From Alphaproteobacteria bacterium (GTDB lineage: Bacteria > Pseudomonadota > Alphaproteobacteria > Bin65): a stretch of 64,000 nucleotides of DNA. The notes below the pieces were generated by a model that worked only from the letters and a program-made list of their open reading frames with translations, did no database searches and was not told where the DNA came from. The position numbers were made by a program, and so were the translations under genes. Each line of letters begins with the position of its first letter. Positions within the stretch are counted from its first letter, which is position 1. The DNA lies in assembly GCA_021776685.1 (NCBI GenBank), contig JAJFFJ010000004.1, positions 1 to 64,000 of the forward strand, in the 5' to 3' direction. Positions 1-64,000 of the stretch are shown one piece after another.

Positions 1-239
1 CCGATGAAGAACACCACCATCATGCCGTCGCGGTTCCAGCGGTCCGCCAGCCACCCAGCCGGCAAGGAGAAGACTGCAAAAGCGACGAACCCGGGGGTCG
101 CGTAGGGGATCAGTTCCGCATAGCTCATGCCCCACTCACGCGACAGCGCCAATGCCGCAACCGTCGCGAAGATGAGCATGAAGAAATGGTCGAGAAAATG
201 CCCGACGTTCAGAAAAAGGAAATCCGTGCGGTCCCGCAT
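1..239 (-). CDS. MFS transporter, N-terminal fragment (runs off the left edge)
   Basis: Reading the minus strand from an ATG at 239 gives 79 uninterrupted codons to the window edge. The product begins MRDRTDFLFLNVGHFLDHFF, followed by two hydrophobic stretches around residues 19-32 and 45-60. The motif GWLADRWNRD follows, which fits the conserved loop 2-3 signature (G-x-L-a-D-r-x-G-r) of the major facilitator superfamily. The gene is therefore the start of an inner-membrane permease. It is divergent from the Rieske oxygenase at 391, so it may import or export that enzyme's substrate or product. This is inferred from position only. The substrate cannot be read from the fragment. Confidence 0.75.
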   Translation of the reverse strand, partial: MRDRTDFLFLNVGHFLDHFFMLIFATVAALALSREWGMSYAELIPYATPGFVAFAVFSLPAGWLADRWNRDGMMVVFFI

Positions 240-301
240 TACAACTCCCCGGCGAGGCCGAAATCAGCCAGCCTGCGGCACCCTACCGCTACGTGGCGAA
301 A

Positions 302-321
302 GCCGGAAAGTACATTCCGGC
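302..321. promoter_or_regulatory. Inverted repeat GCCGGAA-N6-TTCCGGC, candidate operator
   Basis: Arms of 7 bp at 302-308 and 315-321 are perfectly complementary across a 6-nt spacer. The site lies in the 151-bp gap between the divergent MFS and Rieske genes. It directly abuts a TTGACA hexamer at 323-328 that could be a -35 element. I see no convincing -10 at the right distance. A dimeric repressor such as the MarR protein encoded at 2339 could bind here, which is inference. Confidence 0.4.
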
Positions 322-390
322 CTTGACACCACACCAGATGGTTTCCGACAGTTGCTTTATGAAACCGACCACTGGAATTGGGGGTTCGAC

Positions 391-1494
391 ATGTTTCTGA
401 AGAACTACTGGTATGTCGCCGCCTTCGCCGACGAGATCGCGCGCGAGCCGTTGGCGCGAACGATATTGGGCGAGCCTGTGGTTTTTTATCGAACCGAGGC
501 CGGTGAGCCGGTGGCGTTCGAGGACCGGTGCTGCCATCGCCACGCGCCGCTCTCCCTCGGCCGCCTGGTCGGCGACAATCTGCAATGCGGGTATCACGGC
601 CTGACCTATGAGCCGTCGGGCACCGTTGTAGCGATCCCCGGACAAACCACTGTGCCCAATGGCGGCATGGTGCGGAAATATCCGCTGGTCGACCGTTGGC
701 GCTTTGGCTGGATATGGATGGGCGATCCGGAACTTGCCAACCCGGATGACATTCCCGAAGTCCGATTCAACGATCATCCGGATTGGTCCTATGTCGGCGG
801 CTATCTGCACATGGACTGCCACTACATGCTGCTGGTCGACAACCTCATGGACCTGACCCATGAGACCTTCCTGCATGCCAAGACCATCGGCAACGTCCAT
901 GTGGCGGAAACGCCCCTGGCGAAGGTGCAGCCGGGCAGCAAGGAGCCGCTCAAGATCTCGCCGCTGCAGGACCTGGTTGATACCAAGAACAGTATCACCG
1001 CGACCCGCTGGATGATCGACATCGAGCCGCCGCCACTCTACGCAAAATCGGGCGGTTTCGAGGGCCGCAACGTCGATCGATGGCAGCTTCTGCATTTCCA
1101 GCCACCATCCCACGTTTGGCTTGACGCAGGGGTCGCCGCCGCCGGCACCGGCGCCCCGGAAGGCGATCGCAAGGAGGGCATCACCCACATTCTCTATGAC
1201 GGCATCACACCCGAAACCGAGGACAGCCTGCACTATTTCTGGAGCTTCCCGCGCAATTACAACATCGAGGACAAGGCGCTGGATGACCTGCTGCAAACCG
1301 GCATCTCCAACACTTTCCTTGAGGACAAGGAAATGCTCGAAGGCCAACACGCGCTGATGAAAGCACGGCCCGATGCGCCGCGGATCGACATCAACGCCGA
1401 TGCGCCCGCGGTTCAGGTGCGCCGCGTTGTAGACCGCCTGATCCGTGAGCAAGCCGGGACACCCTCACCAGATATGGTGGCCGCGGCCGAGTGA
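391..1494 (+). CDS. Rieske non-heme iron oxygenase, vanillate O-demethylase (VanA)-like
   Basis: The 367-residue protein has the two-part layout of ring-hydroxylating or O-demethylating oxygenase alpha subunits. The Rieske [2Fe-2S] ligands are C47-x-H49 and C66-x2-H69. The mononuclear iron motif DNLMDLTHETFLH supplies H157 and H162, with D154 as the bridging aspartate type. I chose the ATG at 391 because MFLKNYWYVAAF is the typical VanA-family start; upstream in-frame codons encode arginine-rich sequence of no family resemblance. Such enzymes hydroxylate or demethylate aromatic acids using electrons from a ferredoxin reductase (VanB type). None is encoded nearby. Instead the stop overlaps the start of a HugZ-like gene. 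The exact substrate is unknown. Confidence 0.88.
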   Translation: MFLKNYWYVAAFADEIAREPLARTILGEPVVFYRTEAGEPVAFEDRCCHRHAPLSLGRLVGDNLQCGYHGLTYEPSGTVVAIPGQTTVPNGGMVRKYPLVDRWRFGWIWMGDPELANPDDIPEVRFNDHPDWSYVGGYLHMDCHYMLLVDNLMDLTHETFLHAKTIGNVHVAETPLAKVQPGSKEPLKISPLQDLVDTKNSITATRWMIDIEPPPLYAKSGGFEGRNVDRWQLLHFQPPSHVWLDAGVAAAGTGAPEGDRKEGITHILYDGITPETEDSLHYFWSFPRNYNIEDKALDDLLQTGISNTFLEDKEMLEGQHALMKARPDAPRIDINADAPAVQVRRVVDRLIREQAGTPSPDMVAAAE

Positions 1495-2219
1495 GCGCCA
1501 GCAGCGGCTCTGGCGACGCCACCCTCGCCCGCCGGTTGATCCGCGCCTGCGACCGGGCGGCGCTCGGAACCGTCGGGCCGGATGGCGGGCCCCACACGTC
1601 ATTGGTCCTGACTGCCTGCGACATGGCCGGGTCGCCGTTGCTCCTCATGTCCGACCTGGCAGAACACAGCAAACATATTGCCGACGACCCCCGGGTCTCG
1701 CTGCTGTTTGAGATGAGCGCCGGTGCTGACGCTCCCCTGGAGACACCCCGGCTCTCGATCATCGGGCGGGCAGCGCCTGTGGATGACGCCGCCGTGCGTG
1801 CGCGGTATCTACGGCGCCACCCGGATGCCGCGATCTATGCCGACTTCGGCGATTTCCAGTTCTATCGGGTCAACGCGGACCGCGCCCATCTGGTGGCTGG
1901 GTTCGGTCGTATATCCTGGATTGGCGCCGATGCATTGCTGCCGCCTGCCGACGTGGATGCCCTCGCGGCCCTGACCGCCGACGAGGCGGACATTGTCGAC
2001 CATATGAACGCGGACCATGCCGACGCACTCGATCTTTACGCCAGCAAGCTGCTTGGGCTGGAGAATGATGGCTGGACCATGACCGGCATCGACCCGGAAG
2101 GCCTGGACCTACGCTACGGCGGCGTCACGGCGCGCCTGGACTTTGACCAGCCGGTCGCCTCCACTCAGGACGCAAGAGCCACATTGGTTGATCTGGCGCG
2201 GCGCGCAAGAAGCGCCTAG
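1491..2219 (+). CDS. HugZ-like protein: pyridoxamine-phosphate-oxidase fold plus DUF2470
   Basis: This 242-residue protein starts with GTG at 1491, and the start overlaps the oxygenase stop as GTGA, so the two are translationally coupled. Residues 10-135 look like a split-barrel flavin-binding domain of the PNPOx/HugZ type (AALGTVGPDGGPHTSLVL near the start). Residues 155-240 match the DUF2470 C-terminal domain, with the segment DHMNADHADALDLYASKLL. Family members bind FMN or heme; HugZ proteins are linked to heme use. Strict coupling to a Rieske oxygenase suggests either redox support or iron/heme handling for it. Neither role is proven by the sequence. Confidence 0.8.
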   Translation: MSASSGSGDATLARRLIRACDRAALGTVGPDGGPHTSLVLTACDMAGSPLLLMSDLAEHSKHIADDPRVSLLFEMSAGADAPLETPRLSIIGRAAPVDDAAVRARYLRRHPDAAIYADFGDFQFYRVNADRAHLVAGFGRISWIGADALLPPADVDALAALTADEADIVDHMNADHADALDLYASKLLGLENDGWTMTGIDPEGLDLRYGGVTARLDFDQPVASTQDARATLVDLARRARSA

Positions 2220-2316
2220 GCCCCAGGCGGTCCGTCCCAACTTTTCTGAGGCCGGATCCATTCCCAACACCTGGCACTTGAGACCCCCATTCCATATGCG
2301 GACATATTATTTTCAT

Positions 2317-2338
2317 AGTGCTTGCAATCGGAAGTACT
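2317..2338. promoter_or_regulatory. Imperfect inverted repeat at the marR start, candidate autoregulatory site
   Basis: AGTGCTT (2317-2323) and AAGTACT (2332-2338) pair at six of seven positions around an 8-nt spacer. The repeat ends directly at the ATG of the MarR-family gene. Overlap of an operator with the start region is common for self-repressed MarR genes. The right arm with its flank reads CGGAAGTAC, which partly resembles CGGAAAGTAC in the 302-321 palindrome. Confidence 0.3.
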
Positions 2339-2803
2339 ATGGCCCATATACCATCCATGACTGATACATCATTCAATGCCGTAATGAACCTGCTGCGCGC
2401 ACGCGACGTAATCGAAGAGCGCATCGCGGGCGAGCTTGCCTCTGTTCATGGCCTGATGCTGAAAGAGGCCATGCTGCTGATGCATTTGGAAGGTGCCCCC
2501 CTGGGGCGCCTGACCCGCGTGGAACTGGCCAAGCGCCTGCATTCCAGCGCATCGACCGTGACCCGAATGGCGACGCCGATGGAGAAGCTGGGCCTGGTGT
2601 CCCGTCAGTCCGATGATCGCGACGCACGCCTGGCCTTTGTGGTCCTGACCAAGGCGGGCCAGATCAAGATCACGGAGGCGCGGGCGACACTTGCCAAGCA
2701 AGCTGACGATCTGTTCCAGGACCGTTGGCAGGAGGGCGAAATCGAAGCGCTGTCCGGCCTGCTCGCGCGGCTGGTCGCCGGTGCACCGGGCCGTTTGGCC
2801 TGA
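2339..2803 (+). CDS. MarR-family transcriptional regulator
   Basis: The protein has about 154 residues, the usual length for MarR. A winged helix-turn-helix is visible around residues 50-95: LTRVELAKRLHSSASTVTRM is the HTH, followed by LEKLGLV-like MEKLGLVSRQSDDRDARLAFVVLT, where the DDRDAR turn is the classic wing. The start is either ATG 2339 or ATG 2357; the inverted repeat ending at 2338 leaves both possible. It lies between the oxygenase/HugZ pair and an MFS gene on the other strand. MarR regulators often respond to phenolic ligands, so control of the adjacent oxygenase is a reasonable guess. Confidence 0.85.
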   Translation: MAHIPSMTDTSFNAVMNLLRARDVIEERIAGELASVHGLMLKEAMLLMHLEGAPLGRLTRVELAKRLHSSASTVTRMATPMEKLGLVSRQSDDRDARLAFVVLTKAGQIKITEARATLAKQADDLFQDRWQEGEIEALSGLLARLVAGAPGRLA

Positions 2804-2827
2804 GTCGGCTGCGGCCGCCCCAGCACG

Positions 2828-4138
2828 CTAGGCGGCGGCTTCCTCAGCTACAGGCTGGCAGTAGGTCTCGCGCAGTCCAAAGCAGGAAAACACCGCCATC
2901 AGGGAAAGCCCCGGCACCACGACCAGGGCCAACTGAAAGGCCTCGGCCGAATAGACACGCGCGCCGCCTTTGAGCTCGCCGGTCCATTGCAGGTCCAGGA
3001 ACCAGCCCACCAGTGGCTGGATGACGATGCCGCCCAGGGCCACCGCGGTCATGTTGATCAGGCCCAGGGCGGCGCCGATGTTTCGCGCAGGCAGGCTTTC
3101 CCGTCCCGTGGCGTAACAAAGGTTCATGGATGCGCCGCCAAACCCGGCGATGCCGATCAGCAAGCCGAAGACCGCCGGCGGCAGGTCGGGCACATAGAGC
3201 ATGGTGGCGAAACTGATGCAGGCCATGCTTTGCCCGACAATCAGCGGCGTCTTGCGCCGGCCGATCTTGTCCGACAACCAACCGAAGATTGGGCCGCCGA
3301 TCGCTACACCGTAGAGGAGAAAAGAAACGTAGAAAGCCGCTTCGGGCCGGGACATGCCATAGACGGTTTCCGAATAGCTGACCCCCCAGAGTGCCCCGAA
3401 AGTCAGCACAGGGGCCGAAGACAGCGCGGTGATGACCGACGCCCAGACAATCTGGCGCTCCTGCGCCACCCGCCAGACATCCGCAGTCACCGATTTGAAA
3501 CGGTTGCGTTGGATCGACGGCGTCGCCACCCGCTCCACGCCCGGCGGCTTGTCACGAGTGAGCAGCCAGGTCAGCGCGGACAATACGACACCGCCGGCGC
3601 CAAGGACGTACATCGTGTCGCGCCACCCGAATTCCGGCACCGCCCAGGCAAGCGACCACTGGCCCACAGCGCCACCAATCAGACCGATGGCAACCGCGAG
3701 GCCCGCCAGCAGCGCGAACCGCCGGGGCGGGAACCACAGCGCGCCAACAACCATGCTGCCGACCAGGGCAAATGCTGCACCAAAGCCGATCATCAATCGC
3801 CCGGCATAGACCACTTCGATCGTGGGCGCAGCCGCTGTCACAACGCAACCGAGCGCGGCAATCAGGATCGTGAAACTGAGGATTCGCCGCGGCCCGAACC
3901 GGTCAACCGCCAGCCCCACCGGCACCTGAATCGTGGCATAGGTGTAGAAATAGAGGCTGGACATGACGCCTAGAACAGCGCCGCCAATCTGGAATTCAGC
4001 CATCAGGTCGCCAACCATAACCGACGGCGAAATGCGCAGCACCCAGGCATAGAAAAAGCCGGAAGCTGCCAGCAGCCAGCCGATATAGCCGAGCAGGGGC
4101 GTACGCTCTGTCGTGTCGGTGGCGGCTGGATCGGACAT
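2828..4138 (-). CDS. MFS transporter
   Basis: This 436-residue polytopic membrane protein has about 12 hydrophobic segments. An MFS loop motif, GLAVDRFGPRRI, lies between helices 2 and 3, and a second-half copy, GWLSDKIGRRKTPL, confirms the duplicated six-helix architecture. I chose ATG 4138 (MSDPAATDTTERTPLLGYIG) because it precedes the first helix closely; the upstream extension to 4180 adds only a short unlikely leader. The C-terminus is a short cytoplasmic tail. The gene converges on the MarR gene with a 24-nt gap. The family includes sugar, organic acid and aromatic acid permeases. The substrate is not determinable here. Confidence 0.88.
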   Translation of the reverse strand: MSDPAATDTTERTPLLGYIGWLLAASGFFYAWVLRISPSVMVGDLMAEFQIGGAVLGVMSSLYFYTYATIQVPVGLAVDRFGPRRILSFTILIAALGCVVTAAAPTIEVVYAGRLMIGFGAAFALVGSMVVGALWFPPRRFALLAGLAVAIGLIGGAVGQWSLAWAVPEFGWRDTMYVLGAGGVVLSALTWLLTRDKPPGVERVATPSIQRNRFKSVTADVWRVAQERQIVWASVITALSSAPVLTFGALWGVSYSETVYGMSRPEAAFYVSFLLYGVAIGGPIFGWLSDKIGRRKTPLIVGQSMACISFATMLYVPDLPPAVFGLLIGIAGFGGASMNLCYATGRESLPARNIGAALGLINMTAVALGGIVIQPLVGWFLDLQWTGELKGGARVYSAEAFQLALVVVPGLSLMAVFSCFGLRETYCQPVAEEAAA

Positions 4139-4286
4139 CGGCGTTAGATAGGCCGGATGCGCGTCGGCGGGAACGCGCAATCCCGCGCATCATGGCGTCC
4201 ATGCAGCAAGGCCAAGGCTCGACAAGAAGATTCGGCGGGAGCAGGCCTAGACGAGCGATCCGCTGCCGGCTGTCTTTCCCAGCCTG

Positions 4287-4874
4287 CTACTTATTTTCTT
4301 TCTTGCGGCGGTCGTTCCAGTTCGGCTGGAAAGGATCATCCTTGCCGCCATCCGAATCCTTGGCGCGCTTGCCATCCTTCTGCGGCTTATCTTTTTTGCT
4401 GTTCCAGGCGCCTTCTTTCTTGGCGGGGGCCGCAGGCTGGGCGATGACGTGCACGCGCGCCGATTCGCGCCGTGATTTTGACGCTCTGCCGTTGGCCTTA
4501 CGTCGCTTGCGCTGTGTCCGGTTCCGGGCCTTGCGCTTCTCCGCCCGTTCGACACGAAGCGCGTGTTTCTTCTGGGCGCGGCGCAAGCGGTTGACCCAGC
4601 CCTCGCGCGAGCCAGGTTCGCCTCGAAGGTCTCGTCGGCCCTTGGCGCCTGCAATTCGCTTATGCTCAAGCCATGCCTTGCGCGCAGCCCGCTTGCTGTA
4701 CCGCTTCTTTGGATATCTCGGCGTTGAGTCTGCGATCTGGGTGCAGCCAGTACAGGCGCCGTTGCGGTCAGGCTGGACATCGGCAGTCGCGCCACTGGTG
4801 GTCGCCAAGGCGAACGCGAGTCCAAGGAAAACGGTAGGCCCACAGCCGGGTATGCGCCAGAAATTCGATATCAT
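4287..4874 (-). CDS. Secreted, strongly basic Lys/Arg-rich protein of unknown function
   Basis: The 195-residue product begins with a likely Sec signal (hydrophobic core GPTVFLGLAFALATTSGATA, about residues 13-32). The mature part is extremely rich in Lys and Arg, with a single CxxC (GACTGCT). The cationic stretch at about 50-150 has many RxxKR-type runs, and the tail (KKDKPQKDG...NWNDRRKKENK) is hydrophilic. I recognise no domain. Overlapping open frames on both strands here are shadows. The frame with a signal peptide is the best candidate, but basic low-complexity composition makes a false ORF possible. Confidence 0.5.
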   Translation of the reverse strand: MISNFWRIPGCGPTVFLGLAFALATTSGATADVQPDRNGACTGCTQIADSTPRYPKKRYSKRAARKAWLEHKRIAGAKGRRDLRGEPGSREGWVNRLRRAQKKHALRVERAEKRKARNRTQRKRRKANGRASKSRRESARVHVIAQPAAPAKKEGAWNSKKDKPQKDGKRAKDSDGGKDDPFQPNWNDRRKKENK

Positions 4875-5053
4875 CCGGTTCTCTGCAATCTATGAAAGAA
4901 AACCCATTGTTGCGCAAAAGTAACAGGGCAACGTGAAGGTCGCCCTAGCCAGTATGGTCAACAACAACCTTCCGCAGGGAGCATGGCATTGACGGGCACG
5001 CCCACCGGTGGCAGCGTCCATGAAGTTGATCGATCCGAGCACAGGCCAGTCCC

Positions 5054-5971
5054 ATGACCGTTTCCTGGAATGGCGTCTTTCCGGCGCTGATGACCGAGTT
5101 TCACGAGGACGAATCCCTCGATCTCGACAGCACCGCCCGACATATCGATGGGATGATCGACGCAGGATGCACCGGCATCATTCTCCTCGGCACCCTTGGC
5201 GAGAACGTCTCGCTGCGTGCCGAGGAAAAGCGCGAGGTGCTGCGCATGGGCGTGGACGCGGTCGGTGGTCGGGTTCCCTTGCTCACGGGTACGGCCGAGT
5301 ACACGGCGGCGCAGGCGATCGAACATCTCAGTGACGCGGCCAAGATCGGCTGCGACGGCGCCATGTTGCTGCCGCCGATGGTCTATGGCACCGCGCGGGA
5401 AGAGACGCTGGATCACTTCCGCACCTGCGGCGCGGCGAGCGACCTGCCGATCATGATTTACAACAACCCGGTCAGCTACAAGACCGACGTGACGCCGGAG
5501 ATGTTTGCCGAACTGTCGGATGTGCCCGCCCTGGTCGCGCTCAAGGAAAGCTCCGACGACACGCGGCGGATCACCGACATCCAGGCGCTGACGGGCGACC
5601 GCTATACGGTCTTCTGCGGCGTCGATGACCTGATCGTCGAAGCCATGGCCGTGGGCGCCGCCGGCTGGGTGGCGGGATTGGTCAATGCCTTCCCCACGGA
5701 GTCCGTTCAACTCTATGACCTCGTCAAAGCGGGGCGCATGGAAGAAGCCCGGGCGATCTATCGCTGGTTCATGCCCATGCTGCATCTCGACTGCCTGCCC
5801 AAGCTGGTCCAGTACATCAAGCTGGCGAACCAGATGACAGGCCTCGGCAGCGAGTGGGTCCGGCGGCCGCGGATGCCGCTGGCGGGCGATGAGCGCGAGC
5901 GCATCGCCGCCATCATTCAAAAAGGCATCGATACCCGCCCGCAGCTGGCGACAGATCTGGCGGCTGAATAG
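5054..5971 (+). CDS. Dihydrodipicolinate synthase/N-acetylneuraminate lyase (DapA) family protein
   Basis: The protein of 305 residues is a class I (Schiff-base) TIM-barrel lyase. Visible family marks are the carboxylate-binding loop GTLGEN at 46-51 (usually GTTGE), the catalytic tyrosine in IMIYNNP (Y136) and the Schiff-base lysine in ALKESSDD (K164). It is unlikely to be the biosynthetic DapA: it sits in a putative catabolic operon with a GST (21-nt gap) and a polysaccharide-deacetylase homologue. Relatives include pyrroline-4-hydroxy-2-carboxylate deaminase of hydroxyproline breakdown, of interest given the racemase at 10262, but they are 5 kb apart. The precise substrate stays open. Confidence 0.85.
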   Translation: MTVSWNGVFPALMTEFHEDESLDLDSTARHIDGMIDAGCTGIILLGTLGENVSLRAEEKREVLRMGVDAVGGRVPLLTGTAEYTAAQAIEHLSDAAKIGCDGAMLLPPMVYGTAREETLDHFRTCGAASDLPIMIYNNPVSYKTDVTPEMFAELSDVPALVALKESSDDTRRITDIQALTGDRYTVFCGVDDLIVEAMAVGAAGWVAGLVNAFPTESVQLYDLVKAGRMEEARAIYRWFMPMLHLDCLPKLVQYIKLANQMTGLGSEWVRRPRMPLAGDERERIAAIIQKGIDTRPQLATDLAAE

Positions 5972-5991
5972 GCCCCGAGAAAAGGAAAACC

Positions 5992-6603
5992 ATGCATCTC
6001 TACCACTGCAACCGGGCGCGCTCGATGCGCGTTGTCTGGACATTCGAGGAAATGGGCCTCGACTATGACGTCACCGTCATGCCCTTCCCGCCGCGGGTGC
6101 TCCACAAGGAATTCAAACAGGTCAATCCGCTCGGCACGATCCCCTACCTGATCGACGGCGAGACGGAAATGAGCGAGAGCGCGGCCTGCTGTCAGTATAT
6201 CGTCCAGAAATACGGGCCGACCGATCTGAACGTCTTACCGGACGAGACGCCCGCCTATGGCGAGTTTCTCAACTGGCTGTATCGTGCCGACGCGACCCTC
6301 GCCTTTCCGCTGACCCTCGTCTGGCGCTACACGGACCTCGAGCCCGAAGAACGGCTCAGCCCGCAGGTGGCGGAGGACTATCGCATCTGGTTCCTGGCCC
6401 GCTGGCGCTCTGTCGACACCGTTTTCGCGGATGGGCGGGAGTGGCTCTGTGGCGACCGCTTCACCATCGCTGACATCTGCGTCGGCTGGTCCCTGATGTT
6501 TTCCCAGAACCTCGGTGTCACCGAGGCGGTCACCGACAACGTCAGGCCGTGGTGGGACCGCCTGCAGGCCCGCCCGGCCTACCAGCGGTCGCTGGAAGTC
6601 TAA
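5992..6603 (+). CDS. Glutathione S-transferase
   Basis: The 203-residue protein has an N-terminal thioredoxin-like domain. It opens with MHLYHCNRARSMRVVWTFEE, where C6/S11 lie in the usual catalytic region. NPLGTIPYLIDGE carries the cis-proline, and SESAACCQYI carries the glutathione-binding glutamate-serine (ES) pair. An all-helical C-terminal domain with the N-capping segment GDRFTIADICVGW follows. An AAAGGAAA ribosome-binding site precedes the ATG. It probably conjugates or isomerises a substrate using glutathione in the cytoplasm. Its place between the lyase and the deacetylase suggests one transcript. Confidence 0.88.
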   Translation: MHLYHCNRARSMRVVWTFEEMGLDYDVTVMPFPPRVLHKEFKQVNPLGTIPYLIDGETEMSESAACCQYIVQKYGPTDLNVLPDETPAYGEFLNWLYRADATLAFPLTLVWRYTDLEPEERLSPQVAEDYRIWFLARWRSVDTVFADGREWLCGDRFTIADICVGWSLMFSQNLGVTEAVTDNVRPWWDRLQARPAYQRSLEV

Positions 6604-6667
6604 CCGCGGCGCGTTGACGGCAGGGACAGCCTACACCACACGATTCCAAGCAGGAGGCACGGCCAGG

Positions 6668-7537
6668 ATGGAACCCAGGACCTATGGACCTTTTCCGTAT
6701 ACCGCCAGCATCGACCGGCCGAAGCTGAGCCTTCCAGACGGCGCGCAGCTGGCGTTGTGGGTGGCGCCCAATATCGAGTTCTTTCCACTCGACGAGAAAG
6801 TCTTCTACGGGTCCGGCTTCGTGCCCGATGTCCTGGCCTGGTCAAACCGCGACTATGGCAACCGGGTGGGCATCTTCCGCATCATGGACGTGCTTGACCG
6901 GCATGGCGTGCGCGCCACCGTGGCGCTCAACAGCGATGTCTGTATCCACCATGGCCGGATCATCGAGGAGGCGCAGAAGCGCGACTGGGAGTTGATGGCG
7001 CACAACCAAAGCAACAGTCGTCCGCTCAACCAGATCCCGGAAGGAAAAGAGTGGGACGAGATCAACGGCGCGCTCAACCAGATCGAAAAGACCAGCGGAA
7101 CACGCCCGCGAGGCTGGCTGAGCGGCGGGCTGATCGAAACCTGGGACACCCTTGACCATCTGGCCGCCGCCGGCTGCGACTATGTCTGTGACTGGGTCAA
7201 CGACGACCAGCCCTACATGGTGGATGTGGGCGACAAGCAGCTGGTGTCGATCCCCTATTCCAGCGAGACCAATGACTTTGGCGCATTCGTCCGGTGGGGC
7301 CTGTCACCCGCAGACTTCGACCAGCAGCTGCGCCGGCAATTCGACGTGCTCTACCGGGAAGGCGAGACCTCAGGCAAGGTGATGGCGATCTGCCTGCATC
7401 CCTTCCTGATCGGACACCCGCACCGCATCGGTTGCCTCGACAGCGCCCTGGAATACATCTGCGGCCATGACGGTGTCTGGCTCGCCACCGGCAGCGAAAT
7501 CGTCGACCACTACCTGGCGTCGGGGCCAACTGTCTGA
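6668..7537 (+). CDS. Polysaccharide deacetylase (NodB/PuuE-like) family protein
   Basis: The 289-residue product resembles the allantoinase/PuuE branch of carbohydrate esterase family 4. Supporting segments are HGVRATVALNSDVC, the region WELMAHNQSNSRPL around a metal-site histidine, GWLSGGLIETWDTLDHLAAAG and the late ICLHPFLIGHPHRIG. ATG 6668 follows an AGGAGG-like stretch (gcaggaggcac, 6650-6660) and is preferred over longer in-frame starts that overlap the GST gene. Members act on C-N bonds of amides and cyclic imides as well as on sugars. With a DapA-type lyase and a GST upstream, a small-molecule amidohydrolase role is more likely than cell-wall work. Confidence 0.83.
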   Translation: MEPRTYGPFPYTASIDRPKLSLPDGAQLALWVAPNIEFFPLDEKVFYGSGFVPDVLAWSNRDYGNRVGIFRIMDVLDRHGVRATVALNSDVCIHHGRIIEEAQKRDWELMAHNQSNSRPLNQIPEGKEWDEINGALNQIEKTSGTRPRGWLSGGLIETWDTLDHLAAAGCDYVCDWVNDDQPYMVDVGDKQLVSIPYSSETNDFGAFVRWGLSPADFDQQLRRQFDVLYREGETSGKVMAICLHPFLIGHPHRIGCLDSALEYICGHDGVWLATGSEIVDHYLASGPTV

Positions 7538-7718
7538 CGGGCCTGGTCCCGTACCGAGGCGACGCACCCTTGGGCGCTGGAAATTCAGGTATGGCAAGCG
7601 ACCGGGGCGACCGGAGCCGAATGGCAGCACCCTTGCGGGAGGCTCCCTGAAAACTCCCATGCCGACAATGACGCGGCAGAACCGGCCGAAATGGCCCGTC
7701 CTACCGCATGTTGTCCGG

Positions 7719-8015
7719 CTACAACTTCAGCCAGATTGCATCGTGGGTATTGGCGAAAATCCCGGCGTCGGGAGTCGGCATGTTGCCGGAGCCAACATCG
7801 GCGATGATCTTGCGCCGAAGGTCTTCGAGTTCCGCAAGGTTGTCGTGAAACGAAACCATCGACATCTGGCCGGCCGGTCCGCCGAACCGCGCGTTCAGAC
7901 CGATTTCGAGGCCATAAGATGACCTGAGAGCCTCGGCACGCTGTTTCATGAAATTCGCGGCGTCGCCCAAGCGTCCCGGAAGTGGCGTTCCAACGCGTGT
8001 GAAGACAACTGACAT
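7719..8015 (-). CDS. Conserved small protein, possible dimeric alpha/beta-barrel (ABM/NIPSNAP-like)
   Basis: The 98-residue product begins MSVVFTRVGTPLPGRLGDAA after a good ribosome-binding site (GGGGAGAG). It combines an amphipathic helix (FMKQRAEALRSSYGLEIGLNA) with a strand (AGQMSMVSFHDNLAELEDLRRKI). That pattern of strand-helix-strand-strand-helix in about 100 residues is typical of dimeric ferredoxin-like proteins. I cannot assign a named family. It stands alone on the minus strand between the deacetylase operon and the SRPBCC gene. Confidence 0.55.
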   Translation of the reverse strand: MSVVFTRVGTPLPGRLGDAANFMKQRAEALRSSYGLEIGLNARFGGPAGQMSMVSFHDNLAELEDLRRKIIADVGSGNMPTPDAGIFANTHDAIWLKL

Positions 8016-8305
8016 ATTACTCTCCCCAGTATCGTTGTGTTGGTTGGATGGGCAAACACTCCGCCCAACACTTTATCCCACGACGCCCGCGGAGGCGGCT
8101 TGACGACCGTCAACTCCTTGCCAGATTCAGGGGGCCAGATTCAGGGGGTGCCCCGTTTTTGCGCTTGCAGCAAAGCAGGTGCTGGTGGAATGCCCATCGT
8201 CGTCACCAGCGCCTTGAAAGCCCTATGTGCCGGCCTGGAGTGCATCGGGATTTCGTACCCGCTTGGGGGAGGTGCGGACACGCAACAGGGTGGTTCAACC
8301 GCCGC
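8016..8305. other. Gene-poor interval with a 14-bp tandem repeat
   Basis: I see no supported gene here; the plus-strand open frames are antisense to, or overlap, the SRPBCC gene. A perfect direct repeat of CCAGATTCAGGGGG occupies 8121-8134 and 8135-8148, followed by TGCCCCGTTTTT. The last part could form a weak terminator-like structure, but I do not call one. Confidence 0.35.
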
Positions 8306-8701
8306 TCAGCCCCCGAAATGGGCCTTCATCGGGTCGAAATAGCTTTTTTTCCAGCCGCCGTCTTCATAGCCGGGATGGTCCGTCGGGACATTCCGATGAT
8401 GCAAGGTCAGCTTGGTGCCGCCATCGGCGGGCTCCAACAGAACTTCGATCTGGGAGTCCTCCTGCCCTTCCTCGAAATTCGTTGTGCGCCAAGTCTGCAG
8501 GATGCGGCGGCCCGGCTCCAGCTCGAGATTGACGCCGTTGATGTAGCCGCCCCAAGCATCGAAGACGCCGCCCACATCGGCATTGGTGTGGGCCTCCCCA
8601 CCGGTCATGGCGGTATGGCCCTCTGTGCTGAGCCAGGCGTCGTAAATATCCTGGGGGCTCGCCGGAATGATGTCGCTGAGAGTGAAGTCATAGGTCGTCA
8701 T
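8306..8701 (-). CDS. SRPBCC / AHSA1-like START-domain protein
   Basis: The 131-residue product fits the Bet v1-like 'activator of Hsp90 ATPase homologue 1-like' family in length and pattern. It has the N-terminal SDIIPASPQDIYDAWLSTEGHTAMTGG, the central YINGVNLELEPGRRILQTWR and the final DGGWKKSYFDPMKAHFG, matching the usual GW...Y..P...F end. These proteins form a hydrophobic ligand pocket and are often paired with an ArsR regulator, which is absent here. The gene is divergent from the alcohol dehydrogenase and shares its promoter region. Confidence 0.85.
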   Translation of the reverse strand: MTTYDFTLSDIIPASPQDIYDAWLSTEGHTAMTGGEAHTNADVGGVFDAWGGYINGVNLELEPGRRILQTWRTTNFEEGQEDSQIEVLLEPADGGTKLTLHHRNVPTDHPGYEDGGWKKSYFDPMKAHFGG

Positions 8702-8740
8702 GGTCGGCTCCGTCCGTGTTGTTTCACTCGCATTCTATAA

Positions 8741-8756
8741 TTAACGAATGAGTTAA
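8741..8756. promoter_or_regulatory. Inverted repeat TTAAC-N6-GTTAA in a divergent promoter
   Basis: The perfect 5-bp arms sit within an AT-rich patch of an otherwise GC-rich region, 40 bp upstream of the SRPBCC start and about 120 bp upstream of the alcohol dehydrogenase start. Position and symmetry fit an operator or promoter core. No adjacent regulator gene identifies the binder. Confidence 0.3.
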
Positions 8757-8873
8757 ATGATGTATAGACCTGCTTTCCCGACAGAGTATGGGCGCGCCCA
8801 ATTGGGGGCTTCCGGGTCGGCACCGGCTGGGCTAACACCAATCCAGATCATTGGAATGCGAGGGAGAAGATCC

Positions 8874-9926
8874 ATGCGCTGCTGCGCCATCACCGAGTTT
8901 GGTCAACCGCTCCAGGAAATCGACGTGCCGACGCCAGAGCCCCAGGGTGACGAGGTTCTCCTCCGCGTGAGCGCGTGCGGCGTCTGCCATAGCGACCTGC
9001 ATATCTGGGAAGGCCATTTCGACCTGGGCGAAGGGCGCAAGGCGGATCTGACCGGCGGGCGCGAATTGCCATTCAACCTGGGCCACGAAGTTGTTGGCGA
9101 GGTGGTGGCCATCGGCGACACGGCCTCCGGCGTCTCCGTCGGCGACAAGCGCGTCGTGTTTCCCTGGATTGGCTGCGGCGAATGCGATGTCTGCCGAGTT
9201 CAGGGCGAACATCTCTGTGCGCGGTCGAACCAGGTGCTCGGCGTCTACCGGAACGGGGGGTATGCCGACCATATGCTGGTGCCGCACGGCCGCTACCTGT
9301 TCGACTATGGCGATGTCGCGCCGGAGCTTGCCTGCACCTACGCCTGCTCCGGCATCACCGCCTACAGCGCCCTCAAGAAGGTTCAGAAAGCGGCTGAGCG
9401 CGGCCACCTGATGATCATCGGCGCCGGCGGCGTGGGCATGAACGCCCTGGCCCTCGCCCGGGAGGTGACGGGCGCCACAATCACGGTCTGCGACATCGAT
9501 GAGTCGAAGCTGAAAATGGCGTCGGAGATGGGCGCTGACAATGTGATCAACAGCGGCGAGAAGGATGCACCGAAGCAGGTGCGCGGCCTGACCGACGGCG
9601 GCCCGGCAGCGATCGTCGACTTTGTCGGCGCGCCGTCGTCTGTAGGCTTCGCGCTCCGCACCATGGCCCGTGGCGGCACCCTGGCGATTGTCGGCCTGAT
9701 TGGCGGCTCCATGCCGCTCTCGATTCCGACCATCCCGCTGACGGCGGCGACCATCACCGGCAGCTATGTGGGCAGCCTGCCGGAATTTGAGGAACTGATC
9801 GCCCTCGCCCGCGCCGGCAAGATTCCGGAAATTCCGGTGGACAAGCGCCCCCTCGGCGACGCGCAGAAATCCCTGGAAGACCTCAAGGCCGGCACCATTG
9901 TCGGCCGCGCGGTGCTGACGCCGTAA
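8874..9926 (+). CDS. Zinc-dependent alcohol dehydrogenase (MDR family)
   Basis: The protein has 350 residues. Catalytic zinc ligands are C38 (GVCHSDLH) and H71-E72 (GHEVVGE), with a third cysteine likely in CTYACSG. Structural zinc ligands C101, C104, C107 and C115 are all present. A Rossmann GAGGVGMNALALA binds NAD(P). ATG 8874 is chosen because AGGGAGAAG lies just before it; a longer frame starting at 8757 is unlikely. The enzyme interconverts alcohols and aldehydes or ketones in the cytosol. The full set of eight zinc-site residues indicates an active enzyme. Substrate specificity is unknown. Confidence 0.92.
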   Translation: MRCCAITEFGQPLQEIDVPTPEPQGDEVLLRVSACGVCHSDLHIWEGHFDLGEGRKADLTGGRELPFNLGHEVVGEVVAIGDTASGVSVGDKRVVFPWIGCGECDVCRVQGEHLCARSNQVLGVYRNGGYADHMLVPHGRYLFDYGDVAPELACTYACSGITAYSALKKVQKAAERGHLMIIGAGGVGMNALALAREVTGATITVCDIDESKLKMASEMGADNVINSGEKDAPKQVRGLTDGGPAAIVDFVGAPSSVGFALRTMARGGTLAIVGLIGGSMPLSIPTIPLTAATITGSYVGSLPEFEELIALARAGKIPEIPVDKRPLGDAQKSLEDLKAGTIVGRAVLTP

Positions 9927-9964
9927 CAGCCGAATGTCTCAGTAAAAATGTGCGAATAAAATAA

Positions 9965-9994
9965 AACCGCCGCAGCCGGTTGGGCTGGGCGGTT
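9965..9994. terminator. Bidirectional transcription terminator
   Basis: AACCGCC-g-CAGCC pairs with GGCTG-GGCGGTT around the loop GGTTG, giving a 12-bp stem with one bulged G. An A-rich run (aataaaataaa, 9954-9964) precedes the stem. It supplies the U-tract for minus-strand transcription from the racemase side. CTTTT follows some bases after the stem on the plus side. Confidence 0.55.
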
Positions 9995-10171
9995 CGCACG
10001 CTTTTCAGCGCTGGTCAGGCCTACCTTAATCTCATCAGCCCAACGTTAGAGGCAGATATAGGATCGATCCGCGAAATTTCAAGGGTCGCCCCCTATATGT
10101 TCCGCAATTTTTTTTCGATTCCCTCAATTTCAGGCCGCATTTGCTGGGTTTGTTCTAAAAAATCCCCAAAT

Positions 10172-10237
10172 CGTTATTCCCGCGAAGGCGGGTGTCCAGC
10201 GCGCCGCGTCCGGGGCACCCGCTTTCACGGGGTGACG
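10172..10237. repeat. REP-like imperfect palindrome
   Basis: The left arm (cgttattcccgcgaaggcgggtgtcc split: starts 10172, ends 10197) pairs with the right arm at 10213-10237. The shared core is CCCGCxxAAGGCGGGTG versus CACCCGCTTTCACGGGG. This matches the general form of the 'ATTCCCGCGAAAGCGGG' palindromic elements scattered between genes in many proteobacterial genomes. That comparison is from memory. Confidence 0.5.
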
Positions 10238-10261
10238 CATTTAAGTCGATACGCACTCCCC

Positions 10262-11266
10262 TCACACCACCTGGAAGCCGTGGGCGTAGGGATCGCGGTC
10301 GTCGATGTAGAGGGTGTTGTGGCCGGTGATGCGCGCCCAGCCCTGGATCGAGGGCACAATGGCGTCGTGGTTGCCGACGGTGGCCGCCGCCTCCACCCGT
10401 CCGGTGAACAGGCTGCCGATGATGCTTTCGTGGACGAAGCTGTCACCCACCGCCAGTTTGCCCTGCGCCGCCCTTTGGGCCATGCGTGCGGACGTGCCCG
10501 TGCCACAAGGAGACCGGTCGATGGCCTTGTCGCCGTAGAAGACCGCGTTGCGCGCGTCCGCCCCCGCCACCGTGGGCGACCCGGTCCACATCACGTGGCT
10601 GACGCCGGTGATGGTCGAGTCCTCCGGATGGGCGATCGTGATCGCGTCGTTGACCAGGCGGCGCACCACCGGGCTCAATTGGACGATCTTCCCGGCGCCG
10701 AGATCGGCCATATCACGGAAATTCTCCTGCGGGTCGACGATGGCGTAGAAATTGCCGCCATAGGCGATATCGACCGTCAGACGGCCGAGGTCCGGACATA
10801 CGATCTCCACGCCTTCGGCGGCCAGGTAGCTGGGGATATTGCGGATGCGCACCCAGTTGACCAGCCCCTCGTTGTCAGTCTCGTAGACCGCTTCGACCGG
10901 GCCGGCTGGTGTGTCGAGCCGCAGCACACCCGGGGTCGCCGGCGTCACAAGCCCTCCCTCGATCGCCACCGTGACCGTGCCGATGGCGCCATGGCCGCAC
11001 ATGGGCAGGCAGCCAGAAGTTTCGATAAAGACAATGCCGGTATCGCAGTCGGCGCGGGTCGATGGATAGAGGATCGACCCGGACATCATGTCGTGGCCGC
11101 GCGGCTCGAACATCAGGCCAGTGCGGATCCAGTCATGGTCGGCCATGAAGGCTTGCCGGCGTGCGCTGGCGCTGTCTGCCTTGACCATCGGCGCGCCGCC
11201 GGCGACCACGCGCACGGGGTTGCCGCAGGTGTGGGCGTCGATGCAGGTAAAGGTGTGCCGCGCCAT
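10262..11266 (-). CDS. Proline racemase family, probable 4-hydroxyproline 2-epimerase
   Basis: The protein has 334 residues from the ATG at 11266 (MARHTFTCIDAHTCGNPVRV). Both catalytic cysteines of the two-base mechanism are present: C90 in MCGHG and C254 in SPCGTGTSA, with D250 nearby. Two cysteines argue for a true epimerase or racemase rather than the trans-3-hydroxyproline dehydratases, which replace one of them. Hydroxyproline epimerases turn trans-4-hydroxy-L-proline into the cis-D form for catabolism. The usual downstream enzymes (D-amino acid oxidase, dehydrogenase) are not beside it. It is divergent from the N-formylglutamate amidohydrolase. Confidence 0.88.
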   Translation of the reverse strand: MARHTFTCIDAHTCGNPVRVVAGGAPMVKADSASARRQAFMADHDWIRTGLMFEPRGHDMMSGSILYPSTRADCDTGIVFIETSGCLPMCGHGAIGTVTVAIEGGLVTPATPGVLRLDTPAGPVEAVYETDNEGLVNWVRIRNIPSYLAAEGVEIVCPDLGRLTVDIAYGGNFYAIVDPQENFRDMADLGAGKIVQLSPVVRRLVNDAITIAHPEDSTITGVSHVMWTGSPTVAGADARNAVFYGDKAIDRSPCGTGTSARMAQRAAQGKLAVGDSFVHESIIGSLFTGRVEAAATVGNHDAIVPSIQGWARITGHNTLYIDDRDPYAHGFQVV

Positions 11267-11396
11267 GCCGGCCGCCGCCTCTTCGTCCGTTGAATTGCCG
11301 CAGGGAGGTGCGCTTGTGCGCCGGGCCAGCCCTGGTTTATCCATCCTGCTTCGGAAACGCGCGGCGTGCAATCCGCAGCCGGCAAGGGTAAAGGCG

Positions 11397-12200
11397 ATGC
11401 CCCAAGGAATGGCACAGCCTCAGACAGGTGTTGGCCGCCTCCGGGCGGCGGACGAGCCATCGCCGGTGGAGGTGGTGGCCGGCGACCGGCAGGGCCCGGT
11501 GCTGTTCCTGTGCGACCACGCCAGCAACCTGATCCCGCGATCGCTTGATAATCTCGGCCTGCCGGCCGATGCACTGAACAAACATGTGGCCTGGGATATT
11601 GGCGCGGCGGACGTGGCGCGTAACCTGGCGGCCGAGTTCAACGCGCCGCTGGTGCTGTCCGGCTATTCCCGGCTGGTGATCGACTGCAACCGGACGCTGA
11701 CCGACCCCACATCCATCCCACTGGCCAGCGACGACCTGGAAATTCCCGGCAATATCAGCCTGTCGGGCGTAGAGGCGACCCAGCGGACGGAAGAATTCTT
11801 TCAGCCCTATCATACGGCAATCGCAGATCTGCTTGCTGAAATGGGGACCGGTGACGCCCGGCCTGCCGTAATTTCGGTTCACTCCTTCACGCCCTCATTC
11901 GGTGGCTTCCAGCGGCCCTGGGAGGTCGGTGTGTTGTGGAACCGGGATGAGCGGCTGTCCGCACCGTTCATGGCGGCCCTGGCCCGCGACGGCGACCTGA
12001 CGGTGGGTGATAACGAGCCCTATTCCGCCAAGGAAAATTTCGGATATTCGGTCGATGTCCATGCCCAGGACCGAGGCCTGCCGCATATGCTGGTGGAGAT
12101 CCGCCAGGACCTTATCGGCACCCCGCAGGGCGCCCTCCAGTGGGCGCAGCGCGTGGGGGTTGCCATCAAGGAAGCGTTGGAGGCTGCAGGATGTCTATGA
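11397..12200 (+). CDS. N-formylglutamate amidohydrolase family protein
   Basis: The 267-residue protein shows the family signature near the N-terminus (VLFLCDHASNLIPRSLDNLGL). The zinc-peptidase-like core follows: HVAWDIGAADVARNLA, YSRLVIDCNR, VISVHSFTPSFGG and a late LVEIRQDLI. N-formylglutamate deformylase (HutG) completes one histidine degradation route, but many homologues of this size act on other N-acyl amino acids. No hut genes accompany it. Start ATG 11397 or ATG 11409; the former is used. Its end overlaps the GCS2 gene, so the two are coupled. Confidence 0.87.
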   Translation: MPQGMAQPQTGVGRLRAADEPSPVEVVAGDRQGPVLFLCDHASNLIPRSLDNLGLPADALNKHVAWDIGAADVARNLAAEFNAPLVLSGYSRLVIDCNRTLTDPTSIPLASDDLEIPGNISLSGVEATQRTEEFFQPYHTAIADLLAEMGTGDARPAVISVHSFTPSFGGFQRPWEVGVLWNRDERLSAPFMAALARDGDLTVGDNEPYSAKENFGYSVDVHAQDRGLPHMLVEIRQDLIGTPQGALQWAQRVGVAIKEALEAAGCL

Positions 12201-13327
12201 CCGAGCCCAGTTTCACCGTCGGCATCGAAGAAGAATATCTCCTGGTCGACCGCCAGACCCGCGATCTGGTGCAGGAACGCCCGGCCGGGATGATGGACGA
12301 GTTGGAGAGCCTGCTGGAAGGCCAGGTGGTACCGGAATTTCTCAACTCGCAACTGGAAATCGGCACCCGCGTCAGCCGGACTGTGACCGAGGCCGGCGAC
12401 GACCTGAAGCGCCTGCGCGCCACGGTCGCCAGGGTAGCGGAGAAGAACGGCATCGCCATGGTGGCGGCATCGACCCACCCCTTTGCCTATTGGGACCGTC
12501 AGACCCACACGAACAAGGAGCGCTACAACATGTTGGCGCGCGATCTGCAGGCTGTGGCCCGGCGGCTGCTGATTTGCGGCATGCACGTGCATGTGGGTCT
12601 GGATGACGACACCCTGCGTATCGATCTCCTGGGCCAGGTCGCCTATTTCCTGCCCCATCTGCTGGCGCTCAGCACATCGTCGCCCTTCTGGCGGGGGGAC
12701 AATACCGGTCTTCGCTCCTACCGGATCGCGGTCTTTGACGAGCTGCCGCGCACGGGCGTACCGGAAAACTTTGAGAGTTTCGGCGAATATCAGCGTCACG
12801 TGGATATTCTGGTAGATGCGGGCCTGATCGAAGACGCCTCGAAGCTGTGGTGGGACGTTCGCCCGAGCTGCAAATTCCCCACCCTGGAAATGCGCCTGAC
12901 CGACATTCCCACCCGGGTAACGGACACGATCTGCATCGCGGCGATCTATACCTGCATCCTGCGGATGCTCTATCGCCTGCGCCGGTCCAACCAGCGGTGG
13001 CGACGGTACAGGGCCATGCTGGTCAGCGAAAATCGCTGGCGCGCACAACGCTATGGCATTGATGACGGACTCGTCGACTTCGGCAAGGGCGAGGTGGTGC
13101 CCTATGCCGAGTTACTGGAAGAGGTCATTGCGCTGATCGCCGATGACGCAAAAGCGCTCAACTGCGTCGCAGAAGTGGCCCATGCCCGCACGATCCTGGA
13201 GCGGGGCACCAGTTCCCACCGCCAGGTCGCATGTTGGGAAAAGGCCAAGGCCGCTGGCGCCACAGGAAATGACGCATTTATCCCCGTTGTCGACATGCTG
13301 ATCGAGGAATCCGTCGCCGACCTCTAA
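12191..13327 (+). CDS. Carboxylate-amine ligase, glutamate-cysteine ligase GCS2 (YbdK) family
   Basis: The protein has 378 residues from ATG 12191. A second ATG at 12197 overlaps the upstream stop as ATGA. The N-terminal GIEEEYLLVDRQT is the YbdK/GCS2 signature. Other family segments are SQLEIGTRV-like NSQLEIGTRVSRT, ICGMHVHVGLDD, SSPFWRGDNTGLRSYR and WWDVRPSCKFPTLEMRLTD. These ATP-grasp-related ligases form gamma-glutamyl or related amide bonds; YbdK has weak glutamate-cysteine ligase activity. Coupling to an N-formylglutamate amidohydrolase homologue is a recurrent pairing whose shared substrate I cannot name. Confidence 0.9.
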   Translation: MSMTEPSFTVGIEEEYLLVDRQTRDLVQERPAGMMDELESLLEGQVVPEFLNSQLEIGTRVSRTVTEAGDDLKRLRATVARVAEKNGIAMVAASTHPFAYWDRQTHTNKERYNMLARDLQAVARRLLICGMHVHVGLDDDTLRIDLLGQVAYFLPHLLALSTSSPFWRGDNTGLRSYRIAVFDELPRTGVPENFESFGEYQRHVDILVDAGLIEDASKLWWDVRPSCKFPTLEMRLTDIPTRVTDTICIAAIYTCILRMLYRLRRSNQRWRRYRAMLVSENRWRAQRYGIDDGLVDFGKGEVVPYAELLEEVIALIADDAKALNCVAEVAHARTILERGTSSHRQVACWEKAKAAGATGNDAFIPVVDMLIEESVADL

Positions 13328-13390
13328 GGCGCCTCTGGAAATTGGTGTCCGCGCGCCGCACATTCCTTTCAACAGCATTGGGAGGACCCC

Positions 13391-13693
13391 ATGGACGACC
13401 AAACCCGCACCGAGCTTGAAGCAGCCGCATTCCGCCGGCTGGTATCGCATCTGCGCAACCGGACTGATGTGCAGAATATTGACCTCATGAACCTGGCCAA
13501 CTTCTGCCGCAACTGCCTGTCGGACTGGTACCGGGAGGCCGCGGAAGAAAAGGGCATCGATATCGACAAGATGGCGGCCCGCGAAATCGTCTACGGCATG
13601 CCGTATGGCGAGTGGAAAGACAAATACATGACCGAAGCGTCCCCGGAGCAGCACGCGGCCTTCGCGGAACGCATGAAAACAAAAGATCACTAG
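13391..13693 (+). CDS. DUF1244 family protein
   Basis: The 100-residue cytosolic protein fits the DUF1244 family in length and sequence: FRRLVSHLRNRTDVQNIDLMNLANFCRNCLSDW, then the YGMPYGEWKDKY segment. A strong GGGAGG site lies just before the ATG. It is small and helical and contains the CRNC pair. The biochemical role of the family is not settled. It is followed by the GapR-like gene 16 nt later, probably on one transcript. Confidence 0.85.
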   Translation: MDDQTRTELEAAAFRRLVSHLRNRTDVQNIDLMNLANFCRNCLSDWYREAAEEKGIDIDKMAAREIVYGMPYGEWKDKYMTEASPEQHAAFAERMKTKDH

Positions 13694-13709
13694 AAGGTTC
13701 ACCAGGGAG

Positions 13710-14018
13710 ATGACGGATCAAATGAGCGAAGACAACATGGCCACGAACGGAAGCACCGGCGCGGCCGAACCCACCGCTGGAACCGTCGGCGGCGTCGCCG
13801 GCGACATCCTGACCGCCTATATCGAGCGTATTGAGCGGCTGGAAGATGAGAGAAAAAATCTGGGTGGCGACATTCGTGAAGTCTACGCGGAAGCCAAAGG
13901 CAACGGCTTCGAGCCCAAGATCATGCGCAAGCTGGTCGCGCTACGCCGCATGGATCAGGCTGACCGTCTGGAAGAAGAGGAATTACTGGATCTCTACCGC
14001 CGGGCGATTGGCGTTTAA
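13710..14018 (+). CDS. GapR-like DNA-binding protein (DUF2312)
   Basis: The protein has 102 residues. The C-terminal 75 match DUF2312: LTAYIERIERLEDERKNLGGDIREVYAEAKGNGFEPKIMRKLVALRRMDQADRLEEEELLDLY is the hallmark sequence by position (residues 33-97). Caulobacter GapR forms a tetrameric clamp on overtwisted AT-rich DNA and aids topoisomerases at replication and transcription fronts. The first ATG (13710) abuts its Shine-Dalgarno; ATG 13722 has better spacing, so the first few residues may not be made. The family is almost confined to alphaproteobacteria, which supports the taxonomic reading. Confidence 0.88.
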   Translation: MTDQMSEDNMATNGSTGAAEPTAGTVGGVAGDILTAYIERIERLEDERKNLGGDIREVYAEAKGNGFEPKIMRKLVALRRMDQADRLEEEELLDLYRRAIGV

Positions 14019-14158
14019 CGCTACAATCTCCGCAAACTTGCGGCGAATCCCGGCATTTACGTTGTATTAACCGGTACAATTTACCACCGGATTTTACCCG
14101 ACCTTAGGAATTTTGGACGATCCTTAACGCGAGTTGGGGACGTTAACGGGTTGGGGAA

Positions 14159-15016
14159 ATGTCAGCCACTGCCACTTTCATTGATACAGACTTCGTGGCC
14201 GCCCGTGCCGCGTCGAAGGTGTGGCTGGCCAGCATCCAACCGGCCGGAGGCATGGCCTCCGCATGGGATGCCGAACCCTCTGGATTTGCCGATATGTACG
14301 AGGCTGGCGGCGCCCGAACGCTGCTCGCGTCAACGGACCTGATCGATCAGGCCCTGTCTGAAGAATGGCTCGACCAGGCCGTGGTTCGCGAAGGCCAGCC
14401 GCTCGTTGGCTTCACCGACACAGCTCTGCCTTTCCGCGCCCAGGCGGGTGGCCAGCATCCGCTGCGCCAGGCGCTGGGCGATGCCAACGAATATATGGTT
14501 CCGGGACAGTCGATCTGGAACGAGCGGGCGATGAAACACAGAAACCGGTCCCTGCGCCGGGTGACCACCACCTTCCGCGCCGCGCTGCTTGGCTTCCTTG
14601 CCCTGCAGATGATGACCGAAGCCGCTCATAGCTTTGAAGATGACGACGCCTCCACAGGCGGCGTACAGGTGCCACTGGTGCACCATGAGTCGCTTTATGA
14701 AGTGGCCGAGCTGGCCATCACACTAGAGGAGCTTGTTCCGATGGATTTGGCCGAAATCGACCTGCCCAGCGGCGAGTTTGTCGTCTTCCATGGTGACGGC
14801 GCAGCCATCACCGCCGCGAACGGCGATGCGCTTCATCTGGGTGACCTGCTGAACGTGGCAGAAACCATTGCGCGCATCAGCGATGATGATACCGGCAATA
14901 TGGGCAAGGCGCCCACAGATGTAGGAGATGACTACTTCCCTGCAAGTGTCGAACCGAGCCCACTCTACGACAGCCTGTTCCCGGTAAATCCGCTGGAAGA
15001 TCAGGGATTCGGCTAA
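14159..15016 (+). CDS. Hypothetical acidic protein with one possible membrane segment
   Basis: The 285-residue protein starts at ATG 14159 after GGGGAA. It is acidic overall and has a basic patch (MKHRNRSLRRVTTTFR) just before a hydrophobic stretch (AALLGFLALQMMTEAA, about residues 142-157), which resembles a single membrane anchor with the basic side inside. The C-terminal half is Asp/Glu-rich and includes LPSGEFVVFHGDGAAITAANG. I recognise no domain. A hairpin at 15066-15087 may end its transcript. Confidence 0.6.
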   Translation: MSATATFIDTDFVAARAASKVWLASIQPAGGMASAWDAEPSGFADMYEAGGARTLLASTDLIDQALSEEWLDQAVVREGQPLVGFTDTALPFRAQAGGQHPLRQALGDANEYMVPGQSIWNERAMKHRNRSLRRVTTTFRAALLGFLALQMMTEAAHSFEDDDASTGGVQVPLVHHESLYEVAELAITLEELVPMDLAEIDLPSGEFVVFHGDGAAITAANGDALHLGDLLNVAETIARISDDDTGNMGKAPTDVGDDYFPASVEPSPLYDSLFPVNPLEDQGFG

Positions 15017-15065
15017 ACCCGACTTCGTAAATCTGACGTATCTTCTCGATTTTTAGATGACAGCC

Positions 15066-15087
15066 AGGACTCCTTCGTGAGTCCTTT
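15066..15087 (+). terminator. Hairpin downstream of the 285-residue hypothetical gene
   Basis: AGGACTC pairs perfectly with GAGTCCT around the loop CTTCGT, followed by TTT. It lies 50 nt past the stop at 15016. The short T-run makes it a modest intrinsic terminator. Confidence 0.45.
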
Positions 15088-15112
15088 AGCGTAAGCGTCT
15101 TATTAACCATAT

Positions 15113-15141
15113 TTGACAAGTATTCATTAACCATACTAAAT
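15113..15141 (+). promoter_or_regulatory. Sigma-70-like promoter candidate
   Basis: A consensus TTGACA at 15113-15118 is followed after 17 nt by CTAAAT (15136-15141) within a notably AT-rich tract. It would drive the small gene at 15181. The -10 is weak. Confidence 0.35.
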
Positions 15142-15180
15142 AATTGTGGGTGCTGGCTCTTCAATGCACATCACGCGGGG

Positions 15181-15405
15181 GTGGAGTTGATGCAGGAATC
15201 CGGTTTGGTTCCTTTCGAACTCCTTGGCGAAACCTTGGAATTGCCCAGCGGGCCGGTGACATTCCGGAGCCGGCTGGACGCGCTTCTCGCAGCCGGATTC
15301 TTTCTGGAGCCGGAAGAGCCTGCCACGGAAACACCCGTCCTGCGCGGCGACGGCCCACGTCTGACCGTCTCCGAAATCCTCGGCGGTCCCGAACTTCTGC
15401 TTTAG
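15181..15405 (+). CDS. Small hypothetical protein
   Basis: The 74-residue frame starts with GTG at 15181; ATG 15190 is an alternative. It encodes a compact sequence with LPSGPVTFRSRLDALLAAGFF and a leucine-rich end. LPSG also occurs in the upstream 285-residue protein (DLPSGEFVVFHG), a slight hint of relatedness. It has its own promoter candidate and converges on the IorAB gene. I recognise no family. Confidence 0.45.
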   Translation: MELMQESGLVPFELLGETLELPSGPVTFRSRLDALLAAGFFLEPEEPATETPVLRGDGPRLTVSEILGGPELLL

Positions 15406-15410
15406 CAAAA

Positions 15411-15426
15411 AGCGGCGTCGGTCCGC
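15411..15426 (-). terminator. Weak terminator at the end of IorAB
   Basis: On the minus strand GCGG-ACCGACG-CCGC is followed directly by TTTTT, just after the IorAB stop. The stem is only four base pairs, so strength is doubtful. Confidence 0.3.
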
Positions 15427-18400
15427 CTATTCCGCCGCCATCTGCTGACGTGCCCGGGCGCGGGCTGCCGGATCATCGAACAGGCGCCGTATCTGGGTCT
15501 CGTGGGATTTCGCAGCTTCCACCGACTCGTCCTTGATATGGCCGTAGCCGCGGATCGCTTCAGGCACCCGGGCGATCTCCACCGCCAGGTCGTGATTGTC
15601 CGGCCCGAGGTTTTCCGCCAGATGGTGCAAGGTCGCCTCATAGTCGGCGATCATCTGCCGCTCCTGCTTCCGCTCTGCCGTATGCCCGAACGGATCGAAG
15701 AAGCTGCCCCGCAAGAAGCGGAACTTCGCCAGCATCCGGAATGCACCCATCGCCCAACGCCCGACGGTGATCTTTTTCAGCTGGCCGGTCTTCGGGTCGC
15801 GCGGCGCGAACAGCGGCGGCGCCAGGTGGAACCTGAGCTTCAGCTTGCCGTCAAAGGTGGCGCGCAACTGCTTCAGGAAATCGCCATCGGTGTAGAGGCG
15901 CGCCACCTCATATTCGTCCTTGTAGGCCATCAGCTTGTAGAGGTTGTGAGCGGCAGCTTCCCCAAGGCCATTCAAACCATCAGCCTTGGCCTTCTCGGCC
16001 GCTGCCACTTCCCGCACCAATGCTTCGTAGCGCTGGGCATAGGCGGCGTTCTGATAGGCCGCGAGATCGGCCATACGCAGCTCGATCAACTCATCCAGGG
16101 TCTTTGCCGCTTTCGGCTTGAACGGGATCGGCTGCGCCGGGAAGGCAATCTTGGTGACCGCGTCCAGATCGACCGCGGCGCGCCGGCCCCACAGGAAGGA
16201 TTGATTGCTGGCGCGGATGGCAACGCCGTTCAACTCGATTGCTTGCTCGATGCTTTCCAGGTTCAGCGGCACCAGCCCTTTTTGAAAGGCATAGCCGAGC
16301 ATGAACATGTTGGTGGCGATGCTGTCGCCCATCAGGGCCGTGGCGATCTTGGTGGCTTCGATGGTGTCCAGCGCCTCAGCGCCCACAGTGGCTTTCACGG
16401 TGTCCACGAGAGCGCCGGACGGGAATTCCTGGTCACGGTTGGCAATAGCGCTCGCGACCATGATCTCCTGGGCATTTATCACTGCCCGGGTCACACCTTC
16501 GCGCATCTTGGCAAGTACATCGTCACTGGCCGCCACCACCAAATCGCAGCCGATTACCGCATTGGCCTCGCCCGCCGCGATCCGCACCGCATGCAGCTCT
16601 TCCGGCGTTTTGGCAAAGCGCACATGGCTGGTGACGGCGCCGCCCTTCTGCGCCAGGCCGGTCATGTCCAGGACGGAGACGCCCCGGCCTTCGATATGGC
16701 CTGCCATGCCGAGGATCTGACCAATAGTGATGACACCGGTGCCACCGACGCCAGTCACCAGAATGCCGAACGGGTCGTTTTCGAGGGACGGAATGTCTGG
16801 CGCCGGTGCCTCCCAGCCGGGATTGTCCTTCGGCCCGGCAGCCACCGGCGCATTGCGCTTGGGCGTGCCGCCATAAACCGAGACGAAGCTGGGGCAGAAG
16901 CCCTTCACGCAGGAGAAGTCCTTGTTGCAGCTTGACTGGTCGATGGATTTCTTGCGGCCGAATTCCGTGTCCTTGGGGACAACGGACATACAGTTGGACT
17001 GGACGCTACAGTCGCCGCAGCCCTCGCATACCCGCTCGTTGATTATGACCCGGCGGGGCGGATCGTAGTAGGTGCCGCGCTTGCGGCGTCTGCGCTTTTC
17101 CGCGGCACAGGTCTGGTCGTAGATCAGCACGGTTGTGCCTTCCCACTCACGCAGATCGCGCTGCACTTCGTCCAGATCGTCCCGGTGGAAGAAATCCGTG
17201 CCGTCGGGGAAATGAGCCGATGGCGGATACTTGTCCGGCTCGTCGGAGACCACGACCACTTTCTTGACGCCCTCTGCCCACACCTGGTGGGCGATGTCAG
17301 CAACCGACGGCTGACCTTCAACGGGCTGGCCGCCAGTCATGGCCACGGCGTCGTTGTAAAGAATCTTGTAGGTGATGTTCACTTTGGCAGCGACCGACGA
17401 CCGGATGGCCAGAATGCCGGAGTGGTAGTATGTGCCGTCGCCCAGATTCGCGAACACATGCTTGGCGCTGGAGAAGGCCGACTGGCCGATCCAGGGTACG
17501 CCCTCGCCGCCCATATGGGTGAAGGTCGATGTATTGCGGTCCATCCAAAGGGACATGAAATGGCAGCCGATCCCCGCCATGGCGCGCGAGCCATCAGGCA
17601 CCCGGGTCGATGTATTATGCGGGCAGCCGGAGCAGAAATAGGGCGTGCGGTCGAACTGGACTTCCTTCTTCGACAGGGCCCGTTCCTTTTGATCAAGGAA
17701 GGCAAGCCGTTCGCGAATTTCCGAGCTGTCGTGGAATTTGAGAATTCGCTCACCGAGAGCTCGTGCAACCATCGCGGGGGTCAGTTCGTCTTCCGCCGGC
17801 AGCAGCCATGTGCCCTCCTCGTCGAACTTGCCGACTACACGCGGGCGGGCGCCCTCATCCCAGTTGTAGAGTTGCTCTTTGAGTTGGTTTTCGAGAACCG
17901 CTCGCTTCTCTTCGACGACCACCACTTCTTCGAGACCATCTGCGAATTCGCGGGCGCCATCACGCTCAAGCGGCCAGACCATCCCGACCTTGTAGACCCG
18001 CAGGCCAATAGCCGAGGCTTCGCGGTCGTCGATGCCCAGATCTTCCAGTGCCTGCATAACGTCCAGATACGCCTTGCCAGAGGCCATGACGCCCAGCCGA
18101 GGCTTGGCGCTGTCAATCACCAGCCGGTCGATACGGTTGGTGCGGGCGAAGGCCAGCGCAGCATAGATCTTCTCGCGCTGAAGCCGCCTTTCCTGCTCGT
18201 GGATGCCATCTGGCCAGCGGATGCCGAGGCCGCCGTCCGGCATATCGAAATTGTTGGGAAGACTGATCTTGACCCGGTCCGGCGAGACCGAAACCGAGGC
18301 CGCGCTTTCCATCACTTCGGCAATCGCCTTGAACGCCACCCAGATGCCGGCGTAACGCGACATGGCCCAACCGATGAGGCCATAGTCGAGCACTTCCTGC

Positions 18401-18936
18401 ACATTGGCCGGATAAAGCACCGGCACCATCGCCGAGATAAAGTCGTGGTCGGACTGATGCGGCAGAGTCGAGGAGCTGGCGCCATGGTCATCGCCCGCGC
18501 ACAGCAATACGCCGCCATTGGGCGACGTGCCGGCGGCGTTGCCGTGTTTCATGACATCCATGGAGCGGTCGACACCTGGACCTTTGCCGTACCACATGGC
18601 GAAAACGCCGTCATAGTTGGCGTCGGGATAGAGATTGAGCTGCTGGCTGCCCCACACCGCCGTCATCGCCATATCTTCGTTCACGCCGGAGGTGAACTGG
18701 ATATGGTGTTTCTCAAGGAATTTCTGCGCGCGCCACAAATTCTGGTCGAGCCCGCCAAGGGGCGAGCCACGGTACCCCGAGATGAAGCCGCCCGTGTTGA
18801 GTCCGGCGGCAAGATCTCGCTGGCGCTGCATCATCGGCAGACGCACCAGCGCATGGATGCCCGACATGAAGGCTCGGCCATCCTCGAGCGTATATTTGTC
18901 GTCCAGGGTAATGATTTCAGGGGCAGGCAATGCCAT
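15427..18936 (-). CDS. Indolepyruvate ferredoxin oxidoreductase, fused alpha-beta (IorAB)
   Basis: The 1169-residue protein fuses the subunits that are separate in archaea. The order is an N-terminal pyruvate-ferredoxin-oxidoreductase-type domain, then a thiamine-diphosphate domain around FCSGCPHNTSTRVPDGSRA and GIGCHFMSLW. A ferredoxin-like cysteine cluster follows (INERVCEGCGDCSVQSNC...SSCNKDFSCVKGFC, near 610-660), and then the gamma domain (VTGVGGTGVITIGQILGMAGH). It oxidatively decarboxylates aryl pyruvates or related 2-oxo acids to acyl-CoA with ferredoxin, and serves aromatic and branched-chain amino acid breakdown in aerobic proteobacteria. It stands as a single gene here. Confidence 0.95.
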   Translation of the reverse strand: MALPAPEIITLDDKYTLEDGRAFMSGIHALVRLPMMQRQRDLAAGLNTGGFISGYRGSPLGGLDQNLWRAQKFLEKHHIQFTSGVNEDMAMTAVWGSQQLNLYPDANYDGVFAMWYGKGPGVDRSMDVMKHGNAAGTSPNGGVLLCAGDDHGASSSTLPHQSDHDFISAMVPVLYPANVQEVLDYGLIGWAMSRYAGIWVAFKAIAEVMESAASVSVSPDRVKISLPNNFDMPDGGLGIRWPDGIHEQERRLQREKIYAALAFARTNRIDRLVIDSAKPRLGVMASGKAYLDVMQALEDLGIDDREASAIGLRVYKVGMVWPLERDGAREFADGLEEVVVVEEKRAVLENQLKEQLYNWDEGARPRVVGKFDEEGTWLLPAEDELTPAMVARALGERILKFHDSSEIRERLAFLDQKERALSKKEVQFDRTPYFCSGCPHNTSTRVPDGSRAMAGIGCHFMSLWMDRNTSTFTHMGGEGVPWIGQSAFSSAKHVFANLGDGTYYHSGILAIRSSVAAKVNITYKILYNDAVAMTGGQPVEGQPSVADIAHQVWAEGVKKVVVVSDEPDKYPPSAHFPDGTDFFHRDDLDEVQRDLREWEGTTVLIYDQTCAAEKRRRRKRGTYYDPPRRVIINERVCEGCGDCSVQSNCMSVVPKDTEFGRKKSIDQSSCNKDFSCVKGFCPSFVSVYGGTPKRNAPVAAGPKDNPGWEAPAPDIPSLENDPFGILVTGVGGTGVITIGQILGMAGHIEGRGVSVLDMTGLAQKGGAVTSHVRFAKTPEELHAVRIAAGEANAVIGCDLVVAASDDVLAKMREGVTRAVINAQEIMVASAIANRDQEFPSGALVDTVKATVGAEALDTIEATKIATALMGDSIATNMFMLGYAFQKGLVPLNLESIEQAIELNGVAIRASNQSFLWGRRAAVDLDAVTKIAFPAQPIPFKPKAAKTLDELIELRMADLAAYQNAAYAQRYEALVREVAAAEKAKADGLNGLGEAAAHNLYKLMAYKDEYEVARLYTDGDFLKQLRATFDGKLKLRFHLAPPLFAPRDPKTGQLKKITVGRWAMGAFRMLAKFRFLRGSFFDPFGHTAERKQERQMIADYEATLHHLAENLGPDNHDLAVEIARVPEAIRGYGHIKDESVEAAKSHETQIRRLFDDPAARARARQQMAAE

Positions 18937-19071
18937 CGCAAATGGGCTCCGCAGCGAGTCTGGGGTTGGTTATGAGATTATATCGCAGCGCGCCGGAAGC
19001 AATGCCCGATCGCTGGCTTTTGTTGACCGCATGTTGATTGCTTTTTCGACGCTGCTGGACGCCCGGGGCCT

Positions 19072-19914
19072 CTATCCTGCCGCGGACCATAATTCCGGAA
19101 ATATACGGGCATCAAACGGTCCGCCGTCGCGAAGCTCTGGCGCAAGTTCGGCAAATGCCTTGCGCATCACCACCGGGACGGCGTCGCGGGCACGATATTT
19201 TGCGGAATCGTCCATGAATCGCACGGCCAACCCCCGACGTCGCTGATCCTGACGCGTGTTGCCGGGAGATCCATGGACGGTCAGGCAATGGTGAACTGTG
19301 ACGTCGCCGGGCACCATGTCCCAGCTGAGGATGGAGTAGTGGTCTCGATTGGCGTCTATGTCAGGAATCCGGGCGAGGGCGCCATCTTCCAGCTGCTCTT
19401 CGGCCTGGAATGATCTGGGCGCGTAGATGTCGCCGGTTCGGTGCGAGCCAGCGACGAATTCCACTGCGCCGGATTCCTTGTTCACTGGATCGAGCGCCAG
19501 CCAGATCGAGCAGGAGCCTGACCCTTCCATCGGCCAATAGGGATAGTCCTGGTGCCAGGGGGTCGGCTCCGACGAGCCGGGTTCCATGACCAGCAGATGG
19601 TCCACGTAGAAGCGTATCCGCGCCGCGTCGAGCAGCTGGCCGGCAATCGCGGCCATCGCCGGATTGACGATATGCGCTCGGTAAGCGTCGCAGCGTGTCC
19701 AGCAAAAGATATCAGCGAAATAAGCGCCGCCCTTCTGGCCATTGGTCAGATCTTGCGAATAAGGGCCCGGATGCTCAATTGACCAGGCAACAGCCTCTCG
19801 CAATGCGTCGATGGTCTCGTCGTCGATCACACCGCGCAGGCAGATCGCACCGTCGCGTTGAAACGCATCGATATCCGCCTGGTCCAGCGGCAGCTGGGTG
19901 TCGTGTCCGGCCAT
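19072..19914 (-). CDS. Phytanoyl-CoA dioxygenase (PhyH) family protein
   Basis: The 280-residue Fe(II)/2-oxoglutarate oxygenase has the full facial triad: H121-x-D123 in TPWHQDYPYWP and H214 in HHCLTVHGSPGN, with arginines after it (about R225-R228) to hold 2-oxoglutarate. The N-terminus (LDQADIDAFQRDGAICLRGVI) is the standard PhyH opening. Bacterial members hydroxylate small molecules such as ectoine or secondary metabolites, or cleave C-P bonds. The substrate is unknown. It is downstream of the GNAT gene on the same strand. Confidence 0.88.
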   Translation of the reverse strand: MAGHDTQLPLDQADIDAFQRDGAICLRGVIDDETIDALREAVAWSIEHPGPYSQDLTNGQKGGAYFADIFCWTRCDAYRAHIVNPAMAAIAGQLLDAARIRFYVDHLLVMEPGSSEPTPWHQDYPYWPMEGSGSCSIWLALDPVNKESGAVEFVAGSHRTGDIYAPRSFQAEEQLEDGALARIPDIDANRDHYSILSWDMVPGDVTVHHCLTVHGSPGNTRQDQRRRGLAVRFMDDSAKYRARDAVPVVMRKAFAELAPELRDGGPFDARIFPELWSAAG

Positions 19915-19958
19915 GATGCTCCCCTATTGGAAAGCATTTCTACCATACCCGCGCGGGC

Positions 19959-20708
19959 TTAGCCTACCAGCGGAGTCAGGTTCAGGCGCTCAACGGCGGC
20001 GCTCATCGCGAAACTGCGGCGGCGGCGGCCCAGGCGGCTGCGCCGGCTGAGCCCCGGTAGATGCAGCGTGTCCACAGGCAGGTCCACCCGTCCGTCCACT
20101 TCGCCGCCCGCCCGGGTTGTGAGGCCACCGAAGCCGGCCATGAGGGCGAGAAGCCCCCGGTTCTCCGCCAATCCAACGTAGCGGATGGCGGGCAGACGCC
20201 GTTGCCGGGCATCGGCCACAGCCTCTTCCACCAGGCGCCTGCCAATGCCGCGCCGCTGCCAGCCAGCTTCCACGGAAACCGCAAGCTCAGCCGCACCCTC
20301 CAGCCATGACACATCAGGCCAGGCCAGATGAACCACGCCCCGAAGAACACCATCTTCAATCCACCCAAACAGCGACGTGGTCTCCCAGTCGATTCGCTCG
20401 ATTGACCGGGCAATCATCCGGTCGGGAGCAGAATGGGCAAATCGAAGGCGCCGGTCCTCGTTTGAAAGGCGCAACAGATGGTCGAGATAGCCCCGCGCGT
20501 GATCCATTTCCAGACGGCCAATCCCATCGTTGGGCGGAGTACGGTCGCCGCGGCCCGGCATCATTGGCGCGCTCGTGCGGTGTGCAAGGGGCGCGCCGCC
20601 ATCAATGGTCGGGTCGGTGGCCCAGCCGCTTAGCAAAGATCGCCGCCCAAAATTGGACGAACGTTCGTTCTTTTTTCGGCGGGCGTTTGGCGTCTCTTGG
20701 ATAAACAT
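19959..20708 (-). CDS. GNAT-family N-acetyltransferase
   Basis: The domain occupies the middle of the frame: LRLSNEDRRLRFAH (start of the fold), a substrate strand region and the acetyl-CoA loop EAGWQRRGIGRRLVEEAV (Q/R-x-x-G-x-G/A). The C-terminal 60 residues are basic and unusual. Two starts compete. ATG 20708 has a GGAG site 7 nt upstream, but it places the palindrome ACGAACGTTCGT (20657-20668) inside codons 14-18. ATG 20564 puts that operator upstream but lacks a good ribosome-binding site. The preceding TetR gene and the shared palindrome imply TetR control. Confidence 0.7.
   Translation of the reverse strand: MFIQETPNARRKKNERSSNFGRRSLLSGWATDPTIDGGAPLAHRTSAPMMPGRGDRTPPNDGIGRLEMDHARGYLDHLLRLSNEDRRLRFAHSAPDRMIARSIERIDWETTSLFGWIEDGVLRGVVHLAWPDVSWLEGAAELAVSVEAGWQRRGIGRRLVEEAVADARQRRLPAIRYVGLAENRGLLALMAGFGGLTTRAGGEVDGRVDLPVDTLHLPGLSRRSRLGRRRRSFAMSAAVERLNLTPLVG
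20657..20668. promoter_or_regulatory. Palindrome ACGAACGTTCGT, candidate TetR operator (GNAT copy)
   Basis: A perfect 12-bp palindrome identical to the one at 21361-21372. It lies near the 5' end of the GNAT gene. Matching copies on either side of one TetR gene are strong evidence for an operator. Confidence 0.65.
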
Positions 20709-20749
20709 TCTTCAACTCCGGGGAGGGATGCGTCTTGTGGGGGGTTGTA

Positions 20750-21346
20750 TCAGTGAGGCGCCAAAGCGTCTGTGATCAGACGCACAAAAGCAGCGCGGGT
20801 CCACCTGGCTGCGTCAGTCTGGCCCATCAGCCGGTGGCCATTGTGAAAGCCCAGTTCGATGGCATAGGCATCGAAGGCAAACTGGGCAGGGTCGAGATCT
20901 GTGCGGAACTCGCCCGCGTCGATGGCCTGCTGCGCGGCGCGTGACAGATAGCTTTGCCACAACGCCAATGCGTCTTGTACGGCGTCGCGCACCGGGCCTT
21001 CGCGGTCGTCCCATTCCACAGCAGCCGCCACGAAAGGGCAGCCGCCCACATAGCCATTGGTGCTGGCCCAGGCCAGCCAGTTTTCGGACAGCGCTTCCAA
21101 GCGTTTTCGGCCCGTGAATTTGCGCGCCGGCGCTACAACTTCGAAAATGAACTCAGTGCGTACAGCTTCCAGCACAGCAAGCTGCAGTGCTTCCTTGGAA
21201 CCGAAATGGGCGAACAGGCCGCTCTTCGACATGCCGGAGTGGGAGGCCAATGCGCCAATCGTCAGACCCTCAAGCCCGCCGACGCTGGCAAGGTCGGTCG
21301 CCTGGCGCAAAATCTGGTCCCGTGTTGCTTTACCTTTGCTCATCAT
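20750..21346 (-). CDS. TetR-family transcriptional repressor
   Basis: The 198-residue protein has a standard TetR N-terminus: ATRDQILRQATDLASVGGLEGLTIGALASHSGMSKSGLFAHFGSKEAL, with the HTH at about residues 29-50. A ligand-binding helical C-terminus with WDDREGPVRDAVQDALALW follows. The start is ATG 21346 or 21343. A 12-bp palindrome lies 15 bp upstream, consistent with autorepression, and a second copy lies at the downstream GNAT gene. It follows nicC by 54 nt. I see no copy of the palindrome at the nicX promoter, so a role in nicotinate control is unproven. Confidence 0.88.
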   Translation of the reverse strand: MMSKGKATRDQILRQATDLASVGGLEGLTIGALASHSGMSKSGLFAHFGSKEALQLAVLEAVRTEFIFEVVAPARKFTGRKRLEALSENWLAWASTNGYVGGCPFVAAAVEWDDREGPVRDAVQDALALWQSYLSRAAQQAIDAGEFRTDLDPAQFAFDAYAIELGFHNGHRLMGQTDAARWTRAAFVRLITDALAPH

Positions 21347-21360
21347 GCACCATAAATAGA

Positions 21361-21372
21361 ACGAACGTTCGT
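21361..21372. promoter_or_regulatory. Palindrome ACGAACGTTCGT, candidate TetR operator (autoregulatory copy)
   Basis: A perfect 12-bp palindrome in the short gap between the nicC stop (21401) and the tetR start (21346). It is identical to the copy at 20657-20668. Position fits a promoter-blocking operator. Confidence 0.68.
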
Positions 21373-21400
21373 ATTTGTCAAGTGCACGTTTCGTTGACGC

Positions 21401-22549
21401 TCAGTCGCCCGGTTGCACCAGCGGCTCGGTGAAAACGTCATAGGCAAACACCCAGTCGGGATCGCTGGTTTCCTGGTATTGCAGCCAGTCATTGTTGTGG
21501 CTGTAGTGCTGCACCTTGGCGGTGCGCTCCTGGCGGTTGGCGATATAGAGGCGGAATGCGGCGTCGAAATCCGTCGGCTGATCGCCGATGCACCGGGCCA
21601 ACATGGCGGCGTCCTCAATCGCCATGGCCCCGCCCTGCCCCATGTGGGGTTTCATGGGGTGGCAGGCGTCGCCGAGCATGACGATGGGGCCTTCGCTCCA
21701 CAGCTCAAACGGCTTGCGCTCAAGGATGGCCCAATTCAGCACCTTGTCCACCTGGCTGAGCAGCAGCTGAACCTCGTCATGATAGCCGTCAAAATGGCCA
21801 CGGAGCTCGTTCGGATCACCGTCATAGACCCACTCCTCGCGCGGCCAATCGGGCTCCGGCACGCCGGTGACGAAGTAGATGTAGGAGCGGTCGGCCTTGA
21901 TGTAGTAGACGACGATATGGCTTTCCGGATGCCACCACTTGGTGTCGTCGTCGAAAATATGGCCGTTGTAGCGGTCCATCGGGATCATCGCCCGGTGCGC
22001 CACGTGGCCGGTATAGATCGGCTCCTCCGGTCCGGCCAGTATCTCGCGCACCTTGGAATGGACCCCGTCTGCGCCGATGACGATGTCGGCCTCCGCCGTC
22101 GTGCCATCCTGGAATGACAGGGTGGTGCCGCCAGCGCCCTTCTCCATGCCCACAAGCTTCTTATCCAGATGCAGCCGTTGCTGATCCACCGCGCCCACCA
22201 GTTCCACCGCCAGGTCGCCTCGATGCACGGTCAGATAAGGGGAGCCAAATTTTTCCTCCGCCACATCGCCGAGCGTATAGTCGAGTGTAACCTTGCCGGT
22301 ATCCCAGTCGCGGCTCAGCCATTCACGTGGCCTGGAACCGACAGCCACCAGTGCATCGAGAATGCCGATCCGGTCAAGGACGCGGGTAACATTGGGGCTC
22401 AGGTGGATGCCGGCGCCCAGCGGCGTAATCTGCGGTGTCTGCTCATAGATCTCCGGGGTGTAGCCCTGCTGCTGCAACAGGCTGGCAACCGCGCAGCCGC
22501 CAAGCCCGGCGCCCACGATCGCAATTCTTACGTCGGATTTTTCGCTCAT
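21401..22549 (-). CDS. nicC: 6-hydroxynicotinate 3-monooxygenase (NicC)
   Basis: The 382-residue FAD monooxygenase has the dinucleotide motif GAGLGG at 13-18, IVIGADGVHSKVREIL in the middle and the second FAD motif GDACHPMKPHMGQGGAMAIEDA. It closely follows remembered Pseudomonas putida NicC: LGAGIHLSPNV, SPYLTVHRGDL, KWWHPESHIVVYY and the terminal DPDWVFAYD. NicC converts 6-hydroxynicotinate, with NADH and O2, to 2,5-dihydroxypyridine, CO2 and formate-free product. Its neighbours nicD and nicX catalyse the next two steps, which strengthens the call over salicylate hydroxylase. It is third in the nicX-nicD-nicC transcript. Confidence 0.9.
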   Translation of the reverse strand: MSEKSDVRIAIVGAGLGGCAVASLLQQQGYTPEIYEQTPQITPLGAGIHLSPNVTRVLDRIGILDALVAVGSRPREWLSRDWDTGKVTLDYTLGDVAEEKFGSPYLTVHRGDLAVELVGAVDQQRLHLDKKLVGMEKGAGGTTLSFQDGTTAEADIVIGADGVHSKVREILAGPEEPIYTGHVAHRAMIPMDRYNGHIFDDDTKWWHPESHIVVYYIKADRSYIYFVTGVPEPDWPREEWVYDGDPNELRGHFDGYHDEVQLLLSQVDKVLNWAILERKPFELWSEGPIVMLGDACHPMKPHMGQGGAMAIEDAAMLARCIGDQPTDFDAAFRLYIANRQERTAKVQHYSHNNDWLQYQETSDPDWVFAYDVFTEPLVQPGD

Positions 22550-22578
22550 GTGTTGGGTTCACTCCCCGATGAATTGCG

Positions 22579-23382
22579 TCATATCACGCGTCCGACAAAG
22601 CTCTCGACCGTGTCGATGAAAGTTTCAAGATCATCCCAGGGAATCATGTGCCCAACGCCATCGATACGCACACTGCGGCAGTCAGGAATCAAGGTGCAGA
22701 TTTCCACCGCATCGTCATCGGTGACGGTGCCCCCCTGCTCGGCATAGATCAGCAGCGTCGGTGTGGGCGCCTTCGGCATCAGGACATGGATGTCCTCTTC
22801 ATGGAATGAGGCATGGGATTGGGCGATTGCCACCGGGTCACAGGTGGGCAGCCACTGATCGCGCTGGGCGATCTGCTCCTCGGTCCATTTGGCCAGAAGC
22901 GGGTTGGAGGTATCGGTGGGTTCACCGCGGCAAGCCGCCGCCAGACCATCGAGATACCATTGCAGCGGCACCGGATAGTCGCGTCTGCCCGGTCCCGTCA
23001 CGGGCGGATCCACGAGGATCAACGGCCCCACTGCGTCCGGCGCGTCGGCCGCCAGGCGCAGCGCAATACGCGCGCCCATGGAATGGCCAAGGATGACCGG
23101 ATTCTGCAGGCCCAACTGGGCAATCACGGCTGCCGTATCCGCAGCACAGGCGCCCAGGTCATAACTCAGCTCCGCGCCGCCGGAGGACAGACCACGCCCC
23201 CGAATATCGAGGGTGAATACATGGGAGAAAGCCGCAAGCCGGCGACTGACAAAATCCCAGGATATTGCCGGGCTGGTGATGCCGGGCAACAACACCAGCG
23301 ACGGACCTTCGCCCTGGTATTCAAGATGGTGCAGGCGCACATCGCCCACCATCAAATGTCGACCCCGTGGTTGCATCTGCAT
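22579..23382 (-). CDS. nicD: N-formylmaleamate deformylase (NicD)
   Basis: The 267-residue alpha/beta-hydrolase is read from ATG 23382, which has GAGGTGA upstream; a GTG at 23388 is the alternative. With this start the triad is S101 (GHSMGAR), D125 (LVDPP) and H245 (GVGHMIPWDDL), the same positions I recall for P. putida NicD. Further shared blocks are LLPGITSPAISWDFV and LDIRGRGLSS. The enzyme hydrolyses N-formylmaleamate to maleamate and formate in the cytoplasm. It starts 14 nt after nicX and precedes nicC by 29 nt, so the three form one operon. Confidence 0.92.
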   Translation of the reverse strand: MQMQPRGRHLMVGDVRLHHLEYQGEGPSLVLLPGITSPAISWDFVSRRLAAFSHVFTLDIRGRGLSSGGAELSYDLGACAADTAAVIAQLGLQNPVILGHSMGARIALRLAADAPDAVGPLILVDPPVTGPGRRDYPVPLQWYLDGLAAACRGEPTDTSNPLLAKWTEEQIAQRDQWLPTCDPVAIAQSHASFHEEDIHVLMPKAPTPTLLIYAEQGGTVTDDDAVEICTLIPDCRSVRIDGVGHMIPWDDLETFIDTVESFVGRVI

Positions 23383-23396
23383 GGTCACCTCACGCC

Positions 23397-24434
23397 TCAG
23401 GCCGTCGCCTTCATCTCGGGCGGAACTACATCTCCGTCCTTGATGATGACCTCACCATCGAGCGTTAGGGTGCAACCGCGCAGCGGCATGTCCAGATGGC
23501 AGGGAGTGTCGTTGTCGCCGCCCAGTTCCGTGTTCGGGCCGGTCGAAAACAGCACGTTGCCATAGTAGCTGAGCGCGTCCATGCCCAGCTCCTGGTGTGG
23601 GTTCGCCACCGCCATATGGTGCCAGTCCGCCAGCTCGTTCAGGCCCCAGCCAATGTGGGAAATCGCATAGGCCTTCTCGTCGAACTTGGCCATGTAGTTG
23701 CGGATCAGCGCCGCATCCAGCCCGTCTCCCTGGATATCTGTGACAAAGCCTTTCTCGATGGTCAGCTCGACCGGGTTCTGGATATAGCGGCGGAATGCAC
23801 AGACGATGTCCCCCGGCGCCAGCACCACCTTGCCGTCAACCCCGTCCGGATGCCCGCCGGTGAACATGAAGCCTGAAGGCCAGTGGTCCCAGCGGCCTGG
23901 AGTGTCGGTATAGCCATACTCGGTCATGACCGGGAATGCGCCCAACCGGTAGGTCACGTCCGTGCCGGCAGGTGACGTGATATGCATCTCCTGCGCGTTG
24001 CCCAGCAATTGTTCGCCCACCTCGACCCGGCGGCGAAGATCCTCGTTGGGGAACAGGCGGGTCAGCACCTCAATCGGCTCCACCACCAGCAACATGCGGG
24101 TGCCGGTGGCGGTGATTTCGTTCTGCTCCTGGGAGAACAGCAACAGCATAAGGTCGATGACCAGATCCGCCGATTTAAGGGCTTCGATCACGGACCGGTT
24201 GCCGGCGATCGGCGTCTGGCCAAAATTGCCGGCAAAGCCACCATGCTGCGGCGGCCGCGGCACGGTCACCTGAAAGGCGGTCGCGCCCAGCTGCTGGGCA
24301 GCAAGCAGAAAGGCCTGGGCAAAGTCCAGCCGTGCCTCTCCGTCCGAAAGCACTGCCACCGTTTCCTCCGGTGTCACCCGGCACAGTTCCAGCTCACGCC
24401 GGAAAAGCTCGACCATGCTTGCGTCCGCTGGCAT
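23397..24434 (-). CDS. nicX: 2,5-dihydroxypyridine 5,6-dioxygenase (NicX)
   Basis: The protein has 345 residues. The mononuclear Fe(II) ligands expected for NicX are visible as H260 (ISHIGWGL) and H313-x-D315 (TPCHLDMPLRG), each offset by five from H265, H318 and D320 of the P. putida enzyme as I remember it. Other shared segments are MTEYGYTDTPGRWDHWPSGFMF and FSTGPNTELGG. NicX splits the ring of 2,5-dihydroxypyridine with O2 to N-formylmaleamate. ATG 24434 is supported by GGAGG six bases upstream. It is the first gene of the operon and is divergent from the ExbB gene. Confidence 0.93.
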   Translation of the reverse strand: MPADASMVELFRRELELCRVTPEETVAVLSDGEARLDFAQAFLLAAQQLGATAFQVTVPRPPQHGGFAGNFGQTPIAGNRSVIEALKSADLVIDLMLLLFSQEQNEITATGTRMLLVVEPIEVLTRLFPNEDLRRRVEVGEQLLGNAQEMHITSPAGTDVTYRLGAFPVMTEYGYTDTPGRWDHWPSGFMFTGGHPDGVDGKVVLAPGDIVCAFRRYIQNPVELTIEKGFVTDIQGDGLDAALIRNYMAKFDEKAYAISHIGWGLNELADWHHMAVANPHQELGMDALSYYGNVLFSTGPNTELGGDNDTPCHLDMPLRGCTLTLDGEVIIKDGDVVPPEMKATA

Positions 24435-24481
24435 GCTGCCTCCTGAAAAATTGCCCGGATTGCGGCGAAAATCTTCACGCT

Positions 24482-24509
24482 ATTGTGACGCCCAGACCCC
24501 GCCGGTCAA
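24482..24509 (-). promoter_or_regulatory. Candidate promoter of the nicXDC operon
   Basis: On the minus strand TTGACC (24509-24504) is followed after 16 nt by CACAAT (24487-24482). The predicted transcript would start near 24475 and leave a leader of about 40 nt before nicX. Confidence 0.35.
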
Positions 24510-24587
24510 GGCGCAAGCCTGTTTGTCAGCTGCCAAATCTGGCGCTACGTTGCGCATCCGAATTGGCGCGTGCAGGAGCAACCCCCT

Positions 24588-25370
24588 TTGACCGACCCGA
24601 GCTATAGCCTGATTCAACTGGCGCAGGCAGCAACCAAGACCCAACCTGCCGCAAAGGCTGCTGCGGATTCAGGCGGCCCGCTGGCACGTCTGTTCGATCT
24701 GGGCGGGCCCATTGTGGTGGTCCTCGTGGTCCTTTCGGTAATTGCCGTGACCATCGTGCTTGTCAAACTCTGGCAGTTCTATCGCGGGCGTCTCCTGCGT
24801 CACGCTTTCATCCGCCAGGCCCTGTCCAAATGGACCGCGGGAGAGCCGGACAGCGCGCTCGACATTCTCGCCAAATCCCGTAACCCCATTGCGCGCGTAT
24901 TGCAGACCGCCATGTCACACATGCTGTTCTCGGGCGGCGCAGAGACAACCGCGCGGGAAGAAGCCGGCCGCGTCGCAACGGACGAACTCAAGGGGCTCGG
25001 CTCCTACCTGCGGGGGCTCGAGTTGATCGCCGCGCTGGCGCCGCTGATTGGCCTCCTCGGCACGGTGGTCGGCATGATCATCGCGTTCCAGGACCTGCAG
25101 TCCACCGGTTCCCGCGCCGACCCTGGCATCCTTGCCGGCGGCATCTGGCAGGCGCTCCTGACGACGGCGGTGGGGCTGTCAATCGCTGTGGTTGTTTCCG
25201 GCATCCTAAGTGTTCTGGAAAGCGCCGTGGACCGTACCCATCACGCCATGGAAGATGCCCTTACGCGGGTGTTCACGGCCCCACCTCATTCCGGCGCGCC
25301 CTCAACTGCAAAGGCCCGCACCGGTCCGGCGCCGCCGGCGGAACCGCGCTTCGAAGGCGCGCCCTCCTGA
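24588..25370 (+). CDS. exbB: ExbB/MotA/TolQ-family proton channel protein
   Basis: About 260 residues with three hydrophobic segments (about 42-65, 150-175 and 195-220 from the TTG start). The hallmark GLELIAALAPLIGLLGTVVGMIIAF and the later GGIWQALLTTAVGLSIAVVVSGIL are typical of ExbB. I prefer TTG 24588 because AGGAG lies 9 nt upstream; a GTG at 24570 would start inside that region. ExbB pentamers with ExbD use the proton motive force to energise TonB in the inner membrane. It is first of four co-oriented genes. The C-terminal tail is Pro/Ala-rich. Confidence 0.88.
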   Translation: MTDPSYSLIQLAQAATKTQPAAKAAADSGGPLARLFDLGGPIVVVLVVLSVIAVTIVLVKLWQFYRGRLLRHAFIRQALSKWTAGEPDSALDILAKSRNPIARVLQTAMSHMLFSGGAETTAREEAGRVATDELKGLGSYLRGLELIAALAPLIGLLGTVVGMIIAFQDLQSTGSRADPGILAGGIWQALLTTAVGLSIAVVVSGILSVLESAVDRTHHAMEDALTRVFTAPPHSGAPSTAKARTGPAPPAEPRFEGAPS

Positions 25371-25406
25371 TGAACGACCTGAACCACACCGGGCGCCGGC
25401 GCTGAC

Positions 25407-25814
25407 ATGCAGATTACCCGCACACGACGTCCAGTCCGGGTGCTTTCCCTGACGCCGTTAATCGACGTGGTCTTCCTGTTGCTGATTTTCTTCATGTTGG
25501 CCACGACGTTTCTCGACACCCGGCGAGTGGACGTTTCCGTGCCAAGGATTGACGGAGGTGTCGGGGGTATCGCCGGCGCCTTCATGATCAGCATCCGCTC
25601 AAGCACCCAGTTGGAACTGAACGGACAAGCTGTGTCCCTTGAGCAAATTGAGGCGCGGGTCCGCACCCGGGTCCGGCAGAATCCTGGGCAGGTCTTTCAG
25701 GTATTCCCTGACAATGCTGTGCGCCTGCAGCGGGTGATGGACGTGCTCGACCGGATATCCAAGGCCGGCGGCCGGTCCGTGACCCTGGAACGCCAGGAGG
25801 CGGAGATCAAATGA
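25407..25814 (+). CDS. exbD: ExbD/TolR-family protein, first copy
   Basis: The 135-residue protein has a short cytoplasmic start, a single transmembrane helix (TPLIDVVFLLLIFFMLATTF, with the proton-path aspartate D21) and a periplasmic domain. It is the usual ExbD size. Its stop overlaps the next ExbD copy as ATGA, so the two are made together. The two ExbD proteins differ clearly outside the helix and may form a heteromeric stator with ExbB. Confidence 0.88.
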   Translation: MQITRTRRPVRVLSLTPLIDVVFLLLIFFMLATTFLDTRRVDVSVPRIDGGVGGIAGAFMISIRSSTQLELNGQAVSLEQIEARVRTRVRQNPGQVFQVFPDNAVRLQRVMDVLDRISKAGGRSVTLERQEAEIK

Positions 25815-26212
25815 AGCTGGCCCGCCCAAGCCGCAGGCGCCCGGCTGATTCCGTCACGCCCCTCATAAATGTCGTATTTCTGCTGCTGATTTTCTTCATG
25901 CTGACGGGAACGATTTCGCGGCCGGATCTGCTGGACATTCAACCGCCGAAGGCGAGTGCCGGAACCGATGAGGCGGCCGCCGGCGTGCGTATCCAGCTCT
26001 CCGCCGAGGGCCGTATGGCGATCGACAAGAAACGGATGACCCTGGACGAGGTAGCAGCGGCGGTCGCCCAGCGCCGGCTGGCAGAACCCACGGTCAAAAT
26101 TGTGATTGCGGCGGATGGAAAAGCAGAAGCAGGCAAGGTGCTGAATCTTCTGGATGCCCTTCGCCGTGCTGGTGTTGAACGCATCAGCCTCGCCACTGTC
26201 AGGCGGCGCTGA
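25811..26212 (+). CDS. exbD: ExbD/TolR-family protein, second copy
   Basis: The 133-residue protein has the same layout as the first copy: SVTPLINVVFLLLIFFMLTG is the membrane helix. The aspartate of the first copy is replaced here by asparagine (TPLIN instead of TPLID). Since that aspartate is the expected proton carrier, this copy may be the structural partner. It ends 2 nt before the tonB gene. Two ExbD genes per cluster are known in several proteobacteria. Confidence 0.86.
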   Translation: MKLARPSRRRPADSVTPLINVVFLLLIFFMLTGTISRPDLLDIQPPKASAGTDEAAAGVRIQLSAEGRMAIDKKRMTLDEVAAAVAQRRLAEPTVKIVIAADGKAEAGKVLNLLDALRRAGVERISLATVRRR

Positions 26213-26214
26213 TC

Positions 26215-27240
26215 ATGTCCCGTCCCGGGCTCCTGCTATGGCTGTCAGCCTTCGTGGTGGCGCTGATGCTGCATGGGGCGGTGCTCACATCGCTTTCGGT
26301 GAGCAGCCCGTCGCCCCCGGAAAAGAAACGGCCGGTCGAGATTCTTCTCAAGCCGAAGCCGAAACCCAAGCCAGTCACCAAACGCAAAGCGAAGCCAAAG
26401 CCAAAACCCAAACCAGCCGCCAAGCGCAAGGCGAAGCCCAAGCCAAAGGCAGCGCCGAAACCAATCAACAAGACCAAGCCCAAAGCAGCGGCGAAGGCGA
26501 AGACGGACCAGAAAACCGCCCCCAAGACGGCCAAGAAAACGCCGCCAAAAAAAGCGCAGTCGAAAATTCCGCCGAAGAAGGCCGCACCAAAGCCACCGAA
26601 GCAGGTGGCCAAGAAGCCCAAATCAACGCCGAAACCAGCAGAGAAGCCAGCCAAGAAAGCGCGCCCAAAACCGGAAAAACCGGTCGCTGAAAAACCAAAG
26701 CCCACGAAGAAAATTGACAAGGCGCCGCCCAAGCCAAGGGCCAAGCCAAAGCCCAAACCAAAACCTCAACTGGCCACACGGCCAGAGGAGCCGCGAACGC
26801 TGCCCAAGCTTGATCCCAAGAAACTGGCGCCCGTCGATTTGGGCCCCGCACCCAAGCGGCCGCGCACGCGTCCGCAGCCTCGCCCAAGACCACGCTCCCG
26901 CCGGGCCGGCCTCAAGCGGGGATCGGCCCGTGGCAGCGCGGCAAGCGTAATCCCCAACTATCTCTCAAATATTCAACGCCGCTTGCGTGCGCGGAAACAC
27001 TATCCAGCGGCGGCCAAAGCCGCCGGCATGACAGGTCAGGTAGTGGTGCAATTCCTGCTCGACGCCAGTGGGCGCGTCCGCGACTATCGAATTCGCGTCA
27101 GCTCAGGGCACAAGATCCTCGACAATGCCGCCATCATTACCCTGCTCAATGCCGCGCCATTTCCCCCCTTTCCATCGGAGATCAACCGGCCAGCCATCGT
27201 GCTGACGTTCCGGCTGGATTTCTCCAAGCCTGGAAAGTAA
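26215..27240 (+). CDS. tonB: TonB-family energy transducer
   Basis: The 341-residue protein has an N-terminal membrane anchor (LLLWLSAFVVALMLHGAVL). A very long periplasm-spanning Lys/Pro-rich segment (about residues 40-240, KPKPKP repeats) follows. The C-terminal TonB domain (YLSNIQRRLRARKHYPAAAKAAGMTGQVVVQFLLDASGRV) contains the YP motif and the GxVxVxFxxxxxGxV pattern. It links the ExbBD motor to outer-membrane receptors. The 200-residue linker is long for TonB. The repeat composition opens long false frames on both strands, which I leave out. Confidence 0.9.
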   Translation: MSRPGLLLWLSAFVVALMLHGAVLTSLSVSSPSPPEKKRPVEILLKPKPKPKPVTKRKAKPKPKPKPAAKRKAKPKPKAAPKPINKTKPKAAAKAKTDQKTAPKTAKKTPPKKAQSKIPPKKAAPKPPKQVAKKPKSTPKPAEKPAKKARPKPEKPVAEKPKPTKKIDKAPPKPRAKPKPKPKPQLATRPEEPRTLPKLDPKKLAPVDLGPAPKRPRTRPQPRPRPRSRRAGLKRGSARGSAASVIPNYLSNIQRRLRARKHYPAAAKAAGMTGQVVVQFLLDASGRVRDYRIRVSSGHKILDNAAIITLLNAAPFPPFPSEINRPAIVLTFRLDFSKPGK

Positions 27241-27325
27241 CCGCGGGACCACTTGACCCGCCCGGCGCAGGACTATCTTTTCATGTCAGAGCACAGAACC
27301 ATTGCGCGTCCACGGGAGAAATTTG

Positions 27326-28324
27326 ATGGGTCATCTCGACAACGGCCAATGGGTCGATGACTGGGGCATGGAAAAAAAGACCCTGGATGGCAAATTCCAG
27401 CGGGTGGACGCGGGCTTTCGCAACTGGGTGACGGCTGACGGCAGCGCCGGCCCCTCAGGTGAAGGCGGCTTCCCCGCCGCATCGGGGCGCTACCATCTTT
27501 ACGTCTCCTGGGCCTGCCCCTGGGCGCACCGGACGCTGATCTTCCGCGCTCTCAAGGGCCTGACGCCCCATATCACCGTCTCGGCAGTCCATTGGGAAAT
27601 GCACAGCGACGGCTGGACCTTCAAGGACGGGCCGGATGTGATCCCGGACGACGTGAATGGCTGCAATTTCATTTGGCAGGTCTATGCAAAGGCCAAACCG
27701 GACTATACCGGCCGGGCAAGCGTGCCAGTCCTGTGGGATCGGGAGCGGGAGACCATCGTCTCCAACGAATCGTCCGAAATCATCCGCATGTTTTACGGAG
27801 CCTTCGATGATCTCGATGGCGTCGACACCTCGATTGATTACTATCCCGAACACATGCGGGCGGAAATTGACCGGGTTAACGACCGTGTCTTCAACACTCT
27901 GAACAATGGCGTATACCGCTCCGGCTTTGCCATGACCCAAGACGCCTATATGGAGGCGGTCACCGAATTGTTCGACACGATGGAATGGCTGGAGGGGTTG
28001 CTGGCCGATCGACGCTATATCGCCGGCGATCAGGTGACTGAAGCGGACTGGCGTTTGTTCCCGACGCTGATCCGGTTTGACCCGGTCTACTTCGGCCACT
28101 TCAAATGCAATCGCAAACGGCTGATCGACTATCCGAACCTGTGGAACTACACGCGTGAGCTTTATCAGTGGCCGGGCCTCGCGGAGACCACTAACCATTT
28201 CCATATCAAGCACCACTATTACGCCAGCCACGTCACCGTAAATCCGACCCTGATTGTTCCCAAGGGTCCGGACATCGATTTTGACGCTCCGCACGATCGG
28301 GAGCGCCTGCCCAAGGCTGCGTAA
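27326..28324 (+). CDS. Glutathionyl-hydroquinone reductase (YqjG/PcpF-type GST), copy 1
   Basis: The 332-residue protein is longer than ordinary GSTs, as expected for the xi/omega class that reduces glutathionyl-hydroquinones. The nucleophilic C64 lies in SWACPWAHRT; other family marks are FRNWVTADGSAGPSGEGGF, LWDRERETIVSNESSEIIRM and the C-terminal ADWRLFPTLIRFDPVYFGHFKCN. A GGGAGAA site precedes ATG 27326. The enzyme restores hydroquinones from glutathione adducts, often in quinone or chlorophenol metabolism. A paralogue with C64 in the same frame lies at 30344. Confidence 0.92.
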   Translation: MGHLDNGQWVDDWGMEKKTLDGKFQRVDAGFRNWVTADGSAGPSGEGGFPAASGRYHLYVSWACPWAHRTLIFRALKGLTPHITVSAVHWEMHSDGWTFKDGPDVIPDDVNGCNFIWQVYAKAKPDYTGRASVPVLWDRERETIVSNESSEIIRMFYGAFDDLDGVDTSIDYYPEHMRAEIDRVNDRVFNTLNNGVYRSGFAMTQDAYMEAVTELFDTMEWLEGLLADRRYIAGDQVTEADWRLFPTLIRFDPVYFGHFKCNRKRLIDYPNLWNYTRELYQWPGLAETTNHFHIKHHYYASHVTVNPTLIVPKGPDIDFDAPHDRERLPKAA

Positions 28325-28341
28325 AACCGGTCTGCGGCACC

Positions 28342-28357
28342 TGTGATGGGGGTCACA
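28342..28357. promoter_or_regulatory. CRP/FNR-family binding site candidate TGTGA-N6-TCACA
   Basis: TGTGA and TCACA are separated by six bases, an exact match to the CRP core symmetry; flanking C and G extend the arms to six. It lies 18 nt past the copy 1 reductase stop and about 127 bp before the secreted hypothetical at 28485. A chance palindrome is possible. Confidence 0.35.
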
Positions 28358-28484
28358 GCTTGAGCCCGGTCACACTGCTAGGGTCGCGTATCTTCAAATT
28401 CGCTTTCGACCATAACCGGCGCCCGCTCTTCATTGAGCACCGGCATTCGCCGAAGCGATACGCAATCCTCCAGTGGAGCCTTAC

Positions 28485-29072
28485 ATGTCCCCTGACAGAT
28501 CTTTTCTGAAAACCATCCGTATCCTCGCCCTTCCCGCTTTGGCCGTCGTCGCCCTCGCAGCACCCGCTGCCGCCGACCGCGAATCACCCACCGACATTGC
28601 CTTCAACAAGGCCTGCGCCATCGGCTCAGGCGGCAAAGTGGTGCTCGGCTGGGGCACCTATCCCAGCCAGGACTATCGCAGTGCGCCAGTCTGGACCCGC
28701 AAACTGCCCCGCAAGATCCACGCGCTGCATCGGGTTTCCGTGCTGCGCCACAAAGGGCTGGTGCGCCTGGGCAAGCTGACCACAATCAGCCCATCCGGCG
28801 ACTGGACCCGGGTCAATCGCTATTGCTACCGCGCAGACGGCACCCTCGCCTACTCTTCGTCCACGCTTCGCACCACCTACGGCAACGTCAGAGTCTATGA
28901 CGTCGTTGCCTATAACCAGCAGGGGAAGGTGCTTCGCCGGACGCGCAAGATCTTCGACCTCAAGACCGGCAAGCTGCTCGGCAAGAAAGCGCGTGGTTTT
29001 CAGGAGCCGAAGCAAGTTGTCTTCAAAACCGCGAAGGCCTTTCGGAGCCATGTCAGCCCAGTCCTGAATTAG
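28485..29072 (+). CDS. Secreted hypothetical protein
   Basis: A 195-residue protein from ATG 28485 (GGAG at 28475). The N-terminus MSPDRSFLKTIRILALPALA leads into VVALAAPAAADRES, a clear Sec signal with an AxA cleavage site. The mature part is basic, with two cysteines (KACAIGS and NRYCYRA) that could form a disulfide. It is rich in beta-prone segments such as VRVYDVVAYNQQGKVLRRTRKIFDLKTG. I recognise no family. It lies between the two hydroquinone reductase paralogues. Confidence 0.65.
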   Translation: MSPDRSFLKTIRILALPALAVVALAAPAAADRESPTDIAFNKACAIGSGGKVVLGWGTYPSQDYRSAPVWTRKLPRKIHALHRVSVLRHKGLVRLGKLTTISPSGDWTRVNRYCYRADGTLAYSSSTLRTTYGNVRVYDVVAYNQQGKVLRRTRKIFDLKTGKLLGKKARGFQEPKQVVFKTAKAFRSHVSPVLN

Positions 29073-29103
29073 GGATCCGCTGGACCTCACAAACCGGAAT
29101 ACT

Positions 29104-29135
29104 CTGCAGCCGGGGGTTGACGCTCCCGGCTGCAG
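29104..29135. terminator. Strong 11-bp hairpin after the secreted hypothetical gene
   Basis: CTGCAGCCGGG pairs perfectly with CCCGGCTGCAG around a 10-nt loop, 32 nt past the stop at 29072. There is no T-run, so it may act as a 3' stabiliser rather than an intrinsic terminator. Confidence 0.4.
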
Positions 29136-29151
29136 ACGACGTCATTCTCAG
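29108..29151. repeat. Dispersed repeat, copy 1 (of 2)
   Basis: The 44-bp stretch shares the core GCCGGGGGTTGACGC and a similar flank (CCGGCTGC...GTCAT..CTCAG) with 30260-30304. Copy 2 lies directly upstream of the second hydroquinone reductase. Confidence 0.5.
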
Positions 29152-29377
29152 AAGGCGGCGTGAACGCCGCGGCGTGCCCCAGTCACCTGTACAGCGCGCT
29201 GGCGACAGGCGCCATGAATTGGATCGTGGGCGATTTGGATTGCCGGTCCGCAGATCCAGCGGCAGACCCAGCGATTGACGTTGCGGGTTTCGTTCCTACC
29301 CTCCACAATGCCGCCGTGGTCTCAGAGCCTGCGTGGCCCTTGCGATCTCAGTGCTTCGCCTGATGCTGACAATTCCG

Positions 29378-29423
29378 CGCGCCTTCGGCGCGACCGGATC
29401 CACGCGCCTTCGGCGCGACCGGA
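29378..29423. repeat. Tandem repeat of 21-bp palindromic units, period 25 bp
   Basis: The unit CGCGCCTTCGGCGCGACCGGA (one base longer than shown here is absent; positions 29378-29398 and 29403-29423) occurs twice without mismatch. Within each, CGCGCC and GGCGCG form a 6-bp stem over TTC. It lies 60-110 bp before the gene at 29486. Confidence 0.6.
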
Positions 29424-29485
29424 GCATCGACATCCTAACCGGCGCCGTCGGCCGGACGCACCGCGCCAGCAGGAGAATTGACGCC

Positions 29486-30049
29486 ATGAAACCTTCAATT
29501 TCGCGTATCCCGCACCCGTTGTCTCGTTTCGTCCGCCGCATGGCACAGGGGCTGGGCGTGAGGCTGGGCGTGGGGCTGGGCGTGGTTCTGGTTGGCTTGA
29601 CGTCGCCGCAATTGGCGTCGCCGGCGGCGTCCTTCATATGCTTCTCCCAAATGCTCCAGGTGTGCCGACTGACCTCTCCAAAGCATGGTCAGCGGGTGCG
29701 CGTTCCGCGGCGGCTCGATCGAGGCCTCCATAAAATTCACATGATCTTGTGTATCGGCACAAAGAAGCCGGGCGACGTGCTTCCTGTATGGGTCAAGGTC
29801 CGACATGACAAATCTTTCCAGGTGGAATGGGGCACGGCCCACCTCGTCGGCACCGAATTTGTGTTTGTGTTTCGCGGCAATGCAGGAGTCTGGGGCAATC
29901 TGCCCAGCACGGGGAAAGTGTTGACCAGCAAATACCCCCACGTTGTCAAGTTTCGTTCCAAAACTGGCACTTTACCAAATTGCATGAAAGAAATGGAGGA
30001 CTTTCGAAAGGAACTGGGCGTTGACTGGAACCAGCCTAGCAGGAACTGA
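29486..30049 (+). CDS. Secreted hypothetical protein
   Basis: The 187-residue protein starts at ATG 29486 after AGGAGA. A basic N-region is followed by the hydrophobic LGVRLGVGLGVVLVGLTSPQ, encoded by a CTGGGCGTG repeat at about 29560-29590. An ASPAAS cleavage region comes next. The mature part has four or more cysteines (FICFSQMLQVCRL, ILCIGTK, PNCMKE) and a beta-rich middle. The segment GRL/PSTGKVLTSKYPHVVKF is not matched to any family I know. It may be co-expressed with its reductase neighbours. An upstream frame extension to 29333 is rejected. Confidence 0.6.
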   Translation: MKPSISRIPHPLSRFVRRMAQGLGVRLGVGLGVVLVGLTSPQLASPAASFICFSQMLQVCRLTSPKHGQRVRVPRRLDRGLHKIHMILCIGTKKPGDVLPVWVKVRHDKSFQVEWGTAHLVGTEFVFVFRGNAGVWGNLPSTGKVLTSKYPHVVKFRSKTGTLPNCMKEMEDFRKELGVDWNQPSRN

Positions 30050-30259
30050 AACCAGCGCTGACGGCGCGGCCAGTCCGCGCGCATCGCCACCGATTGGGCG
30101 CCGCCATCACCCGATGCCAAGCCGAGTTGGGAACGTGGAATAACCCACAGCGGTGCGGAGAAATCAGCCCAGTGGGCTGTCTCCCGGGTGGCGAATTCGG
30201 CGCCGTGTCAGCCCGGTGCTGAACTGGATCGAGCCCCACCATCATTCTGTCGATTGCCC

Positions 30260-30304
30260 GGCCGGGGGTTGACGCCTCCGGCTGCGGCCTATGTCATCCC
30301 TCAG
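30260..30304. repeat. Dispersed repeat, copy 2, upstream of the second reductase
   Basis: Shares GCCGGGGGTTGACGC (30261-30275) and the flank CCGGCTGC...GTCAT.CCTCAG with 29108-29151. It ends 40 bp before the ATG at 30344 and may contain promoter or leader sequence. Confidence 0.5.
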
Positions 30305-30343
30305 GAGCGGACTTTGCCGTTCCATTCTGGAGGGACGAATTAC

Positions 30344-31339
30344 ATGGGCCAGATGATCGACGGTGTATGGCATACGGAAGACCTTCCCGTAGCCGACGCC
30401 AAGACCGGCGAGTTCAAGCGCAAGGCGTCAACCTTCCGCAATTGGATTACGCCTGACGGCAGCCCAGGTCCTTCAGGTGAGGGCGGCTTCGCCGCTGAAT
30501 CCGGGCGCTATCACCTTTACGTCTCGTGGAGTTGCCCGTGGGCCCACCGCACCCGACTGATGCGGACTCTCAAGGGATTGGAAGACCATATCGGTCTCTC
30601 CATTACCGCCACCCGCCGCAACGACGAAGGCTGGTATTTCATCGACGATGACGACGGCGCCCGCGACCATGTCTATGGCAAGACCGCAATTCACGAATTC
30701 TACAGTTGGGCCGACCCGACCTTCACCGGCAGGGTGACGGTACCGGTACTGTGGGACAAACAACGTGAGACGCTGGTCAACAACGAGAGCAGCGAAATCA
30801 TTCAGATGTTCAACAGCGCATTTGCAGGCCTGCCCGGCGTCTCGGATCTGGACCTCTATCCGGCCGACCTGCGCGGCGAGATCGACGCCGTCAACGACGA
30901 CATCTACGAGAACCTCAACAATGGTGTCTATCGCGCCGGATTTGCCGCTAACCAGGAAGCCTATGACGCTGCCGTGCCGCGCGTCTTCGCCTGCCTGGAC
31001 CGGCTGGAGGAACGTCTCGCGACACGCCGATATCTGTGCGGCGATCAGCAGACACTGGCGGACTGGCGCGCTTTCCCAACATTGGTGCGCTTCGACGCCT
31101 GCTATGTGGGCGCCTTCAAATGCAACCTGCGGCGGCTGGTGGACTACCCCAACCTGTGGGCTTACACCCGCGATCTCTATCAGTCCCACCCGGGTCTTGC
31201 CGAGAGCGTCCAGCCGGGGCTCTTCGCCTATGGCTACTACTCCCACGGCATCCGCAATCCGCTGGGGATCGTGCCGGTCGGCCCGGAGATCGATTTCACC
31301 GAACCCCACGGACGCGAAGCGTTGGCGCAAGCGGCCTAG
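30344..31339 (+). CDS. Glutathionyl-hydroquinone reductase, copy 2
   Basis: The 331-residue paralogue of the gene at 27326 has C64 again in SWSCPWAHRT and the same order of marks (FRNWITPDGSPGPSGEGGF, LWDKQRETLVNNESSEIIQM, ADWRAFPTLVRFDACYVGAFKCN). The two are plainly homologous yet well diverged at protein level, so the duplication is not recent. ATG 30344 follows GGAGGG at 30329-30334. A terminator directly follows it. Confidence 0.92.
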   Translation: MGQMIDGVWHTEDLPVADAKTGEFKRKASTFRNWITPDGSPGPSGEGGFAAESGRYHLYVSWSCPWAHRTRLMRTLKGLEDHIGLSITATRRNDEGWYFIDDDDGARDHVYGKTAIHEFYSWADPTFTGRVTVPVLWDKQRETLVNNESSEIIQMFNSAFAGLPGVSDLDLYPADLRGEIDAVNDDIYENLNNGVYRAGFAANQEAYDAAVPRVFACLDRLEERLATRRYLCGDQQTLADWRAFPTLVRFDACYVGAFKCNLRRLVDYPNLWAYTRDLYQSHPGLAESVQPGLFAYGYYSHGIRNPLGIVPVGPEIDFTEPHGREALAQAA

Positions 31340-31347
31340 ACCGCAGC

Positions 31348-31379
31348 AAAAAGGGCACCCCGTTTGGAGGTGCCCTTTT
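31348..31379. terminator. Intrinsic terminator, bidirectional
   Basis: A run of five A (31348-31352), then GGGCACC (31353-31359), a 9-nt loop, GGTGCCC (31369-31375) and TTTT. The A- and T-runs extend the stem and give a U-tract in both directions. It ends the copy 2 reductase and the minus-strand four-cysteine gene at 31418. Confidence 0.85.
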
Positions 31380-31417
31380 CACAATCGGGCGCCTAAGCCC
31401 GGAATTCCGGTCACCGT

Positions 31418-31690
31418 TTAACGGCCACCGCTGAAGCCACCGCAGGCGTGGGGTGCGCGCAAACGACAGATGGCCCGGTTGTTGGGCGACGGAATGCTCT
31501 GACGCTTGACGCAGCGCATGTAGGCCCGCCGGAAGCAGCTCATTGGACGCGTGCGTGGTTTCGGCATCCGACGATTGGATGCCGCCACGGGAGATACCGA
31601 CTGCTGGATCGTTTCAACCGTATCGGCGATGGACGCGGACGCGGGCACGAAGGCCAGAGCCGCAGCAAACAGTGCCATACGAAGTTTCAT
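31418..31690 (-). CDS. Small secreted cationic protein with four-cysteine pattern, copy A
   Basis: The 90-residue product has a Sec signal (MKLRMALFAAALAFVPASA). Its mature tail carries cysteines spaced C-x7-C-x14-C-x7-C (CFRRAYMRC...CRLRAPHAC), rich in arginine. A GAGAGAA ribosome-binding site precedes the ATG, as in copy B. The next gene upstream on the same strand shares the motif [FY]RRAYxxCVKR. No known family comes to mind. The four cysteines probably form two disulfides in the periplasm. Confidence 0.65.
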   Translation of the reverse strand: MKLRMALFAAALAFVPASASIADTVETIQQSVSPVAASNRRMPKPRTRPMSCFRRAYMRCVKRQSIPSPNNRAICRLRAPHACGGFSGGR

Positions 31691-31712
31691 TTCTCTCTCA
31701 GTGGTTCACCGC

Positions 31713-32000
31713 TCAGCCGCTGCGGCCGGGCAGCATCATCCGACAGAGACCACGCGCTCTGACGCGGCAGTAGCTGTACTTGCGGTGCCCACCCCCGACC
31801 CGTTTCACACAGGCCTGATAGGCGCGGCGATAGCACTGCACATACTGGCGACGGCTTAGCTGGGCAGTTTGCTTGGCTTTGCCAGGGATCGGTGTGAAGG
31901 CCGTAATTGCCGAGCCCGACTTGGACTCATTGGCGGCCGTTGCGGTAGTTGCGGACGCGGCCGCAAGCGCGGCGGCGACCAGAGCGACAGAAAGCTTCAT
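31713..32000 (-). CDS. Small secreted cationic protein with four-cysteine pattern, copy B
   Basis: The 95-residue paralogue of the gene at 31418 has the signal MKLSVALVAAALAAASATTA. The mature part has cysteines spaced C-x7-C-x13-C-x7-C (CYRRAYQAC...CRVRARGLC) and many Arg/Lys. ATG 32000 is chosen because a signal peptide follows it directly and GGAGAGAA precedes it; a longer frame to 32114 adds no signal. It is separated from copy A by only 22 nt, so one transcript is likely. Confidence 0.68.
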   Translation of the reverse strand: MKLSVALVAAALAAASATTATAANESKSGSAITAFTPIPGKAKQTAQLSRRQYVQCYRRAYQACVKRVGGGHRKYSYCRVRARGLCRMMLPGRSG

Positions 32001-32509
32001 TTCTCTCTCCTTTGGTTGACTTTCCAGACACAAACACCGGCGGGGTGGAATCCCCGCCGGCGTGATGCGGTGACCATGCCAAAGCTTCCTCATGGCCGCA
32101 GTGCGCCGCGTCACCGGCCCGTCAACTGGATCACCCGATGTCGCAATTGTCGCAATGGGGGCCCAATTTGCCCGCCCGCAACTGGCATTTCATGCCCCAC
32201 CTACGACGCCATTCCCGGCGTCCCCTTTCATTAATTCCAACACGCGGGGGTGCTCTTGCCCGCACCCGATCGCTCCCCATGGGTTCCCGAAGGCCAAGAA
32301 AAGGCCGGCGAACATATCCCCACTATCCCGCACCCGACGAGGTCACACAGGCTCCCAGCCGCCGATGCGGCGCGGCGGTCGTTTACACACCTGTAACAGG
32401 TTGTTAGAAAGCGCTCGAAAGCCCGGTAAATCAGGCCCTGTGGGGGAACCATGACAGGCTCTTGGGTGTGTTCCAGGGCGACGAGCTCGCGGACAGAGGG
32501 GGAGTGTCC
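32001..32509. other. 509-bp intergenic region before prs
   Basis: Open frames on the plus strand here (for example at 32092) have no ribosome-binding site or family features. A perfect 9-bp hairpin lies at 32037-32060. The 5' leader and promoter of prs must lie toward the right end, but I cannot place a confident -35/-10 pair. Confidence 0.5.
32037..32060. other. 9-bp perfect stem-loop upstream of the four-cysteine gene pair
   Basis: CCGGCGGGG (32037-32045) pairs with CCCCGCCGG (32052-32060) around TGGAAT. It is 37 bp upstream of copy B's start, so in its minus-strand leader it could modulate translation or stop readthrough. There is no T-run. Confidence 0.35.
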
Positions 32510-33454
<945 letters not shown>

Positions 33455-33576
33455 GCGGGTCGCGCGCCGCCCTTCATCCGGCAATTCCTAAAGTTTATAG
33501 GCCTTCCCCACCGAGGTTCCGGACCGCTGCGCGCTTAGGATCAGGGCTGGCATCACTTTCGCCGCCCGATAGCGCC

Positions 33577-34782
33577 CTACAGGCCCACCACAAACGGCCC
33601 GCGGGGTGCGGTGTGGATGCTCTCCGCGCCGTCGGCCGTTACCACTACGCAGTCGCCAGTCTGCACGCCGGCGCGCTGGTCGGGGGTAATGACGTTCGGC
33701 TGGACCACCATCATCATGCCTTCCTTGAGCTCGAAGTCCGGCAACGGCTCCTCGCCGCGGGTGGGCGAGCCGAGGATGGGCGGCATGTAGCCGCCGCCGA
33801 AGCCGTGCACCAGATCATCGAAATAGGTGTAGCCGGCGTCCTCGATCACCTGACGGCCAACATCGATCACGTTTGCCGGGACGGCCGGCTTGAGCGCACC
33901 GAGGATAGCGTTATAGGCGGCGTCTGCCGTGTCGTGCAGCGCCTGGTATTCCGGGATCAGCGGCTCGCCGACGGAGAAGGTCCGCAGCACCTGGCCCCAG
34001 GCCTCGAACCAGCTGGCCGTAATCTCCGTGACGATGACGTCGCCGGTCCCGATGGTGCGGTTCATCAGATGCTGCCGCGGCACGAAGGAGTCCGGCGCGC
34101 GCATCGACGTGGAGTTAAAGAAATGGATGATGTTCTGGCCGCGCCAGCCGAGATAGGCGGCCTCGGTAATCGCGCCCAGGTCGCGCTCCTCCAACCCCGG
34201 ACGGATCTCCTGGCAGAGCGCCTCGATTGACAGATCCGAGAGATGGGCGCTGATCCGGTACCAGTCCAGTTCCTCCGGCGACTTGACCATGCGGACGCCG
34301 AAATAGGCGCTGTTCAGGTCCTGCACCTCCGGGAAACTGGCGTTCATCGGCATGTAATAGTGCATGGGCACGAGCCCCACCGCACCGACACGTCCCGGCT
34401 GTGCGCCCCGTGCCTGAAGCTCGTCGATCACGCTATGAATCGTTGAGGGCCCGCCCCAGCGGACGTCCTTGTCCGGCATCAGCCCCTGGGCCTGTGGCAG
34501 ATGGTTGTAGAACTGGATGAAAATGGTGTCGGGTTTTCCCGGCGTAAACACCAGCACTGCCTCGAAGGTGGTCAGCCAGTCACTCAGCCAGTGCACCGGC
34601 CCGCCGCGGAAGAAGCTGGCATAGGCGACCAGATGATCGACACCAGCGGCTTCCATTGCGCCGGCCATCAGCGTCCGGCGACGGTCCATCTCCCCGCCGC
34701 TGAAGCGCGGATAGTCTGTATCGACAAGCGCCTGAAGGCGCGGCTCCAGTTTCAGCTCCGGCTTATAGTCGGTATTGGCCAT
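33577..34782 (-). CDS. M24-fold (Xaa-Pro peptidase/creatinase-like) protein with degenerate metal site
   Basis: The 401-residue protein has the creatinase N-terminal domain and a pita-bread C-terminal domain. Aligning the usual M24 metal ligands D-D-H-E-E by motif gives E253 (VTEITASWF), Q264 (AWGQVLRTF), H326 (LVHGFGGGY), Q361 (MVVQPNVI) and G376 (VQTGDCVVV). Four of the five expected ligands are thus replaced. Creatinase, a member of the fold, works without metal, so a metal-independent hydrolase or a non-enzyme is likely rather than an aminopeptidase. Start ATG 34782 lies at MANTDYKPE. A GNAT gene is directly upstream on the same strand. Confidence 0.8.
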   Translation of the reverse strand: MANTDYKPELKLEPRLQALVDTDYPRFSGGEMDRRRTLMAGAMEAAGVDHLVAYASFFRGGPVHWLSDWLTTFEAVLVFTPGKPDTIFIQFYNHLPQAQGLMPDKDVRWGGPSTIHSVIDELQARGAQPGRVGAVGLVPMHYYMPMNASFPEVQDLNSAYFGVRMVKSPEELDWYRISAHLSDLSIEALCQEIRPGLEERDLGAITEAAYLGWRGQNIIHFFNSTSMRAPDSFVPRQHLMNRTIGTGDVIVTEITASWFEAWGQVLRTFSVGEPLIPEYQALHDTADAAYNAILGALKPAVPANVIDVGRQVIEDAGYTYFDDLVHGFGGGYMPPILGSPTRGEEPLPDFELKEGMMMVVQPNVITPDQRAGVQTGDCVVVTADGAESIHTAPRGPFVVGL

Positions 34783-34796
34783 GGTGAATGCCCCCT

Positions 34797-35339
34797 CTAG
34801 CGCGCGGCCCATTCCTCCCGCGTGATGCGGTGGACCAGAAATTCCGGGGGCTCGAGCCGCAGCATTTCCTTCTCGAAGGTCAGCCCGGCTTTTTCCATTA
34901 CCCGGCGGCTGCCCGGATTGTCGGGCAGAGTAAAGGAGACGATGGATGCGAAGCCGTGCTGGCTGAAGCCCCAGTTGACGATGGCGCGCGCCGCCTCCGT
35001 GCCATATCCCTGCCCCCAGAGCGAGGTGTCGATGGCATAGAGCAGCTCGATTTCGTCCTGGCCGTCCATGTAGTAGTGGCGCAAGCCGGAGCGGCCGGCG
35101 AACTGCCCCCCCTCTTTAAGGGTCAGCACCCACTGGCCATAGCCATAGCGTTCCCAATGCTCCACGGCGCCCTTGACGAACTGATGGGTACGGTCGTCGG
35201 TCCAGTCGCCGCCGATATGCTCGGCGACGCGGGGATCATGATGCAGGGACTGGATCCGCGGCACGTCATCCAGCGCAATCGGCCGTCCGTTCAGGCGGTC
35301 GGTCTCAAAGGCGGGATCGGCAATGGCGGCCTCGGTCAT
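34797..35339 (-). CDS. GNAT acetyltransferase, RimJ/RimL type
   Basis: The 180-residue protein fits the ribosomal-protein-serine acetyltransferase branch: TDRLNGRPIALDD at the start, then IELLYAIDTSLWGQGYGTEAARAIVNWGF as the acetyl-CoA loop, and NPGSRRVMEKAGLTFEKE near the end. ATG 35339 is used. It lies 14 nt before the M24 gene and probably shares its transcript. Acceptor unknown. Confidence 0.85.
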   Translation of the reverse strand: MTEAAIADPAFETDRLNGRPIALDDVPRIQSLHHDPRVAEHIGGDWTDDRTHQFVKGAVEHWERYGYGQWVLTLKEGGQFAGRSGLRHYYMDGQDEIELLYAIDTSLWGQGYGTEAARAIVNWGFSQHGFASIVSFTLPDNPGSRRVMEKAGLTFEKEMLRLEPPEFLVHRITREEWAAR

Positions 35340-35393
35340 CGCCACAAGCTGCCGGGATCGACCACTCAGGTCAATCGCGGATCGCGCCCGGGA

Positions 35394-36407
35394 TCAGCCG
35401 AGCAGGCCACCCATGACAACGGCGGTGTCGCTCATCCGGTTGGAGAAGCCCCACTCGTTGTCGTACCAGCTGACCACCCGCACAAAGCGGCCGTCGATCA
35501 CCTGGGTTTGGGTCAGGTCAAAGGCGCTGCTCGCCGGATTGTGGTTGAAGTCGCTGGAGACCAGCGGTGCGTCGTTGACGATCAGCACATTCTTCAAGGG
35601 TCCGTTCGCCGCGGCAGCGCGCATGGCGTCATTGACCTCGTCAGCAGAGGTAGCGCGCCCGGCGTCGAATTTGAAATCGACCAGGGAAACGTTGGGGGTC
35701 GGCACGCGGATCGAGTTGCCGTCCAGCTTGCCCTTGAGTTCGGGCATCACCAGGCCGATGGCCTTGGCCGCGCCGGTGGAGGTGGGGATCATGTTGACCG
35801 CCGCCGCCCGCGCCCGGCGCTTGTCCTTGTGCAGCGTGTCGACGGTCTGCTGATCGCCGGTATAAGCATGGATGGTGGTCATGAAGCCACGCTCGATGCC
35901 CACCGCGTCATGCAGCACCTTGGCCACCGGCGCCAGACAGTTGGTCGTGCAGGAAGCATTGGAGACAACGCCATGATTGGAATTCAGCTGGTCATGGTTG
36001 ACGCCGTAGACCACGGTCAGGTCAGCGCCATCGCCGGGGGCCGAGATCAGCACCTTTTTCGCGCCGGCATCCAGATGCTTGGCGGCGGCGTCGCGCTTGG
36101 TGAAGATGCCGGTGCACTCCAGCACGATATCAACGCCCAGATCGCCCCACGGCAAGGCGGACGGATCGCGCTCGGACACCACCTTCACAGCCTTGCCGTT
36201 GACGGTGATGGCGTCGTCGCCGGCGCTCACCTCGCCCGGAAAAGTGCCGTGGACACTGTCGTATTTCAACAGGTGGGCATTGTCCTCTGCGGAGCCGAGG
36301 TCGTTGATGGCCACGAATTCCAGGTCATCGCGCCCGGCTTCCGCGGCGGCCCGGAACACCAGGCGGCCAATCCGTCCAAACCCGTTAATCGCCACACGCG
36401 TCGTCAT
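35394..36407 (-). CDS. gap: Glyceraldehyde-3-phosphate dehydrogenase, type I
   Basis: The 337-residue tetrameric enzyme has the NAD motif [14 protein letters not shown] and the catalytic cysteine in [17 protein letters not shown]. The substrate loop [32 protein letters not shown] and the final [12 protein letters not shown] are also present. It catalyses the NAD-dependent oxidation of glyceraldehyde 3-phosphate in glycolysis, or the reverse in gluconeogenesis. It lies directly downstream of the transketolase gene, a common alphaproteobacterial tkt-gap arrangement. Confidence 0.96.
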
Positions 36408-36468
36408 GTCTGTCTCCTGTTACTCGTCAATCGGCCCGCCGCATTGCGCACGACGCCTGTTCTTGGAA

Positions 36469-38478
36469 TTAGGTTCGGGCCTTGACCGCGTCCACTATGG
36501 CGTCCGCAGTGATGCCGAAATGTTTGTAGAGCTCGTCTGCTGGCGCCGACGCACCAAAACCTTTCATGCCGATGAAAACGCCGCCCGAATCGCCTTGGCC
36601 CCCGATCCAGCGTTCCCAGCCAAATCCTGCCGCCGCCTCGACCGCAACGCGCACGCCACTGTTGCCCAGAACCTGCTGCTGGTAGTCGGCAGGCTGGGCC
36701 GCGAACAGCTCCCAGCACGGCATCGATACCACAGCGGTGGGAATGCCCGCGTCTTCCAGACTGGCCCGCGCTTCCATTGCCAGATGCACTTCACTGCCCG
36801 TCGCCAGCAGGGTGGCCTTTCGGGCGCCATTTGCCTCGGCCATCACATAGGCGCCGCGGGCGCACATATTCTCGGCCACATAGCTCTCGCGCAGATGCGG
36901 CAGTCCTTGACGGGTCAGCGCCAGCACAGATGGAGTGTCCGCCGTTGCCAGCGCCAGAGCCCAACATTCCGCCACTTCGGTCGCGTCCGCCGGGCGAAAG
37001 ACATTGACGTTTGGCATGGCCCGCAACGCCGCCACATGCTCCACCGGCTGGTGGGTTGGCCCATCTTCTCCAAGGCCGATTGAATCGTGGGTCATCACAT
37101 AGATCACCCGCTGTTTCATCAGCGCAGAAAGACGGATGGCCGGGCGGCAATAGTCAGTGAAAACCAGAAAGGTGCCGGAGTAGGGAATTACCCCGCCATG
37201 CAGCGCCATGCCGTTCATGGCCGCCGCCATGCCATGTTCGCGGATGCCATAGTAGATATAGCGACCGCTAAAATCGCCGGGCGTCACCGGGGTGAAGCCT
37301 TCGGCCTTCGTATTGTTGGAGCCTGTCAGGTCCGCCGAGCCGCCGATCATCTCCGGGACGGCCTCGGTTAACCGGTCCAGCACCTTGCCGGAGCTTGCGC
37401 GGGTGGCCAGCTTGGGCTGCTCCGCCGCGAAGCCCTGCTTGATCTCCTCAATGGCGGCGGCAAAGCCTTCCGGCAGACTGCCGGCCACAACCCGGGCAAA
37501 CTCCTTTTGCGCTTCGGGATCCAGGCTCTTCAGCCGATCGGCCCAGGCGCGAAAGTCGCCAGCGCGAGCGGCCGCGGCGTCCCGCCAGGCGGCGGCAATG
37601 TCATCTGGAATGGTGAAGGGCGGATGGCTCCAACCCAGCTGCAAACGGGCGCCCGCAATCTCCTCGTCGCCAAGGGGCGCCCCATGGGTTGCAGATGTCC
37701 CCGCCTTGTTGGGCGCGCCATAGCCAATGGTCGTGCGGCAGGCGATCATTGATGGCGTGTCAGTGGCTTTTGCCTGCTCAATCGCAGCCGCAACTGCGTC
37801 CGGATCATGACCGTCCACCGCCTGCACGTCCCATCCGGCGGCGGCGAAGCGGCCCTGCTGGTCCTCCGACGTTGACAGCGACGTCGGCCCGTCAATCGAA
37901 ATCCCATTGTCGTCGAAAAGGAGAACCAGCTTCCTGAGCTTCATGTGCCCGGCAAAGGTGATCGCCTCCTGACTGATGCCTTCCATCAGGCAACCGTCAC
38001 CCGCAACCACATAGGTATGGTGGTCTACCAGGTCGTCGCCGTAGTGCGCATTCATCAGCCGCTCCGCCAGCGCCATGCCGACGGCGTTGGCGACCCCCTG
38101 GCCCAGCGGCCCGGTGGTGGTCTCGATGCCCGGCGCCTCACCATATTCCGGATGGCCCGCGGTGCGGCTGCCCATTTGACGGAAATTGCGGATCTGCTCC
38201 ATGGTCATGTCCGGATAGCCGGTCAGGTGAAGCAGGGCGTAGAGCAGCATGGAGCCATGGCCGGCCGACAGGATGAACCGGTCGCGGTCCGGCCACTCCG
38301 GATGCTGGGGATCGTATTTGAGGAAGCGGGTGAACAGCACCGTCGCCACATCCGCCATGCCCATAGGCATGCCTGGATGGCCCGAATTGGCCTGTTGTAC
38401 GGCATCCATCGCAAGCGCGCGGATGGCATTGGCCATATCGGTATGGGATACCGTGGCGGATACGGCTGGTGAATTCAT
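36469..38478 (-). CDS. tkt: Transketolase
   Basis: The 669-residue enzyme is read from ATG 38478 ([20 protein letters not shown]). The thiamine diphosphate motif is [14 protein letters not shown]...DDNGISIDG. The substrate loops [11 protein letters not shown] and [14 protein letters not shown] and the C-terminal [14 protein letters not shown] are present. It exchanges two-carbon units in the pentose phosphate pathway. A longer frame to 38601 has no domain support. Confidence 0.96.
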
Positions 38479-38716
38479 CGGCTCATGTGCGCGGAAGGTG
38501 GCGGTGTCCGGCGGGCGCCGCCGGCGGTCGATCTGGAAGCCAAGATGGAATCCGGCACCGAGGACCGTCAACGTGCTAATTGGACGCGATATCCCCAGCA
38601 TCGGGACGGATTTTGAACCAAAGTCCCCGTTGCGGGCCGAGTTGACCTGCAGGCGACGCCACTCCTATGTTGGCGGCTCCAGCGCACCGCGCGCGACAAC
38701 CGCAATCGAACGCCCC

Positions 38717-39100
38717 ATGGCCGGACTTCAATCAGCCCAGACCCGCCTTGATTCCGCCGTCACCCGGCTGGAACAGGCCTATGACGCCTATCGGCGAAAA
38801 CTTGCGCTCCAGCCCGCCGCAGCTGCTGCGGCGCGGGCCGCCGTCACTGGCGACCAGGTGGGTCCGGACATCGATTCGTTGATCCGGTCCCTCGAGTCGA
38901 CCCAGAAAGAGAATACCGAGCTGAATGATCTGGCCGAAACGATTGGCGACCGATTGGACAAGACCATCGGCCGGCTTCAGACGGTGATCAGCGGCATCAC
39001 GCTGAAGAATGCTGACGCGGCGCAAGCGGGCGACGACCAGCCAGACACCACGCCCGACTCCGACTCGGAAAGCGATCAGGGTGAGGGAGACGAGAAATGA
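38717..39100 (+). CDS. DUF4164-like coiled-coil protein
   Basis: The 127-residue protein is helical: residues 3-35 (LQSAQTRLDSAVTRLEQAYDAY) and 55-90 (LIRSLESTQKENTELNDLAET) are heptad-like. The acidic tail (SDSESDQGEGDEK) is low complexity. The gene sits directly upstream of zapA, overlapping it as ATGA, as DUF4164 genes do in alphaproteobacteria. A role in cell-division accessory function follows from that context only. Confidence 0.75.
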   Translation: MAGLQSAQTRLDSAVTRLEQAYDAYRRKLALQPAAAAAARAAVTGDQVGPDIDSLIRSLESTQKENTELNDLAETIGDRLDKTIGRLQTVISGITLKNADAAQAGDDQPDTTPDSDSESDQGEGDEK

Positions 39101-39471
39101 GCCAGGTCTCCGTCACGATCAATAAACGCTCCTACACGATCGCCTGCGATGACGGGCAGGAAGGCCACCTGCATAGCCTGGCCGCCAATGTCGACGGCCG
39201 GATCACCGAATTGGTGGCCGGTATGGGCCAGATTGGCGACCAGCGTTTGCTGGTGATGGCGAGCCTGCTGCTAGCCGATGAACTCGAGGATGTAAGGTCA
39301 GAGAACGCCCGGCTGTCCGATGCCTCGCGCCCGTCAGATGTGATGAGCGCGCCGGAAGCGACCCTGGTACGCGGCATCGAGGCGTTGGCCGACCGGATTG
39401 AGGCCGTCGCCCAGCAGGTCGAGCAGGCCACGGAGGCGCTCAATGCTCCATCCGGTCCGGATGTCGCCTGA
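39097..39471 (+). CDS. zapA: Cell division protein ZapA
   Basis: The 124-residue protein starts MSQVSVTINKRSYTIACDDGQEGHLHSLAANVDGRI, the defining ZapA N-terminal segment (V-x-I-x-x-x-x-Y-x-i-a-c-x-x-G-x-E-x-x-l-x-x-L-A). A coiled-coil C-terminus follows that tetramerises and stabilises FtsZ filaments. Its start overlaps the DUF4164 gene and its stop overlaps the formyltetrahydrofolate ligase gene. Confidence 0.9.
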   Translation: MSQVSVTINKRSYTIACDDGQEGHLHSLAANVDGRITELVAGMGQIGDQRLLVMASLLLADELEDVRSENARLSDASRPSDVMSAPEATLVRGIEALADRIEAVAQQVEQATEALNAPSGPDVA

Positions 39472-40048
39472 GGCAGGGCCTGACCTTGTTCAGGCGAAAC
39501 GCGCACTTCGTGCAGCCGCTACCGCCGTTCGCAATCAGCTGATTGACCGCCTATCTGAATCTTCGCTGGCGGTTGCCGGCAAGGTATTGGCAACCGTGGA
39601 GATACCTGAGCGGGCCATCGTTGCCGCCTACTGGCCCATGGGCAGCGAGATCGACCCCAGACCTCTGATGGACAAACTGGCCAAAGCTGGAAATCCAATC
39701 TGCCTGCCGGTCGTCGTTGGACCGGACACCGGCTTGATCTTCCGGCGCTGGAGTCCGGGTGACCCGCTGGTTCCCGCTGGTTTTGGTATCAAGGAGCCGG
39801 AGCCCTCGGCGCCGGAAATGTTGCCCGATCTGTTTCTCGTGCCAATGTTGGCGTTCGACCGTCGCGGATATCGTCTCGGGTATGGCGGCGGCTTCTATGA
39901 CCGGACATTGCAGGCAGCGCGGGCCGAGAGACAGGTGCTCGCTGTCGGCATCGCCCTGGCGGAACAGGAAATGCCGGAGGTGCCGGCTGATGCCCATGAC
40001 CAGCAACTCGACATGATTGTGACCGATAGGGACACGATCCGCATTTGA
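39443..40048 (+). CDS. fau: 5-Formyltetrahydrofolate cyclo-ligase
   Basis: About 201 residues from ATG 39443 (GGAGG at 39432); ATG 39461 is an alternative. Family marks are the ATP-binding RRWSPGDPLVP, the AYWPMGSEIDPRPLM region and LVPMLAFDRRGYRLGYGGGFYDR near the C-terminus. It converts 5-formyl-THF to 5,10-methenyl-THF with ATP. It overlaps the zapA end by 29 nt, so the 6S RNA gene commonly found between these two in proteobacteria cannot be here. Confidence 0.9.
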   Translation: MLHPVRMSPEAGPDLVQAKRALRAAATAVRNQLIDRLSESSLAVAGKVLATVEIPERAIVAAYWPMGSEIDPRPLMDKLAKAGNPICLPVVVGPDTGLIFRRWSPGDPLVPAGFGIKEPEPSAPEMLPDLFLVPMLAFDRRGYRLGYGGGFYDRTLQAARAERQVLAVGIALAEQEMPEVPADAHDQQLDMIVTDRDTIRI

Positions 40049-40114
40049 ACATGAGAGCAAGGCGGCCTAGGCTGCCCGGCACGCAAACCCTCTCGAACCA
40101 AGCAACGGGGAAAT

Positions 40115-40945
40115 ATGCGAATACTCTATTGTGGCGATGTGGTGGGCCGGTCAGGCCGCGACGCGCTCTCCGCCCACCTGCCTCGCCTACGCGATGAACT
40201 CCGCGTCGACTTCGTCGCCGTGAACGGCGAGAACGCCGCCGCCGGCTTCGGTATCACACCGCAGATTTGCAAAGACATGTATGCGATGGGCGTTGACGCC
40301 ATACTTCTGGGCAACCATGCCTGGGACCAGCGGGAAATCCTCAGCTATATCGACAGCGACCCGAAGATGATTCGCCCGCTCAACTATCCGGACGGCACAC
40401 CGGGCAAGGGCTGCCGCATGTTTCAGTTGCCGGACGGTCGCAAGATCGTCGTGGCGCAGGTTATGGGGCGACTGTTCATGGATCCACTGGATGATCCGTT
40501 TGCAGCTATCGACAAGGCCTTGGCGCCCTACCCGCTCGGTGGCGCGGCGAATGCAATACTGGTGGATATGCACGCAGAGGCAACCAGCGAGAAGATGGCT
40601 TTCGGCCACTATCTGGATGGCAGAGCGTCGTTGGTGGCCGGCACCCATACCCATGTGCCGACAGCCGACACCCTGATCATGCCCGGCGGCACCGCCTATC
40701 AATCAGACGTTGGCATGTGCGGTGACTACGATTCTGTGATTGGAATGAAGAAAGACGTGCCCGTCGAGCGGTTCAAACGCAAAATCCCTACCGACCGGAT
40801 GTCCGCCTCTGACGGCGAAGGCACACTTTGCGCCGCTTTGATTGAGACCAGCGACGAAACGGGGCTGGCCTTATCAATTGACCCGGTGCGGGCAGGTGGC
40901 AAGCTGACCCAGACCCATCCTGCCAAGGAAGCAGCTACCGCCTGA
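40115..40945 (+). CDS. YmdB-type metallophosphoesterase (TIGR00282)
   Basis: The 276-residue protein carries the calcineurin-like metal motifs GDVVGRSGRD, NGENAAAGFGIT, GNHAWDQREI and AGTHTHVPTAD. YmdB-family enzymes cleave 2',3'-cyclic nucleotides and cAMP in Bacillus. The family lies beside zapA/fau in alphaproteobacteria, as here. Start ATG 40115 follows AACGGGG. All metal-binding histidines and aspartates are intact, so activity is expected. Confidence 0.9.
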   Translation: MRILYCGDVVGRSGRDALSAHLPRLRDELRVDFVAVNGENAAAGFGITPQICKDMYAMGVDAILLGNHAWDQREILSYIDSDPKMIRPLNYPDGTPGKGCRMFQLPDGRKIVVAQVMGRLFMDPLDDPFAAIDKALAPYPLGGAANAILVDMHAEATSEKMAFGHYLDGRASLVAGTHTHVPTADTLIMPGGTAYQSDVGMCGDYDSVIGMKKDVPVERFKRKIPTDRMSASDGEGTLCAALIETSDETGLALSIDPVRAGGKLTQTHPAKEAATA

Positions 40946-41087
40946 TCCTCCGGCGCGTAGGTGAGGCCCGTGCGCATTGCTGGCGCGTGCCATCTGACAC
41001 CAGATATGGTATCGCTAGGTTCATCTGGCGGTACAAATTGTAGGAAGTACCCTGCGTAGGCGGGGTAGGACAGAAAAGGAGTGTGCC

Positions 41088-41834
41088 ATGGCCGGCCATT
41101 CAAAATTCAAAAATATCATGCACCGCAAAGGCGCGCAGGATGCCAAGCGCGCCAAGATTTTTGCGCGCCACACCAAGGAAATCATGGTTGCCGCGCGCGA
41201 CGGCGGCGATCCTGACATGAACGCCCGGTTGCGCACGGCCATTGCCGCGGCCAAGGCGCAGAATATGCCCAACGACAATATCGACCGCGCCGTCAAGAAG
41301 GGCAGCGGCGACGGCGGGGCCGAAAACTTCGAAGAGATTCGCTACGAGGGCTACGGCCCGGGCGGCGTCGCATTGATCGTCGACGTGCTGACGGACAACC
41401 GCAACCGTGCCGCATCAGATATCCGGTCGGCCTTCAGCAAGTATGGCGGCAATATGGGTGAATCGAACAGCGTCGCCTTCATGTTCGACCGGGTCGGTCA
41501 GGTGGTGTATCCGGCAGAAACCACCAGTGGCGACGAGATGTTCGAGGCCGCACTGGAAGCCGGGGCATCAGACGTCACGTCCGACAGCGACATGCACGAA
41601 ATCACCTGCGAGGCCGAAGACCTCAACAGCGTGCGTGAGGCGCTGGAAGAAAAATTCGGTAATCCGGAAAATGCCAATCTGGTGTGGAAGCCTCAGAACA
41701 CTGTGGATCTGGATGAAGGCAAGGCACAGACCCTGTTCCGGCTGCTGGAAGCGCTGGATGACAACGACGATGTCCAGACCGTCGCGTCCAACTTCGATGT
41801 GTCGGACGAAGTCATGGCGAAACTTAACGGATAA
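41088..41834 (+). CDS. yebC: YebC/PmpR-family transcriptional or translational regulator
   Basis: The 248-residue protein matches the family end to end: [40 protein letters not shown], the central [20 protein letters not shown], then [23 protein letters not shown] full AAAGGAG ribosome-binding site is present. YebC is placed upstream of ruvC in many proteobacteria, as here (17 nt). Recent work ties members to relief of ribosome stalling as well as to DNA binding. Confidence 0.96.
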
Positions 41835-41850
41835 GGGTGGGGCTGCCAGG

Positions 41851-42360
41851 ATGAACCCGCGGCGCATACTCGGGATCGACCCAGGCCTTCGGCGCACAGG
41901 CTGGGGCGTCCTGGATGCGCAGGACAATCGCCTGAGCCATATTGCGAATGGGGCGATCATGCCGCCGACCGACCTGCCGATGGCCACCCGTCTGGAAATC
42001 CTGCATCGCGAGCTGTGCGCCATCATCCGAACCCACACGCCCGATGCATCAGCCATCGAGGCCGTCTTCGTTCACAAGAATCCGGAGAGCGCGCTCAAGC
42101 TGGGTCAAGCCCGCGGCGTTGCCATGGTGGCGCTGGCCCAGTGCGGATTGGATGTCGCCGAATATGCTGCAAACGCGATCAAGAAAGCAGTCGTCGGCGT
42201 TGGCCACGCGAACAAGGATCAGGTTGGCCTAATGGTCCGGACCCTGTTGCCCGGCGCTCAACCTGAAAACGCCGATGCCGCAGATGCGCTTGCGGTTGCT
42301 ATCTGTCATGCGCACCACAGGGAATCCGCTGCCCGAATCGCCGCCGGAGTGGTGTCATGA
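41851..42360 (+). CDS. ruvC: Holliday junction endonuclease RuvC
   Basis: The 169-residue resolvase has D10 in LGIDPGLRRTGWG, the glutamate in AIEAVFVHKNPES and the paired aspartates of NADAADALAVAICHA, which together form the catalytic acidic cluster. It cuts Holliday junctions symmetrically. Its stop overlaps the ruvA start as ATGA. A long upstream frame extension into yebC is a shadow. Confidence 0.95.
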   Translation: MNPRRILGIDPGLRRTGWGVLDAQDNRLSHIANGAIMPPTDLPMATRLEILHRELCAIIRTHTPDASAIEAVFVHKNPESALKLGQARGVAMVALAQCGLDVAEYAANAIKKAVVGVGHANKDQVGLMVRTLLPGAQPENADAADALAVAICHAHHRESAARIAAGVVS

Positions 42361-42959
42361 TCGCCTCGCTCACGGGACTGGTGGCCGGCGCCGAGACAGA
42401 CCGGGTAATCGTCGATGTGAATGGTGTGGGCTACCTGGTCTTCGCCTCCGGCCGCACGCTCAGCCAGTTGCCGGCGGTCGGCGGGGATGTACGCCTGCTG
42501 ATCGAAACCCACGTGCGCGAAGACCATATCCATCTTTATGGCTTCGCGACCGGTGCCGAACAGGGCTGGTTCCGCCTGCTGACCACCGTTCAGGGCGTCG
42601 GCGCCCGGGTCGGCCTTGCGATCCTCTCCGCCATGACCCCCGACGAGTTGACCCTGGCGATCGTTGCCCAGGACCGCGCAGCGATGACCCGGGCGGACGG
42701 CGTTGGACCCAAGCTGGCGACGCGAATCCTGACCGAGCTGCGCGAAAAGGTTGATGCCATCGGCGCCAGTGAGTCGGCGGCCCAGCCCGCGGGTGGCGGC
42801 GAAGGGCTGCCAGCCAACGACGCAGTCTCCGCACTGGTCAACCTGGGCTATGGCCGGACAGAGGCTTTCACGGCCGTGAACCGGGCGGCGAAGTCCCTCG
42901 GTGATGGCGCGACGGTGGAATCCCTGATAACCGCAGGCCTCAAGGAGCTGGCCGCATGA
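42357..42959 (+). CDS. ruvA: Holliday junction branch migration protein RuvA
   Basis: The 200-residue protein opens [29 protein letters not shown]. The helix-hairpin-helix [21 protein letters not shown] and [17 protein letters not shown] segments are typical. The C-terminal domain III ([21 protein letters not shown]) contacts RuvB. RuvA tetramers hold the junction in the square planar form. Its stop overlaps the ruvB start as ATGA. Confidence 0.95.
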
Positions 42960-44005
42960 CCGAGGCAGCCGAGGAGCGGCTGGTGGCGCCTGGGCCGGCA
43001 GGTGATGACGCCGCTGACACGCCGATCCGGCCGCAGCAGCTGGATGACTTTATCGGTCAGCCGGACCTGCGCGCCAATCTGAGCATCTTCATCCAGGCAG
43101 CGCGTCAACGCAGCGAGGCGCTGGACCATGTGCTGTTTCATGGCCCGCCGGGCCTCGGTAAGACTACCCTCGCCCGGATCGTCGCCCACGAGCTTGGAGT
43201 CGGCTTCCGGGCAACATCGGGGCCGGTGATTGCGCGTGCCGGCGATCTCGCAGCCATCCTGACCAACCTGCAAACCCATGACGTGCTGTTCATCGATGAA
43301 ATTCACCGGCTCAATCCGGCGGTGGAGGAAATTCTCTATCCGGCGATGGAGGATTTTGAACTCGACCTGATCATCGGCGAGGGGCCGGCGGCGCGCTCGG
43401 TGCGTATCGAGTTGCCGCGTTTCACCCTTGTGGGCGCAACCACCCGCTCGGGGTTGTTGACCACACCGCTACGCGAGCGATTCGGCATTCCGCTCCGGCT
43501 GGACTTCTATGCCGCGGACGACCTGGCGATTATCGTGGGGAGAGCAGCAGCGCTTATGGGCGTCCCGGTAAATGACGCCGGGGCGGTGGAGATCGCCAAG
43601 CGGTCCCGCGGGACCCCGCGGGTGGCGGTGCGCCTGCTGCGCCGGGTGCGCGACTTCGGCAGCGTCGAGGGGGTAACACAGATCGACGCCCAAGCCGCCG
43701 ATGCAGCCCTGCAGCGGCTGGATGTGGACGCGGGCGGCCTGGACCGCATGGACCGGCGCTACCTCACCGCTATTGCTGAAAAATACGGTGGCGGCCCCGT
43801 GGGCGTGGAAACCATGGCGGCGGTCCTGAGTGAGCAGCGGGACATGATCGAGGACGTAATCGAACCCTTCCTGATCCAGGCTGGCCTGCTGCAGCGCACG
43901 CCGCGCGGCCGGATGCTTACATCAGCAGCCTTCGGCTACCTGGGTCTGCCGGCGCCCGGCAAACCCGATCAGTTCGATATGCTTGCGGACCCCAGCGATG
44001 ACTGA
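42956..44005 (+). CDS. ruvB: Holliday junction helicase motor RuvB
   Basis: The 349-residue AAA+ ATPase has Walker [14 protein letters not shown], Walker [11 protein letters not shown], sensor [18 protein letters not shown] and an arginine finger in that stretch. The winged-helix C-terminus has [25 protein letters not shown]. It drives branch migration as a hexameric ring with RuvA. Its stop overlaps the ybgC start by 8 nt, joining it to the Tol region. Confidence 0.96.
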
Positions 44006-44483
44006 CGAGACCGCTGGCCTGCTGACCAGCGGCATCGGCGACGAAGAACGCCACATCCACATGTTCCCCATCCGGGTCTACTATGAGGATACCGACGCCG
44101 GGGGGATCGTATACCACGCGAACTATCTGAAATTCGCCGAACGCGCCCGCACTGAAATGCTGCGCCTGTCCGGCAGAGAGCAGTTTCGCATGATGGCAGA
44201 AGAAGGCATCGGATTTGCCGTACGGCAATGTCTGGTGGATTTTTACCGGCCGGCACATCTTGACGACGTGCTGGAAGTCCGCACAACCATTCGTCAGGTG
44301 GCGGGCGCAAGTCTGCGCTTGCAGCAGGACATCCACCGGAACGACGACCTTGTGGCAGGCCTGCAGGTTCGTCTGGCGGTAATGAATCGGCAGGGCCACC
44401 CTGTCAGATTGCCCCAGGATATTCGCGACTCTCTCGCGCCGCACGTGATAGAAAAAGAGCCCCCTTCAGCTGGATCCAGCTGA
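43998..44483 (+). CDS. ybgC: YbgC-type hotdog acyl-CoA thioesterase
   Basis: The 161-residue protein has the family signature [30 protein letters not shown], with the catalytic aspartate of YYEDTDAGG. YbgC is the first gene of the tol-pal cluster in proteobacteria and has been linked to phospholipid metabolism. ATG 43998 overlaps ruvB. It is 58 nt upstream of tolQ. Confidence 0.93.
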
Positions 44484-44541
44484 CTCCCCTGCAATAAAAT
44501 CGCGCCACACAATCACCTTTTTGGACTTCTAAAGACCCGCC

Positions 44542-45419
<878 letters not shown>

Positions 45420-45420
<1 letters not shown>

Positions 45421-45854
45421 TGGCAATGCACCTCAACAATGGCGGCGGACGACGGCGGGCCTACCAGCCCATGTCGGAAATCAACGTCACCCCATTTGTC
45501 GACGTGATGCTGGTCCTGCTGGTGAGCTTCATGGTCACCGCTCCCTTGCTGGCGGTGGGTGTTCCGGTCGATATCCCCGAGAGCAAGGCGCAGAATATCA
45601 GCCGGCCCGACAAGCCGCTTGTGGTCTCAATTCGCGCGAATGGTGATGTGTATCTGCAAGAGACAAAGATTGAGCTTGCCTCACTCGTGGCCAAATTGCG
45701 CGCCATCACCAACAACAAGCGCGGCACCCGAATTTATGTGCGGGGTGATAAGGCGGTGGCCTACGGCCGTATAATGCAGGTAATGGGCACCGTCAGCAGC
45801 GCCGGGTTCCGCAAGGTAACCCTGCTGGCCAAACTGCCCGACGGCGGGCGATAG
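45420..45854 (+). CDS. tolR: Tol-Pal system protein TolR
   Basis: The 144-residue protein has one transmembrane helix (TPFVDVMLVLLVSFMVTAPLL), with the conserved aspartate D30 in the helix start, and a periplasmic domain ending GFRKVTLLAKLP. ATG 45420 overlaps the tolQ stop (TAATG). TolR couples proton flow to TolA. Confidence 0.95.
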
Positions 45855-45892
45855 GCTCGCAACAGGTAACGGGAAACTTATCGAGGCATTAC

Positions 45893-47053
45893 GTGCATCG
45901 CGGCCTCATCATTTCGGTCTTGCTCCACACGCTGGTGGTCCTTGCGTTCGCCATCGGCTTGCCATTTGTCAGCCAGCCGAAGGCTCAGCGGGTTGCCGAA
46001 TTCCCCGTCGAAATTGCCAACATCTCGGATATCACCAACCCGCCGAAAGGCAAGGCCAAAGCCAAAGCAACCAAGCCAAAGAAGGCCCGGAAAGCCCGGG
46101 CCGCCAAACCGGTAAAGCCCAAGCCGCCCAAGGCCAAACCCAAGGCCGTGAAAAAGCCGACGCCACCCGCCAAGAAACAGGTGGCCACCCTGGTTCAGCC
46201 AACCCAGCCGGCGGCAAAACCCAAACCAAAAAAGACGCCGCCCAAAAAGGCCGCCCCTGCCAAACCAAAAATAACTTCCCGCCCGACCCGGCGTCCCCAG
46301 CGTCCGGTGCGTAAGGCTGTCCTGCCCAAGCCGATCAAGAAGGTGGTGAAAAAACCAGTCAAAAAGGCTGCGGCCCCCAAGAACGACAAGGCAGTGAAAA
46401 AGGCGAAGCCCAAGAAAAGACCAAAAAAGGTCGCCGAAAAGCCCAAGCCCAAGCCGAAGAAAAAGCCAGCCAAAAAAGTTGCCAAGAAAAAGCCGGTAAA
46501 GAAGGTCGCTAAAAAAACAGTCCGCAAGCCCGCAAAAAAGGTCGCGCGCAAACCCAAGCGCAAGACCCGACAGGTCGCCTCACGAAAGCCCACGCGCAAG
46601 CCGCGCCGCAAGAAACGGATGGATGATATTTATAGCTTCCTGAAGAAGAAGAACGGCAAGGCTCGCACCCACCAGACAGCACAGCGGCGGACGGAACGGC
46701 GCGGCTCCCGCAGCCACCGGCCCAACCTGCCCTTGTCGATTTCGGAGCGCATGGCCATTGCGCGGCAGATCAAGCCGTGCTGGCGTTTTCCGCTAGGCGC
46801 AAAAGACGAGCGCACGCTAAGGGTGGAAATCCGCGTATGGATGGGGCGGGATGGTAAGCCCATCCGCCATCAGATTCTGGATCGAGGTCGCTATGGCCGC
46901 GATCCCTTCTTCCGCGCGGCGGCAGATGCCGGCATCCGCGCGATCTACAATCCCCGGTGCCTGCCCATCAGGCTCCCGGCAAGAAAATACGATACCTGGC
47001 GGGTCATGATACTTGACTTCGATCCAGCGAAAGTCAGCGAAGGGTCCCTATGA
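45893..47053 (+). CDS. tolA: Tol-Pal system protein TolA
   Basis: The 386-residue protein begins with a membrane anchor ([21 protein letters not shown]). A very Lys/Pro/Ala-rich linker (residues 45-265) follows. The C-terminal TolA/TonB-like domain ([38 protein letters not shown]) starts near residue 278. TolA spans the periplasm and contacts TolB and Pal. The start GTG at 45893 follows a short gap after tolR. The linker's codon bias makes false frames in other phases. Confidence 0.93.
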
Positions 47054-48357
47054 AGATAAATGGCGTAGTTCTGAAATGGTTTGCACCAGTGCTCCTGGTG
47101 GGCTTGGCAACGCCGGCGCTGGCGCAAAACGAACCGCGAGTGGTCATCGGCGACCCGGAATTCAAACCGCTGCCTATTGCAATCACCACGCCCACCGGCA
47201 GCGCCATGGGCAAGCGGATTGCGGCCGTGGTGTCCGCCAACCTGAAAGGTACCGGCCTGTTCCGCATTATCGACCCGGCTGCCTTCATTCAAAAGGCCGC
47301 CGCCGCGTCGGTACGCCCGCGCTTCCCTGACTGGAAGGTGATCGGCGCCGAGGCGCTGGTGACCGGCCGCATCCGGACCAATCCGAATGGCGAAATCCGC
47401 CTGGAATACAGGCTATGGAACGTGGCGGGCGGCAGCCAGATGGTTGGCCGGGCGCTGGAAGGTCCCGCGAAATTATGGCGGCGTCTGGCACACAAGATGT
47501 CAGACGGCATCTACAAACGGCTGACTGGCGAAGGCGGCTATTTCGACACCCGCATCGTTTATATCGCGGAAAGCGGCCCGGTTACGCGCCGGATCAAGCG
47601 CCTTGCCATCATGGACCAGGACGGCGCGAATCACCGTTTTCTGACCGACGGGCGGCATCTCGTACTGACCCCCCGTTTTTCGCCAAACACCCAGGAAATC
47701 ACCTACCTGGCCTACGTGAACAGCCGCCCGCGGGTTTACATCTACAATCTGGACAGCGGCCGGCGGGAAGCGGTGGGTTCATTTCCGGGCATGACCTTTG
47801 CGCCGCGCTTCTCCCCTGACGGCAACAAAATCGTCATGAGCATCGAGCGCGCCGGCAATTCCGAAATCTACACCATGGACCTGCGCACACGGGTGACGTC
47901 GCGGTTGACCAACAATCCGTCGATCGACACCTCGCCTTCCTATTCACCTGATGGCAAACGCATCACCTTCAATTCCGACCGCAGCGGCCGCCAAAAGATC
48001 TATGTGATGAATGCGGACGGCTCTGGTGTTGTCCGCATCAGCAATGGCGTCGGCAGGTACGCCACGCCGGTTTGGTCTCCCCGCGGTGACCGGATCGCCT
48101 TCACTAAAATGGAGGGCGGCGCCTTCAAGATCGGCATCATGGACCCGGATGGCGACAACGAGAAAATCCTGACTAACGGTTTTCTGGCGGAAGGCCCCAC
48201 CTGGGCGCCGAACGGCCGCGTGCTGATGTTTTTCAAACAGGGCCGCGGCGGACAGGCGCAGATCTATACCATCGATATCACTGGCCGGAACGAACAGCGG
48301 GCCAAGACGCCCGCCTCCGGCTCCGATCCGGCGTGGTCGCCGCTTTTGAAGAACTGA
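47050..48357 (+). CDS. tolB: Tol-Pal system protein TolB
   Basis: The 435-residue periplasmic protein has a signal peptide ([20 protein letters not shown]). An N-terminal domain follows, then a six-bladed beta-propeller with repeated [13 protein letters not shown]- and [13 protein letters not shown]-type WD40-like motifs. TolB binds Pal at the outer membrane. ATG 47050 overlaps the tolA stop as ATGA. Confidence 0.96.
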
Positions 48358-48465
48358 ACTTGAAGAATTGGGCCAACAGGTAGAAAGTCCAAAGTCACTA
48401 TCCCCGCGGCTGGAACTGACTCAGATCCGCCCGCATCAACAACCTATAAGGAACGGGGAAAAAGA

Positions 48466-48981
48466 ATGAAGTATGTGAAACTCATCGCTGTGCTGGTTTT
48501 CGCGGCCGGCCTGGGCGCGTGCAGCAGCGTCGACAAAAAAACCGACGGCGCCGGCAGCAAAGGCGGCAGTGGCGCCGGCAACGGCAGCCGTCCCGCGGCA
48601 ACTGCGTCCTGGAGCGACTACACCAGCAAGACCAAGAATGGCTATTCCGACCGGGTGTTCTTCTCCTACGACCGGCACGAGCTGAGTGCGGAAGCGCGCC
48701 AGACCATCGAGGCATGGTCACGTTGGCTGCGGGCCCATCCGGATGCCACCATCCTGGTGGAAGGTCATACCGACGAGCGGGGCACCCGTGAATACAATCT
48801 GGCCCTTGGGGCCCGCCGCGCGACAGCGGTAAAGAACTACCTCACCGCGCTGGGCACTTCCGGCAGACGGCTGCGGACCATTTCCTACGGCAAGGAACGG
48901 CCTTCGGTTGCCGGATCTACCGAGCGTTCCTGGTCTGAAAACCGCCGTGGTGTTGCCCGGCCCCGTGGTGGCGGATCCTGA
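48466..48981 (+). CDS. pal: Peptidoglycan-associated lipoprotein Pal
   Basis: The 171-residue protein has a lipobox LGAC (C19) after a signal, then a Gly/Ser/Lys-rich linker. An OmpA-like domain follows: VFFSYDRHELSAEARQTIEAWSRWL and LVEGHTDERGTREYNLALGARRA bind meso-diaminopimelate. It anchors the outer membrane to peptidoglycan. An AAGGAACGGGG site lies upstream. The 108-nt gap from tolB may hold a second promoter. Confidence 0.96.
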   Translation: MKYVKLIAVLVFAAGLGACSSVDKKTDGAGSKGGSGAGNGSRPAATASWSDYTSKTKNGYSDRVFFSYDRHELSAEARQTIEAWSRWLRAHPDATILVEGHTDERGTREYNLALGARRATAVKNYLTALGTSGRRLRTISYGKERPSVAGSTERSWSENRRGVARPRGGGS

Positions 48982-49090
48982 TTGCGCAGGGCGCAGCCGG
49001 TAGCGCATTCCCTCGCAATCGCCCCTGCCGCGCCCTAGTTTCGCCAAGAAAACTCGATAGCTCTGTGTGTAACAAGCGAACGACTGAAAA

Positions 49091-50050
49091 ATGGAGCACC
49101 ACGGCATGACCATGCCCTGGGGAACTAGATTACCGAGCGCGGGCCGCATGCGCGGCGCGTCTCTGGTGTTGGCAGCGGCAGGAATTTGCATCTTCTGTAT
49201 CCAAGCCGTCGGCATCGCGTCGGCACAGACGTCTGACGGTCGGGCGCTTCAGCGCCAGGTGCAGGAATTGAAGAGCCAGGTCAGCGACCTGCGTCGTCGA
49301 CTTGCAAACATGCGTGCGGAACTTCGACAAGGCGCCGGCCCCCGGGCCCGCAAGATTTCCCAGGAAGAAATCCCGCCCACCGTCGCGGCGCGGTTTGAGG
49401 TTCGGATGAGCCAACTGGAACGGTCGATCCGCAAGCTTACCGGCAAGGTGGAAGATCTGTCCTTCTCGGTGAGGCGGTCGCGGAAGGACAGCAAAAAGCT
49501 CGAGAATGATTTCGAATACCGCATCAGCAAGCTGGAACGTGGTGCGCCCAGCGGCGGCGCCAAGGCCACGGGCAGCCGTGTCGACCCTCCCAAACGCGCG
49601 CCTGCGACCGGATCAGCCCAGGACCGGGCCGCTCCCGCAGCGAAGGCAGGCGTCCTGCCCGCCGGCACCCCGGCGCAGCAATACCGGTTCGCCTATGGCC
49701 TGATGCGGCGGCGCGAGAACGACAAGGCCATTCAGGCCTTCCAGGAGTTCGTCAAGAAACACCCGCGGTCGCGCCTGTCCGGCAATGCCTATCATTGGCT
49801 GGGCCAGCTCTATTTCGACCGGCGCAAATACACCAACGCGGCACAGAATTTTGCGGCCGGGTATCAGAAGTTTAAACGGCATGCGCGGGCGGCAGAAAAT
49901 CTGCTGATGCTTGGTGTGTCGCTGGCCAGGATCAAAAAGAAGAACCTGGCTTGCCAGAGCTTCGCCGAACTCCGCTCAAGCTTCCCCAACACGGCGCCGC
50001 AGGTGCGCCGCCGCGCCCGGGTTGAGAGACGAAAGCTTGGCTGCCGCTGA
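49091..50050 (+). CDS. cpoB: Cell division coordinator CpoB (YbgF)
   Basis: The 319-residue periplasmic protein has a signal peptide (MRGASLVLAAAGICIFCIQA within residues 17-40). A coiled coil follows (residues 50-75, LQRQVQELKSQVSDLRRRL). TPR repeats then form the C-terminal half (YRFAYGLMRRRENDKAIQAFQEFVKKHPRSRLSGNAYHWLGQL). CpoB links Tol-Pal to cell-wall synthesis at division. The start could be ATG 49091 or ATG 49106. Confidence 0.9.
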   Translation: MEHHGMTMPWGTRLPSAGRMRGASLVLAAAGICIFCIQAVGIASAQTSDGRALQRQVQELKSQVSDLRRRLANMRAELRQGAGPRARKISQEEIPPTVAARFEVRMSQLERSIRKLTGKVEDLSFSVRRSRKDSKKLENDFEYRISKLERGAPSGGAKATGSRVDPPKRAPATGSAQDRAAPAAKAGVLPAGTPAQQYRFAYGLMRRRENDKAIQAFQEFVKKHPRSRLSGNAYHWLGQLYFDRRKYTNAAQNFAAGYQKFKRHARAAENLLMLGVSLARIKKKNLACQSFAELRSSFPNTAPQVRRRARVERRKLGCR

Positions 50051-51473
50051 CGCGGCAGCCCACGGCTCCGACCACAGGCCTGATATCGGGCCTGACCCCT
50101 GCGCGGGACGCGGCCACGACACCCTGACAGATTATTTCGACGGCGCCATGGCCGCTATCGGCGGTTGGGAGGCCGCGCCCCATCTCGCCATCGCAGTCTC
50201 CGGCGGGCCTGACAGTCTGGCATTGTGCCTGTTGGCCCATACGTGGGCCGACCGCCAAGGAGGCGCCATCACAGCGCTAACCGTCGACCATGGATTGAGA
50301 CCAGACTCCGCGGCCGAGGCCCGGCAAGTAGGCGCGTGGCTCACGACCCATGGCATCGATCACCGCATTCTCAGATGGCGTGGGGTAAAGCCTTCTCGGG
50401 CCGTCCAGGAGACCGCGCGGGCAGCACGCTATGTTCTGCTGGATGAGGCCTGCCAAGGCCTGGGATGTCTTCACGTGCTGGTGGGACATCACCGCGACGA
50501 CCAGCTGGAGACCATCCGCATGCGGGCGGCGCGGCAGCCCGCGGGTCCGGGGCTAGCGGGAATGGCGACCGTTACCGAACGCGCCCATTGCCGCTTGGTG
50601 CGGCCCCTCCTGACCATGCCCAAATCATCGTTGAAGACATACCTGGCTGCTGCGGGCCAGTCCTGGATCGACGATCCCTCCAACCAAGATCCCGCCTTTG
50701 AACGCGCGAGCCTGCGCGAACTCCCGCTCTCGGACGCCGCCAATCGCGAGCTGTGGCGTGATGCCGAGTTTGCCGGTCACACACGGCAAATCGCGGAACG
50801 AGAGGCTGCAAGATTGTTGGCCCACCACTATCGGGTGGACGCCAGAGGTTTCGCCTCCTTCGATGCCGGTGCCCTCGCGCCTGGCCAGGGCGGTCGTGTC
50901 GAGGCGCTGTCCGCCGCTGTTACGATGATCGGCGGCGGCGCTTACCCGCCCGCTGAGTCTGTAGTCCGCGCCCTCGCCGACCGCATCTACGGTGAACTGG
51001 ATTTTCGAGGCGCAACCTTGGGCGGTTGCCAGGTGAGTCCTGTCAGCGGCAGCCCGGTGCAGGGTCGATGGTTGACGATCTGCCGGGAGGTGGGACGTAT
51101 CGCGTCGCCCACACCGATCGCGGTGAACAAATGGGCCACCTGGGACAACCGCTTCAGACTATGTCTGTCAGGTCCCGACCAACCGCCGGCGGGCGAGGGC
51201 CTGTTGGCAGGCGCGCTTGGTGAAACCGGATGGTCACAGCTTGGTGACGATGTCCGGGACGCTGCCCGGCGCAAAATCCCGCCTTCTGCCCGAAATTCAT
51301 TGCCTGCGCTGTTCCGTGACGGCGAGCTGATGGCAACGCCATATTTACCCTTTACGAAGAGGTTGCCGCCAGAATTCACCTTCGAAGCGGTGCTCCGGCC
51401 CCAACGTTTTCTGACAGACGCCGGATTTCGCCCAACTCCCGCCCTTGCGGGCCTTGGAAAGGCCATTGTTTAA
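50037..51473 (+). CDS. tilS: tRNA(Ile)-lysidine synthetase
   Basis: The PP-loop SGGPDSLALCLLA, the HHRDDQLET motif and the C-terminal domain (RKIPPSARNSLPALFRDGELMATPYL) identify TilS, which modifies C34 of tRNA-Ile(CAU) to lysidine. The start is uncertain. TTG 50037 overlaps the cpoB end and gives 478 residues with a DTLTDYFDGAMAAIGGWE leader similar to other alphaproteobacterial TilS. ATG 50148 would leave only 16 residues before the PP-loop serine. The order cpoB-tilS-ftsH is typical. Confidence 0.9.
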   Translation: MAAADAAAHGSDHRPDIGPDPCAGRGHDTLTDYFDGAMAAIGGWEAAPHLAIAVSGGPDSLALCLLAHTWADRQGGAITALTVDHGLRPDSAAEARQVGAWLTTHGIDHRILRWRGVKPSRAVQETARAARYVLLDEACQGLGCLHVLVGHHRDDQLETIRMRAARQPAGPGLAGMATVTERAHCRLVRPLLTMPKSSLKTYLAAAGQSWIDDPSNQDPAFERASLRELPLSDAANRELWRDAEFAGHTRQIAEREAARLLAHHYRVDARGFASFDAGALAPGQGGRVEALSAAVTMIGGGAYPPAESVVRALADRIYGELDFRGATLGGCQVSPVSGSPVQGRWLTICREVGRIASPTPIAVNKWATWDNRFRLCLSGPDQPPAGEGLLAGALGETGWSQLGDDVRDAARRKIPPSARNSLPALFRDGELMATPYLPFTKRLPPEFTFEAVLRPQRFLTDAGFRPTPALAGLGKAIV

Positions 51474-51566
51474 TGGCTGAAAGACCCTATCTGTGGGTCT
51501 ACCCATGAATTACCGTCCGCGGCCGCAGGGGAGGCCCTGTGCGCGACGTGATGAAAGGCCGAGCAG

Positions 51567-53507
<1,941 letters not shown>

Positions 53508-53547
53508 GGTTCGTTTACAGCCGTAGCCCACCGGAGGACCGTCTGCC

Positions 53548-54468
53548 ATGACGGACCCGAAATCCCCTGAAATTGTGCCCAATTTTGTGCTTGTGGATGA
53601 GCCGGCGGGAAACCACCCCGCCGGCCCCAATGTTCGTGAGACGGAAATCCGCGTCTGGGATGACTGGCTCAATCTCACAAAGCCGCTGGTTATGGGCATC
53701 TTGAATGTGACGCCAGACAGTTTCTCAGACGGCGGCGATCACATTGAAATCGAGACCGCCCTTAATCGTGCCCGTCAAATCTGGGATGAAGGCGCCAACC
53801 TTATCGACGTCGGGGGCGAATCCACCCGCCCGGGCGCCACCGCCGTGGATTCGGAGACCGAACTCGACCGCATCATGCCGGTGGTCAACCATAGTGCCGC
53901 GGCGGGTGACCCTCTCTCCATCGACACCCGCAACGCCGACGTCATGCGCGAGACCATTGCCGCTATGGGCGCTTATGGCGCTCCCTGTGTCATCAATGAT
54001 GTCAGCGCTTTGACAAATGACCCTGAGAGTCTTGGCGTTGTCGCAGGCTCAGACGCGCTCGTGGTGCTTATGCATATGCAGGGCAGCCCGGCGACGATGA
54101 ATGACGATCCCCGCTATGCCGATGTGGTGGCCGAGGTTCGGGACTACCTGGCCGCACGGGCGGCAGCGGCCATGGACGCCGGCATCGCGAAGGGCCGCAT
54201 TGCGATTGACCCGGGCCTGGGCTTCGGAAAATCCCACACCCACAATCTCGCGCTCCTGCACAACCTCGAGCAAATAGTCGAGCTCGGCTATCCCGTCATG
54301 ATCGGGGCTTCGCGTAAGCTAGCCGCCTGGTCAGCAGCTGAATCCGTACGGCTGGCGGTTTCCACAACAGCAGCCGTCATTGCTGCACAGAAAGGCGTCG
54401 CCATCATTCGCGTCCACGATGTGGCGGAAACCCGCGTCGCCCTGAAAATCGCCGGTTTCGATATCTAG
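53548..54468 (+). CDS. folP: Dihydropteroate synthase
   Basis: The 306-residue enzyme carries GILNVTPDSFSDGGDH and the pterin-phosphate loop LIDVGGESTRPGA. INDVSAL and GIAKGRIAIDPGLGFGKS follow. It joins p-aminobenzoate to hydroxymethyl-dihydropterin in folate synthesis. About 40 N-terminal residues precede the barrel, a little longer than average. AGGAGG is upstream. Confidence 0.95.
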   Translation: MTDPKSPEIVPNFVLVDEPAGNHPAGPNVRETEIRVWDDWLNLTKPLVMGILNVTPDSFSDGGDHIEIETALNRARQIWDEGANLIDVGGESTRPGATAVDSETELDRIMPVVNHSAAAGDPLSIDTRNADVMRETIAAMGAYGAPCVINDVSALTNDPESLGVVAGSDALVVLMHMQGSPATMNDDPRYADVVAEVRDYLAARAAAAMDAGIAKGRIAIDPGLGFGKSHTHNLALLHNLEQIVELGYPVMIGASRKLAAWSAAESVRLAVSTTAAVIAAQKGVAIIRVHDVAETRVALKIAGFDI

Positions 54469-54539
54469 GACCGCCAACTGCGCTGCTGGCCCCAGCGGCC
54501 CGGGCACAGTATGGTTGGCCGCCAGCAAAGGGGACATAC

Positions 54540-54926
54540 ATGCGGACGCTACTGACCACACTGATTGTCGTTGCATTGAGCGCTTCCGGCGCCTTCGCCA
54601 AGGACCTCACCTTCCAGGCAGGACAGGACAAGCTGGAGATTCCGGGCCGCAGCATCGAGCAGGTGGCCGTTGGCTATAGCCAGAGCCAGGGTGACTATCT
54701 GGAGATCAAGCTCGGCAAAACGGCGACCCGCGACTTCGCTGAGTTCACCAAGAAGCACAACGGCCGGGTGGTCTCCACACGGGTTGGCGATCTTGTGGTC
54801 AGCAAGGGCATCCGGATCATGGAGATGATTACGGGCGGAGAACTCAAGCTGAGTGGCATCGACGCCAAGACCGTGATCGCCGCCTACCGCCAGCTCCGCG
54901 CGCGGATGGTCAAAGGCAAACGCTAA
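54540..54926 (+). CDS. Secreted protein resembling the SecD periplasmic P1 head
   Basis: The 128-residue protein has a Sec signal (MRTLLTTLIVVALSASGAFA). Its mature sequence FAEFTKKHNGRVVSTRVGDLVVSKGIRIMEMITGGELKLSGIDAKTVIAA follows the pattern of SecD P1-head repeats (F-t-x-x-x-x-G-k...i...i.g.f.itGi...eA). It is free-standing, without SecD membrane helices. A role in protein export or folding at the inner membrane is inferred. It lies between folP and glmM. Confidence 0.6.
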   Translation: MRTLLTTLIVVALSASGAFAKDLTFQAGQDKLEIPGRSIEQVAVGYSQSQGDYLEIKLGKTATRDFAEFTKKHNGRVVSTRVGDLVVSKGIRIMEMITGGELKLSGIDAKTVIAAYRQLRARMVKGKR

Positions 54927-54953
54927 AAGCGGGTGCAGCGAGGGTCCAACACC

Positions 54954-56312
54954 ATGGCACGCAAACTTTTCGGCACCGACGGTATCCGCGGCCAGGCGAA
55001 CCTGGAGCCAATAACCGCGCAGACCGCATTGACGCTGGCGCTGGCGGCGGGACGTTGGTTCAGGCGGGGCGATCACCGGCACCGTGTGGTCATCGGCAAA
55101 GATACCCGTCTGTCCGGCTATATGGTCGAACCGGCGCTGACATCCGGATTTGTCTCAATGGGCATGGATGTGGTGTTGGTTGGGCCGATGCCGACGCCTG
55201 CCATCGCCATGCTGGTGCCGTCCCTGCGGGCGGACCTGGGTGTGGTTATCTCCGCTTCGCATAATCCCTATCAGGATAACGGCATCAAGCTATTCGGCCC
55301 GAATGGCTACAAGCTCTCGGACGAAATCGAGCTTGAGATTGAAGCGCTGATGGAAGACAGCGCCGGCGGGCATCTGGCGCCGTCGTCAGATCTGGGCCGC
55401 GCCTGGCGCCTGGACGACGCCCCTGGCCGCTATATGGAATTCGCCAAGCGCACGTTTCCCACTGGTCTTCGACTGGACGGAATGAAGATCTGCATCGATT
55501 GCGCCCATGGCGCGGCCTACAAGGTTGCGCCCACGGTACTGTTTGAACTCGGAGCAGAAGTGATTCCCCTGGGCGTGTCCCCGGACGGCTTCAACATTAA
55601 TAAGGAAAGCGGCGCGACTGCGCCGCAGGAGCTGGCCGCCGCGGTGGTCGCCCATGGCGCCCATGTGGGCATCGCGCTGGACGGCGACGCGGACCGGGTC
55701 GTGATTGTGGACGAGGCTGGCACGATCATCGACGGTGACGCGCTGATGGCCGTGATCGCCACATGGTGGCGGGATCGCGACCGGCTGCGCGGCGGCGGCA
55801 TCGTCACCACGGTAATGTCCAATCTGGGGCTCGAACGCTATCTGAAGACCCTCAATCTGGGCCTCATCCGCACCCAGGTGGGTGATCGCTATGTGATCGA
55901 GGAAATGCGGGAGCATGGCTACAACGTCGGCGGCGAACAGTCCGGCCATATCATCCTGTCCGACTACAACACCACCGGCGACGGGTTGATCGCGGCGCTT
56001 CAGGTGCTGGCGGTTCTAGTAGCCGATGGCAGGCCTGCAAGCGACATGGGGCGCCTGTTCGAGCCGGTGCCTCAACTCCTCAAAAATGTGCGCTATGAGC
56101 GGGGCAATGGCGCAATGCCCCTGGAACTGGATTCGGTTCAGTCCGCAATCGCAGCCGGCAAGGATCGGCTGGGCGACGGCGGACGACTGGTCATTCGCCC
56201 GTCAGGCACCGAGCCCCTGATCCGGGTCATGGCCGAAGGCGACGACTCCGACCTGGTTACAGCCGTTGTCGACGATATCTGCGCCGCCGTAGAGCAGGCC
56301 GCGGGCGCATGA
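54954..56312 (+). CDS. glmM: Phosphoglucosamine mutase
   Basis: The 452-residue protein from ATG 54954 has [16 protein letters not shown], the phosphoserine loop [16 protein letters not shown], the metal loop LDGDADRV and the C-terminal [12 protein letters not shown]. It converts glucosamine 6-phosphate to 1-phosphate for UDP-GlcNAc. The placement after ftsH-folP is conserved. It overlaps thiD by 4 nt (ATGA). Confidence 0.96.
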
Positions 56313-57115
56313 AGGGTCGCGTGCTGATTGTTGCCGGCTCCGATTCCGGCGGCGGCGCAGGCATTCAGGCGGACATCAAGGCAGTAACCGCGCTGGACGG
56401 CTTTGCCATGACCGCAATTACGGCGCTGACGGCCCAGAATACCTGTGGTGTCCATGGCATTCATGCAGTTGAGAGCAGCTTCATCGCTCAACAAATCGAC
56501 GTGGTCCTAGACGATCTGGGCGCCGACGCGGTCAAGACAGGTATGCTCCATTCCAGCGAGGTCATTGAGACGGTGGTGGCGGCGCTCGGAGGCCACGGGG
56601 ATATACCGTTGGTGGTCGACCCGGTAATGGTCGCCAAAGGCGGCGCAAGCCTGCTGGAGCAGCAAGCCGTCGCCAGCCTGCGCGACACGCTGCTGCCACA
56701 CGCGACCGTCATCACCCCTAACCTGCCGGAAGCGGCCGCATTGCTCGACCGCAGGGTCACGGATGTGGGAGACATGGAACAGGCCGCACGGGATCTGCTC
56801 GACCTGGGACCAGCCGCGGTGCTGCTGAAGGGTGGTCACCTGCCTGGCGACGAGATTGTCGACTTGCTGGTAGCCCGGGACGGCGTCACCAGGACATTCC
56901 GGGGCGACCGGGTCGACACGCCCCACACCCACGGGACCGGTTGTACGCTGGCGTCCGCCCTCGCCGCCGGTCTTGCACAGGGCCTGCCGCTCGCTGATGC
57001 AGTGGCGCGCGCGCGCGCCTATACGCTGGAAGCGATCCTCACCGCGCCAGGCTATGGCGCCGGGCACGGACCCCTCAATCACGCCCACACAGTCATGGAT
57101 TTTTCTGCTGCCTGA
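56309..57115 (+). CDS. thiD: Hydroxymethylpyrimidine/phosphomethylpyrimidine kinase
   Basis: The 268-residue ribokinase-fold kinase has [19 protein letters not shown] at its start. [20 protein letters not shown], with the anion-hole and catalytic cysteine region, lies near the end. It phosphorylates the thiamine pyrimidine. Coupling to glmM is unusual functionally but found in alphaproteobacteria. Confidence 0.94.
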
Positions 57116-57121
57116 GCCAGG

Positions 57122-58501
57122 TCAGATCACGCCGCGGAGCTGATTGCGGGTAAAGGCTAGATCCCGCAGCCGGGTCAGCGCTTCGGCAAGCGCGTCGCGA
57201 TCCATAATCGACGTCACCGATGCCCGCACCGCATGGGGCGCCGCTGTCTGGCCCACGGCGAACGTGGAAGCCGGTACGACGCGAATACCAAGCCGCACGG
57301 CCGCCTCCGCAAACTCTGCACTGCGCCAGGGTGGCGGCAAATGGATCAGAACATGGAAACTGGCGGGATCGGCATCGATCCTGAGGCCATCCAGGAGGGT
57401 GGCGGCAAGTTCCTGCCGGCGCGCCACTTCCTGGCGCAGGCCAGACATCAAACGGTCTGCAGTACCGTCCCTGATCCAGCTGCTGACAATTTCGTGCATC
57501 AACGGCGGCTGACACACGCTGGTGGCATAGGCCGCTGCCGTAATCGGCCGAACCAGCGGTTCCGGCGCGACGATCCAGCCGGCGCGTAATCCCGGCGCGA
57601 AACTCTTCGACGCGCTGCTGACAAAAATGGTCCGCTCGGGCGCCAATGCGGCGATCGCCGGTGGGCGTTCCGCCTTCATCCAGCCATAGACGTCATCTTC
57701 AATGATGGTCAGATCAAGCGAACGGGCCACCGCCACAATGGCCTCGCGACGGGCCAGGCTCATGGTTGCGGTGGTTGGATTATGCAGCGTCGGGTTGATC
57801 GCCACGAAGCGCGCATGATGATGGCGCGCCGCCCTTTCGAGTGCGTCGGGCAGCATGCCTTCTTCATCCATCGCAACCGGTTCGAGTTGCAGATGATGCA
57901 GGCGGCAAAGGTCGATCACCCCCGGATAGGTCAGCGCCTCAGCCAGGACGGTCTGCCCCGGCTCGATCAACGCGGTTAGGGTCACAGACAATGCGTGTTG
58001 GGCGCCACAGGCCAGCACCATTCTGTCTGGCTGCGGTTCGATGCCGGCGCGGGCAATCCAGGATGCTGCGGCTTCGCGGTAGTCCAGATACCCCGCCGTC
58101 GGCATATAGGGGACCAGACGGCTCGCATCCGCAGTTTCCGACAGGGCACCCATGGTCACCCGCAAGGCATCGGCCTGGGCAGCGGTAGGGGCGATGTTGA
58201 TGCCCATGTCATAGGGCATCGGCGACGTGGGCGGGATCAGCGCAGCGGCCAGCTGCTGGCGCTGGCGCACGAAGGTACCACGGCCCACCTCACCGCTCAC
58301 CAGGCCTCGTTGCTCGGCCAGTGTATAGGCACGACTGATGGTGCCGACGGTGACACCCAGCTTCCAGGCCAGGTCCCGTTGTGGCGGCAGCTTGTCGCCA
58401 GGGCTCAGATCACCCTGATCGACGGCATCGGAAATCGCCTCGGCGATCACCTGATAGCGAGGGCCCGCACGGCTTGCGAGGTCTGGTATCCATATTGTCA
58501 T
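57122..58501 (-). CDS. MocR-type regulator: GntR winged helix fused to aminotransferase
   Basis: The 459-residue protein has a GntR wHTH (YQVIAEAISDAVDQGDLSPGDKLPPQRDLAWKLGVTVGTISRAYTLAEQ) at 17-70. A fold-type I aminotransferase domain with the PLP lysine in SSASKSFAPGLRAGW follows. Such regulators sense PLP or an amino acid. The start ATG at 58501 overlaps an operator-like inverted repeat. It converges with thiD and is divergent from the DUF1127-PaiB-PhzF genes, its probable targets. Confidence 0.9.
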   Translation of the reverse strand: MTIWIPDLASRAGPRYQVIAEAISDAVDQGDLSPGDKLPPQRDLAWKLGVTVGTISRAYTLAEQRGLVSGEVGRGTFVRQRQQLAAALIPPTSPMPYDMGINIAPTAAQADALRVTMGALSETADASRLVPYMPTAGYLDYREAAASWIARAGIEPQPDRMVLACGAQHALSVTLTALIEPGQTVLAEALTYPGVIDLCRLHHLQLEPVAMDEEGMLPDALERAARHHHARFVAINPTLHNPTTATMSLARREAIVAVARSLDLTIIEDDVYGWMKAERPPAIAALAPERTIFVSSASKSFAPGLRAGWIVAPEPLVRPITAAAYATSVCQPPLMHEIVSSWIRDGTADRLMSGLRQEVARRQELAATLLDGLRIDADPASFHVLIHLPPPWRSAEFAEAAVRLGIRVVPASTFAVGQTAAPHAVRASVTSIMDRDALAEALTRLRDLAFTRNQLRGVI

Positions 58502-58525
58502 GGTACCAATATATACATTGATACC
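58502..58525. promoter_or_regulatory. Inverted repeat GGTACCAAT-N6-ATTGATACC, candidate MocR operator
   Basis: Eight of nine arm positions pair across a 6-nt AT-rich spacer, directly at the mocR start codon. It lies in the 105-bp divergent gap before the DUF1127 gene at 58607. GntR/MocR proteins often repress themselves from such sites. Confidence 0.5.
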
Positions 58526-58606
58526 GCTTATTGAGTCAATTAACTTTCGATTGTCGCGATTTTACGGTGACAATTGATCTAATTGCCCAGATAATGGAGG
58601 GGTACA

Positions 58607-58822
58607 ATGTTCCAAACCAAACCTCTTGCCACGCACAGACAATCATTGTTCGCCCGTTGGCGCGCCGCCGCGGTGACGGCTCCGGACATTCTCCTCCTGT
58701 GGGCTGACCGGGCCGCAAGTCGTCGGGCATTAATGAGGCTGGACGACCGGCAGCTTGGTGACATCGGTGTCAACCGTTTCGATGCAGTGCGGGAAGCCCG
58801 AAAGCCCTTCTGGCGGGGCTGA
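58607..58822 (+). CDS. DUF1127 (YjiS-like) protein
   Basis: The 71-residue protein ends with RAALMRLDDRQLGDIGVNRFDAVREARKPFW-type sequence, the family hallmark (L-x-x-L-d-d-r-x-L-x-D-I-G-l-x-R). DUF1127 proteins are small, Arg-rich and linked to RNA or nucleic-acid binding and phosphate metabolism. GGAGGGG lies before the ATG. It is divergent from mocR and precedes paiB by 3 nt. Confidence 0.85.
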   Translation: MFQTKPLATHRQSLFARWRAAAVTAPDILLLWADRAASRRALMRLDDRQLGDIGVNRFDAVREARKPFWRG

Positions 58823-58825
58823 GCG

Positions 58826-59476
58826 ATGTATGTGCCGGACGAATTCGGGATCGAGGATTCCGACTCCGCCTATCAGCTGATCGACGCCTACAATTTCGGC
58901 CTTCTGGTCAGCTGCGAGGCAGACCAGCCGGTGGCGACCCACCTGCCTTTCCTTGTGGATCGGAATCGGGGTGCAAAAGGCGTGCTGGTGGCTCACATGG
59001 CCCGGGCCAACGCCCATTGGGAGGAGCTGGACGGACGTCAGGCAATGGCAATCTTCCAGGGACCGCATGGGTATGTGTCGCCATCCTGGTATGCCGAGGG
59101 GCCCGCAGTCCCCACCTGGAATTATGCCGCGGTCCATGTCTACGGACAGATCGAACTGGTCACCGCCCCGGACCGTTTGCGCGAAATCGTCTTTGCACTC
59201 GCCCACAAGCATGAGTCCGACGACGGTGGCTGGCGGCCGGAAACCCTGCCGGATCGTTATGTGGAAGGCATGCTGAGTGGTATCGTCGGCCTCGACTTGA
59301 CCATCGAACGGCTGGAAGCGAAACACAAACTGTCCCAGAACCGTCCAGCGGTGGATCAGAGCCGTGTGATCGATGCCCTCTGGGCGAGCGCCAACTATGG
59401 TGATCGGGACCTGGCCGGGTATATGGCCAAATACACAAATCCCGGATCCAATCCGGTCGAAGAAGAGGTTAGTTGA
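58826..59476 (+). CDS. PaiB-like FMN-binding transcriptional regulator
   Basis: The 216-residue protein has the split-barrel start MYVPDEFGIEDSDSAYQLIDAYNFGLLVS and the FQGPHGYVSPSWYAEGPAVPTWNYAAVHVYG motif of the PaiB/FMN-binding negative regulator family. In Bacillus, PaiB acts with the PaiA acetyltransferase. Here it heads a PhzF-EamA run, overlapping PhzF as TGATG. Confidence 0.9.
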   Translation: MYVPDEFGIEDSDSAYQLIDAYNFGLLVSCEADQPVATHLPFLVDRNRGAKGVLVAHMARANAHWEELDGRQAMAIFQGPHGYVSPSWYAEGPAVPTWNYAAVHVYGQIELVTAPDRLREIVFALAHKHESDDGGWRPETLPDRYVEGMLSGIVGLDLTIERLEAKHKLSQNRPAVDQSRVIDALWASANYGDRDLAGYMAKYTNPGSNPVEEEVS

Positions 59477-60264
59477 TGGATTTGACGCTCTACCAGGTGG
59501 ACGCATTCACCGATCATGTCTTCGGTGGAAACCCCGCCGCGGTGTGCCCCCTCGAATCCTGGCTGCCGGACGCGGTGATGCAGAATATCGCGACAGAGAA
59601 CAACCTTTCCGAAACCGCATTTTTTGTGGCCAACGGCGACGACTATGACATCCGCTGGTTCACGCCGACGGACGAGATCGACCTGGCCGGGCACCCCACC
59701 CTGGCGACGGCCTGGGTCATCCTCGAGCGACTGGAACCGGCGCGCAGTGCGGTCAGCTTTCACACCAAAATCGGTGACACGCTGATCGTCACCCGCGAGG
59801 GGCCGCGACTGGCCATGGATTTTCCGTCCCGGCCCCCTGCCCCCTCCGATCACAGCGAAGCGATTGCCGAGGCGCTGGGTGGAACGCCGGAGACAGTCCT
59901 GGCTGCCCGTGACGGATTTGCGGTCTACGCGACAGAGGCGGAAGTCGCAGCCCTCAAGCCCAACATGCATTTGCTGGCCCAGCTCGACCATTTGGGGATC
60001 ATCGCCACTGCACCCGGCGATGACGCAGACTTCGTGTCCCGGTTCTTTGCGCCTGCCGCCGGTGTCCCGGAAGACCCGGTGACCGGTTCTGCCCATTGCA
60101 CCCTCATCCCGTATTGGGCGGAACGGTTGGGTAAATCCGACCTGTTCGCCCGACAGATTTCCGCCCGGGGGGGCGCCCTGTGGTGCCGCCACCGGGACGA
60201 CCGGGTGACCATTGCCGGCCAATGCGCGCCTTATATGCGCGGCACGGTCACCCTGCCCAACTGA
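59476..60264 (+). CDS. PhzF-family isomerase/epimerase
   Basis: The 262-residue protein has LYQVDAFTDHVFGGNPAAVCPLESWL and the LAGHPTLATAWVIL segment. GSAHCTLIPYWAERL and a duplicated hotdog-like fold follow. Relatives are phenazine isomerase and diaminopimelate-epimerase-like enzymes. It overlaps PaiB and the next gene (TGATG), so it is tightly coupled. Its substrate, likely an amino-acid-derived one given the MocR context, is unknown. Confidence 0.9.
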   Translation: MDLTLYQVDAFTDHVFGGNPAAVCPLESWLPDAVMQNIATENNLSETAFFVANGDDYDIRWFTPTDEIDLAGHPTLATAWVILERLEPARSAVSFHTKIGDTLIVTREGPRLAMDFPSRPPAPSDHSEAIAEALGGTPETVLAARDGFAVYATEAEVAALKPNMHLLAQLDHLGIIATAPGDDADFVSRFFAPAAGVPEDPVTGSAHCTLIPYWAERLGKSDLFARQISARGGALWCRHRDDRVTIAGQCAPYMRGTVTLPN

Positions 60265-61178
60265 TGGCCGACATCGCCGCCAAACCTGCTGCCCCGTCGC
60301 TGAGCCTGCCAGTGGCCATGGCGGCCATCGGTGCGCTGCTGTTGTGGAGCGGCACCGGCGTCGCCAACAAGGTGGCGCTGCAAGAGATCGACCCGCTGAC
60401 GGCAGGTTTGCTCCGCTCGATGCTGGCTGGTTTCATTGCACTGGCCATCGTGCTCGTGCTGCGCTTCCCTTTTCCGAAGTCAGGCGGCGATCGTTTGCTC
60501 TTCCTGGTCTCAGGCGTCACCAGTTTCGCATTCTGGCCCGGCGTGCTGTCACTGGGCCTTGGCTGGACCACGGCCAGCCATGCGGTGTTGATCATGGCGC
60601 TGCTGCCGGTTTTCACGGCCCTGATCGCAAAGGCGATAGAACGCAAAGTCCCCAGGCCCGGCTGGTGGGTAGGTGCAGCAGTCGCACTTACCGGCACCAC
60701 GGTCCTGATCGCGATCCGGGATCCGGGTACGGGGTCAGCCTCTGAGGCGACACTGCTCGGGGACCTCACCGTCCTTGCCGGCAGTATCACCTGCTCAATC
60801 GGCTATGTGGCCGGCGGCAAGCTGACGCCGCGTTATGGCATGTGGGGCGGCACGTTCTGGAGCCTCACCATGGCGCTGATCGTTCTGATACCTGCGGTGG
60901 CGATTCTGATACCTTTCACGGATTGGGGTGCCGTCGGCCTCGCCGGGTGGGGCGGTATCGCCTACATGACCTTCGGCTCCTCGATCGCCGGCTACAGCCT
61001 CTGGTACTGGGCGCTCGGCGCCGGCGGCATCGCGCGGATCGGCACCTGGCAGTTTGGCATGCCGGTGATCGGCGTGATCCTGGCAGTCGTACTCCTAGGC
61101 GAACCGGTAGGCTGGCTCCTGCTGCTGGCGGGGACGACAATCATGGCCGGTACGATCATTGCGCAGAAATTCGCGTGA
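60264..61178 (+). CDS. EamA/DMT-family transporter
   Basis: The 304-residue protein has ten hydrophobic segments in two EamA repeats (first from MAAIGALLLWSGTGVANKVA, second from GDLTVLAGSITCSIGYVAGGKLT). Members export amino acids or metabolites. Its ATG overlaps the PhzF stop as TGATG. It probably exports what PhzF makes or the amino acid MocR senses. Confidence 0.9.
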   Translation: MADIAAKPAAPSLSLPVAMAAIGALLLWSGTGVANKVALQEIDPLTAGLLRSMLAGFIALAIVLVLRFPFPKSGGDRLLFLVSGVTSFAFWPGVLSLGLGWTTASHAVLIMALLPVFTALIAKAIERKVPRPGWWVGAAVALTGTTVLIAIRDPGTGSASEATLLGDLTVLAGSITCSIGYVAGGKLTPRYGMWGGTFWSLTMALIVLIPAVAILIPFTDWGAVGLAGWGGIAYMTFGSSIAGYSLWYWALGAGGIARIGTWQFGMPVIGVILAVVLLGEPVGWLLLLAGTTIMAGTIIAQKFA

Positions 61179-61229
61179 TCTTTGCTAGAATCAGGTGCCC
61201 GTAGTGCCCGAACATCAGGACGCCAAGCA

Positions 61230-61943
61230 ATGACCGAAGATCTGTTTCGCGCAGACGCCTATCTCCGGACCTGCGACGCCGAAGTGACAGTCGCCGATGC
61301 GGGCGGCATCGTGCTCGACCGGACGGTCTTCTACCCCACGGGCGGTGGGCAACCCGGTGATACCGGGATTCTCAGCTGGGACGGCGGCGAATGCCGCATC
61401 GTCGATACCCGCAAGGCCAAGGAGACGGGAAACATTGTGCATATTCCGGAAGACGGAGCGCCCCTGCCGTCCGCTGGCGCGACGGCGACCGCTGCCATCG
61501 ACTGGGATCGCCGCCACCGGTTCATGCGCATGCACACCTGCATGCATCTTCTGAGCGCCATCGTGGACGGTGAAATTACCGGCGGCCAGGTGGGCGACGG
61601 CAAAGGCAGGGTCGACTTCAATCTTCCGGATACCAGCATCGACAAGGAAGCCGTGGGCGCTGCGCTCAACCGCCTGATCGAGGAGGATCACCCCGTCAGC
61701 GCCACGTGGATTACCGATGAAGAATTGCAGGCCCGGCCGGAACTTATCAAGACCATGTCTGTAAAGCCGCCGACCGGCGCAGGCCGGGTACGGCTGATGC
61801 AAGTGGGCGACGGTGTCGATCTGCAGCCTTGCGGCGGCACCCATGTTCTGGCGACCAGCGAGATCGGGCCCGTGGAAATCGGCAAGATCGAGAACAAGGG
61901 TCGACAGAACCGGCGCATCAACCTGCGGCTCGTGACACCGTAG
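61230..61943 (+). CDS. Alanyl-tRNA editing protein (AlaX-type)
   Basis: The 237-residue protein has the zinc-site motifs HTCMHLLSA (HxxxH) and CGGTHV (CxxxH), and RTVFYPTGGGQPGDTG at the front. It deacylates Ser-tRNA-Ala or Gly-tRNA-Ala in trans. ATG 61230 is chosen over a longer frame. It is 51 nt downstream of the EamA gene and may share its promoter. Confidence 0.9.
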   Translation: MTEDLFRADAYLRTCDAEVTVADAGGIVLDRTVFYPTGGGQPGDTGILSWDGGECRIVDTRKAKETGNIVHIPEDGAPLPSAGATATAAIDWDRRHRFMRMHTCMHLLSAIVDGEITGGQVGDGKGRVDFNLPDTSIDKEAVGAALNRLIEEDHPVSATWITDEELQARPELIKTMSVKPPTGAGRVRLMQVGDGVDLQPCGGTHVLATSEIGPVEIGKIENKGRQNRRINLRLVTP

Positions 61944-62054
61944 GGGCTTCATCAACGACTGCCCCCACCTAACCTATGCCATCAAATCAACGCTCAACCC
62001 GGACGAAATCGCTACCAGCCGCCCGCCAAGTGATACCGGCCGGCTAACATCGCC

Positions 62055-62957
62055 TCAGTGACCTGAATCGGCGCGTTCAACCTCCGACTGCTCCAACAGC
62101 CATTCTCGAAAGGCCTGAAAGCGCCGGTCGTCCTTGGTGCGATCGGGGTACACCAGATGGTAGGCGCCGCGAGACGGCATATGGATGTCAAAGGGCACAA
62201 TTAGTTGCCCGGCCTCCACATCCCGGCCAATCATCTGGCGGTCCGCCATACCGACGCCCATCCCCGACAGCGCCGCCTCGAGCATCTCCGGCATGGTCTC
62301 AAAGACCGGGCCGGCTGCCGGGTCGATATCCTCCACCCCCGCCAGCAGCAGCCACATGCGCCAGTCATCTGGCCTGGTACGAATGTGCAGAAGCCGAAAC
62401 CGTTTCAGGTCGTCCGGCTGGTTTAGCGGATGCTCCTCGTCCAGCAGCCGTGGACTGCAGACCGGCAATGTGTCGACCGGGAACAAGGGCTCGGCGTTGA
62501 TCCCGGGCCAGTCACCAAGGCCAAAACGAATAGCGAAATCCTCATCATCGCGTTCGAAGTCGATAATTCGGTTGGTGCTGGAAAAGCGCAGGTCGATCTC
62601 CGGGTGCCGCTCCTGAAAATCCACCAAGCGCGGCAGCAGCCAGCGCAACGCGATGGACGGGGTCAGGCTCACGGTCAATGGCCCGCGGCCGGCGGTCAGG
62701 CGTCGGGTGGCCAGGCGCAGCGACTCCAGAGCCTCACGCACCTCCTCCGCATAGGTGCGCCCCTTTGCCGTCAGACTGACTCCCCGCCCCGCGCGCCGGA
62801 ACAGTTTGACCTGCAGGAGATCTTCCAGACTGCGAATCCGGTGGCTGACAGCCGAGGGCGTCAAAAACAGTTCGTCCGCAGCCCGTTGATAGTGGCCGTG
62901 GCGCGCGGCGGATTCGAACACCCTGAGGGCGTCTAGGGGAGGAAGCTCAGACATCAT
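62055..62957 (-). CDS. LysR-family transcriptional regulator (GcvA-like)
   Basis: About 300 residues from ATG 62957 or 62954. The LysR HTH is LPPLDALRVFESAARHGHYQRAADELFLTPSAVSHRIRSLE, and the effector domain contains the GcvA-type pattern DEDFAIRFGLGDWPGINAEPLFP. It is divergent from the small gene at 63106, its likely target. Confidence 0.92.
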   Translation of the reverse strand: MMSELPPLDALRVFESAARHGHYQRAADELFLTPSAVSHRIRSLEDLLQVKLFRRAGRGVSLTAKGRTYAEEVREALESLRLATRRLTAGRGPLTVSLTPSIALRWLLPRLVDFQERHPEIDLRFSSTNRIIDFERDDEDFAIRFGLGDWPGINAEPLFPVDTLPVCSPRLLDEEHPLNQPDDLKRFRLLHIRTRPDDWRMWLLLAGVEDIDPAAGPVFETMPEMLEAALSGMGVGMADRQMIGRDVEAGQLIVPFDIHMPSRGAYHLVYPDRTKDDRRFQAFREWLLEQSEVERADSGH

Positions 62958-63105
62958 CAACTCAATACATGAATTACGTTCACTAATATGGAGAGAAAGC
63001 ATCTTTTGTCAATTCGAACAAACTCACCATTTTACACCTATCACAGACGGGGATGCTGTTTAGCCCGACCGAGCATCCCGCACCAAACCTGAAGGAGACT
63101 CAATT

Positions 63106-63291
63106 ATGTTGACCGATCATCTGAACCGCAATTTCGCCCACGGTGCCAACGACGGCCATCCCGATCTGCGCCGCGCTGCCGATGGCGGCATCGACTACAA
63201 CTACTACCGGACGCTGGGACACCGGGAACGTGCCAAGGCCGTCGCTAACGCCGCCGGCAGCCTCGGCCGTCTGATCCGCCGGGTCTTCTAG
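63106..63291 (+). CDS. Small hypothetical protein
   Basis: The 61-residue protein starts after a strong AAGGAG. It has a polar N-half and a helical basic C-half (LGHRERAKAVANAAGSLGRLIRRVF). It is divergent from the LysR gene and followed by hairpins. I cannot name its family. Confidence 0.65.
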   Translation: MLTDHLNRNFAHGANDGHPDLRRAADGGIDYNYYRTLGHRERAKAVANAAGSLGRLIRRVF

Positions 63292-63301
63292 TCCGGAATT
63301 T

Positions 63302-63325
63302 GCCTCGGCCCCTCTCTCCCGAGGC
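63302..63325 (+). terminator. Hairpin after the 61-residue gene
   Basis: GCCTCGG (63302-63308) pairs with CCGAGGC (63319-63325) around CCCCTCTCTC, 10 nt past the stop. Only TT follows, so termination strength is uncertain. Confidence 0.35.
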
Positions 63326-63353
63326 TTGGCGTAGGCACCAGCCTGCGCTAACA

Positions 63354-63389
63354 GGAACACCGCCGCCGGCACCGCCGCGGCGGTGTTCC
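63354..63389. other. Perfect 13-bp stem-loop in an intergenic region
   Basis: GGAACACCGCCGC pairs without mismatch with GCGGCGGTGTTCC around a 10-nt loop. No T-run follows. It may stabilise the 3' end of the small transcript or act as a barrier before the thioesterase gene. Confidence 0.45.
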
Positions 63390-63447
63390 AATTTCCGGGA
63401 TACTCGCCTGCCGCACTCAATCACGGACACAGACGCTGATCTAGCCC

Positions 63448-64000
63448 ATGCCTGATGACTCGCCCTCTGCCACCACCACCCGCCGCCGCACCATAAGTTG
63501 GGCGAATCCCGACGACTTGGCCCGGGCGCGACGGGCAACCACAGGCAAGGATTTCTTCACTCAGGTTGCGACCGGGGAAATTCCGCCACCACCGCTCTAT
63601 AACGCGGTCGATATTGCGATCACCGATGTGGGCGATGGCGCGTCTGTGCTGACCTGCCAGCCGGGCGAACACCTCTACAATCCCATGGGCATTGTTCACG
63701 GGGGCCTGCATGGCACGTTGATCGACAGCGCCGCGGGCGTCGCGCTGCAATCCACCCTGCCGGAAGGGCCGCGGCCAGCCACGGTGCGGTTAAGCGTCGA
63801 TTTTCTGCGCCCGATTACGGCGGAGACCGGCCTGATTCGTTGTGAGGGCAAGCTGATCAAGGGCGGACGTCAGATTGGACTTTCCGACGCCAATATCCTC
63901 GACTCAAACAGCAAGCTGTTGGCCCGTGGTCAGGTGACCTTTGCGCTGTCGCCCTCCGCGGCATGGGCCCAGGCAGAGGACGCAACGCCGCCAACGACGA
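63448..64000 (+). CDS. PaaI-like hotdog thioesterase (runs off the right edge)
   Basis: From ATG 63448 the frame is open to the window end (184 codons). It contains the hotdog motif YNPMGIVHGGLHGTLIDSAAG, with the PaaI family's HGG and catalytic acid D, then VRLSVDFLRPITAETGLIRCEGKLIKGGRQIGL. Such enzymes hydrolyse acyl-CoA thioesters. The stop lies beyond 64000. Start codon choice is by position only; the N-terminal 30 residues are Arg/Thr-rich. Confidence 0.82.
   Translation, partial: MPDDSPSATTTRRRTISWANPDDLARARRATTGKDFFTQVATGEIPPPPLYNAVDIAITDVGDGASVLTCQPGEHLYNPMGIVHGGLHGTLIDSAAGVALQSTLPEGPRPATVRLSVDFLRPITAETGLIRCEGKLIKGGRQIGLSDANILDSNSKLLARGQVTFALSPSAAWAQAEDATPPTT

Follow-up and report, generated by a model that had tools for sequence, protein, structure and literature searches.

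A nicX-nicD-nicC unit, separated from the usual first and last genes, that probably serves the middle steps of aerobic nicotinate degradation in an alphaproteobacterium

In Pseudomonas putida KT2440, nicotinate is degraded via 6-hydroxynicotinate and 2,5-dihydroxypyridine by the products of the nic cluster, whose regulator is the MarR-type NicR. The ndpHFEG-D and vpp clusters of sphingomonads, which serve a variant pathway for nicotine, likewise have NicD and NicX as neighbors feeding maleamate; unlike the locus described here, they include an HspB-type monooxygenase making 2,5-dihydroxypyridine and carry nicE and nicF inside the cluster. The nicBA-amidase-nicX-nicC loci of Sphingomonas formosensis and Sphingobium arseniciresistens (L045, L048) share with our locus the NicX sub-clade, a NicC gene beside or near NicX, and the lack of nicE and nicF, but differ from it in that NicAB is present, a MetX-like hydrolase and an amidase lie close by, NicC has Gly at position 47, and nicD is missing.

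The locus lies in a window of 64,000 nt (the whole stretch of DNA that was analyzed) from contig C82 of a 4.54-Mb alphaproteobacterial assembly that is 98.9% complete. It encodes the same middle three enzyme types as the KT2440 cluster, with catalytic residues kept, and departs from that cluster in the absence of adjacent nicA, nicB, nicE, and nicF, the gene order X-D-C, an Arg293Leu change in NicX, a NicC outside the core clade, and a TetR neighbor with its own likely operator in place of a MarR-type NicR. The initial annotation had placed nicX, nicD, and nicC at positions 21401–24434, with which the open reading frames and best solved matches agreed. It had also reported that nicA, nicB, nicE, and nicF were absent from the window; this was borne out by a search of all 64,000 nt, nor did any fragments of these genes turn up near the triad.

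Table 1. Features of the triad locus (window positions).
Feature	Position	Strand	Description
nicX	23397-24434	-	First gene of the unit; predicted 2,5-dihydroxypyridine 5,6-dioxygenase, 345 aa
nicD	22579-23388	-	Alpha/beta hydrolase, predicted to be an N-formylmaleamate deformylase; start at GTG 23388 or, more likely, ATG 23382
nicC	21401-22549	-	Predicted flavin-dependent decarboxylative hydroxylase, 6-hydroxynicotinate 3-monooxygenase type, 382 aa
Divergent intergenic region	24435-24569	-	Expected site of the nicX promoter; weak sigma-70-like match at 24509-24482
tetR	20750-21346	-	Next downstream gene; TetR-family regulator (Pfam TetR_N, TetR_C_13) with own promoter

All three head-to-tail reading frames on the minus strand are intact, catalytic residues included, and each start is preceded by a purine-rich ribosome-binding site: CAGGAGGCAGCATG for nicX, GAGGTGACCATG for nicD, and GGGGAG for nicC. 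The nicX stop is separated by 14 bases from the likelier nicD start, and nicD by 29 bases from nicC; with this order and spacing, the genes fit a single transcription unit. A sigma-70-like scan of the nicX upstream region returned one weak match, against 1.6 expected by chance. A misplaced contig was rejected on two grounds: the base composition of the triad (60–63% G+C) matches that of its surroundings, and ruvA-, ruvB-, ftsH-, and glmM-like genes (named by eye) are present on the same 74-kb contig.

The neighboring tetR probably lies outside the nic unit. Its promoter, TTGACA-17-TATTTA, contains the palindrome ACGAACGTTCGT at 21361–21372, and the 4.54-Mb genome holds exactly one other exact copy, at 20657–20668, which precedes an acetyltransferase gene, so that the two copies flank tetR. 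The palindrome is predicted to be the TetR operator, through which TetR likely controls itself and the acetyltransferase gene. Because there is no copy in the region upstream of nicX, TetR is unlikely to act on the nic genes and was rejected as their regulator. Elsewhere in the window, DapA-like, glutathione-transferase-like, and polysaccharide-deacetylase-like genes stand in a row at 5054–7537, the last of them 39% identical to a counterpart on contig C52, and two similar glutathione-transferase-like genes, which by eye look like the glutathionyl-hydroquinone reductase type, lie 2 kb apart at 27326–28324 and 30344–31339.

The closest solved relative of the window's NicX is 7cn3, the 2,5-dihydroxypyridine dioxygenase NicX of P. 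putida (E 3e-96). All four iron ligands are kept (H260, S297, H313, and D315, equivalent to P. putida His265, Ser302, His318, and Asp320), as are E172 (Glu177) and H184 (His189), at positions that bind 2,5-dihydroxypyridine in 7cn3. The substrate residue His105 is replaced by Phe100, and Arg293 by Leu288. The numbers first assigned to H260, H313, and D315 are correct; the accompanying statement that all active-site residues were intact held for the iron ligands, including the unlisted S297, and not for these two replacements. Phenylalanine at the His105 position also occurs in nearly all alphaproteobacterial and actinobacterial homologs and, being the common state in full nic clusters, was rejected as a sign of altered specificity. 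The Arg293 change is rare and clade-specific: the window's NicX and eight other sequences form a Leu293 clade of single origin (94/94 in the tree), whose members differ in their upstream oxygenase. The prediction that the window's NicX opens the 2,5-dihydroxypyridine ring to N-formylmaleamate is well supported. Another NicX-like gene (G000:C76:26857-27864), with homologs in most family relatives, adjoins a PcaD-like hydrolase; at 40% identity and with Gly at the Glu177 position it belongs to a different branch, and it was rejected as a second NicX.

NicD is closest among solved proteins to the deformylase 4l0c (E 2e-61, with the next solved match at E 2e-14). Its Ser-Asp-His triad is kept, and the numbering S101, D125, and H245 given earlier is correct when counted from the ATG. 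The gene is the only close copy in the genome, the next best being 29% identical, and its predicted role of freeing formate to leave maleamate is likewise well supported.

For NicC, the closest solved relative is the 6-hydroxynicotinate 3-monooxygenase 5eow (E 2e-110, 373 bits), ahead of tropone 2-monooxygenase (241 bits), 4bjy (153), and 5evy (131). Salicylate hydroxylase, closer kinship to which the initial annotation had named as evidence against its assignment, reached about 131 bits against the 373 for NicC. Neither this enzyme nor 3-hydroxybenzoate hydroxylase is thus the nearest solved relative. His47, His211, Tyr215, and His302 are kept, a combination that the window's enzyme alone retains among divergent NicC proteins; Cys202 is replaced by Asp and M213 by V. 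Its identity to 5eow is 48%, compared with 63–72% for NicC proteins from full nic clusters, and in the tree it falls outside the clade of the latter on a long branch whose exact place is unsure. In Aspergillus HxnX, retention of His211 and Tyr215 alone suffices for this step (PMC9304392), so the changes in the window's NicC do not exclude 6-hydroxynicotinate. Because the enzyme lies outside the full-cluster clade, 6-hydroxynicotinate is no more than its likely substrate. Of the route originally proposed, from 6-hydroxynicotinate to maleamate plus formate, sequence comparison supports the half from 2,5-dihydroxypyridine onward well, and entry at 6-hydroxynicotinate is the inferred half.

The initial annotation had further suggested that the host may have the remaining genes elsewhere. 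No NicAB ortholog was found in the 4.54-Mb, 98.9% complete genome; the best match to Rhizobium NicB shared 28% identity and lacked the fused cytochrome part, which has matches elsewhere in the genome. Within this assembly NicAB is therefore missing, and 6-hydroxynicotinate would be taken up or made by another molybdenum hydroxylase. The molybdenum-binding domain has 25 matches in the genome. Of these, 19 were scanned with NCBIfam at a strict limit; all names assigned were of the xanthine dehydrogenase, 4-hydroxybenzoyl-CoA reductase, CO-dehydrogenase, or glyceraldehyde-dehydrogenase kind, none was nicotinate-specific, and no nicotinate hydroxylase could be picked out among them. For the later steps candidates were found, namely a NicF-type enzyme on contig C52 and a possible two-cysteine isomerase on C57. 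The former (C52:41192-41839), the NicF type among ten isochorismatase-family genes, is 56% identical to Bordetella NicF (3uao), keeps D, K, and C, and matches 3ot4/3uao at E 4e-69. The C57 protein is the only one of five arylmalonate-decarboxylase/maleate-isomerase-family members with both NicE-aligned cysteines; its identity to NicE is only 26%, and it bears a resemblance to arylmalonate decarboxylase as well. On C52, the NicF-type gene comes after a monooxygenase (best solved relatives PnpA and HspB) and before a racemase-family gene whose product lacks both cysteines and was rejected as a maleate isomerase.

Two further gene groups were noted in passing. A run on C97 (L134:7530-12782) comprises a LeuC/LeuD-like hydratase pair, a PrpB-like lyase, two deacetylase-like proteins, and a member of the isochorismatase family; it might encode a hydratase route of the maleate or citraconate type. 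The short contigs L125 (C16) and L127 (C64) carry near-identical clusters of deacetylase-like, isochorismatase, transporter, and FAD monooxygenase genes, which would reflect either recent duplication or the assembly of strain variants.

Both the NicF-type gene (73–77% identical) and the C57 protein (64–69%) recur in eight of ten family relatives, and among relatives carrying them none has a window-type NicX (best about 40%). The two gene types are kept in relatives without the triad and so are not present because of it. They belong to a conserved cluster (L126:10415-14136 on C52 and L124:9549-11924 on C57; L313, L314, and L315 in relatives) containing an HspB/PnpA-like monooxygenase, the NicF-type amidohydrolase, two racemase-family proteins, a polysaccharide-deacetylase-like protein, and an ABC transporter; in relatives G002 and G003, the two racemase-family genes, the NicF-type gene, and the monooxygenase share one locus. 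From its gene content, this cluster looks like an amide or N-heterocycle pathway. It is thus a separate unit with another main role, whose products the triad may borrow.

Across 80 NicX loci compared from the genome collection, NicD adjoins NicX and a NicF-type gene is close by in most, and many also have NicA, NicB, NicC, and NicE. NicX and NicD occur without NicF in the window and likewise, within 8 kb, on Variovorax plasmid L269. The nearest NicX (L044, 73%) sits with a gentisate-dioxygenase-like gene, a transporter, and a divergent NicC, without NicD. L045 and L048 contain NicBA, an amidase, a MetX-like hydrolase (by eye; alpha/beta hydrolase in Pfam), and NicC. On plasmids, members of the Leu293 clade are accompanied either by monooxygenases of the HpaB type or by a hydroxylase of the xanthine-dehydrogenase type together with a different flavin monooxygenase. 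Judged from these varied neighbors, the ring-opening core is a module with exchangeable upstream enzymes. In clusters without nicD, the MetX-like hydrolase adjoins NicX (L045:7397-9696, L048, L231:8295-9314), and the amidase is also present in L045 and L048; the pair is a candidate unrelated replacement for NicD and NicF.

We consider it probable that the triad is one transcription unit covering the middle steps of aerobic nicotinate degradation, with NicAB missing and maleamate handled by genes on distant contigs. NicC would replace the carboxyl group of 6-hydroxynicotinate, or of a close 6-hydroxypyridine relative, with a hydroxyl, yielding 2,5-dihydroxypyridine; NicX would open this ring to N-formylmaleamate, which NicD would split into maleamate and formate. 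Maleamate would then probably pass to the C52 NicF-type amidohydrolase and the C57 two-cysteine isomerase of the separate, family-conserved cluster. The 6-hydroxynicotinate itself would be taken up ready-made or supplied by some other molybdenum hydroxylase, of which the genome has about 25.

A different hydroxypyridine is a possible, though somewhat unlikely, substrate: NicC would then act on a related 6-hydroxypyridine bearing a different substituent, and the dihydroxypyridine formed would be processed by NicX and NicD. The lack of NicAB in the genome, the placement of NicC outside the true-NicC clade, and the company kept by other Leu293-clade members (the plasmid-borne oxygenases above, or NicAB with a divergent NicC) are consistent with this, but the full set of His47, His211, Tyr215, and His302 in NicC, unique among divergent NicC proteins, and the retained iron ligands, Glu172, and His184 of NicX argue for the nicotinate route. 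A broader and more tentative idea, which we regard as unlikely, is that the Leu293 clade is a ring-cleavage module for dihydroxypyridines beyond or besides the nicotinate-derived one, the X-D-C triad being its portable form serving a still unnamed N-heterocycle; the literature consulted for this analysis yielded no substrate tests for members of the clade.

The C52 monooxygenase, most similar to PnpA and HspB and located beside the NicF-type gene, might instead be the main source of 2,5-dihydroxypyridine, as in nicotine-degrading sphingomonads, whose ndpHFEG-D clusters bring such gene types together (PMC5343071). The genes on C52, C57, and C82 would then form one scattered pathway. That arrangement appears improbable, as the C52 cluster is present in relatives without window-type NicX or NicD and shows no more than about 30% identity to the sphingomonad enzymes. 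Decay of a full nic cluster into a remnant whose pathway no longer works would account for a contig without A, B, E, and F and for family relatives without the triad, but we find it very improbable in view of the three intact frames with catalytic residues and ribosome-binding sites, the lack of nearby gene remains, and an X-D-C order that cannot be obtained by deleting genes from the fetched clusters.

On the preferred reading, that of a unit for the middle of the nicotinate pathway, the triad would be a modest rearranged version of a known pathway, with the known chemistry unchanged. The analysis flags a Leu293 sub-clade of NicX with an altered active-site residue, useful when annotating N-heterocycle catabolism, and shows the ring-opening core of nicotinate degradation deployed as a module separate from the enzymes that normally come first and last.
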